DNA of 32,027 bases from a virus, in IMG/VR virus record IMGVR_UViG_3300005264_000033, positions 1 to 32,027 of that record; one strand, given 5' to 3'. How positions within the stretch are numbered: position 1 is the stretch's first letter; each line of letters starts with the position of its first letter. Shown one piece after another: positions 1 through 32,027 of this stretch. Position numbers and translations under genes: made by a program. The notes below the pieces were generated by a model. The model worked only from the letters and a program-made list of their open reading frames with translations, was not told where the DNA came from and searched no databases.

Positions 1-68
1 GTTTTTTTGCAAGCTCGGCATTATTTTTAAGTTGCATCCATTCGCTATCTTCGCAAGCCGTAAAATCA
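1..68. repeat. terminal direct repeat, left copy
   Basis: Bases 1-68 are identical to 31960-32027. The reading frame of the gene at 337 continues through the join without a break, so the repeat marks a circular or circularly permuted molecule of 31,959 unique bases. It could be an assembly overlap or true terminal redundancy; the sequence alone cannot separate these. Confidence 0.95.
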
Positions 69-337
69 TAACTTGCTCGACTTTGTGTATTTATCGTGTG
101 CCCTGCGAACTCAAATGTTTTGCCGTGCTTTTCAGCCTCATCAATAAAAATTTCTTTCAGCTCTGTATCTTTTTCGAGTTCTTTTATCATTTCAGAAAAA
201 GATTTAAGAATAATTTTTGCTTGCAAAACATCTATGTCTCCACTCATTATTTGAGTTTTGATGTTATTTGCGTATTCCTTAATTTCCGTTTTTGTTTTCG
301 GAGCTGTTTCCAATAAATTAACTGCTAATTTGTTCAT
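1..337 (-). CDS. early operon protein upstream of SSB, N-terminal part (cut by window edge)
   Basis: The N-terminal 112 codons start at the ATG at 337-335 and run off the left edge. The remaining codons are at 31959-31832, giving a 154-aa product once the circle is closed. The product is charged and helical at first (residues about 15-70, many Lys and Glu), then has a polar stretch including FEFAGHTINTQSRASYDF. I do not recognise a named family. Its place between a Rad52-like protein and SSB fits an accessory role in recombination, which is inference. Its ATG overlaps the TGA of the 56-aa gene upstream (ATGA), so the two are probably translationally coupled. Confidence 0.85.
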   Translation of the reverse strand, partial: MNKLAVNLLETAPKTKTEIKEYANNIKTQIMSGDIDVLQAKIILKSFSEMIKELEKDTELKEIFIDEAEKHGKTFEFAGHTINTQSRASYDFTACEDSEWMQLKNNAELAKK

Positions 338-504
338 TTCTTTTTTATTTTAGTTAAACTTTCTTTATTTACTTTTTTTAAATAGTTAATTACTTGTCTA
401 TGTTCGTATTCTCGTCTGTATATGCCCTCCATGTCTTTTCTCCTTTGCTGCATATGTGAATTAAGAGAATGTGCGTTGTGGTATAAGTCTTCAATTTTAT
501 CCAT
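334..504 (-). CDS. small charged protein (56 aa) of recombination operon
   Basis: A 56-aa open frame starts with ATG at 504, overlapping the last codons of the Rad52-like gene (its TAA is at 497-499), and ends in a TGA that overlaps the next ATG at 337. This double overlap is the main evidence that it is a real gene. The product is very basic and rich in Arg, Lys, Glu and His (motif QQRRKDMEGIYRREYEHRQ), likely an all-helical nucleic-acid or protein-binding peptide. No family is recognised. It is probably co-transcribed and co-translated with the annealing protein and SSB. Confidence 0.75.
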   Translation of the reverse strand: MDKIEDLYHNAHSLNSHMQQRRKDMEGIYRREYEHRQVINYLKKVNKESLTKIKKK

Positions 505-1066
505 TTTGTTTTAATTTTTTTAGTTTATCTTGCAAGGCTTTGCGTTTGTCTTTTGACATTCCTTTGCCGTTTAAATTATTAAAATTTCTCAAAGTCGCTG
601 TAATTCCTTGAATATCTGAATTGAGCGCCTTTTTAAATTGTTCATCGGTTAGCCAAACTTCAATTTCAGGCACTGGGGGTTTAACCAATCCCTTAAATAC
701 ATCCGTTCCTATTTCCAGATAACTTGCTGATTTTGTTATACAGTCGGTAATAGCTGACTTGTAACCGTCAGCTAATTCTACACCTTTGCCTGTTATTTTA
801 TGACTACCGTACTGCTCGGGTACGATAATATCGTAATCGGCGAATGTTAATCGACCTTTTATTAAAATCTGGTCGTATTGTTCCTTTACCTCTTCGTGTT
901 CGAGCGTCCAACGACCAATCCCAAATACATCATTTAAGCGCTCGATAATATATTGAGCCTTGATAGAGGTTAAATAAGGCTTGCTATCAATCGTGCCGAG
1001 CGCTTCGGGAGGAAACGGCTTTTTTAGCAGCTCCCGCATTTCTTCTGTTATTCTTTTTTTTTCCAT
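497..1066 (-). CDS. Rad52-like single-strand annealing protein
   Basis: A 189-aa protein with the N-terminal pattern of phage Rad52/Rad22 (Sak-type) annealing proteins: LKKPFPPEAL at residues 14-23, an 'ERLNDVFGIGRWTLEHEEV' segment around residue 42-60, then a beta strand with a predicted turn and 'KGVELADGYKSAITDCITKSASYLEIGTDVFKG' features. These proteins coat single-stranded DNA and anneal complementary strands, supporting recombination-dependent replication. The C-terminal third is Lys-rich and lower in complexity, as expected for a DNA-binding or SSB-interacting tail. It sits 9 bp after the 126-aa gene and shares an operon with SSB, its usual partner. Rad52 versus a related Sak/ERF group cannot be settled by eye. 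Confidence 0.8.
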   Translation of the reverse strand: MEKKRITEEMRELLKKPFPPEALGTIDSKPYLTSIKAQYIIERLNDVFGIGRWTLEHEEVKEQYDQILIKGRLTFADYDIIVPEQYGSHKITGKGVELADGYKSAITDCITKSASYLEIGTDVFKGLVKPPVPEIEVWLTDEQFKKALNSDIQGITATLRNFNNLNGKGMSKDKRKALQDKLKKLKQNG

Positions 1067-1074
1067 TTTTATTT

Positions 1075-1455
1075 TTATTTATATTTACGTTGCAAATCAA
1101 AATCTTGTTCTAAGTTGTTTTTTCTGTATTCGGAAATAATATCGGCAAATTCGACATTGATAAGTTCTACGATTTTACAATATTCTAAATCATACTCTGT
1201 ATTAATGTCATCCCCTTTTTCGTTCTCAAATAAAAATTCAGTAATAAAAAAAGCATCTGCATATAAACTATAATATGCCTCTGCGTAACCTTTATAGCCG
1301 CAAAATTCGACAAATAAATGGAAGTAAATACTCTCATCTTCAATATCAATATTGAAGATGTTTTTTTTTGCAAACTCATCTTTGATTCTTCCAGATTTTG
1401 CATTTTCAATAGAGGTTAAAACCTCTGTTGTTAAATCTATACTTAAAATTTTCAT
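1075..1455 (-). CDS. hypothetical acidic early protein (126 aa)
   Basis: First gene of the recombination operon. The product is acidic and aromatic-rich (segment YFHLFVEFCGYKGYAEAYYS, about residues 44-63), without signal peptide or membrane segment, and ends in a basic tail. No family is recognised. The start ATG at 1455 is 25 bases downstream of a good Bacteroidetes -7 element (TACCTTTG, 1488-1481, minus strand). Being the first gene after a divergent control region, it is probably expressed early. It might be a host-takeover or anti-defence protein, but nothing in the sequence proves that. Confidence 0.8.
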   Translation of the reverse strand: MKILSIDLTTEVLTSIENAKSGRIKDEFAKKNIFNIDIEDESIYFHLFVEFCGYKGYAEAYYSLYADAFFITEFLFENEKGDDINTEYDLEYCKIVELINVEFADIISEYRKNNLEQDFDLQRKYK

Positions 1456-1480
1456 TTTAATTATTCTTAATTGTTCACAA

Positions 1481-1488
1481 CAAAGGTA
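1481..1488 (-). promoter_or_regulatory. -7 element of recombination-operon promoter
   Basis: On the minus strand these bases read TACCTTTG, an exact match to the Bacteroidetes -7 consensus TAnnTTTG, 25 bases before the ATG at 1455. A matching -33 TTTG is not obvious, so the upstream palindrome at 1522-1535 may help recruit or block polymerase. Confidence 0.55.
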
Positions 1489-1521
1489 TTTATTAACAAT
1501 CGAATAAAAAAACGTTAAAAC

Positions 1522-1535
1522 ATGTTGTACAGCAT
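1522..1535. promoter_or_regulatory. candidate operator, ATGTT-N4-AACAT family (site 1)
   Basis: The bases ATGTTGTACAGCAT form an interrupted palindrome with one mismatch, midway between two divergent TACCTTTG -7 elements (1481-1488 minus and 1558-1565 plus). The same motif recurs at five other intergenic positions. A single bound dimer here could control both the recombination operon and the plus-strand cargo genes. Confidence 0.55.
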
Positions 1536-1557
1536 ATATTGTTATTTTTTTTGTCTT

Positions 1558-1565
1558 TACCTTTG
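1558..1565 (+). promoter_or_regulatory. -7 element of divergent plus-strand promoter
   Basis: TACCTTTG on the plus strand matches TAnnTTTG. It lies 29 bases before the ATG at 1595. The likely -33 region falls on the palindrome at 1522-1535 (which contains TTG), so a bound regulator would compete with polymerase. Confidence 0.5.
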
Positions 1566-1594
1566 TTTTAATAAAAAAAATAGAAAAATGGGAA

Positions 1595-1762
1595 ATGGGA
1601 GAGCATGTTGAATTAGATAAATTTAATCTTTTTTCTGAGATTTCAGAATTTTTTGAATTATTAACAAGAGATTATTCTCTTAAAGACTCTATAATAACAA
1701 TAGATGTTGCAAATAATAATTTTTTTATTAAAATTTCAGAAAAAAAATTAGACAGAAGTTAA
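1595..1762 (+). CDS. small acidic cargo protein (55 aa)
   Basis: A 55-aa plus-strand frame starts at the ATG at 1595, preceded by GGAAATGGGAG, where an earlier ATG at 1588 leads to a stop after seven codons. The product is acidic with a helical N-terminal half (about residues 5-25, Phe/Glu-rich) and beta-like C-terminal half (SIITIDVANNNFFIKIS). It lies behind its own promoter and before an attC-like hairpin at 1803-1855. No family is recognised. It is one of the few genes opposite to the rest of the genome, so it is probably a late arrival (moron or cassette). Confidence 0.6.
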   Translation: MGEHVELDKFNLFSEISEFFELLTRDYSLKDSIITIDVANNNFFIKISEKKLDRS

Positions 1763-1802
1763 AGAAAAAGGATTGTAAATAAATAGTAACTTTTTAATTA
1801 TT

Positions 1803-1855
1803 TATAACGGATTGGGTATATGATGCGTTTTAATGCACTATATACTTTGTTAGCC
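1803..1855. repeat. attC-like imperfect hairpin
   Basis: TATAAC at 1803-1808 and GTTAGCC at 1849-1855 flank an imperfect stem: GTATAT (1816-1821) with ATATAC (1840-1845), then TGC (1824-1826) with GCA (1835-1837), with 2-nt unpaired bulges on each side. The layout YAAC - imperfect stem with extrahelical bases - GTTR, 40 bases after one gene and 40 before the next, resembles integron cassette attC sites. The GTTAGCC end does not match GTTRRRY exactly, so this is a resemblance, not a proof. Confidence 0.35.
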
Positions 1856-1894
1856 GCAGCTATTTTGATTATTAACATTTAAAATATCATAGAT

Positions 1895-2035
1895 ATGAAA
1901 TTTAGAAATTATACGAATGGGGAATTTTCAAAAATATTAGGAAAACCATATTTGGAATATGAATTATATTTTGAATCACAAGAAAAAGATAAATATATAT
2001 CTTGTAAATATAATATTGTAGATGGTAAAAAATAA
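1895..2035 (+). CDS. 5' part of a probably frameshifted cargo gene (46 aa)
   Basis: ATG at 1895 opens a 46-codon frame that stops at 2033-2035 just after a run of six A (2027-2032). The next frame, one base back, continues through 2029-2487 without any stop and has the same composition (Lys, Glu, Ile, Tyr). Removing the frame break would give one protein of about 195 aa. I read the pair as a single gene broken at the homopolymer, either by a real indel, a sequencing error or a programmed -1 slip. No family is recognised. Confidence 0.5.
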   Translation: MKFRNYTNGEFSKILGKPYLEYELYFESQEKDKYISCKYNIVDGKK

Positions 2036-2043
2036 GAAAAGAA

Positions 2044-2487
2044 TTGCCATCAAATATTGAGAATAAAATATTACAAAAAAGAAAAACATTTAATGGGGAA
2101 ATCATATATGATAGAATATATTGTGAATTTGAAATTGATATTGAAAAATTAAAAAAAGAACCGATAAAATTACTTGCATTACGACACCTTTTAATTGCAA
2201 TTAAAACAACGAGAAACTATCAAGTATTTCAAGGGAAAATTTTAAGAAAATATCCGAATGAGAAAACAAATAATGATTGGTATTCAGGATTTGATTTTAA
2301 TATTGAAGTTGGGCTTTTATTTCCAAAAATATATCAAAAAATTTATATGAATACTGATTTAAAAGTCGATTTGATGGATTTATTTGAATTTATTACTGAT
2401 AACATTGATTTTAATAAAATATTTGAAAATGATAGGAAAAAAATAAAAAAAATAAAAGATAGTGGTTTTTATTCTAATTGTGGCTAA
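2044..2487 (+). CDS. 3' part of the frameshifted cargo gene, or TTG-start protein (147 aa)
   Basis: The frame is open from 2029; the first possible start is TTG at 2044, weak evidence for an independent gene. The product is basic and rich in Ile, Lys and aromatic residues, with KEPIKLLALRHLLIAIKTTR (about residues 38-57) as a likely amphipathic helix and no membrane segment. It matches the upstream 46-aa frame in style and follows it directly, so it is best viewed as the rest of that gene. No promoter or ribosome-binding site precedes 2044. No family is recognised. Confidence 0.55.
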   Translation: MPSNIENKILQKRKTFNGEIIYDRIYCEFEIDIEKLKKEPIKLLALRHLLIAIKTTRNYQVFQGKILRKYPNEKTNNDWYSGFDFNIEVGLLFPKIYQKIYMNTDLKVDLMDLFEFITDNIDFNKIFENDRKKIKKIKDSGFYSNCG

Positions 2488-2627
2488 TGGCTAATTTATT
2501 GTTTTTTTATCTACATTTTTTAAATCAAATAACATACTGCTAATAATCAATAAGTTATATTTATAATAATTTTTAAAATCAAATAAAGTGGAACATACAA
2601 TAATGACGATTTACCTTTTTAACCTTA

Positions 2628-2918
2628 ATGGGGAGTATATGGGTAGTTTTTACCCGACTAAATGAAAAAAACAATTTTGTGGAAAATAAAGAACTAATAA
2701 AAATATTAACAGATATAATATACAGCGACGAAAGCAATGAAGAGTTTCATATTGCTATTAAAAAAGGGATAATGTTTTTAGACGCTCTAAAACGAGGGCA
2801 AAAATTACCTATATACATTGTTAGCGATTCTGTTATTTGCGGGAATTGCGGGAAAGATAAAGCAGAAGATTGCAGTAATTGTCCCGATAACGCTTGTGAT
2901 AGTATGCTACCAGATTAG
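2628..2918 (+). CDS. Cys-rich cargo protein, start disturbed (96 aa)
   Basis: The C-terminus carries a CxNC-x7-CxxC-x4-C cluster (residues about 71-90) that could bind zinc. The middle (ELIKILTDIIYSDESNEEFH and a following helix) looks like ordinary globular coding. The N-terminus is doubtful: a better-looking beginning, MTIYLFNLNGEYMGSFYPTK, lies in another frame at 2603-2665 and ends in TGA among T and A runs. A single-base indel would join the two. Thus either the annotated start is an artefact or the gene is frameshifted like its neighbour. No family is recognised. Confidence 0.5.
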   Translation: MGSIWVVFTRLNEKNNFVENKELIKILTDIIYSDESNEEFHIAIKKGIMFLDALKRGQKLPIYIVSDSVICGNCGKDKAEDCSNCPDNACDSMLPD

Positions 2919-2935
2919 CAAATAATTGTTGCTAA
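2915..2935. repeat. inverted repeat between convergent gene ends
   Basis: TTAGCAA (2915-2921) and TTGCTAA (2929-2935) are perfect 7-bp arms around a 7-base loop, overlapping the stop of the plus-strand Cys-rich gene and 35 bases from the end of the minus-strand late operon. There is no strong T tract, so it may be a weak bidirectional terminator. Confidence 0.35.
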
Positions 2936-2969
2936 TAAATAGATTGATTGCACTATTTTAAAAAAACTT

Positions 2970-3098
2970 TCATTTTTTCTTGTTATCCTTTATAATATGT
3001 TCTATAAAATCATATAGCCAAGCAGCTATTGTGAAGAAAAGCCAAGCACTTATAGCAAAAACAACAAAAAATAGTATTAAACTTGCAACCTTACCCAT
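2970..3098 (-). CDS. small single-span membrane protein (42 aa), holin-like
   Basis: ATG at 3098, within the end of the 203-aa gene (22-base overlap), opens a 42-aa frame. Residues 5-28 are almost entirely hydrophobic (LILFFVVFAISAWLFF and on), preceded by one Lys and followed by a charged tail ending in Lys-Lys-Lys, so one membrane span with the tail in the cytoplasm is likely. It is the last gene of the late operon. Small size, position and topology suggest a holin or holin modulator, but no family match is recognised and no endolysin is beside it. Confidence 0.65.
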   Translation of the reverse strand: MGKVASLILFFVVFAISAWLFFTIAAWLYDFIEHIIKDNKKK

Positions 3099-3688
3099 TT
3101 TCTATAACCTTTTATGTATTCAATAAATAAATTTTTAACAAATCCTTTAAACAGGGTTATATATGCATCATTGTCCAGTCCATTTTCTTTTAATCGTTGT
3201 ATCATGACATTTATTATTGTTTCGATGTTTGTATTTTTTTTGATGTATGTTGAAAAGTCTAATTTACTCTTTTTTTCTGTAAAAACATCATTAGCGAAAT
3301 GTCTAATATCGTTACGGATAGTGCTTGCCTCGATGTCTATATAATCATTTACGATATTTTTATTATTCCGGTATGGACTTTCTAAATATCTTACAGCGAA
3401 ACTAATTATTTTTCTTTGTGTTAAATTTAGAATATTAATAAAACCAGTATCTAAATCTGTATTCGATTCTATAATAGAGAACGCTTGTTTGCTAATTTGT
3501 GCGTATAAATCATTCTCTAAATCCGTTTTTGAAGTAACACCCTTTAAAATAGTTTCAATATTGTTTATTCTGTCTATTAAATTATCTTGTTTTCTTATGC
3601 CAACCTTGTAATCTACTCGATATTTTAAGTAATTAACCCCGAAAAGAGTAATCATAGACATTAGATTTATCCAAAATTCTTGCGACAT
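3077..3688 (-). CDS. membrane-anchored late protein (203 aa), possibly lysis-related
   Basis: The N-terminus (about residues 5-21, FWINLMSMITLFGVNYL) is a short hydrophobic segment followed by a basic linker and a coiled-coil-like helix (NLIDRINNIETILKGV), then a mainly helical, Lys/Asn-rich domain without recognisable catalytic motif. This fits an anchored protein with its bulk on one side of the membrane. It lies at the end of the virion operon, 10 bases after a tail fibre-like gene and overlapping a 42-aa membrane gene. By position it may take part in lysis or be a tail-end component; the evidence is positional only. Confidence 0.75.
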   Translation of the reverse strand: MSQEFWINLMSMITLFGVNYLKYRVDYKVGIRKQDNLIDRINNIETILKGVTSKTDLENDLYAQISKQAFSIIESNTDLDTGFINILNLTQRKIISFAVRYLESPYRNNKNIVNDYIDIEASTIRNDIRHFANDVFTEKKSKLDFSTYIKKNTNIETIINVMIQRLKENGLDNDAYITLFKGFVKNLFIEYIKGYRKWVRLQV

Positions 3689-3698
3689 ATTAAATAAA

Positions 3699-4094
3699 TT
3701 AATTAAGTTCTATCCATGCTCCCCAGATTCCATTCGAACCAGACCGTATTGCTATATTTGTCAAGTCAGATGAATCTGCTAATAATTGCAGCTTATAATT
3801 ACCGTTTACCAGATTAATCAACATTTTTCTCCCGACCGGAGACCATGACGGAGGAATATTTAATAACCCGGTTGCTGGGGTCAGGAAAAAACCAGAAAGA
3901 GGATAATTGTTAAGGTCTTCTTCAGACAACGGTAATGCAAGTGGAATACCTGAATTTACGAGCTTATTGTTAATTATATTGATGTTACCTGCGTTTTCAT
4001 TATCATTATTGTTTACCTTGTTAAACGCCGTTCTTAAGTCATCTCCCGATCCATCATTTGGTAATGTTCCTATGTTTATATTTTCTATTGCCAT
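3699..4094 (-). CDS. tail fibre or baseplate-distal protein
   Basis: A 131-aa protein beginning MAIENINIGTLPNDGSGDDL followed by RTAFNKVNNN, a motif widespread at the N-terminus of phage tail-fibre and baseplate wedge-like proteins, where it builds an attachment segment. The C-terminus (SDLTNIAIRSGSNGIWGAWI) resembles the end of tail-fibre tip domains with repeated 'R.....W..W' strands. Its position after the tail-tip genes and before the end of the operon fits a small receptor-contact or collar fibre. Confidence in a tail role is good; which part is unsure. Confidence 0.7.
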   Translation of the reverse strand: MAIENINIGTLPNDGSGDDLRTAFNKVNNNDNENAGNINIINNKLVNSGIPLALPLSEEDLNNYPLSGFFLTPATGLLNIPPSWSPVGRKMLINLVNGNYKLQLLADSSDLTNIAIRSGSNGIWGAWIELN

Positions 4095-4106
4095 TTTATT
4101 AAATTG

Positions 4107-4544
4107 TTAAATTATTATATTAGTATCATTAACTCTTATTATATTATTATCAGCCGTCAAAAATGTTATATCGGCTGTAATTTTTGTATTCATCTCTTTT
4201 ATTAAAAAAGGGTCGGTTTTGAAAATATCAAAACCATTATTAAATTCTAAATAATAAATTTGTTCTGCTAAGTTTTTAGGGAAAATATAATATTCATTTA
4301 TTAGTATTTGCCCATTTTCGACTTTCAAAACTGAATTATCTAAAATTGTTCTGTCTATTTCTTTGCCATTTTTATTTATCCTTACAAGTTCAATTTTTGC
4401 AATACTATTTGAACTGTCTGTATAGGCATCATAAATTTCAGGGAATTTAAAAGTATTACTCTTTTGTAGTCCTAAAAGTAAATCACCGCTGCCAAACTTC
4501 GTAAAATCTTGTATTTCTGTATTTTTATATGTTTTTAAACTCAT
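4107..4544 (-). CDS. hypothetical tail protein (145 aa)
   Basis: A beta-rich, acidic protein without signal peptide or membrane segment, 2 bases after the repeat-bearing tail protein and 12 before the fibre-like gene. Its start region (MSLKTYKNTEIQDFTKFGSG) and an internal 'LVRINKNGKEIDRTILDNS' strand pattern look like a beta-sandwich. The tight spacing on both sides supports co-translation with tail genes. I do not recognise a family; a structural role at the tail tip is inference from position. Confidence 0.7.
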   Translation of the reverse strand: MSLKTYKNTEIQDFTKFGSGDLLLGLQKSNTFKFPEIYDAYTDSSNSIAKIELVRINKNGKEIDRTILDNSVLKVENGQILINEYYIFPKNLAEQIYYLEFNNGFDIFKTDPFLIKEMNTKITADITFLTADNNIIRVNDTNIII

Positions 4545-4546
4545 CT

Positions 4547-6082
4547 TTATACATTTAAGGGATAGTTTACTGTAACGTCAGTTAAACAATTCACCACAAC
4601 TTTTATTACATTTTCAGTTAAGGTTTCATACTCGACAATTCTATTTTCTTTTACATTCGTACCGTCTGCCGTTATTGTTTGTGCTCTTTCAAATTCTTTC
4701 TTTAACTCGTTTGCCTCATCTTCTGTCAATACAAAAGTATATTTTTTTATCGTTTTCGATATTGATTTTGTTGTAACATTAAAACCGTCATCGTTATTAA
4801 ATTGTTCTATTGTGCTGTCTTCCTGCCTTTCCAATACGTCAAAATCTGTATAAAATGTTTTGTTTACTGTGCCTGTTCCTGTGTCGAATGATGTAGTAAT
4901 GTTATGCGTATTGTTTTTGGTTGTGTTGAAAAATGGGTAATTAACTTCTTTAGTTACAACACAATCTACTGTTAATTTAATTACATTATCGGTTAAAATT
5001 TCATATTCTACAATTCTATTTTCTTTTACATTCGTACCGTCTGCCGTTATTGTTTGTGCTCTTTCAAATTCTTTCTTTAACTCGTTTGCCTCATTTTCGG
5101 GCAAGATAAATGTGTATTTTTTTATCAATTTTGATATTGATTTTATTATATAATCGTTGTTGTGATAAGTAAAGACTTCATTTTCTGCGTTTTCTTGTTG
5201 CTCTAAAACTTCAAAATCTGTATAAAATATCTTATTTATTGTAGATGCACCATTATCGAAAGAGGTTGTAATATTATGCGTGTTGTCTTTGGTTGTGTTA
5301 AAAAATGGATAATTTACCTCTTTACTTACAACGCAATCAATTGTTAAGGCTATTAAGTTAATACCTATTTCTGTATATTCGACAATTCTATTTTCAAGGA
5401 CAGAAACGCCGTCAAGTGTAATATTTTGCGCTCTTTCAAATTCCTTTTTTAATTCGTTTGCCTCGCTTTCTGAAAGAATAAATAAAACCTTTTTTATTTC
5501 TGATGCAATGTTTTGTATTATATAGTCTGAATTTTGATAAGTAAATATTTCATTTTTTGCATCTTCTTGCCGACTTAGCAAATCAAAATCTGTGTAAAAA
5601 GTCTTGTTTATTGTGCCTGTTCCGTTATCGAAAGAGGTTGTAATATTATGGCTATTATTAACTGTATTTATCTTGTTAATAATAGTTTTATTTATCTTGT
5701 ATTTTATTATTACCTTATAATTTGCTGTTAATTCTATTTGTTCCGGCTCGGAGACTTCAAACTCAGATATACTTTCAATATTAATTAAATGTTCAATCGA
5801 ATTATCTAAATCATTAATTTTAATTTCTGAACAACTTTGTAAACGATTAATCTCGTTTAATTCACTTTCTTTTATAATAAATTCAACCAAATAACTATCG
5901 TATGTAATATGCTGTATATCGAATATTTGATTATTCCAAGAATGCGTGATTATTTGAGGTGCAGCAAATGCTGGCAAAATTCTGGATTCTTTAAATAAAT
6001 CTCTATAATTAGACAACGACACCACTTTGCCGTCAAATCTTATCCAGTTGTTTTTATCTCTATACGATATTTTTAAATCCAT
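4547..6082 (-). CDS. tail protein with three tandem ~120-residue repeats
   Basis: A 511-aa protein. Residues 1-130 form a unique N-terminal region; residues about 145-263, 269-385 and 393-507 are three copies of one module. Each begins HNITTSFDxG, continues with NKxFYTDF and a Leu/Gln/Glu stretch, then has an EANELKKEFERAQ helix, an ENRIVEYE strand and ends near VNYP. The N-terminal KESELNEIN segment (71-79) may be a diverged fourth copy. Repeated modules of this sort are common in receptor-contacting or tail-surface proteins, where copy number can change by recombination. Position after the tail tip supports such a role. No catalytic motif was seen. Confidence 0.8.
   Translation of the reverse strand: MDLKISYRDKNNWIRFDGKVVSLSNYRDLFKESRILPAFAAPQIITHSWNNQIFDIQHITYDSYLVEFIIKESELNEINRLQSCSEIKINDLDNSIEHLINIESISEFEVSEPEQIELTANYKVIIKYKINKTIINKINTVNNSHNITTSFDNGTGTINKTFYTDFDLLSRQEDAKNEIFTYQNSDYIIQNIASEIKKVLFILSESEANELKKEFERAQNITLDGVSVLENRIVEYTEIGINLIALTIDCVVSKEVNYPFFNTTKDNTHNITTSFDNGASTINKIFYTDFEVLEQQENAENEVFTYHNNDYIIKSISKLIKKYTFILPENEANELKKEFERAQTITADGTNVKENRIVEYEILTDNVIKLTVDCVVTKEVNYPFFNTTKNNTHNITTSFDTGTGTVNKTFYTDFDVLERQEDSTIEQFNNDDGFNVTTKSISKTIKKYTFVLTEDEANELKKEFERAQTITADGTNVKENRIVEYETLTENVIKVVVNCLTDVTVNYPLNV
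4562..5650 (-). repeat. three tandem coding repeats (~370 bp each)
   Basis: The DNA for the last two modules is very similar over long stretches, for example the block encoding KKEFERAQTITADGTNVKEN at about 4640-4705 and 5005-5075, which is identical or nearly so. The first module is more diverged. The pattern suggests recent duplication or gene conversion of the two C-terminal modules. Confidence 0.8.
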
Positions 6083-6101
6083 ATTACAAATTTAATATTA
6101 T

Positions 6102-6446
6102 TTACTCTTTTAGCAAAATTACGCTAAAATCTTTGTATTTAAGTTCTAATACATTATTATTTAATTCTGCTTTCAATTTTTCATTAAAAACAATAAAATT
6201 AAAATCATTTTCACAAGACATTTTTGTATGTCTAAAATTCGACACGATTATAGTGTCGTTAATGTATTCGTACTCTCCTCCAAATTCATTACAATTAGAA
6301 AAACCTGTTATATTCCCTTCTGCAAATGTGATTTCAATTTCAGAATTTATGAACGTTCCACTTATTTCGGTTTTGTTTTCTATATTATTAGTATAAAAAG
6401 AGCAAGATGTTAGAGCTATAAATGTTAATAATAGTAATGTTTTCAT
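6102..6446 (-). CDS. META-domain (HslJ-like) lipoprotein
   Basis: A 114-aa protein with a lipoprotein signal: basic start, Leu-rich core, and lipobox LTSC with Cys15. The mature part carries the META/HslJ pattern: ITGFSNCNEFGGEYEYINDT (about residues 50-69) followed by a strand and 'HTKMSCE' with the typical T.M.C signature (about 73-79). META domains occur in host envelope proteins. Here the gene sits inside the tail operon, 5 bases before the tail-tip gene end and 20 after the repeat protein. Phage lipoproteins in this setting can block receptors after infection (compare T5 Llp), which would make it a superinfection-exclusion candidate; that is inference. Confidence 0.75.
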   Translation of the reverse strand: MKTLLLLTFIALTSCSFYTNNIENKTEISGTFINSEIEITFAEGNITGFSNCNEFGGEYEYINDTIIVSNFRHTKMSCENDFNFIVFNEKLKAELNNNVLELKYKDFSVILLKE

Positions 6447-6450
6447 CGTT

Positions 6451-8109
6451 TTAAATTTTAATTTCTATTTCGGCAAAATCTGAATTTAAGTCTTGTTTTA
6501 TCGACCAAATAAAACCATTCCCTGCTGTCGTTATTGCTTCTTTTTTTATGTCAAAATTCGCAAAATTTGAGATATGCCTTTTTATTAAAGGTATTTTTTT
6601 TAATGGTCTCGATTTTATTTCAAACAGCGAAATTAGACCGATTTTAAATCTTGTGGCTAACTGTGCGCTGTCTCCATATCGCCATTTATTTAAATGTGCA
6701 AATAATGTTTTTGTAGCCAGTCCGCTATTCCAATTAGGGTACGTGCCAGATATTGTTCTTATTTTTCCAGTCGTATCCTCGACTTTGATTAAAGCTAATT
6801 GATTCTTACCCGTATCGCATAAGCCATTAGACATCGCTACTGCGTTCGTGTTTATTTCAATTTTATTTTGTTTAATTTTAGGTTGCGACCTTTCATTATG
6901 ACTATTCCTGTAATATATTTGCATTTTACCCCAAGCACTTCCAACGCTCGAAGTACCTTCATACACCCCTACGCTGTCTAATGTTTCAAATGTCTCCGTG
7001 TCTGGGATTTCGTCATCAATATATTCAATTCGGTTTAGATTTGTTGTTTCTGTTGTTAAATCTATACTTCCGCTAAATGTCATTTCTGAAACATGCAAAA
7101 ACTTCAAATGCGTGCCATCTACATACCAATGCAAATCAAAAGCTTGTGCAAATATATCTAATATTTTCTTTAACGAAATAGACGACCCTTTTGAGCCATC
7201 GCCTGCAATGTCTGATACTTCTCCTAATAACAGTTTATTAATATCAAACGTTACATAAGGTGTACCACTACTATCCTGCTGCCCTGCATATGTAATATCT
7301 GTTGCAGCATCGAAACTTAAAGAATTGTCGATTATCTTTAATAGAGCATCTATCATGCCGCTCACTTCGTTAAATCTATTACCATAAATCCATATTCCAT
7401 AAAAATTCATCCCAACCGAAATCGGTTTTTTAACGTAATATGTTTGTTGAACACCATTCTCCATTAAAACTATTGGTTCAAAGCCATCTATTGTCGCTGC
7501 CTTCGTTACAAAAGCGCACGTCTGATAATTGTGAGAGCCGTCTGCGTTTGTGCTCTCGTATAAAAAATATTCCCATCGTGGGTCTTGTTGTGCGGCTATT
7601 GTTGCAGTCGGTCGTCCATTTATATCGTAATATTTTTTATATTGAACTGCGTCATATCCAGTATTAGGGACTTTAACGGCATAAACGGTTTCGCTGATAA
7701 CTAACGGCGTATCAATTGCTATATCGTCTAAAAATAAATCTTCTATTGAGTAACTTATGTCGTAATTATTTAATATTTTATCATAGAAATCGAAATAATT
7801 AAACTGGCGAAGTGTTACTATTTTTCTATTAAAATCGTAAGATGTTAATAAATTTGCATTCCCATCAAAAATTATTGTTTCTGTTGTATTTACTAATTGT
7901 TTAATTTGAAAATTTATATATCTATGGTTTGAATTTTTATAATTTACAATATTATCGAAATCTTGTTTTTTAAAAGATAAATTTCCTTCTAATACAATTC
8001 TATTCGCTACAATATTTATATCTCTTTTTTTTGAAATTGTTAGATTTATATTGAACGGTTGAACTTCGGTATAGCCACTCCCAAAATCTAAATAATATTT
8101 ATATCTCAT
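6451..8109 (-). CDS. distal tail / tail-tip structural protein (552 aa)
   Basis: A large beta-rich protein directly after the tape measure (3-base gap). Its first ~120 residues, starting MRYKYYLDFGSGYTEV, look like the N-terminal beta-sandwich of distal tail (Dit-like) or baseplate hub proteins; the remainder has mixed alpha/beta segments (a 'SLKKILDIFAQAFDLHWYVDG' helix-strand near residues 310-330) resembling hub folds. No lysozyme or peptidase motif is visible. Gene order tape measure then tail tip is standard in siphoviruses and is the main support. An exact assignment (Dit versus hub) is not possible by eye. Confidence 0.7.
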   Translation of the reverse strand: MRYKYYLDFGSGYTEVQPFNINLTISKKRDINIVANRIVLEGNLSFKKQDFDNIVNYKNSNHRYINFQIKQLVNTTETIIFDGNANLLTSYDFNRKIVTLRQFNYFDFYDKILNNYDISYSIEDLFLDDIAIDTPLVISETVYAVKVPNTGYDAVQYKKYYDINGRPTATIAAQQDPRWEYFLYESTNADGSHNYQTCAFVTKAATIDGFEPIVLMENGVQQTYYVKKPISVGMNFYGIWIYGNRFNEVSGMIDALLKIIDNSLSFDAATDITYAGQQDSSGTPYVTFDINKLLLGEVSDIAGDGSKGSSISLKKILDIFAQAFDLHWYVDGTHLKFLHVSEMTFSGSIDLTTETTNLNRIEYIDDEIPDTETFETLDSVGVYEGTSSVGSAWGKMQIYYRNSHNERSQPKIKQNKIEINTNAVAMSNGLCDTGKNQLALIKVEDTTGKIRTISGTYPNWNSGLATKTLFAHLNKWRYGDSAQLATRFKIGLISLFEIKSRPLKKIPLIKRHISNFANFDIKKEAITTAGNGFIWSIKQDLNSDFAEIEIKI

Positions 8110-8112
8110 CTT

Positions 8113-10284
8113 TTAATTTTTAAATTTTTCTATTGTTCCATCAGAACGCTGGATTATTGTCTGTCCATTTCTTTCATAAACAAATCCTAAATTTAGTAAA
8201 GAATTTAACATCTGTTTACTTGTTTTATTATTATTCATTAACAGCCCAGCTATTAACATATTAGCATCATTTCCTGTTAATCCCAAATAATTTTTATCTG
8301 TAATTAATCCATTATTTATAGCCTCTAATAAATTTTTACTTTTTGCTGTTGCGGATTTGTTAATAACACTTTCGCCGCCCTCTATTTCTGCCAATATTCC
8401 GCCCTCTGCGTGTGATTTACCGTTTATATCTATCTCTCCATCTGCAAATTGTTGTATCCCTGCTTTTGCTGCTTGGAATAATCCATTGACCAAACCTGTC
8501 ATCACCGCTGCAGTAGCCAGTCCCACTAATCCTTTTGAAAAAAATTCACGAGCTAATATACCCGCCATATAAATATTTATTTGTTTTTGAACAATATCTA
8601 ATGTTGTTAATAGTAATATTTTCCCGAAAGACTTAAATGTTAATAATCCTTGCGACATAAGTAAGCCCAGTTGTTCGCCTGCCGCCATTGCTGAACCTTG
8701 AACATTTTGCGCTAATTCTTGATATTTTTCTTTTGTTTTTAAAATTTCGTCTTGTTGTTCTTGTTGATTTTTTCTTGTAGCTGCCGTTATGGCATCCATG
8801 TCTAATATCGTTTGATTTTTAACGTTTTCATTTTCTTGTAACTTTCGTTGATTAATTAAAATGGCGTTCTCCAAATCTTTTGCTCTGTCTTCTGCTATTT
8901 TAGAATATAATTCTGATTGTTCTTTCAGTAATGAATTTGTGTTCACTAATTGTTCCGACCTCTGCGACTCTATCCTCTCTGTTATTTCTAATAGTTTTAT
9001 TTCCGCTTCGCCTATTTCTCTAATAGACTCGATACTTTCTCCATTTACCAACTGCCTGTCTTTAGCTATCTGTAAGACTTGTTCTGCTTGCGCTTTTTCA
9101 GCTTGCGCTTGTTTATCTAATATTTCTCCTAATCGTTTATTTGCCTCTATTCTTTCTTCAATAGACCTGCTTTCATCATCACGTATTTGTCTTTGTTTTT
9201 CCGCTAAAGTCTGATACTTTAATTGTAATTTTTGTAAATTAATATCTGCTACGGCTAAATTTCTTTCCGCTGCGGCTAATCTGTCTGCTGCGGAGGTTGA
9301 TTTATCCATTGATTTTGAGACTTTGTCCGCCGTCTCTTCTGAAATTATTCCCCATTTTTCTAATTTGTCTATAACATAAGTTGCAGCTTTACCCATGTTC
9401 TCGAACGCTTTAATTACTTCGTCTAAAATAAAATCGACAACAGGGATAAGGGCATCTAATAAGACTCCAAATGCCGCATTTAATTTACCGGTAATTTTAT
9501 TTAATTTTTCTTGACTTGCTAATGAACGATTAAATGCACCTTGTAGCGATTTTAATACTACCACAATCGCTGTAATTACAGCCCCTATTGGGGTTGCTAT
9601 AAATTTAAGTGCTGCCAGCGTCATTTGTTTAATTCCAGATACCATGCCAGCCATGCCCGGTAGAACTTCTCTAATTCCGTCTGCATACCCACCTATCCCA
9701 ATTTTTTGTTGAGCCAAAGAATCGGAATTCTCTTTTATTATTTTATTATTTTCGTCTAATTGTTTATTTATCTCGGCTAATCTGGTTATACCTTCTTGGG
9801 TTTCGAGGTTGAGCGCATTTCGTTCTTTTGTTAATTCTTTATTTGCTTTCCTTAAATTATCTATGCTTTTTACATTTTTCTTATAACCTTTCTCTACTGC
9901 ATTTAATTCTTTTGCAAGTTCTTTATTTATTCTTTTTTGTTCTGCTCTTTTTAAATTTAATCTTTCTATCTCAACAGCTTCTTTTGTTTGCGATTCGGCT
10001 AACGATTTCTGCGCTTTTAAAATTTGTTCATTTACACGTACGGACGCTAATTTTACTTCATTTAGCTTTATTGTAGCATTATTTAATTTTTCTGTATTGT
10101 TTACCAGTTTTTCAGCTTCTTGTCCGTTATTAGTTTTATTTACTTTTTGTAAAGTACTTGATAATTTTTTACCTTCTTCAACTAATGATTTTTCTACCTC
10201 TAATAATTTAGACAGCTCGTTTATTAATTTAGGAAGTTCGCTTTTTGAATGGTCGTATATGTCTTTATTCTTTATTATTGCCAT
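8113..10284 (-). CDS. tape measure protein
   Basis: A 723-aa protein, the longest in the genome. Residues about 20-195 are heptad-rich coiled coil (Lys, Glu, Leu, Asn). A hydrophobic segment at 222-246 (LAALKFIATPIGAVITAIVV) and another near 555-600 are the usual membrane-active parts of tape measure proteins; between them is another coiled coil. The Gly-rich 'FADGEIDINGKSHAEGGI' region near residue 620 is also typical. It sets tail length and enters the envelope during DNA delivery. At 0.15 nm per helical residue the tail would be of the order of 100 nm. It overlaps the preceding gene by 20 bases. Confidence 0.9.
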   Translation of the reverse strand: MAIIKNKDIYDHSKSELPKLINELSKLLEVEKSLVEEGKKLSSTLQKVNKTNNGQEAEKLVNNTEKLNNATIKLNEVKLASVRVNEQILKAQKSLAESQTKEAVEIERLNLKRAEQKRINKELAKELNAVEKGYKKNVKSIDNLRKANKELTKERNALNLETQEGITRLAEINKQLDENNKIIKENSDSLAQQKIGIGGYADGIREVLPGMAGMVSGIKQMTLAALKFIATPIGAVITAIVVVLKSLQGAFNRSLASQEKLNKITGKLNAAFGVLLDALIPVVDFILDEVIKAFENMGKAATYVIDKLEKWGIISEETADKVSKSMDKSTSAADRLAAAERNLAVADINLQKLQLKYQTLAEKQRQIRDDESRSIEERIEANKRLGEILDKQAQAEKAQAEQVLQIAKDRQLVNGESIESIREIGEAEIKLLEITERIESQRSEQLVNTNSLLKEQSELYSKIAEDRAKDLENAILINQRKLQENENVKNQTILDMDAITAATRKNQQEQQDEILKTKEKYQELAQNVQGSAMAAGEQLGLLMSQGLLTFKSFGKILLLTTLDIVQKQINIYMAGILAREFFSKGLVGLATAAVMTGLVNGLFQAAKAGIQQFADGEIDINGKSHAEGGILAEIEGGESVINKSATAKSKNLLEAINNGLITDKNYLGLTGNDANMLIAGLLMNNNKTSKQMLNSLLNLGFVYERNGQTIIQRSDGTIEKFKN

Positions 10285-10771
10285 AATTCTGTTTTTTTAT
10301 GTAATCTAATGCTTTATAATACATCGAAAATGCTTTACTTGTACTAACTTCCTTTACCTTTATGCTGCCAGGAGGGTAATTAAACGTTTGCTCTATAATA
10401 TTTGTAAATTCGTCTAAATCAAACTTTTTACCTTTTTTTTTGTTTACTTTCGCTAACAACGTCCTGTATTCGTTCAACCATCGTTTATTAGCAGAAACTA
10501 TATATTTATATCTATAATCCGCCAAATCCGCTAACTGCCTCAAATGTGTGTTGTCTAAACGTTTAAACTGGAACGCTAATCGCTGGGCAATTCCATTAAA
10601 AGCATAGGGGGCTTTTCTATTATGCCGCTTTTTGTAAAGATAATTTAGCTCCCCATTCACAATTTTCCCAAAATTATAAATTGGGAGTTCTTCAATATTT
10701 GTGTAATATTTACGAAATTTTAACACGTAAAATGTAAAAAACAAATCTTTTATTAATCCAAAAACGCTCAT
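10265..10771 (-). CDS. pre-tape-measure protein, possible tail assembly chaperone (168 aa)
   Basis: A basic, mostly helical protein immediately upstream of and overlapping the tape measure. Its position is that of tail assembly chaperones, which bind the tape measure during assembly. The N-terminus has a hydrophobic stretch (VFGLIKDLFFTFYVL, residues 2-16), and the centre is Arg/Lys-rich. No slippery frameshift is needed: it joins the upstream gene by an ATGA overlap at 10768-10771. No family match is recognised, so the chaperone call is positional. Confidence 0.65.
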   Translation of the reverse strand: MSVFGLIKDLFFTFYVLKFRKYYTNIEELPIYNFGKIVNGELNYLYKKRHNRKAPYAFNGIAQRLAFQFKRLDNTHLRQLADLADYRYKYIVSANKRWLNEYRTLLAKVNKKKGKKFDLDEFTNIIEQTFNYPPGSIKVKEVSTSKAFSMYYKALDYIKKQNYGNNKE

Positions 10772-11238
10772 AGTCCTAATAGTGTTTTAATTCTTTTTTC
10801 TAATTTTGGAAAAACTTCATTTAATGCGAAATATTCCAAATTGTCATCTGTTAATCCTAAAAAATCAAAATTAACATTAAAATTTTCTCGTATATCTTCG
10901 CCATGTACATTATAATTAGCCGTAACTTCAAATCCATCTTTAATTTTTTTGACTTTAAATGTTTTCCAAAAAACACCAGAAAACTTTAAATCTACTTTAT
11001 CCGTCTGAAGTCCTACCGCTTTTCTTTCGATTATCGTATATGAAGAATAGACATTACCTAATCCTTGTTCTTCTGCTACTAATGTTTTTATTTGTTGCCC
11101 TTGTGCATCTATACCCTCTGCCAATTGTTCTACTTGATTTAGTTCTATAATTTCTTTACTCAGATCGAGCATGATTTTATTAATCATATCCTTTATTGAG
11201 AAATCAAAAATCTTTATATAATCAGCAAAACTATCCAT
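10768..11238 (-). CDS. minor tail or tail assembly protein (156 aa)
   Basis: ATG at 11238 is preferred over the GTG one codon upstream. The protein has a helical first part, a segment 'GIDAQGQQIKTLVAEEQG' near residue 42-59 and a beta-rich second half (LKFSGVFWKTFKVKKI, VTANYNVHG). This helical-then-beta plan with an 'A.G......' turn is frequent in small Bacteroidetes phage proteins between tail tube and tape measure. It lies behind its own promoter-like site (TATTTTTG at 11251-11244, minus) and a motif of the ATGTT-N4-AACAT family, and is coupled to the next gene by ATGA. Confidence 0.65.
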   Translation of the reverse strand: MDSFADYIKIFDFSIKDMINKIMLDLSKEIIELNQVEQLAEGIDAQGQQIKTLVAEEQGLGNVYSSYTIIERKAVGLQTDKVDLKFSGVFWKTFKVKKIKDGFEVTANYNVHGEDIRENFNVNFDFLGLTDDNLEYFALNEVFPKLEKRIKTLLGL

Positions 11239-11243
11239 CACAA

Positions 11244-11273
11244 CAAAAATACAAAAAATATGCTACATAACAT
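11244..11273 (-). promoter_or_regulatory. promoter-like -7 and operator-like palindrome (site 2)
   Basis: Minus strand TATTTTTG at 11251-11244 matches TAnnTTTG, six bases before the ATG at 11238. Upstream, 11260-11273 reads ATGCTACATAACAT on the plus strand, a one-mismatch member of the ATGTT-N4-AACAT family; the wider arms ATATGCT/AACATAT pair over 7 bases with one mismatch. This suggests a second regulated start inside the virion operon, before the tail-assembly genes. Confidence 0.45.
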
Positions 11274-11288
11274 ATAATAGGAAAATAT

Positions 11289-11549
11289 TTATTTCTCCAA
11301 CTCTTTAATGAATTGAGTTAAAAAGTCTTTTAATATTAGTTTTTCATCTTGTTCTAATTCGTGTTTTCTTAAATCTCTAATTGCTTTACTTAAAGAAATT
11401 TTTGCATCGTTTTTATTTTCTGTTAATATGTTATTGTAAAAATACACTTTATCCTCTAAGGGCATTTGATTAATAGCTTTTATTAATTCCGAATTTGAAA
11501 TTATTATTTCTTTGTCAAGATTAAACCAATTAATTTTAATTGTTATCAT
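11289..11549 (-). CDS. hypothetical small protein (86 aa)
   Basis: An 86-aa, Lys/Glu/Asn-rich protein of strand-then-helices pattern (MITIKINWFNLDKEIIISNS, then helices). No membrane segment or motif is seen. It stands alone between the terminator after the methylase and the promoter-like site before the tail assembly genes, so it may belong with the methylase as part of an inserted segment, or be a tail gene product such as a chaperone component. I cannot decide from the sequence. Confidence 0.65.
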   Translation of the reverse strand: MITIKINWFNLDKEIIISNSELIKAINQMPLEDKVYFYNNILTENKNDAKISLSKAIRDLRKHELEQDEKLILKDFLTQFIKELEK

Positions 11550-11571
11550 ATTCTTTAATTTTTAAACAAAT

Positions 11572-11602
11572 AAAAAAAAGAGGCTCACACCTCCTTTTTT
11601 TT
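11572..11602. terminator. terminator-like hairpin downstream of methylase gene
   Basis: A run of A, GAGG, a short loop, CCTC and a run of T. On the minus strand the stem is followed by T-rich sequence, so it can end transcripts of the methylase gene. It is nearly the same as the hairpin at 12490-12517 on the other side of that gene. Confidence 0.7.
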
Positions 11603-11635
11603 GTCATAATTTCTTTATTATTCCCAACTCTGCTA

Positions 11636-12397
11636 CTAAAATAAAGTTGGATTGTTTTTGTAATTTGTTATTAAAATTTCTGTTCTCCTATTTTTCATAT
11701 TAATCCTCTCCCCTATTATATTTATATTCAAATTTCGTTTTTTAGCCTCTGAAATGATAAAATCATTGTCAAATTCAGAATAAGCAAATTTGCATTTTAA
11801 TTGTTCCAAAACATCAAATAATCTTAAAACATCTGCTTGCTGAAAACCTGCTGCGTAATTATTCGCAGTCTCTAAATATGGCGGGTCGCAATAAATAAAT
11901 GTATTTCCTCTATTTTTATTATCTTTAAATGGAATAGCATTTAAAAATTTCTCAAAATCAAGGTTAGAAAATTCAATATCAAAAATAAAATCAAATGTTT
12001 TTTTTATATTTTCGGAAGTCAATTTCTTAGTATTCCCATTATTCAAACGCATCGTGTCTGTTTTTCCCATATACCCAAAATTGCTTAGAAAAAGAAAGCG
12101 AATAGCCCTGTCAATATCATTATCCATTGTGTTTTTTTTAAAAAAATTAAATAAATCGGAACTAATCGGCATTAAATTAAATGCTTCTTTAAGTTCTTTG
12201 TGTTTATTTTTAACAATTTGATATAAATTAAAAACTTCGCTGTCCAAATCATTTACAATATTATATTTTGCTTTTGGTTTATAAAATAGCATGCCCCCAG
12301 CACCAAAAAAAGGTTCAATATATGTCTTATGCGGTGGGAAATACTCTTGTATTTTCGTTGCAATTTTCTTTTTATTTCCTAATCTTCTTAATAACAT
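11636..12397 (-). CDS. DNA adenine methylase (D12 class, Dam-like)
   Basis: A 253-aa protein with all expected motifs of the D12 class: RLGNKKKI at 5-12, the SAM-binding EPFFGAGGM at 28-36, and the catalytic DPPY at 171-174 in YCDPPYLE. It should transfer a methyl group from SAM to adenine N6, probably in GATC or a similar site. Length matches the family. It interrupts the virion operon between the tail tube and the tail-assembly genes and is bracketed by two near-identical terminator hairpins, the look of an inserted moron. A likely role is self-protection from host restriction. The genome has very few GATC sites. Confidence 0.92.
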   Translation of the reverse strand: MLLRRLGNKKKIATKIQEYFPPHKTYIEPFFGAGGMLFYKPKAKYNIVNDLDSEVFNLYQIVKNKHKELKEAFNLMPISSDLFNFFKKNTMDNDIDRAIRFLFLSNFGYMGKTDTMRLNNGNTKKLTSENIKKTFDFIFDIEFSNLDFEKFLNAIPFKDNKNRGNTFIYCDPPYLETANNYAAGFQQADVLRLFDVLEQLKCKFAYSEFDNDFIISEAKKRNLNINIIGERINMKNRRTEILITNYKNNPTLF

Positions 12398-12489
12398 TTA
12401 TTTTATTTTCCTTAAAAATTTAATTCAAAGTAGTTATAGTTGAAATTAATCAATTTACATTTGTTCCTATCATTTTTTTAGGAGCAAGT

Positions 12490-12517
12490 AAAAAAAGAGG
12501 TTCACACCTCTTTTTTT
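12490..12517. terminator. bidirectional terminator hairpin upstream of methylase gene
   Basis: A 12-bp stem made of AAAAAAAGAGGT (12490-12501) and its complement (12506-12517) around the loop TCAC. A runs on one side and T runs on the other allow termination in both directions. The stop codon of the 40-aa gene (12502-12504) lies in the loop. Confidence 0.8.
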
Positions 12518-12624
12518 TTAAATCTTTTTTTTGCTGGCTTTTCTTTCTTGTTAGCATCCTTGTTGTAAGTTCTTTTTTCTTTCAATTTACTTACAACATT
12601 CTTATTAAAAGTCCTTTTTTCCAT
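12502..12624 (-). CDS. very basic 40-aa protein after tail tube
   Basis: ATG at 12624, 10 bases after the tail tube gene, opens a 40-aa frame ending inside the terminator loop. About half of the residues are Lys or Arg (for example EKPAKKRFKKKEV at the end), with almost no hydrophobic core, so the product must be disordered or bind nucleic acid or an acidic partner. The Lys-rich end partly reflects the A run of the terminator. A similar Lys-rich 50-aa gene follows the capsid gene region at 15362-15514. Function is unknown. Confidence 0.6.
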   Translation of the reverse strand: MEKRTFNKNVVSKLKEKRTYNKDANKKEKPAKKRFKKKEV

Positions 12625-12634
12625 ATTAAAAAAA

Positions 12635-13546
12635 TTAAGAAATTACAACTTCTACCAAATCACGTTCTAAACCTGCATAGCCTTGCGTTGCTCCTGCAGT
12701 TCCGACTTGCGCCATACCAATTAAGTAAGTTCCTGCTGGTATTGTAGCAGCAACCGAATAATGACCGGGCGTATTTTCCGTTACAGAACTGGCTGTAATT
12801 AAGCTGCCTGTACTTTTATCTTTAATAAGAATATCGGCAATAACTGCACCCTCAAATGATACTTTATCGTAACCCTCTAAAACAATATCAAATCCTGATG
12901 TAGTGGCATTTGAAACAGTTGATAAAATTGCTTTCGGGTCTCGTAAGTCTCGAGGATTCCAAACGTCAGGCAAACCATCTCTTAAAGGCTCAACAAATGC
13001 TGGAAAACTCGACCACTCTTCTGGTTTTCCGAATGTTACCGAAATAGGCAAAGTCGCTGGCTCACTTCCAGTCGCTTTTACTTCTTTTCCCACTCTTAAA
13101 TTATCAATTGTGAAAGGCAAGAACTTTACATTGTCAGGTGTCGTTCCTTTAATAAAGCCCTCGCTTGTAATTACATACGCTTGCCATTTTACGCCGTTCA
13201 AAGTGCGTAATTGCGACATAACAACAGGCGTTACCTGAACACTATACTTTACTGTGTCTTTGCCCTCTCTTACAAACGAAACTGCGCCCAGTGATGATGT
13301 TGCGTAAACGTCCTCTTCTGGCGAACTTTCTAACTCGTAAAAAATCGGTAAAGCAATTGCACGACTACCGATAGCCGAATTAATTAAATCTAACCACGTG
13401 CTTTCTGTTAAAGCCTCGTTTTTTGTTGCTATTTCCGTCCCTGTTGGCACGAGAATTATTTTGGCGTCATATCCTAAATTGGACGGTGCGGATTGTTTTC
13501 CGAGTAATCCAGTTGCAGACCCACCCGAACTTGTTAATAAACTCAT
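12635..13546 (-). CDS. major tail tube protein with C-terminal Ig-like domain
   Basis: A 303-aa protein rich in Ala, Thr, Ser, Gly and Val and higher in G/C than its neighbours, as expected for a highly expressed structural protein. Residues 1-200 have the beta pattern of tail tube proteins, including a long stretch of 'VKYSVQVTPVVMSQLRTL' and 'PISVTFGKPEEWSSFP'. The last ~95 residues (from about SNATTSGFDIVLEGYDKVSF) look like an Ig-like beta-sandwich, a common surface decoration of tail tubes. It stands after the connector genes and before the tape measure, in the right place for the tube subunit. Confidence 0.8.
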   Translation of the reverse strand: MSLLTSSGGSATGLLGKQSAPSNLGYDAKIILVPTGTEIATKNEALTESTWLDLINSAIGSRAIALPIFYELESSPEEDVYATSSLGAVSFVREGKDTVKYSVQVTPVVMSQLRTLNGVKWQAYVITSEGFIKGTTPDNVKFLPFTIDNLRVGKEVKATGSEPATLPISVTFGKPEEWSSFPAFVEPLRDGLPDVWNPRDLRDPKAILSTVSNATTSGFDIVLEGYDKVSFEGAVIADILIKDKSTGSLITASSVTENTPGHYSVAATIPAGTYLIGMAQVGTAGATQGYAGLERDLVEVVIS

Positions 13547-13558
13547 ATCTTAAATTTT

Positions 13559-14284
13559 TTAATTAATAAATTGTTTTTTGAACTTCAAATTTGCACTAAC
13601 TTCAATTGCATCTGTAAACGTGTTTAATACGTTTTTTCTCTTATCACTTGTCCCATAGAAAGGGTATATATTTTGTTGAAATTCTATCGGTTTGCCGTAC
13701 CCTTCAAATTCAAACATATGATTAAATTCTGAACTTTGCAACCACTTTCTAAATAAATCAAAAAGCGGATTTAACACTTTTGTAATGTTTTCATTTAGTC
13801 TTTTTTCAGCCCTGTCGGTTTGATTTGATTTGTGAGCAAATACTAATATCAAATTTGCTGAGAAATCAATTAAATTATGATTAAAATCTTGGCTTATCGG
13901 TTGTATTAACCAAATTAAAGGAAAACGATTTAACCCCCCACTCTCTTGCTCTAATATCTGATTTATTTCTGTCCTTGTTCCTGTTTTAAAGTTTGCAGCT
14001 AATTTCCATTTGTCTCCCGTAATTCCTGTTTGATTAATAATAATAGTGTCATTTTCTACTTCGTGTAAAACACTTTCAACCTCATAATTTATATTATTAA
14101 TCCCGATAATCATTCCCGGCAACAAAAAACTCTCAACTCCCAAATTGTCAAATAATTTTATAGTGTCTGTCTTTATTTCTGTTTTGTCGTTTACTTCGGA
14201 AATTGAAATAATATCATGTTCGGCGGTCATAGCCGTTATAATTGTTTTTATTTCAGATGCTATGTTTATATTTTTTTTATACAT
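13559..14284 (-). CDS. tail completion / head-tail joining protein (241 aa)
   Basis: The ATG at 14284 (MYKKNINIAS) overlaps the end of the upstream gene by 8 bases and is preferred over the upstream ATG at 14320, which would add a hydrophobic extension inside that gene. The second half has the strands and loop 'LIWLIQPISQDF' and 'SANLILVFAHKSNQTD' with downstream helix 'RLNENITKVLNPLFDLF', resembling tail terminator/completion proteins of siphoviruses. It lies between an adaptor-like gene and the tail tube, the normal place for such a protein. Confidence 0.6.
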   Translation of the reverse strand: MYKKNINIASEIKTIITAMTAEHDIISISEVNDKTEIKTDTIKLFDNLGVESFLLPGMIIGINNINYEVESVLHEVENDTIIINQTGITGDKWKLAANFKTGTRTEINQILEQESGGLNRFPLIWLIQPISQDFNHNLIDFSANLILVFAHKSNQTDRAEKRLNENITKVLNPLFDLFRKWLQSSEFNHMFEFEGYGKPIEFQQNIYPFYGTSDKRKNVLNTFTDAIEVSANLKFKKQFIN

Positions 14285-14786
14285 TAAAAATATTAACTTT
14301 AGAAAATAATTTATATTCAAAATTTACATAAGTGTCGGGCACCTCGTTATTTTTTGCATTAATAAATTTTATTAATTGTTGTTGCAAATCATTAACGATA
14401 TTTATAGCTTTTGTGAAATCATATCTTGGACTTGCATCTTGTGCGTTTTCGGTTAATCCTCTCTTTATTCCGCTGCTTGTAATGTATGTTCGTTCATTTC
14501 TTAATATCATTGCATAAATGTAAGCTGTTTCGATTTTCGCAATTCCAGAGAAATAGGCTAATTTACCTGTGTCGTCTAAAAATTCGCAACCATTTTTTAA
14601 ATTCACCCATTTTTGGTCTATTGGGTCAGAATTAAGCCCTATAACGAGATTACGATATAATTCATAGCCCAGAATTTGACTTAAAAAATCTTGCTCATAA
14701 AAATCAATGTAATTTTGCACATTGATATTATCAATAGGAATTAAAAACGGCTCCCTTGTAAAATATGTTCTATCTAATACTGCCAT
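14277..14786 (-). CDS. head-tail connector (adaptor) protein (169 aa)
   Basis: A helical protein whose N-terminal part (NVQNYIDFYEQDFLSQILGY, about residues 24-43) has the 'I....LG..LY' signature of phage gp6-like/adaptor proteins that stack on the portal. Further helices (LAYFSGIAKIETAYIYAMIL) complete the bundle. It follows the capsid and two small genes and precedes the tail-completion gene, matching connector order in siphoviruses. The assignment comes from fold pattern and position. Confidence 0.65.
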   Translation of the reverse strand: MAVLDRTYFTREPFLIPIDNINVQNYIDFYEQDFLSQILGYELYRNLVIGLNSDPIDQKWVNLKNGCEFLDDTGKLAYFSGIAKIETAYIYAMILRNERTYITSSGIKRGLTENAQDASPRYDFTKAINIVNDLQQQLIKFINAKNNEVPDTYVNFEYKLFSKVNIFNV

Positions 14787-14792
14787 AATTTT

Positions 14793-15359
14793 TTATTGGA
14801 AAAGATTTGTGTGTCCCTCGAACGTAATTATTTGTTTTTTTAAATAGCTTAAATCGTCCTTTATTTCAACAAACCATTCATCTCCCTTATCGCCGTCTAA
14901 AACGAGGACACTGTTTAATTTTGTAAAGCTTAATCTACTTACAATAAACTCATCGCCCTGCCCCCAAGAATGCTTTGTTGTATCGTAAGTTAGAGCTGAC
15001 AGGTCTCCGTGTGATTTTATAGCAAAAGGAAGTGCCAATCTCGTATCGTTATTAATTTTAACGTAAGGCAATAACCCATGTGTTAATGCAACACCTCCAT
15101 TATTTCCCCAGCCGCCGCTGTCCATAGACCCTGCATCTTGCAAATAAAACATCATTCTCGTAATATAATAGATTATACCGGGAGGGGGTTTTATAGAAAA
15201 TTTAACAGGAGTAACAGAGCCATCAATTCCCATGTTTCTGTTGCCTGTCAAGTCGCCGTTATCGGTCGCTGGAATGAAAAACATCCGATAATACCGACCT
15301 GTTTTTATCAATTTTACTTTTTGAATATTTTCGTTTTCTATGCGTTCGGGATTTGCCAT
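14793..15359 (-). CDS. virion-associated protein (188 aa), possible head decoration
   Basis: A beta-rich protein with relatively high G/C and Gly content (segments FSIKPPPGIIYYITRMMFYL and DAGSMDSGGWGNNGGVALTH, about residues 54-93). No membrane segment or enzyme motif is visible. It is placed 3 bases before a small basic gene and 6 after the connector gene start, between capsid and connector. Composition and place suggest an abundant virion component such as a decoration or cement protein. The family is not recognised. Confidence 0.65.
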   Translation of the reverse strand: MANPERIENENIQKVKLIKTGRYYRMFFIPATDNGDLTGNRNMGIDGSVTPVKFSIKPPPGIIYYITRMMFYLQDAGSMDSGGWGNNGGVALTHGLLPYVKINNDTRLALPFAIKSHGDLSALTYDTTKHSWGQGDEFIVSRLSFTKLNSVLVLDGDKGDEWFVEIKDDLSYLKKQIITFEGHTNLFQ

Positions 15360-15361
15360 TT

Positions 15362-15514
15362 TTATTTTTTTATTTTTCTGACGCTTTTCTTTTCTGAAAT
15401 ACTTACTTGTTCTACTATTCCTTTTGCTATTAATTGTTTTGCAATAAAATTAGTTAAATCATGTACTCCGCCTTTTTTTTTGTTCAGGTATTTTTTTTTA
15501 AATCTTACTTTCAT
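15362..15514 (-). CDS. small basic protein after capsid gene (50 aa)
   Basis: ATG at 15514 opens a 50-aa frame ending two bases before the next gene. The N-terminus MKVRFKKKYLNKKKGGVHDL and the tail EKKSVRKIKK are very basic; the middle (LTNFIAKQLIAKGIVEQV) is a short amphipathic helix. The gene follows the capsid hairpin at 15531-15554. Small proteins with this plan often occur between capsid and connector genes in Bacteroidetes phages; their role is unknown. It could bind DNA or the portal region. Confidence 0.7.
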   Translation of the reverse strand: MKVRFKKKYLNKKKGGVHDLTNFIAKQLIAKGIVEQVSISEKKSVRKIKK

Positions 15515-15530
15515 GATATTTTTTTTAATT

Positions 15531-15554
15531 GGGTGCTGAATAAATACAGCACCC
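15531..15554. other. perfect hairpin downstream of capsid gene
   Basis: GGGTGCTG (15531-15538) and CAGCACCC (15547-15554) are perfect 8-bp arms around an 8-base A/T loop, 27 bases after the capsid stop. No T tract follows on the minus strand, so rather than a terminator it may protect or process the capsid mRNA 3' end. Confidence 0.65.
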
Positions 15555-15580
15555 AGAAATTAACAAATGAAAAACAAAAA

Positions 15581-16903
15581 TTATACTGTAATAGCTGTTA
15601 ATGCGTCTGTAATATTTTCGACTTTCAAGAACCCTCCCAAGTCAGCATTTCTAACAAGTAAAGCCGTGCGAACACGTGCTTTAATGCTTTCTTTGTCATT
15701 TTCCCAGTCGGTAGATTTGTACCCAGCCTCTAACTCAATCGCATTAGGGTCTCCGATTAATTCAACAAAATTCTTGTCTCCTACTACCATTGTATTCTCT
15801 GAAACAAACGATGTAGGGATAATCGTAACGTTCCCAACCATCGGCACACCGTTAGGATAAATTAAACGCCCAGTCGTGTCTTTTGCTAATTGCAAAGTAA
15901 GATAATCGTCATGACTCACAAATGCAAAATTCGGGCTGTACTTATCGTCAGCACCCGACATAATGCGTTTTGCTAAAACTTTAATCAAATCAACAATATC
16001 AGGGGTTGTTGTTTTTTCCTTATCTGTAACAGAAGATAAATTAAGAGCATTTACACGAGTATATAACCCTGCAATTTGCGGAGTTACTCCGCTACCGTTC
16101 CATAATGCTTGATTTACGGCATTCTGAACGTTGCGAGTAATAAAACGTGCTAATTCGGCAGTAAAACGTGCATAATCACGAATGCTTTCAACTGTCATTG
16201 AAATACTATCCCCGATTTTCTCGATAGTGATAGAATAACGTTTAAATTTAGCTGTTGATGCAGGAAATGTGCCGCCCTCTGCTATTGCAGCAGCAGCCTT
16301 CACGCTTGTATCTTCATCCCAGTCATCATAAGACGCTGTACCCTCGTTGTTGATTTGAATCGGAGAAACAGGAAAGAAGTTGCTCAATACAAACTTAGGA
16401 TAAGCTAATTGACCAATGCCGGGCACAATTTGCGAGCCGTGAGGGTCGCCTGTTACGTCTGCACTTGAAAATTTAACAACAAAATTAAATTTGTCGCCTT
16501 TTTTGAAATCCTTTGTAATTGCTAATAGAGATTTTCCGCTGACATTATCTTTCGCTTGCTTAACCTGAATTTGAAAGTCATTAAGCCCTTTAAACTCACT
16601 TTCTTCTATTTTATTATTTACCTTTTCAGAAATTGTCTCCGCTAAACGTTCAAATTCCTTGATACGAATTTCCAAATTTTCGGAGTTTTTTTCGTTTAAT
16701 TCGTTGATTGAGCTTTGTAATTTTTCAAAGTCATCTTTTGAGATAAAGTCCTTTAACTTTTCTTCAATATCCTTTTGTGCTTTCTCAACTCTGTTTTTGT
16801 TTAAGTCTTTTACATACAAACTTAACTCATCAGCTTTTAATGATTTTACTTCGTCATCTGTAAGTTGCTTAAACTCATTATTTTTTATCCAAATTTTTTC
16901 CAT
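15581..16903 (-). CDS. major capsid protein, HK97 fold
   Basis: A 440-aa protein. Residues about 15-120 form a Lys/Glu-rich coiled coil, the delta domain that acts as a built-in scaffold and is cut off by the protease encoded just upstream. From about residue 145 the chain has HK97 features: a region 'EGGTFPASTAKFKRYSITIEKIG', a long spine helix containing 'ARFTAELARFITRNVQNAVNQALWNG' and the axial domain 'FVSHDDYLTLQLAKDTTGRL'. Higher G/C and Ala content fit strong expression. It forms the icosahedral shell. Confidence 0.92.
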   Translation of the reverse strand: MEKIWIKNNEFKQLTDDEVKSLKADELSLYVKDLNKNRVEKAQKDIEEKLKDFISKDDFEKLQSSINELNEKNSENLEIRIKEFERLAETISEKVNNKIEESEFKGLNDFQIQVKQAKDNVSGKSLLAITKDFKKGDKFNFVVKFSSADVTGDPHGSQIVPGIGQLAYPKFVLSNFFPVSPIQINNEGTASYDDWDEDTSVKAAAAIAEGGTFPASTAKFKRYSITIEKIGDSISMTVESIRDYARFTAELARFITRNVQNAVNQALWNGSGVTPQIAGLYTRVNALNLSSVTDKEKTTTPDIVDLIKVLAKRIMSGADDKYSPNFAFVSHDDYLTLQLAKDTTGRLIYPNGVPMVGNVTIIPTSFVSENTMVVGDKNFVELIGDPNAIELEAGYKSTDWENDKESIKARVRTALLVRNADLGGFLKVENITDALTAITV

Positions 16904-16909
16904 TTTATT

Positions 16910-17707
16910 TTAAATTAAATTTAATAATACTTTCTGTTTGTCGCCATCTTGCAATATTCCCGGAGTACATTTCTGCACTTGGTTAATTGGAGGCTGACTA
17001 ATTTCGCTAATCATTTGCTGCAGTTGTTTATACTGCATTTCAAATAATCCTTTGTCTTTAATGTCAAGTCTTTTTGCTTTATTAATTAAAACATCCAACT
17101 TGTTATATACATTCTGCAATTGAAGTTCCTTGTTTTGTGTCTTTACGCCCAAATAAGATGTAAGTTTATTAGCCCCAAAGGCTACCGTACTCCACTCCAT
17201 CCACATTATTTCTTTAACGTCCCACCCAAAGCCGTTTTTTTCTGCGTCTTCGGGATTGATAATAGTATTTAAAAATTTATCCCATTCTGGCGTATTTTTT
17301 TCTACATAATCAAGATTCATATATCTGAAACCGATTGAGTGCTGGTTGTAAATTCCATCCAGATATTTAATTAAAAGTTCTTCTCCGTCTAAGGTTTCAG
17401 ATAATCTACTTTCTGCATATAAAACTTGAAGATTATCAACAGTTGTTTCTTCCTCTAAAATAGATTTGCCTGGCAATTTTGTCAAATCGTGGTCTTTTGC
17501 ATGTAAAATCTTGTTTGGGGCGTTAGTTTTTGCGCCTCTTTCATTTATAGATTTTTTTGCACAACCCATTCTCAATACATCAGCATCGCTATCAAAATAA
17601 TTATAAGTATTCACAATAGCTTTAATAATTCTATTACCTTTATCTATTTCTTCCTGCTTGTAATAATTAGACTTTACAGCAAATTTTATATTTGATTTAT
17701 TAATCAT
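16910..17707 (-). CDS. prohead maturation protease (HK97-type, peptidase S78)
   Basis: A 265-aa protein with the S78 pattern: 'IIKAIVNTYNYFDSDADVL' strand-turn (28-45), a His-containing 'ILHAKDHD' (67-74) and the Ser-containing 'QHSIGFRY' (122-129). These provide the catalytic His and Ser. The enzyme cleaves the capsid delta domain during maturation. The gene overlaps the portal gene by 4 bases (ATGA) and ends 7 bases before the capsid ATG, the classic HK97 order portal-protease-capsid. The last 80 residues are Gln/Leu-rich helices of unknown role. Confidence 0.88.
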   Translation of the reverse strand: MINKSNIKFAVKSNYYKQEEIDKGNRIIKAIVNTYNYFDSDADVLRMGCAKKSINERGAKTNAPNKILHAKDHDLTKLPGKSILEEETTVDNLQVLYAESRLSETLDGEELLIKYLDGIYNQHSIGFRYMNLDYVEKNTPEWDKFLNTIINPEDAEKNGFGWDVKEIMWMEWSTVAFGANKLTSYLGVKTQNKELQLQNVYNKLDVLINKAKRLDIKDKGLFEMQYKQLQQMISEISQPPINQVQKCTPGILQDGDKQKVLLNLI

Positions 17708-18933
17708 TGTATAATTTTTTTTGCGTTATCTTCTGTATATCCATTTTGAATAAGCAGATTAATTGCATTATTCCTTGTCATCTCATTGTTTGCGACCGAT
17801 TTGTTTAAAGAAATTATATAAGCCGTTTCAATTTCAATCGTTTTCGCTTGCTTTTCTTTGTCGGCAGCAAAAACATCTAAATGAGAATAGTCTAATGTTA
17901 ATTTTTCTTTTGGTCTTTCCCTTAAAAAATAATCGTTTAATGAATTACTGACCGTATCCGCTAATGGTTGTATAAGTTCACTAAAAAATGATTTTCGTGC
18001 CTCGTTGTAATTAGCGTATTTATTTCCGTCCTGATTATTCAAGAGTAATGTGTCAAAACCTAAAACATCTGCTATTGTCTGTTTAACTTGTTTCAATTGT
18101 TCGACCAACATCATATCCTTTATAGGACTGCTAATCGGCTGAAAACTCAATTTAGTATCGGAAAACATTATATGCCATTTATCCTTTAACGTTCCGTATC
18201 TCTTATATTGTTTTTGCAGTTCCTCTATTTCTTCTGACGTCATGGGAATTGTTCCGCTTGCGTCTGTATTGTCGTTTGAGATTATCCCAACAGCACCACG
18301 ATTAAAATTAAGTTCGTGCATTGTTTCATAAATTGATTCCGACACTTTAAGAACTTTATCTAATGGTTTTAAAGGACTTTCATAATTTATTTTATTATTT
18401 GAAATTGAAACAATATTTGATAAACTGATAGTGATTATATTTTCCGTACCAATTATTTCTACTCCGTCCTCCCATTTTACAGAATAATTTGATATTATTT
18501 CTTTTGCTGAACTAATATTTAATATATCTTTGTTCTTACTCTTTGTATTTGCACTTGTCAGGTGTGTAGGGAGTACTGCTATACTCTTAGCGTTTGATAT
18601 TACAGAATTATTTTGAACATATAAAAAACAAACTCCGTAACTTATTAATTCTCTTGCTATTAATTGTTTTAATTCATTTTCTGAATATAAAGGGTGGGGA
18701 TTTGCTAATAAATCTAATAGCCAACTCTTTTCTAAATCGTTATGATTCCAAATTCCTGAACTAAAAGATTTTGCGATATAATTAACTATTGCTGCAAGTT
18801 CTGGAACAGTATTTAAAGCTGTATTTATATCGTTTTTGTAGGAGAAATTAAAATGCGTCATACTGGATTCTGGAGTCCAAGTATCAACACTCTTGTAATA
18901 TAACTTCTTTTGTTTCTTCCGAAAATTAAGCAT
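17704..18933 (-). CDS. portal protein (HK97 family)
   Basis: ATG at 18933 (MLNFRKKQKKLYY) is preferred to the TTG two codons upstream. The 409-aa chain shows HK97-type portal features: an N-terminal 'ALNTVPELAAIVNYIAKSFS' helix, 'LLDLLANPHPLYSENELKQL' about residues 72-91, the wing strands, and the long stem/clip region 'VEQLKQVKQTIADVLGFDTL' with 'LLNNQDGNKYANYNEARKSF'. It forms the dodecameric DNA entry ring and docks terminase. It is the first gene of the virion operon, just behind a promoter at 18953-18960. Confidence 0.9.
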   Translation of the reverse strand: MLNFRKKQKKLYYKSVDTWTPESSMTHFNFSYKNDINTALNTVPELAAIVNYIAKSFSSGIWNHNDLEKSWLLDLLANPHPLYSENELKQLIARELISYGVCFLYVQNNSVISNAKSIAVLPTHLTSANTKSKNKDILNISSAKEIISNYSVKWEDGVEIIGTENIITISLSNIVSISNNKINYESPLKPLDKVLKVSESIYETMHELNFNRGAVGIISNDNTDASGTIPMTSEEIEELQKQYKRYGTLKDKWHIMFSDTKLSFQPISSPIKDMMLVEQLKQVKQTIADVLGFDTLLLNNQDGNKYANYNEARKSFFSELIQPLADTVSNSLNDYFLRERPKEKLTLDYSHLDVFAADKEKQAKTIEIETAYIISLNKSVANNEMTRNNAINLLIQNGYTEDNAKKIIQ

Positions 18934-18952
18934 TTGCAAATGATTTTATATG

Positions 18953-18960
18953 CAAATATA
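18953..18960 (-). promoter_or_regulatory. -7 element of virion (late) promoter
   Basis: The minus strand reads TATATTTG, an exact TAnnTTTG match, 19 bases before the portal ATG. Directly upstream lie an A/T spacer and, at 18981-18994, a weak member of the ATGTT-N4-AACAT family where the -33 box is expected. Confidence 0.6.
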
Positions 18961-18980
18961 ATAATTTTTCGTAAAAAAAC

Positions 18981-18994
18981 ATGCTATATAACAC
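18981..18994. promoter_or_regulatory. candidate operator of the ATGTT-N4-AACAT family (site 3, weak)
   Basis: ATGCTATATAACAC matches the motif with two arm mismatches. It overlaps the expected -33 position of the late promoter, 20 bases from the -7 element. On its own it would not be convincing; it is listed because its spacing resembles that at site 1. Confidence 0.35.
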
Positions 18995-19010
18995 AAAAAC
19001 TTTTTCAAAC

Positions 19011-19038
19011 AAAAAAAAGAGACCTTGACAGTCTCTTT
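19011..19038 (-). terminator. rho-independent terminator after accessory operon
   Basis: AAAGAGAC (19016-19023) and GTCTCTTT (19031-19038) form an 8-bp stem with a 7-base loop. On the minus strand the stem is followed by a run of eight T, then GTTTG. It ends transcripts coming from the accessory genes before the virion promoter at 18953. Confidence 0.85.
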
Positions 19039-19073
19039 AAATTATTAACCTAAATCTGCAACCAATCTAATTG

Positions 19074-19466
19074 TTAAGGCACAACCGAAACATTTACGCT
19101 ATGAACCGCAAACGCTATATGGTCAAAGTTTAGCATTATCATAGCATCCTCATCAAATTTACTATCGCCTTTCTTTATAATTGGGTTTGCTTCATCCAGT
19201 ACTAAGCCATAGTCTTCTAATAAACTTCCGCAAAATCCTTTGTTAACCCACCTATCTGCTATTATTTGAAGTCCTACCAAATACATGCCTTCTTTTACAT
19301 TTTTGAACTTGTATCTTGCACGCTCATCATCGTCTAAGTCTTGAAAGTCAGGCAACCATTTGTAAATTGGTTTTACAAAATAATATCCAGACCAAGAATT
19401 CTCCGCACTAAACATTTCTTTACACTCATCTTCGTGTAATAATGGGAATCCGTTTAAATTTATCAT
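19074..19466 (-). CDS. hypothetical protein (130 aa), end of accessory operon
   Basis: ATG at 19466 (MINLNGFPLL) is preferred; an upstream TTG at 19487 would overlap the 36-aa gene. The product is acidic, with several aromatic residues and the segment 'SGYYFVKPIYKWLPDFQDL' near residues 27-45, then 'YLVGLQIIADRWVNKGFCGS'. No membrane span or enzyme motif is evident. It is the last gene before the terminator. I do not recognise the family. Relatively normal codon use suggests a stable resident gene rather than a recent arrival. Confidence 0.7.
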   Translation of the reverse strand: MINLNGFPLLHEDECKEMFSAENSWSGYYFVKPIYKWLPDFQDLDDDERARYKFKNVKEGMYLVGLQIIADRWVNKGFCGSLLEDYGLVLDEANPIIKKGDSKFDEDAMIMLNFDHIAFAVHSVNVSVVP

Positions 19467-19480
19467 AGTAATAACGCACC

Positions 19481-19591
19481 CTAACAATGTATATAATTCA
19501 GTGGAGTTAAGGTGTCTATTTTAACCACTGTGCAGTCTTGTAAGTTTATCGGTATGCGAAAAGTCCTGCAATCAATCGCCACCGAAATCAT
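19481..19591 (-). CDS. possible 36-aa protein
   Basis: ATG at 19591, 17 bases after the stop of the 168-aa gene, opens a 36-codon frame that ends 15 bases before the next ATG. It fills a gap that is otherwise empty. The sequence has three Cys residues and beta-like composition (ISVAIDCRTFRIPI), with higher G/C than surrounding spacers, which favours coding. No family is recognised. Confidence 0.45.
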   Translation of the reverse strand: MISVAIDCRTFRIPINLQDCTVVKIDTLTPLNYIHC

Positions 19592-19607
19592 ATACTGAAC
19601 GTTAGCA

Positions 19608-20111
19608 TTAATAATAAGAATAACTTTGCGTAATCCTGTAAGTTACATCGTTAAAATCTGGGAGTATGTCATTACGAACAAAAGTTACTATCCTTAGACC
19701 TCCCATAGAACCATCGTTAAAATAAATAATTTCTTCTTTTCCTCTGTATTCTACTGTCAACATCTTAAATCTTCGTTTTTGCTCTTCTTTAATATCTATT
19801 TCGATACCAACTATTTCTTTTAATTTTTCTTTTATTATAGTTTCTCTTTTTTCTTGTATTTCCTTTATCAATTTCTCCGTAACTTCTTGCATAAAAGTTC
19901 TACGCACAACATCGGCTATATGTAATGCCTTACTGCCGTGCTGTTCCAAAGTTTTGGGGCTTTCTTTCCTTTCGCTTAATTTTGTTTCTAATTTTATTAC
20001 ATATTCTTCAAGCCAATCATTGTAATTATCTGTATCAAAACATTGGTCTTTCTCCCCTATTGTTTCAGGATGTTCTTCTTTGAACATTTTGTAAAGTCTT
20101 TCATTGTTCAT
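19608..20111 (-). CDS. hypothetical helical protein (167 aa)
   Basis: ATG at 20111 is chosen; a GTG one codon before is also possible. The first 100 residues are strongly charged and helical, with a Glu/Lys/Ile heptad stretch (EKLIKEIQEKRETIIKEKLK, about 80-99) that suggests a coiled coil; the last 55 residues are beta-rich and end in SQSYSYY. No known domain is recognised. It belongs to the small-gene operon served by promoter repeat A. Confidence 0.75.
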   Translation of the reverse strand: MNNERLYKMFKEEHPETIGEKDQCFDTDNYNDWLEEYVIKLETKLSERKESPKTLEQHGSKALHIADVVRRTFMQEVTEKLIKEIQEKRETIIKEKLKEIVGIEIDIKEEQKRRFKMLTVEYRGKEEIIYFNDGSMGGLRIVTFVRNDILPDFNDVTYRITQSYSYY

Positions 20112-20176
20112 CACTAATCTTATTTGTTAAACAATCATTTGTGCAGTTTGTCGGCACTACATATAGCCGTATTCCA

Positions 20177-20326
20177 TTAAAAGCAATTAGATACGCCGCA
20201 AAACAAAAGTATTGCTATAATAATTCCGATTATTATTAATGTAAGCCCTGTTTTGTTATTGTCTTTGGGCTTTTTCGGATATTCGCCTTTTGTTAAATCG
20301 TAATGTTTGTCTCCTATTTGTATCAT
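20177..20326 (-). CDS. small tail-anchored membrane protein (49 aa)
   Basis: ATG at 20326 opens a 49-aa frame. Residues 1-26 are polar and charged (GDKHYDLTKGEYPKKPKDNN); residues 28-45 are one hydrophobic span of Leu and Ile (TLIIIGIIIAILLFCG). It is therefore likely a single-span protein with its N-terminus in the cytoplasm. The gene is 14 bases after the 34-aa gene in the accessory operon. The family is unknown; a small inner-membrane effector or superinfection factor is possible. Confidence 0.65.
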   Translation of the reverse strand: MIQIGDKHYDLTKGEYPKKPKDNNKTGLTLIIIGIIIAILLFCGVSNCF

Positions 20327-20339
20327 ATTTTTTTTGAGT

Positions 20340-20444
20340 TTATAACTTTGCCTCTTTTAAGTTTTTTGCTTTAATTTCTACAATCATTAAAGGATTATTC
20401 TTACTTGTTTTTGCAAATGCTTGATAAGTTTTTAAATTTTTCAT
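20340..20444 (-). CDS. 34-aa peptide, first gene after promoter repeat A
   Basis: ATG at 20444 opens a 34-codon frame, placed relative to the 110-bp repeat exactly as the ATG at 21339 is relative to the other copy. That shared leader is the main support. The peptide (MKNLKTYQAFAKTSKNNPLM and a helical tail) is basic and has no known family. Confidence 0.6.
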   Translation of the reverse strand: MKNLKTYQAFAKTSKNNPLMIVEIKAKNLKEAKL

Positions 20445-20445
20445 C

Positions 20446-20555
20446 TTTTTGTTTTTTAATTGTTAAACTTCTTATTTTTAATTACACTGTAAAGATACGA
20501 AACTTTTAAGTTGCATGCAAGCTTTTAGTGAGTTTTTTTATATGTTGTAAAACAT
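20446..20555 (-). promoter_or_regulatory. promoter repeat A (duplicated 110-bp control region)
   Basis: 108 of 110 bases match 21342-21451. On the minus strand it holds TTG (20520-20518), a 20-base spacer and TATCTTTA (20497-20490), a near-consensus Bacteroidetes promoter, plus a leader of about 45 bases. Palindromes inside it are TTGCATGCAA (20511-20520), AACTTTTAAGTT (20501-20512) and ATGTTGTAAAACAT (20542-20555), the last a member of the recurrent operator family. Confidence 0.75.
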
Positions 20556-20567
20556 ACAAATCCTTTA

Positions 20568-20906
20568 TCATTCTCGTTGATTTAATTTCCTCTTGAAGGT
20601 AGTTCGTATTATATTGTCAAACTCTTCTAAGGAAGAACACAGTTGAAAATCGTTACTATTTATTAGCTTAAATACTTCATCTTTTTTATTGTATTTGGCG
20701 ATATATAATGTGTTCCCGTAAACATCCTCTAATTCAAAGAAGCCTAAAACATTTAAATTAATTTTAAATTCATCTATTTGTTTTACACAACCAAATAACT
20801 GATTAAGTTCTTGTGCTTTTTCTACTGTTATTCCTTTTGCAAAATTAATCACATCATTATATCTTTCTGGATTAGTTAAATCTATATAAGGTACTGTTTT
20901 TTTCAT
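20568..20906 (-). CDS. hypothetical protein (112 aa), coupled to HTH gene
   Basis: The ATG at 20906 follows a GTG that overlaps the stop of the HTH gene by one base, so translation is coupled. The product has an alpha/beta pattern: YIDLTNPERYNDVINFAKGI near the N-terminus, a beta region (INLNVLGFFELEDVYGNTLYIA) and a basic C-terminal tail. No family is recognised. Because small HTH regulators are often paired with a partner or antagonist, it might modulate the regulator; this is only an inference from the coupling. Confidence 0.7.
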   Translation of the reverse strand: MKKTVPYIDLTNPERYNDVINFAKGITVEKAQELNQLFGCVKQIDEFKINLNVLGFFELEDVYGNTLYIAKYNKKDEVFKLINSNDFQLCSSLEEFDNIIRTTFKRKLNQRE

Positions 20907-20908
20907 CA

Positions 20909-21094
20909 CTAATTTTTTAAAATAATTCTTTTAATTTTTAAATACGTGTCCAGTCTCGGAATGCTACGACAAGCGAAAAATCTATTAACAGCTTGTCGGT
21001 GTAGTCCTGTTAAGTCAGCAATTTCTTGCTGACTTATTTTTTTTTGTACTGCTGTTTTTTTAAGCAGCAGTACTTTTTGTTTCCAATCTTCCAT
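20909..21094 (-). CDS. small HTH regulator (Xre/Cro-like)
   Basis: A 61-aa protein that is essentially one helix-turn-helix domain: KISQQEIADLTGLHRQAVNR (about 19-38) has the helix-turn-recognition helix layout of Cro/C1 proteins, with Gln-Gln-Glu-Ile-Ala-Asp at the start of helix 2 and an Arg/Asn-containing recognition helix. It is the second gene behind promoter repeat B. Such a protein could bind one of the palindromes in the two promoter repeats and set their activity, but this is not shown by the sequence. Confidence 0.8.
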   Translation of the reverse strand: MEDWKQKVLLLKKTAVQKKISQQEIADLTGLHRQAVNRFFACRSIPRLDTYLKIKRIILKN

Positions 21095-21102
21095 TTTTTT
21101 AA

Positions 21103-21339
21103 TTAAATATTAATACAATATTCATTTTCGTGCCCAATCCAGTTGTCAATTTTTTCTAAAGTACCATCCCAATTTTCATATATATCCTTCACAATATCTT
21201 CGCTGTAATGGTCTTCAAATGCACTATCACCGCCCCATATAGTTTTTAACTCGTTATTGATATATCCCTCAATAGAATATACGCCGCTCAATGAACGTTC
21301 AATTTTAAAATCTGATTTGTTTACTTTTATTGTTCCCAT
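21103..21339 (-). CDS. hypothetical protein (78 aa), first gene after promoter repeat B
   Basis: An acidic small protein (MGTIKVNKSDFKIERSLSGV, then a beta-strand and a helical tail rich in Asp, Glu and Trp). Its pattern of beta hairpins at the start followed by an acidic helix is seen in several phage inhibitors, but no family is recognised. The ATG at 21339 directly follows the conserved leader of repeat B. High acidity and first position in a small regulated operon make it a plausible host-factor inhibitor, as inference. Confidence 0.75.
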   Translation of the reverse strand: MGTIKVNKSDFKIERSLSGVYSIEGYINNELKTIWGGDSAFEDHYSEDIVKDIYENWDGTLEKIDNWIGHENEYCINI

Positions 21340-21341
21340 GA

Positions 21342-21451
21342 TTTTTGTTTTTTAATTGTTAAACTTCTTATTTTTAATTACACTGTAAAGATACGAAACT
21401 TTTAAGTTGCATGCAAGCTTTTAGTGAATTTTTTTATATGTTGTAGAACAT
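21342..21451 (-). promoter_or_regulatory. promoter repeat B (duplicated 110-bp control region)
   Basis: It matches 20446-20555 at 108 of 110 bases. TTG at 21416-21414, a 20-base spacer and TATCTTTA at 21393-21386 form the promoter. The palindromes TTGCATGCAA (21407-21416), AACTTTTAAGTT (21397-21408) and ATGTTGTAGAACAT (21438-21451) are all kept; the single change in the last one is in its spacer. It starts 3 bases after the end of the large terminase gene. Confidence 0.75.
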
Positions 21452-21454
21452 GTT

Positions 21455-22579
21455 TTATAATCGATATTTTAAAACAATGTATCTTGCTGGGTCAATTAAA
21501 TGGTCGTGTCCTTTTTTGGGGACATTTAGACTCTCGCCTGTTTTATCTATTGCGTAAGAATAATTAAAGAACTCATTTATTAAATTCTTAGATTTTATAT
21601 TTAAAAATAGATTATAGCTCTTTAATATATTAATGCCGTTAGTGATGCTGTCTTTCCCTTTTGCGGCTGTTAAGGCTTTTATTCCGTAACGGCGTAACTC
21701 TGCAATACTTTTTGGCTCGGCACTGTCAAAAACGATAGGGTTGTTTATTGTCTTAGCTACTTCTGCAATTTGCTTGTTGATTAACCCTTTTTTGTACAGT
21801 AGTTCGGTTAAATATAAATTGCGTCCGTCCTTTATTACTTCTATTAATGTGCTTGGGTCGTTTGTAAATCCAAAATCCCCACCATAATAAATAGCATCGT
21901 AATTCTTGGGCTTTTCTTTAAAATAATTCCAATGTTGTTTATATTTAAAGACAACTCCTTGCAAAGCCCCCCAATCGCCTTTTAAGTAAACTTTTTTAAA
22001 ATTTTCATCTTTTTTAGCTAAAAACTTTAAATTATCTAATGTTGTTTGTGGAATAAATGGATTATCTAAATATGTAGAATGGATTACACTTACAAAATCC
22101 TCCCCCATATAATCAGTTATCCAAAATTTTGACGCTGGGTTGAATGTGACAACAGTAATACCTCTACATCTTCCGAACAAGTTCTTAAATATTTCTTTCC
22201 CGTGCCTATATGTATTTATTTCATCAAATAATAGATAGTCAGAACGCACGCCCACAACTTTTGCAGGGTCGTCTGCGCTTGTGAATATTATTTTGCTGCC
22301 ATTCGGCAATTGAATGGTTTTTGTTTGATTATGAAAGTATTTATAAAAAAAGTCTTGCCCTGTTACGTATCGTTTAAAGTCCTCGATAAGTGTATTATTT
22401 AATTTTGGAACTGTCTGAGCAAAGAAATAAATTGTCAGACCTGATTTTTTAGTAGCAATTAAAAATAATAATTGCATTGCGGATACTGTTTTCCCACTCC
22501 CTGACCCGCCATAACTTACAACTAACTTCGATTTTTCAAAAGCTTTTAATGTCCGAGAAAATACATTAGTCGTTTTCAT
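21455..22579 (-). CDS. terL: terminase large subunit
   Basis: A 374-aa packaging motor protein. The ATPase half has Walker A GGSGSGKT (24-31), Walker B YLLFDE (115-120) and the coupling motif TFNPAS (145-150). The nuclease half has the acidic residues expected for RNase H-like terminase nucleases: Asp235 in GGDFG, Asp285 in VFDSAEP and Asp359/Asp363 in GHDHLIDPARY. It pumps DNA into the prohead and cuts it. Its start overlaps the end of the small subunit gene by 14 bases. It is followed at once by promoter repeat B. Confidence 0.95.
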   Translation of the reverse strand: MKTTNVFSRTLKAFEKSKLVVSYGGSGSGKTVSAMQLLFLIATKKSGLTIYFFAQTVPKLNNTLIEDFKRYVTGQDFFYKYFHNQTKTIQLPNGSKIIFTSADDPAKVVGVRSDYLLFDEINTYRHGKEIFKNLFGRCRGITVVTFNPASKFWITDYMGEDFVSVIHSTYLDNPFIPQTTLDNLKFLAKKDENFKKVYLKGDWGALQGVVFKYKQHWNYFKEKPKNYDAIYYGGDFGFTNDPSTLIEVIKDGRNLYLTELLYKKGLINKQIAEVAKTINNPIVFDSAEPKSIAELRRYGIKALTAAKGKDSITNGINILKSYNLFLNIKSKNLINEFFNYSYAIDKTGESLNVPKKGHDHLIDPARYIVLKYRL

Positions 22580-23015
22580 TTAATATATTGTCTAATGTGT
22601 TTTTGTCGTCTTGTAAAATTTCGATTTTTAAAAGTTCTTGGGTGTTGGTGTTTTCTGTTCTCTCCGATGTTTTCCCGTGTTCATTAACTAAGACAAATTT
22701 AGTTATTTGAGCATTTAATTTGTCAAATGCTCCAAATTTGTAAAGTTTTATTTCCTGAATTTTTTTCGCTTGATTAATTAGATTTGAAAACGAGGTAAAT
22801 TTATTCTTTAAATAATGAACAACTTCCACGTATAAACCTTTCTCTATAACAAGAAATTCCTCAAAGAAAATATTTTCATCTTCGTCCCGCATCCACGCTA
22901 TTAACTCTTTCCCTAATTTTATAGCCTTGTCTTCCGTCCACTTCTCGGCAGCTTTATTTCCTTTTTTGAATTGCCTGCCGTCTTCGGGACGTATATTCCC
23001 GTAACCTCCTGCCAT
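22566..23015 (-). CDS. terminase small subunit (putative)
   Basis: A 149-aa, mostly helical protein just upstream of and overlapping terL. The N-terminus (GNIRPEDGRQFKKGNKAAEKW) is of the basic 'RP..GR.FKKGN' type common in small terminases and DNA-packaging proteins, followed by a helical oligomerisation region and a low-complexity acidic C-terminus (ILQDDKNTLDNILNEND) that could contact TerL. It should recognise the packaging site. Its first 97 bases overlap the PLD-like gene in another frame, an unusually long overlap. Confidence 0.75.
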   Translation of the reverse strand: MAGGYGNIRPEDGRQFKKGNKAAEKWTEDKAIKLGKELIAWMRDEDENIFFEEFLVIEKGLYVEVVHYLKNKFTSFSNLINQAKKIQEIKLYKFGAFDKLNAQITKFVLVNEHGKTSERTENTNTQELLKIEILQDDKNTLDNILNEND

Positions 23016-23917
23016 TTTATTCTATTTTTTTCTATTAACATAAAATCTAAATTATCTTTAGTCGATACATTATTGGAGCTGTGTATAATGTAATTATCTA
23101 CATCTAATCGCTTGTAATGATGTCGTATATACTTTTTGTTTTCATATTTATACAGTTTCATGTAGATCTCTTTATTAAAATATTTAATTGTACTTGATAG
23201 AATGTAAAAAACATTATATTTATTAAAAAAATAAATGTCTTTTTTTGTTATCCCAAAAGTAGCAATTTTTATATTTTTTGGGTTATTTTTTTTTATATAT
23301 TTTTCAAAAACCTCACGTGGGGAGTACCCTCTATTCACTAACGAAAAAAATAAAGTTCCTTTTTTTTTAGGGAATTCTATTTTATGATTTAAAGATAAAT
23401 TAATTTTATTTGAATATAATTTATTTTCAATTTCATTTTTTAACTCATCCGAAAATTTTTTGTTCCTGATTAGGATATATTGTTCTATGTCTGAATTATT
23501 AGGAGACACATTTGCAGACGACAATATGACTAAATCGTTTAAAATAAATATTTTTGCGTGGTTCCTTATTAAGGAATTTTCGCAATTTTCTAAATTAGCC
23601 CTTTGCGGCGCAATGACTTTTATTTTTTCAAACGCTAATAATTTTTCATTATCAACAAATCTATTCCCGAAAATATAAATAAGTCCAAAATAATTTATTT
23701 TTTCTGCAACATGCAAAATTACATTAGCTGCATCGTTTTTTCTTGTTAGCAAATATTCATTGTGAGTGCCTTCTTTTGGTATTTCAATTTCATTAATTTT
23801 CTTAACTTCTTTGAAGAAGTTTTTTTTTGAATTTACAAAAGTTTGAAAATTAAAATACAACTCTCTATTTTTTTCTTTATCTAATTTAAAAGATTTATGT
23901 TTAAATTCTATTTTCAT
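22919..23917 (-). CDS. PLD-superfamily (HKD) protein with two motifs
   Basis: A 332-aa protein with two phospholipase-D-type motifs. The first, 'HAKIFILNDLVILSSANVS', has His120 and Lys122, with Asn127 where Asp is usual, then SSAN (133-136). The second, 'HYKRLDVDNYIIHSSNNVS', has His267, Lys269, Asp274 and SSNN (280-283). Two HKD half-sites in one chain make a pseudo-dimeric active site that could act on phosphodiesters such as DNA. The gene is more A/T and Lys/Asn-rich than terminase, has its own leaderless-type promoter, and its last 97 bases overlap the small terminase gene. A nuclease role in packaging, host DNA attack or restriction is possible. Confidence 0.75.
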   Translation of the reverse strand: MKIEFKHKSFKLDKEKNRELYFNFQTFVNSKKNFFKEVKKINEIEIPKEGTHNEYLLTRKNDAANVILHVAEKINYFGLIYIFGNRFVDNEKLLAFEKIKVIAPQRANLENCENSLIRNHAKIFILNDLVILSSANVSPNNSDIEQYILIRNKKFSDELKNEIENKLYSNKINLSLNHKIEFPKKKGTLFFSLVNRGYSPREVFEKYIKKNNPKNIKIATFGITKKDIYFFNKYNVFYILSSTIKYFNKEIYMKLYKYENKKYIRHHYKRLDVDNYIIHSSNNVSTKDNLDFMLIEKNRIKWQEVTGIYVPKTAGNSKKEIKLPRSGRKTRL

Positions 23918-23921
23918 ACTT

Positions 23922-23954
23922 CAAAATTAACAAAATTTAGTTAAAAAAACAAAA
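23922..23954 (-). promoter_or_regulatory. promoter of PLD-terminase operon, leaderless type
   Basis: On the minus strand TTTTG (23954-23950), 20 bases, then TAATTTTG (23929-23922). The ATG at 23917 lies only 5 bases after the -7 element, so the transcript would start at or near the start codon. The -33 element lies in the T tract of the upstream terminator, giving a tightly fused terminator-promoter junction. Confidence 0.6.
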
Positions 23955-23970
23955 CCCGGAACAATCCGGG
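23943..23970 (-). terminator. rho-independent terminator after small-gene operon
   Basis: CCCGGA (23955-23960) and TCCGGG (23965-23970) pair perfectly around a 4-base loop; on the minus strand TTTTGTTTTTTT follows. It closes the replication/regulatory block and separates it from the packaging operon. Confidence 0.9.
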
Positions 23971-23993
23971 CATGCTAATCAAAAGTCAAAACA

Positions 23994-24140
23994 TTATGGG
24001 TATTTATCTAATCGCCAAAATAGCAATCCGATAAGCAAAATTAAAATAAAAAATGCAAATATCAAATTTTCTTTTAAAGCAATTAATGATAAGATAAAAG
24101 CTATTATTGATATGATTATAAAATTAGTTTTGTGTTTCAT
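23994..24140 (-). CDS. small two-span membrane protein (48 aa), holin-like
   Basis: ATG at 24140 opens a 48-aa frame. Residues 6-22 (NFIIISIIAFILSLIAL) and 27-41 (IFAFFILILLIGLLF) are two hydrophobic segments separated by a short KEN turn; both ends are basic. A two-span hairpin of this size fits a class II holin, a superinfection or anti-defence membrane peptide. It is the last gene before the terminator at 23943-23970 and lies away from the late genes, which argues against a classical holin. Confidence 0.7.
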   Translation of the reverse strand: MKHKTNFIIISIIAFILSLIALKENLIFAFFILILLIGLLFWRLDKYP

Positions 24141-24151
24141 AATGTTTTGTT

Positions 24152-24325
24152 TTAGTTCGGCTTTTTATTGTTCTTAACAGCAATGACAACAAAATCAATA
24201 TTTTTCGGTGCTATTTCTGTATAATTTATATTTAATAATTCTTTTTGTAGATGTTTTTTTAAACTCTCCAGATCCATAGTTCTGGAATATAGGTAAATTT
24301 CATCTATATTTATAGTTTTAGTCAT
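24152..24325 (-). CDS. hypothetical small protein (57 aa)
   Basis: ATG at 24325 opens a 57-aa frame ending 11 bases before the next gene. The chain (MTKTINIDEIYLYSRTMDLE, then helix LKKHLQKELLNI, then a strand IDFVVIAV) is short alpha/beta without motif. Tight gene spacing on both sides (11 and 10 bases) is the main reason to accept it. No family is recognised. Confidence 0.65.
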   Translation of the reverse strand: MTKTINIDEIYLYSRTMDLESLKKHLQKELLNINYTEIAPKNIDFVVIAVKNNKKPN

Positions 24326-24335
24326 TTTGTAAGTT

Positions 24336-24572
24336 CTATGAATTTAAAACTTTTTTATTAGATAAATTTAATTTTTTTTGATACAAATTATTTTCATTTA
24401 ATCGTATAGGGATTAAATCCATTTCTTTTGCAATTTTTTCTGCTAAACTTGCAGCTTTTTTGCTAATATCAATATTTTTATTCAATGAAAGTAAATAATC
24501 AATAGTAGCAGTTTTTATGGCTTTGGGTACGGATATAATATTTAATTTTTCAGTTGTGTTTAATTTCAACAT
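24336..24572 (-). CDS. hypothetical small protein (78 aa)
   Basis: A 78-aa protein, basic and mostly helical (KAIKTATIDYLLSLNKNIDI, KKAASLAEKIAKEMDL about residues 38-53). No signal, span or motif is seen. It follows the Rha-family gene by about 50 bases and precedes two further small genes of the same operon. The family is not recognised; a regulatory or host-interaction role would match its neighbours but is not shown. Confidence 0.7.
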   Translation of the reverse strand: MLKLNTTEKLNIISVPKAIKTATIDYLLSLNKNIDISKKAASLAEKIAKEMDLIPIRLNENNLYQKKLNLSNKKVLNS

Positions 24573-24623
24573 TTTTTGTAAATTCCTACCTGCCGGACTA
24601 TTTTTGTAAATGTCTGTAATTAT

Positions 24624-25133
24624 TTAATCAATTTCATTTTTTGACATTCCTAATACTTCCTTGTTTCTAAAAATATTAAAAGCCATATAGTTCTCACCGT
24701 GCTTTTTAATAAATGTTTTTTCATGCAATTTTCTTGCTAATATTTGATTTTCTACGAATTGAAAAAAATTAATCAATTTTAAAGAATAGGCAGCTTGTTT
24801 TGGTGTAATTAATTCCTGATTATCAATTATATTAACTAATTTATACCGTAATTTTGCATCATATCTTGCCGCTAACTGATACCATCCTTTTTTTGACATT
24901 ATAAAATAACGTACATAATTACGATTATCAAACACAGGTATAAATAATTGATATACAGGGTGTTGCATATTTGCAACATGTTTATTTTCAAGCACTTGCG
25001 TAAGTGTTTGATTATCAAATAATTCTGCTATTTCTTTTTTTATATCTCTTAATATTATAGAATTATGATTTTTACCACTAATTTTAGCAAATAATTTGCT
25101 TGTTAGTTCTTCATTTTTTAAAATATCTGTCAT
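24624..25133 (-). CDS. Rha-family phage regulatory protein
   Basis: A 169-aa protein. Its N-terminal part shows the Rha pattern: 'ELTSKLFAKISGKNHNSIILRDIKKEI' is close to the family's winged-helix core, in which a 'HKN(V/I)LRDI' helix is conserved (here HNSIILRDI, about 22-30). Strands 'YVRYFIMSKKGWYQLAARYD' and a helical C-terminal half follow. Rha proteins regulate phage gene expression and can interfere with related phages. It has its own promoter (25217-25248) and a structured leader (25145-25193) just before the ATG. Confidence 0.75.
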   Translation of the reverse strand: MTDILKNEELTSKLFAKISGKNHNSIILRDIKKEIAELFDNQTLTQVLENKHVANMQHPVYQLFIPVFDNRNYVRYFIMSKKGWYQLAARYDAKLRYKLVNIIDNQELITPKQAAYSLKLINFFQFVENQILARKLHEKTFIKKHGENYMAFNIFRNKEVLGMSKNEID

Positions 25134-25144
25134 GTTTTTAAATT

Positions 25145-25193
25145 AAAAAAGGCAGGTGTTCGGGAGTACGCCACCCTACTAACCTTTGCCTTT
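25145..25193 (-). promoter_or_regulatory. structured leader with terminator-like hairpin before rha
   Basis: The outer stem pairs AAAGGCA (25148-25154) with TGCCTTT (25187-25193); inner pairing of AGGT with ACCT continues it past a bulge, and the apical part holds GGGTGG near a CTCCC. On the minus strand a T run follows, and the ATG at 25133 is 12 bases further. It can act as an attenuator. A similar element, also with GGGTGG and a CTCC in the apical part, precedes the initiator gene. Confidence 0.6.
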
Positions 25194-25216
25194 AAATATC
25201 TTTTGCGTACTGACTA

Positions 25217-25248
25217 TAAAAGTAATAATTTACCATTAACTAACCAAA
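25217..25248 (-). promoter_or_regulatory. promoter of rha leader transcript
   Basis: On the minus strand TTTG (25248-25245), a 20-base spacer, then TACTTTTA (25224-25217), one base from TAnnTTTG. It overlaps the end of ninG and would start a leader of about 75 bases that contains the hairpin. Confidence 0.55.
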
Positions 25249-25890
25249 TAAAATTTTATGAATTTCATTTCTTTTGTAGTCAATTCCTGATAATATTTCT
25301 TTATGTATTTTTTTTGCTTTTATAATTAATTCTTTTAATTCTTGAATGTCTAATTTTTTATGTGTCTCAGCAGGTAAATTCTCAACAAATTCAAGATAAT
25401 CTCTACCATAACGGTTAATTAATCCTTTCTGGTATCCTTTAATGTTACCGGACAAGTGATTGTTACAGATGGAGCATTGTTTGTGAATGTTATGTAAATT
25501 ATACCTCAAATCCGCATGACCACCAACCGAATGGTAATGACCTGCGTGGAATTGTCTCCCTGTACCAGAATATCCGCAACTTATACATGAGCAATCAATA
25601 TCTATCAATCTTACAATTGCGTTTATTTCGGTTTGTAATTTTCTTTGGTAATAACTTTTGTTTTTTGCTTGTTCTTTTTGTTTTTTCGCTTCCTGCTTAT
25701 ATTTTTTAATAGTTTTTTTATGAGCCGAAATTCTGTATTTTTCAAGTATTTTTCCACCCTCATCTGAATTTAAAAGCCATTCGGTAAGGCAATCCTGACA
25801 AAGTCCGTATCGAACAATATATTTTTGTTCTCCACAGCCAGACCCTGTTGCTTTTCCAGTTCCTTTGCATTTTTTTTTCTTAACTTTCAT
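25240..25890 (-). CDS. ninG: NinG (Rap)-like recombination nuclease
   Basis: A 216-aa protein matching lambda NinG across its length: an N-terminal Cys-containing part (CKGTGKATGSGCG, CQDC), a Lys-rich helix (residues about 57-85), the Cys pair 'CSCISCGYSG', then 'QFHAGHYHSVGGHADLRYN' and 'NIHKQCSICNNHLSGN', which supply the His and Cys residues of the metal-binding fold, and 'GYQKGLINRYG'. NinG/Rap acts on recombination intermediates such as D-loops and Holliday junctions. Its neighbours (NinB-like, helicase) fit recombination-replication work. Confidence 0.9.
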   Translation of the reverse strand: MKVKKKKCKGTGKATGSGCGEQKYIVRYGLCQDCLTEWLLNSDEGGKILEKYRISAHKKTIKKYKQEAKKQKEQAKNKSYYQRKLQTEINAIVRLIDIDCSCISCGYSGTGRQFHAGHYHSVGGHADLRYNLHNIHKQCSICNNHLSGNIKGYQKGLINRYGRDYLEFVENLPAETHKKLDIQELKELIIKAKKIHKEILSGIDYKRNEIHKILFG

Positions 25891-26167
25891 TTAAGTAAGA
25901 TATTATTTTATTCAAGTTCTTCAAGTAGCCTCTTTCGTTTACAACTAAAATATTAATCGTGTCGAAATAAGATACTTCATTTTTTCCCTCTAATTTAACA
26001 ATAATTTGATAATATTTAAAAATTTGACCTAATAATTTAGCAGCTTTTTTTCTTGCGTCATTGTTTTTCGTTAATTCAAAATCGGTTAATTCTTTAATTA
26101 AATTAATTTTTGTTAATTCTACATTTTTAGGGTTTGGCTGCCGTTTTATTATCTCAATTATGCTCAT
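25880..26167 (-). CDS. hypothetical protein (95 aa) between ninB-like and ninG
   Basis: A basic, helical protein (NVELTKINLIKELTDFELTK, NDARKKAAKLLGQIFKYYQI) overlapping both neighbours: 14 bases with the NinB-like gene and 11 with ninG. Such overlaps point to translational coupling. No motif or family is recognised. It may be a small accessory factor for the recombination proteins, judging only by position. Confidence 0.75.
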   Translation of the reverse strand: MSIIEIIKRQPNPKNVELTKINLIKELTDFELTKNNDARKKAAKLLGQIFKYYQIIVKLEGKNEVSYFDTINILVVNERGYLKNLNKIISYLNES

Positions 26168-26579
26168 AATAGTTTATTAGACTTTCGATGCTTGGAAAAG
26201 GTAAATATATTTCTTTTTTAGCAAAAAACTTATTAATAATGTCGATTAATTTGTTTATTTTTTCGGTGTCGAGTTTTGTTGTACTATCTATCCCGAACAT
26301 TGTATTTATTATTGGTTTAATAATAAATTCTTTAACAATTAAAGAACTGTAATATACTTCTAAATCTATATCTTTAAGTCCAGAATATCGGAATGTTAAA
26401 CCTAAATTATTTAACTCGTTTGCGATAAACTCAAACCACTTGTGTAATGCCTTATTTTGCGTCAAAGTCCTTTTTTTCGCAATTCTTGTCAATTTTACTT
26501 TACATTTTTGTCCTTTGTAAAAATTAACTTGGTCGTTAAATAGACTTAAATGTGTGTTATTTGATAAATCAAAAATCAT
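26154..26579 (-). CDS. NinB-like recombination protein
   Basis: A 141-aa protein with the signature 'RTLTQNKALHKWFEFIANEL' (about residues 38-57), the 'R...QN..LH' core of NinB/Orf-type recombination mediators, then a central acidic region and 'LPFPSIESLINYYE' at the end. NinB (Orf) binds single-stranded DNA and helps annealing proteins replace SSB. The neighbouring ninG and the Rad52-like and SSB genes support the call. The match lies in the core motif, so the family is likely but not certain. Confidence 0.65.
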   Translation of the reverse strand: MIFDLSNNTHLSLFNDQVNFYKGQKCKVKLTRIAKKRTLTQNKALHKWFEFIANELNNLGLTFRYSGLKDIDLEVYYSSLIVKEFIIKPIINTMFGIDSTTKLDTEKINKLIDIINKFFAKKEIYLPFPSIESLINYYEHN

Positions 26580-26604
26580 TTAATATAATTTAAGAAATAG
26601 TTTT

Positions 26605-26862
26605 TTAGATAGTTTCTTTAAAATCAAAGTCGTTAATTATGTTCTGTGCTAATTTGCTATTTTTATCTAAAAATAAATAAATACCTCCTAATTTAATTTC
26701 TGTATCTGAAAGAGATATTATAAATTCATTTTCAAAATCAAATGAATGTATAATTTTATTGTTTCTCTTTATTACATTGTCTTTTAATTCTGATTTAACA
26801 AAATCAAATTTTACTTTTAATTTTAATTTATTATTGTGTCTCTCGTAATTATAAGTTTTCAT
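26605..26862 (-). CDS. hypothetical protein (85 aa)
   Basis: An 85-aa, beta-rich protein (KLKLKVKFDFVKSELKDNVI, then EFIISLSDTEIKLGGIYLFL) with a final helix. No motif, signal or membrane span is visible. It is placed between dnaB (11 bases) and the NinB-like gene (25 bases), in the same operon. Unknown family. Confidence 0.75.
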   Translation of the reverse strand: MKTYNYERHNNKLKLKVKFDFVKSELKDNVIKRNNKIIHSFDFENEFIISLSDTEIKLGGIYLFLDKNSKLAQNIINDFDFKETI

Positions 26863-26873
26863 AATATTTTATT

Positions 26874-28208
26874 TTAATATAATTGTGCGCTTTCATCCGT
26901 AAATGGAATGTCAAAAATATTGTTATTATTGGAGTAGAATTTACTCCAGTCATCGGCTCGATAAATTTCGGCTGCCCCAATTGCGCCGTTTCTGTTTTTA
27001 GCAATTATTAATTCTATAAGATTTTTTTGATTAATATCACATTCAGCTCCCTGATAATCGTACCTATGAACAAAAATTACTATATCGGCATCTTGTTCTA
27101 ATGCTCCGCTGTCTCGTAAGTCTGATAAATCAGGTTTCACACTTTGAGTTCGCTTTAATTGCGAAAGAGCAACAACAGGGCAATTAATTTTCTTAGCTAA
27201 TGATTTTAAATTTTTAGAGATGTGCATTACCTTTTCATTAGTAGTACCTTCGACAGAGTAATTAATTATCTGTAAGTAATCAATTACTATCAAATCAATC
27301 TTTTTCTTTTTGTTTTCAATTATTGCGATATTTCTAATATCTTCAACTGTCAAGTCAGAGTCATCATTAATTTGGAAATTCGTATTTTTAAAAACAGGGA
27401 CAGTGTTATCTATTAATGTCCAATCATTTACATTTAAACTATTTGACTGTAACTTTTGACTATTTATCCCAGTTTCCAGCGAAATTAATCTGTCAGCAAT
27501 TCTATTTTTATTCATTTCTAAGGAAAAGAAGAGAATGTTTTTTTGCTCGATTATTGATGCGTATTTGGCTGTGAATAAAGAAACGGCAGTTTTACCCATT
27601 GATGGTCGCCCTGCTAACAAAATTAAATCCCCATTTTGCCAGCCGCTTGTCATCTCATTAAGTGGGTCAAACCCTGTTTTAATTCCTATAATATTATTGT
27701 AGTCGGTGTTTATATTTGAGATTTCCTTTAATCTTTCTTGGATAACATCGTACATATTGTACAAATCATTATCTTTTAGAGTAAACAAATCCTCGATCTC
27801 TCCGTTAAATTTATTAAATATATCAAAAATATCTTTATCAGATTTTAAAGATTTTAAGCCAGAATTGAACAAAAGATATAATTGCCTTTTCAGAAAAAAT
27901 TCTTTAAGTATTCTAACGTAAGTCATATAATTAGTACCGCTTGCTATTTCGGATGTTAATGTACTAATATAATATGCACCTCCTGCGCTTGCAAGTTGCT
28001 TACTGTTTTGCATATAGCTTACAACTGTAAACATATCTATATCTTTGCCCTCAATATCCATTTTTTTTGCAGCAATAAATATTGCTTTATTCACATCAAA
28101 ATAAAAATATCGAGGTTGTATGTTTAGAAGTATTTCATCTTGGTATTCTTTAAAACTTAGTAAGATACCTAAAATTGATTTTTCTATTTTTTCATCGTAA
28201 AAATTCAT
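26874..28208 (-). CDS. dnaB: replicative DNA helicase, DnaB family
   Basis: A 444-aa protein with the DnaB N-terminal helical domain (starting 'EKIEKSILGILLSF') and a RecA-like C-terminal domain: Walker A GRPSMGKT (200-207), 'FFSLEM' with the catalytic Glu231, Walker B LIVIDYLQ (306-313), 'ALSQLKR' (347-353) and the arginine-finger region 'LRDSGALEQDADIV'. It unwinds the phage fork as a hexamer, likely loaded by the initiator encoded upstream. The ATG is 5 bases after TAATTTTG (28220-28213), perhaps a leaderless promoter. Confidence 0.95.
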   Translation of the reverse strand: MNFYDEKIEKSILGILLSFKEYQDEILLNIQPRYFYFDVNKAIFIAAKKMDIEGKDIDMFTVVSYMQNSKQLASAGGAYYISTLTSEIASGTNYMTYVRILKEFFLKRQLYLLFNSGLKSLKSDKDIFDIFNKFNGEIEDLFTLKDNDLYNMYDVIQERLKEISNINTDYNNIIGIKTGFDPLNEMTSGWQNGDLILLAGRPSMGKTAVSLFTAKYASIIEQKNILFFSLEMNKNRIADRLISLETGINSQKLQSNSLNVNDWTLIDNTVPVFKNTNFQINDDSDLTVEDIRNIAIIENKKKKIDLIVIDYLQIINYSVEGTTNEKVMHISKNLKSLAKKINCPVVALSQLKRTQSVKPDLSDLRDSGALEQDADIVIFVHRYDYQGAECDINQKNLIELIIAKNRNGAIGAAEIYRADDWSKFYSNNNNIFDIPFTDESAQLY

Positions 28209-28212
28209 AAAT

Positions 28213-28228
28213 CAAAATTACAAAATTA
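28213..28228 (-). promoter_or_regulatory. possible leaderless promoter of dnaB (two TAATTTTG)
   Basis: TAATTTTG occurs twice on the minus strand, at 28220-28213 and 28228-28221, just before the dnaB ATG at 28208, as at the PLD gene. A -33 element is not clear. The operator-like palindrome at 28254-28267 lies upstream. A/T-rich chance matches are possible. Confidence 0.35.
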
Positions 28229-28253
28229 ACATTTGAATTTAGTAAAGTTCATT

Positions 28254-28267
28254 ATGTTTAAAAACAT
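28254..28267. promoter_or_regulatory. candidate operator, ATGTT-N4-AACAT family (site 6)
   Basis: ATGTTTAAAAACAT has perfect 5-bp arms, extended to TTATGTT/AACATAA (28252-28269), 7 bp on each side. It sits between the end of the 57-aa membrane gene and dnaB. Confidence 0.55.
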
Positions 28268-28278
28268 AAATTTAGCAT

Positions 28279-28452
28279 TTATTCATCTTCATCTTCAAAT
28301 TCTTTAACTCCGAAAATGCCTGCTAAAAAAAATACATTAGCTAATATAGTACTAATTGCTAAAATTCTTAACTCGTTTAAATTATACGCTAATATTGCAA
28401 TAATCAAATTTATAACGCCGTAAAGCAGTAATTTTTTCTTATATTTTTTCAT
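28279..28452 (-). CDS. small two-span membrane protein (57 aa)
   Basis: ATG at 28452 is chosen; an earlier ATG at 28521 would run through the end of the YopX-family gene. Basic start MKKYKKK, then spans at about 8-23 (LLLYGVINLIIAILAY) and 30-47 (ILAISTILANVFFLAGIF), then an acidic tail EFEDEDE. Both ends are likely cytoplasmic. It sits among early replication genes, so a role in the membrane during takeover (exclusion or anti-defence) is more likely than lysis. No family is recognised. Confidence 0.7.
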   Translation of the reverse strand: MKKYKKKLLLYGVINLIIAILAYNLNELRILAISTILANVFFLAGIFGVKEFEDEDE

Positions 28453-28493
28453 AATTATTTTTAAAGATAGTGCAACCAATCTAATTGTTATAG

Positions 28494-28904
28494 CTAACTT
28501 AAAAGTTCGCTGTTTTGCCATATATTCCCTAATATCTCACAGGATTTAAACCAATGTTTGTCTATTCCCCAAATATCGCCATACCCGAAAAATATTTCAA
28601 AACGTAATTTTTCAGCGTTCCATTGAATTTTGCCGATTTTACCTTTACCATTTTCTCTTATAATATCGCCCTGATAAGCAGTTTTATTATTTTTATCTTC
28701 AATAAATATTTTTCTTGAAATAATAATAACATCATCTGGATAATCTTCAAATTTTCCATTCGTGTGATTAAAACGAATATCTGCCATGCTTGTATGGTCG
28801 TCATCTATTAATCTGCTTTCAATTGCCCCATTCCAACCTAAAATCACAAATGGATACATTTTATTAATGCGTGGGTCAAATGCTCTAAATTCATTTTTAT
28901 TCAT
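28494..28904 (-). CDS. YopX-family protein
   Basis: A 136-aa protein with the YopX pattern: N-terminal 'EFRAFDPRINKMYPF' (compare the usual 'KFRAWD...M'), a beta-rich middle, 'TAYQGDIIRENGKGKIGKI' and the C-terminal 'SCEILGNIWQNSELL' (compare 'EVIGNIYENPELL'). YopX proteins are frequent in phages and mobile elements; their molecular job is not established. The gene is followed by a membrane-protein gene and dnaB. Confidence 0.85.
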   Translation of the reverse strand: MNKNEFRAFDPRINKMYPFVILGWNGAIESRLIDDDHTSMADIRFNHTNGKFEDYPDDVIIISRKIFIEDKNNKTAYQGDIIRENGKGKIGKIQWNAEKLRFEIFFGYGDIWGIDKHWFKSCEILGNIWQNSELLS

Positions 28905-29021
28905 AACTTTTTTTTGATTGTGATAAAAGCTATAACATTGTATTTAAAACAATTGCTTACTTTTATCTGGTTATTTACTTTATTTTTAAAATTTACTTTG
29001 TACTTTAATTTAACGAAAGTG

Positions 29022-29285
29022 CTAATTTTTGCCCTCGCTCTTTGGCTTTTTCAAAGCCATTTGAGTTAATTCATTAGCTTTATTCAAATACCATTGCTCT
29101 TTTTTCAAATCTTGTTCAATATTATCTTTCATTCCTAAGCGCATTCTGTATTTGAAAGCATTCATGTAACAAAAATCAATAGTTTTATCAACACCCCAAA
29201 TCAAAATCATCATATCAATAGTTTCAATCGGATATAAATTGTAGTGTTGGGGGTGGTTTATTTGTTTTTTCTTTTGTTTTTTCAT
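29022..29285 (-). CDS. DUF3310 protein
   Basis: An 87-aa protein with the DUF3310 signature: 'INHPQHYNLYPIETIDMMI' at about 9-27, then 'FCYMNAFKYRMRLGMKD' and 'DLKKEQWYLNKANEL'. This family is widespread in phages, sometimes labelled nucleotide kinase-like, but its activity is not settled. It has a Lys-rich start and end. It lies 12 bases after a hypothetical gene in the same operon. Confidence 0.9.
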   Translation of the reverse strand: MKKQKKKQINHPQHYNLYPIETIDMMILIWGVDKTIDFCYMNAFKYRMRLGMKDNIEQDLKKEQWYLNKANELTQMALKKPKSEGKN

Positions 29286-29297
29286 TTTTTTACTTTA

Positions 29298-29630
29298 TTA
29301 ACGATTAAGATAATCCCATAACTTCCCTGCATCAGAAAAATCTATATCTTTCCCCTTGTCTTTAACCATTCCTGCTTTGTATTTTGCTCCAAAATCTAGT
29401 TCAAAACAAAAATATTCAATCCAGCTCTGACCGTGTTCGCAAAGTTCTAAATCATTATTTTCAACTTGCAAAACTTTCATTAAAGCATTATTAATGAAAT
29501 GATTATCATACAATAAATTAGCGTCAAAAGCGTTTGGAAATACTTCTGATAGTTTTTTACTTACCTCAATATCATATTCATATTGTTTCTTTAACGATTC
29601 TATGCTTTCAATAAATAATTTTTTTTCCAT
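29298..29630 (-). CDS. hypothetical protein (110 aa)
   Basis: A mostly helical, acidic protein (IESIESLKKQYEYDIEVSKK, then SEVFPNAFDANLLYDNHFIN about residues 27-46, and 'GQSWIEYFCFELDFG'). The pattern of helix, Phe-rich loop and conserved-looking Trp-Ile-Glu-Tyr-Phe segment is of a kind seen in many Bacteroidetes phages and prophages, but no function is known to me. It is the first gene after a promoter-like element at 29680-29687 and shares the operon with DUF3310, YopX and dnaB. Confidence 0.75.
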   Translation of the reverse strand: MEKKLFIESIESLKKQYEYDIEVSKKLSEVFPNAFDANLLYDNHFINNALMKVLQVENNDLELCEHGQSWIEYFCFELDFGAKYKAGMVKDKGKDIDFSDAGKLWDYLNR

Positions 29631-29679
29631 TTATGTTTAATTTAATTATTAATTTATTGTTTAATTCAATTTCAATGCT

Positions 29680-29687
29680 CAAAAGTA
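29680..29687 (-). promoter_or_regulatory. -7 element upstream of DUF3310-dnaB operon
   Basis: The minus strand reads TACTTTTG, an exact TAnnTTTG match, 50 bases before the ATG at 29630. A -33 TTTG is not clear. The spacer 29640-29839 has no other gene; a 12-bp palindrome TTTTCTAGAAAA lies at 29778-29789. Confidence 0.4.
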
Positions 29688-29839
29688 GGTACAGTGCTTA
29701 ATAATGTTTTTGCTCTCACATCGTGTTTTTTTACTATCTATACATTTGTCTGTCAAGTCATGAATTTAATTGTATGTTTTCTAGAAAAAACTTTTCACTA
29801 AATTATTTTTTAAATTTTAAGCAAAAAAAACAACAACAA

Positions 29840-30016
29840 TTATACAATTACGTTGCTATATGCTTTTATTATCTTTTTTAATTTATCTTCTACGTGTAAT
29901 GGCATATCAATTCTGCCACTCAAATAGTGCGATAGCATTATATTACTTATTCCGATTAATTTAGCTACTTTTTTTATTTGCAGCCCTGTATTTTTTATCT
30001 GGTCTTTATATTTCAT
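29840..30016 (-). CDS. small HTH regulator (58 aa)
   Basis: ATG at 30016 opens a 58-aa frame that is one helix-turn-helix unit: 'LQIKKVAKLIGISNIMLSHYLSGRI' (about 12-36) has the Xre-type helix 2, turn 'LIGIS' and recognition helix 'NIMLSHYLSG', followed by a short helix. It lies between the initiator gene and a leader-like spacer. Its own promoter (TATATTTG at 30028-30021) contains a perfect palindrome in the spacer, suggesting autoregulation. It might be the repressor for the motif family seen elsewhere, though its own palindrome differs from that motif. Confidence 0.75.
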   Translation of the reverse strand: MKYKDQIKNTGLQIKKVAKLIGISNIMLSHYLSGRIDMPLHVEDKLKKIIKAYSNVIV

Positions 30017-30020
30017 AATG

Positions 30021-30052
30021 CAAATATACTAAATTATTCTTTAAGAATACAA
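30021..30052 (-). promoter_or_regulatory. autoregulated-looking promoter with palindrome TATTCTT-T-AAGAATA
   Basis: TTG (30052-30050), a 21-base spacer and TATATTTG (30028-30021) on the minus strand, ending 5 bases before the ATG at 30016. A perfect 15-base palindrome (30035-30049) fills the spacer, where a bound dimer would block polymerase. Confidence 0.5.
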
Positions 30053-30847
30053 TTATTTTATAGTTAAATTTTCTGAAAGATATATTTCTATTTTTTGTGG
30101 ACGTGTACAAAATTCAATTGTTAGGTACTTATATTTATTTTTTTTATGGTAATCTGAGCTATACATATTTATTGCAGCCTTAGCAATATCAGCTGGTGTG
30201 TATCCATTTTTTATCGCTCGTTTAAAGTTTGTCAAACCTGTCCTGTTTATCCGAAAATTGCGCTTAAATTTAGTATTTAGCCAATTAACGAATAATAAAA
30301 AGTCTTTAATATGTTTATCTTTAAGTAATATTCTTGCCTCTTTTCTATCTAAATAAGAATATTCTTTAATAAATTCGTCAAGTTCATTTTTCTGAACTTG
30401 ACTTATATTATTATTTATTATTATATCTTTATAATTATAATTATTATTATTGTGTAAAGTTTCTTTACTACCCCCTTTAAATTTCTTTACTACCCCCTGT
30501 AAAGTTTCTTTACTACCCTCGTTAAGTTTTTTTACCACCTCCGTCTCGGCATTTTCGCTTAAAAGTTCTTCTATTTTATCTAAATTAGCATAATAACTAT
30601 TAGATGTATTAATAGCTGTACTTATTTCTTTTATTATTAATCCTTTGTCTATAAGGTTATTTATTTTCTTTATTAATGTTGGCTTAGAAACTAAAACCCT
30701 CTTACTAATATAAGATAATGAGCCATAAAATCGACTGTTTCCGTCCTGACTAAACCCATAAATTAGAGCAAAAATAAATAGTTCAGTAATATCTGTTATC
30801 CCTAACTCGTATTGCCATCCTTGTATCGTTATATATTCTTTTTTCAT
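30053..30847 (-). CDS. phage replication initiator with internal origin
   Basis: A 264-aa protein. The first ~80 residues are a winged-helix DNA-binding domain ('YISKRVLVSKPTLIKKINNLIDKGLIIKE', about 46-74). Residues 104-132 are a repetitive linker (VVKKLNE, GSKETLQ, GVVKKFKG, GSKETLH) encoded by the iterons, followed by an Asn/Tyr-rich stretch (133-148) and a C-terminal domain 'NTKFKRNFRINRTGLTNFKRAIKNGYTPADIAKAAI' of the kind found at the end of phage replication proteins. It should bind the iterons and load DnaB. It is preceded by a structured leader at 30858-30899. Confidence 0.8.
   Translation of the reverse strand: MKKEYITIQGWQYELGITDITELFIFALIYGFSQDGNSRFYGSLSYISKRVLVSKPTLIKKINNLIDKGLIIKEISTAINTSNSYYANLDKIEELLSENAETEVVKKLNEGSKETLQGVVKKFKGGSKETLHNNNNYNYKDIIINNNISQVQKNELDEFIKEYSYLDRKEARILLKDKHIKDFLLFVNWLNTKFKRNFRINRTGLTNFKRAIKNGYTPADIAKAAINMYSSDYHKKNKYKYLTIEFCTRPQKIEIYLSENLTIK
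30377..30542 (-). other. putative replication origin (iterons, A/T block, palindrome)
   Basis: Four direct repeats of 22-23 bp lie at 30453-30475, 30476-30497, 30498-30520 and 30521-30542; the minus-strand core is GTAGTAAAGAAACTTTA. Beside them 30403-30451 is pure A/T except one C, and then comes a 10-bp-arm palindrome (GTCAAGTTCA 30377-30386 with TGAACTTGAC 30393-30402). This is the same order as in the lambda origin, inside the initiator gene. Confidence 0.7.
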
Positions 30848-30857
30848 TGCCTATAAT

Positions 30858-30899
30858 AAAAAAAGCCAGCACGGAGAATCCACCCAACCGCACTAGCTT
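30858..30899 (-). promoter_or_regulatory. structured leader with terminator-like hairpin before initiator gene
   Basis: A 12-bp stem with three G-U pairs joins 30888-30899 and 30863-30874 around a 13-base loop containing GGGTGG and ending near TCTCC. On the minus strand a run of seven T follows (30864-30858), then the ATG at 30847. It can serve as an attenuator and resembles the element before rha. Confidence 0.65.
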
Positions 30900-30965
30900 A
30901 CGTTAAAAAATATGTCTTGTTATTATTATTACCTCTAAGATATTTTTGTGGATTCTTTTCATAAT

Positions 30966-30973
30966 CAAAGATA
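30966..30973 (-). promoter_or_regulatory. -7 element for initiator leader
   Basis: The minus strand reads TATCTTTG, an exact TAnnTTTG match, about 118 bases before the initiator ATG and upstream of the leader hairpin. A -33 TTTG is not evident. The spacer 30848-31016 has no other gene. Confidence 0.5.
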
Positions 30974-31016
30974 ATAAAAAATTATTAAAAATTCTGCATT
31001 TCTATCAGTTTTTTTT

Positions 31017-31442
31017 CTAAGAAATCAATATATTTTTTTCTTTATCTTTTTTCTTGACTTTCTCTTTATCGAAATTTAGTCGGATATTTTTAATATATTG
31101 CTCTTTTGCATTTTTTTCTTTTTTTTGTTTCTCTTTTATTAATTTTTTAGAAATAAATAAAATATTGTTGTATGTGTTATAGACAACAGGGTCTTTAATT
31201 TCTAACCAATCCGGCATCATTCTCTTTACCCTAGATGCGGTTGCATGGTCTCTATCTACAACTGCACCTGCCTTTGTCGTTGTATAGTTACAATCTTGCA
31301 TTAATAGATACATTACAACATTTCTAACAGCAACTAATTCTTGTTTTTTATTTCTTCCCGAAAAATCTTTTAATTTCAAGCCGCTATACATTTCAGCAGC
31401 TTGAATAATTATCTGTTTTTTTCTTTCGTTGTTCATATTCAT
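31017..31442 (-). CDS. DnaA domain-IV-like DNA-binding protein
   Basis: ATG at 31442 (MNMNNERKKQ) is preferred to one at 31463 inside the SSB gene. The 141-aa product contains a stand-alone copy of the DnaA C-terminal DNA-binding domain: 'ELVAVRNVVMYLLMQDCNYT' followed by the signature 'VVDRDHATASRVKRMM' (compare DnaA GGRDHTTVLHA). There is no AAA+ domain. It ends in a Lys-rich tail. It may bind DnaA boxes to direct or block host initiation or act at the phage origin. It follows SSB by 5 bases. Confidence 0.8.
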   Translation of the reverse strand: MNMNNERKKQIIIQAAEMYSGLKLKDFSGRNKKQELVAVRNVVMYLLMQDCNYTTTKAGAVVDRDHATASRVKRMMPDWLEIKDPVVYNTYNNILFISKKLIKEKQKKEKNAKEQYIKNIRLNFDKEKVKKKDKEKNILIS

Positions 31443-31446
31443 TTTT

Positions 31447-31827
31447 TTAAAAAGGTAAATCATTCGTTTGTTCAGTCTCTACATCACGATTATCTTTATT
31501 ATCTACGTCTGTTCTTTTCTGCCCTAACATTTCAATATTATTAGCTATAATTTGCGTAAAATACTTAGTAATTCCGTCTTTTTCGTAATTTTCATATTTT
31601 ATTTTACCCTCAATGTATAGTTTATCCCCTTTTTTTACGTACTTTTCTGCGATTTCCGCTAATTTACCGAACATGATTATGCTGTGCCATTCCGTTACAG
31701 TTTTTCGCTCTCCTGACTTGTCTTTGTAGGTTTCGGAAGTAGCTAAACTTAATTTAACAATAGTTGTATCTTTTTTTAAAACTTCTGGGTCTTTCCCAAC
31801 ATTTCCTATTAAAATTGCTTTGTTCAT
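31447..31827 (-). CDS. ssb: single-stranded DNA-binding protein
   Basis: A 126-aa SSB: OB-fold start 'MNKAILIGNVGKDPEVLKKD', strand 'VTEWHSIIMFGKLAEIAEKY' (about residues 44-63), 'KKGDKLYIEGKIKYENYEKD', then a disordered acidic linker and the conserved tip 'TNDLPF' for partner binding. It protects single-stranded DNA and recruits recombination and replication proteins. It lies between the 154-aa gene and the DnaA-like gene, in the recombination operon. Confidence 0.95.
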   Translation of the reverse strand: MNKAILIGNVGKDPEVLKKDTTIVKLSLATSETYKDKSGERKTVTEWHSIIMFGKLAEIAEKYVKKGDKLYIEGKIKYENYEKDGITKYFTQIIANNIEMLGQKRTDVDNKDNRDVETEQTNDLPF

Positions 31828-31831
31828 TTTT

Positions 31832-32027
31832 TTATTTTTTTAAGGTTATTGAAATTATATCTGTATATTTCTTTGCAGGTGGAAAAATTATTTCTCCTGT
31901 TTCTTCATTTATGTAGTTATTTTTAAGCCCTTTTAAGAAGTCTTCACGTGCTTTTAATTGTTTTTTTGCAAGCTCGGCATTATTTTTAAGTTGCATCCAT
32001 TCGCTATCTTCGCAAGCCGTAAAATCA
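31832..32027 (-). CDS. early operon protein upstream of SSB, C-terminal part (cut by window edge)
   Basis: This is the C-terminal part of the 154-aa gene that starts at 337 on the other side of the join; the bases 31960-32027 repeat 1-68. The final residues 'IFPPAKKYTDIISITLKK' end at TAA 31832-31834, five bases before the SSB ATG. See the entry at 1-337 for the description. Confidence 0.85.
   Translation of the reverse strand, partial: DFTACEDSEWMQLKNNAELAKKQLKAREDFLKGLKNNYINEETGEIIFPPAKKYTDIISITLKK
31960..32027. repeat. terminal direct repeat, right copy
   Basis: Identical to bases 1-68. Closing the circle at this repeat restores an unbroken gene between the Rad52-like operon and SSB. Confidence 0.95.

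Follow-up and report, generated by a model that had tools for sequence, protein, structure and literature searches.

Positions 30377-30542 of the analysed DNA very likely form a theta-type replication origin that lies in the linker-coding part of the gene for its own initiator, with iterons that the initiator would bind, an A/T block that would be melted and a helicase that would be delivered to the opened DNA. The analysis covered the whole stretch of virus record IMGVR_UViG_3300005264_000033 (32,027 bp; hereafter 'the window'). Because an exact direct repeat of 68 bp is present at both ends of this contig (1-68 and 31960-32027), the genome is probably circular and complete, with a length of 31,959 bp.

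The initiator gene (30053-30847, - strand; 264 codons) encodes a protein of 264 aa. The preliminary description had called this protein a winged-helix initiator, and profile searches agreed: the protein matched Pfam HTH_36 with an E-value of 4e-7 and 30.1 bits (i.e. above the curated cut-off of 25), as well as PHROG replication initiation families with E-values of 3e-10 to 4e-9. The AlphaFold model (mean pLDDT 77) consists of an N-terminal winged helix, a disordered linker and a C-terminal helical domain. The recognition helix (residues 55-67; 30647-30685, - strand) is part of the winged helix, where the pLDDT block means are 94-97. Linker codons 101-148 (30404-30547, - strand) lie over the iterons and the A/T block; pLDDT was essentially below 50 from residue 110, and residues 110-148, under the origin, were without confident structure. 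The C-terminal domain (residues 148-257; 30077-30406, - strand) weakly resembles Phg_2220_C/TIGR02220 (E = 0.007 for TIGR02220, under the family cut-off) and presumably contacts a helicase or loader. The closest fold neighbours of the N domain in the PDB were MarR/ArsR-type repressors, tied with the solved Rep/initiator structures 4pql, 5kbj and 4pt7 (Z 8.3-8.6), and a PDB sequence search retrieved chiefly generic winged helices.

Inside the initiator gene, four 15-bp dyads (gene nucleotides 309-395) were followed by a 49-bp A/T block (397-445) and then by a hairpin with 10-bp arms (446-471). Hence, the four 22-23 bp repeats, the 49-base A/T block with one C and the palindrome with 10-bp arms that had been reported within this gene were all recovered at their positions, on the - strand. 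The tandem iterons directly follow the winged-helix codons, and the four direct repeats span 30453-30539 (- strand) at a spacing of 22/23/22. Each repeat is a hyphenated dyad around AAA, of the type GTAAAG-AAA-CTTTAC. Iteron 1 (GTAAAAAAACTTAAC; 30521-30535) has two mismatches and iteron 3 (GTAAAGAAATTTAAA; 30476-30490) has three, while iterons 2 and 4 (both GTAAAGAAACTTTAC; 30499-30513 and 30454-30468) are perfect dyads; all four are on the - strand. The TRF score of the array was 121-139, compared to 66 for the runner-up array in the window. When the whole window was dinucleotide-shuffled 12 times, no chain exceeded two such repeats, against four in the real sequence. Outside the array, the window contained no copy of the dyad with fewer than three mismatches, also not upstream of the initiator gene.

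No other stretch of the genome with at most one G/C is as long as the A/T block (30403-30451; the next-longest is 35), and a similar tract occupies the same place in relatives. In 100 shuffles the longest A/T run had a mean of 38 and a maximum of 50, and the length of 49 bp alone is thus only marginal. We presume that this block is the duplex unwinding element. The adjoining hairpin (30377-30402) is a perfect inverted repeat with arms GTCAAGTTCA and TGAACTTGAC and a 6-nt loop, GAAAAA. As single-stranded DNA it folds with -9.1 kcal/mol (z = -6.7), and it lies at about the same place as the TAAA stem-loops of relatives.

Some other repeats were observed elsewhere in the window. Perfect hairpins with arms of 11-12 bp occur at 12490-12517, 21011-21036 and 1335-1360, the first of which looks like a transcription terminator. 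Downstream of the initiator, a 17-bp direct repeat (ACTAAATTATTTTTTAA, 94%; 29797-29813 and 30028-30044) flanks a short HTH-like frame on the reverse strand, and the two copies are possible operators.

The replication genes of the window include a phage-encoded DnaB-like replicative helicase (26874-28208, - strand; DnaB_C, E = 8e-76) and, in the same module upstream of the initiator, a single-strand binding protein (31447-31827, - strand; SSB, E = 1e-29). A 148-aa protein encoded immediately upstream of the initiator (31017-31463, - strand) comprises only domain IV, the DNA-binding domain, of DnaA and no ATPase (Bac_DnaA_C, E = 2e-8). DnaA boxes were considered as an origin element and rejected: 16 one-mismatch sites were found versus 9.8 expected, with none inside the origin. 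GC skew was uninformative on the start of replication, because almost all genes of the genome point in one direction. The window also encodes recombination genes that recall the nin and red regions of lambda, namely NinG-like (25240-25890), NinB/Orf-like (26154-26579) and Rad52-like (497-1066) genes.

Searching viral contigs directly with the window protein alone gave no relatives. Relatives were therefore collected by profile searches with the N domain, in virus contigs and in one-genome-per-species contigs. In total, 272 loci had a closed initiator ORF, of which 173 were distinct at <85% identity. We used 173 other ORFs of the same loci as controls, and 20 synonymous-codon shuffles as the null expectation. 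In-gene iterons exceeded all 20 shuffles in 149 of the 173 initiators, versus only six of the 173 control ORFs; a few relatives had no array (e.g. loci L114, L118 and L121). The arrays begin at gene nucleotides 258-363, with a spacing of mostly 22-24, and two thirds of the spacings are not divisible by three. The iterons of the relatives are dyads of about 6-AAA-6, in which symmetry and the A core are kept and the arms are highly variable (GTAAAG, GTGCAG, GTTGGA, GGGTCA, CCCGCA and others). An arm score of at least 6 was reached by 51% of the iteron copies, compared to 4% elsewhere in the same genes.

Distant named relatives are the Flavobacterium phages FCV-1 and FCL-2, the Bacteroides phages B40-8 and BF10P2, Parabacteroides phage PD491P1 and Riemerella phage PT03, and most of these have arrays of different sequence at the same gene position. 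More generally, the N domain has genuine sequence relatives in the HTH_36/Phg_2220_C replication proteins that phages of Bacteroidota and Firmicutes encode (e.g. B40-8, FCV-1), and these have the same in-gene iterons. They are annotated only as hypothetical or replication proteins, and each phage may have a different half-site. Within the family, the C-terminal domains are freely variable. In the Riemerella phages CRP19 (L008) and PT03 (L009), the C-terminal halves are near-identical and the N-terminal domains unrelated, with the junction in the linker; here the N domain and its repeats seem to have been exchanged as a unit.

The repeats might also be read at the protein level, as KETLxGG units of the linker, with the A/T block as its Asn/Tyr/Ile-rich coding sequence and no function in the DNA. 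The segment indeed codes for a low-confidence, presumably disordered linker, and such linkers accept repeats. However, the 22/23 spacing shifts the frame, such that iterons 1 and 3 encode V-V-K-K (VVKK) and iterons 2 and 4 encode S-K-E-T (SKET). Furthermore, the signal is lost in synonymous shuffles, and neither dyad symmetry nor co-variation with the recognition helix (see below) would make sense in a peptide. We regard a purely protein-level origin of the repeats as extremely improbable. Since the frame shifts while the DNA sequence is kept, the iterons are constrained as DNA rather than as peptide. As the linker peptide can vary freely, the DNA between two protein domains is able to carry an origin. 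That disordered linkers tolerate repeats of any kind could partly explain why the iterons are located there, though no such co-location was evident for the control genes.

The relatives also share the elements beyond the array. The 45 nt after the array were 80-88% A/T, versus 60-69% in the surrounding sequence, and the AT-richest 36-mer of the gene started after the array in 71% of the genes, where 9% would be expected. Perfect inverted repeats with arms of at least 8 within 110 nt downstream of the array were present in 50 of 152 genes; the same count gave zero in control segments upstream and two in segments further down, while block shuffles predict 4.6. The loop was TAAA in 28 of these 50 hairpins, which are centred near +42. 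The TAAA stem-loops occur in two reading frames, with different peptides, and their arms vary with compensation. They were seen 32-49 nt past the iteron array in, for example, L049, L074, L066 and L270. A role of the stem as RNA was considered and rejected: none of 21 mismatched pairs was G-T, which makes it more likely that the stem acts as DNA. In many such origins, the hairpin past the A/T block is a genuine element at the DNA level. A more tentative extension is that these initiators might make up a very large and overlooked class of in-gene phage origins, in which four residues of the recognition helix would reveal the iteron specificity, and that the third element of these origins, a DNA stem-loop with an invariant TAAA loop in about a fifth of the members, might be a functional module. 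Just as tentatively, this module, undescribed for lambda and RepA_N origins, might serve for instance as an entry hairpin for helicase or primase or as the site of a second protein.

Half-sites were taken from the DNA alone and then compared with the columns of the protein alignment. The strongest co-variation involved residues of the recognition helix: residue 56 with bases -4 and -3, residue 57 with base -1, residue 59 with base -5, and residue 60 with base -2. At base -4, P56 went with A in 46 of 46 cases, R56 with G in 23 of 23 and K56 with G in six of seven, while Q56 was ambiguous (C or A). At base -1, G57 went with C in 30 of 32 cases and T57 with a purine in 87 of 88. Likewise, I59 always went with T at base -5 (54/54) and R60 with C at base -2 (8/8). 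Residues 93-102 were excluded: their co-variation with the half-site is trivial, given that the codons of the iterons themselves are at or next to these positions.

To control for kinship, only phylogenetically independent pairs were used, on a tree built without the recognition helix. The best 15 of 438 residue-base tests then all fell within residues 50-62, with a best p of 2.8e-6 (about 0.001 after Bonferroni correction for the 438 tests). This tree-based test replaced a first test on far pairs, which was topped by the near-invariant columns G31 and A27, probably owing to a handful of outlier sequences; among the variable columns, residue 56 ranked first in that test. Rules fixed before the data were seen were then applied 31 times to 16 new initiators, with N domains 57-77% identical to the nearest training sequence, and gave the right base 30 times. 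In all, about 190 relatives entered the comparison. The window initiator, with P56, T57, I59 and K60, agrees with its own GTAAAG half-site. On the strength of the dyads, the residue-base co-variation and the success of the rules on held-out initiators, it is very probable that the encoded winged helix binds, as a dimer, the iterons within its own gene.

The co-variation proves recognition only; it indicates that the protein reads the iterons, and does not place the start of replication there. The dyads could also be operators, for instance autoregulatory ones, of a protein that mainly regulates transcription or blocks RNA polymerase, with replication starting elsewhere, as the MarR/ArsR-type fold neighbours of the N domain might suggest. 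In 149 of the 173 relatives, however, the sites are found 300-400 nt into the coding region, beside an A/T tract and not at a promoter. Outside the array the window has no copy of the dyad with fewer than three mismatches, upstream of the gene included, and both the replication families and the neighbouring SSB and DnaB genes favour an initiator. We therefore consider the operator explanation improbable.

If the segment is an origin, initiator dimers would bind each of the four A-centred dyads via the recognition helix of the N-terminal winged helix, a step for which the co-variation argues strongly. By analogy with lambda, pSK41 and SPP1, the assembled initiator complex would then strain and melt the adjoining 49-bp A/T block. 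Subsequently, the C-terminal domain may bring the DnaB-like helicase of the phage to the opened strands, either directly or via a loader.

The plan is that of lambda O and ori-lambda, where dyad iterons and an A/T tract lie inside the gene of a winged-helix initiator, as also in phage 21 and P22 gp18 (PMC5043065, PMC7466680). The lambda-like order noted earlier holds for the order of elements, the in-gene position and the A-core dyad iterons. Both genes have four in-gene dyad iterons whose centre is rich in A (spaced 20/24/23 in lambda, 22/23/22 in the window), at gene nucleotides 349-434 in O versus 309-395 in the window gene, an A/T tract directly after the array, and an N-terminal winged helix in the product. 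The same detector found in-gene repeats in lambda, P22 and six other O-type genes, and an A/T tract directly after the repeats in most, including lambda and P22. In contrast, the iteron arms differ, and the window phage has its own DnaB helicase, with no lambda P-type loader recognised beside the initiator. Pfam Phage_rep_O (PF04492) was absent among the matches of the window initiator up to E = 1, whereas lambda-type O scores 6e-36. The initiator thus appears to work like O from outside the O family proper.

Of the preliminary description, the lambda plan inside the initiator gene was supported, now with comparative evidence that the encoded winged helix reads the iterons; a possible independent instance in unrelated protein families was not supported. 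Both proteins match phrog_678 (window initiator 8e-8, lambda O 1.7e-35), and a profile-profile alignment of the N domains over the helix-turn-helix (hhalign) gave a probability of 77 and E = 2e-5, modest evidence from a single comparison. Convergent placement of the origin in a linker, which concerns ancestry and is compatible with origin function, would fit the missing Phage_rep_O match, the negligible direct sequence identity and the freely varying C-terminal domains. Against it stand the shared PHROG and profile alignment, the same iteron design at the same place in the gene, and the nearby DnaD_N and RepA_N-type folds. We rate convergence as rather unlikely; given the shared phrog_678 and the profile alignment, remote common descent with lambda O seems at least as likely as independence.

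Two other systems follow a similar plan. In SPP1, gp38 binds direct repeats within its own gene beside an A/T-rich unwinding element at oriL (PMC6316719); SPP1, by contrast, also possesses oriR as a second origin and has gp39 as a separate loader. In pSK41, the N-terminal 120 aa of Rep bind four Rep boxes central in rep, the ori-encoded linker is dispensable, the C domain is helical, and both domains are DnaD-like (PMC5703833). The window initiator shares the central in-gene boxes, the (here predicted) linker-encoded origin and the helical C domain, but is a phage rather than a plasmid initiator, and Pfam RepA_N was absent among its matches up to E = 1. The plan itself is already known from lambda O/ori-lambda, SPP1 gp38/oriL and pSK41 RepA_N, and it is present in most of the relatives examined; rarity was not supported. 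The new and testable part is the apparent residue-to-base code, in a class that is, judging from the loci collected, very large. In the open-access literature we found no paper on in-gene origins in Bacteroides phages, none on co-variation of iterons and recognition helices in phage initiators, and no description of the very large HTH_36 class with in-gene origins.

These results provide a predicted origin and initiator-site code for hundreds of uncultured phages in which the replication gene is annotated as 'hypothetical protein'. Sequence alone is then enough to locate origins and even to match them with their initiators. Vectors for cloning in Bacteroidota could be built on initiator-origin pairs matched by the code (e.g. 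R56 with G, R60 with C). Moreover, an old question becomes open to a structural test, namely whether a single ancestor gave rise to the initiators of the lambda O, DnaD and RepA_N types that have origins in their linkers.
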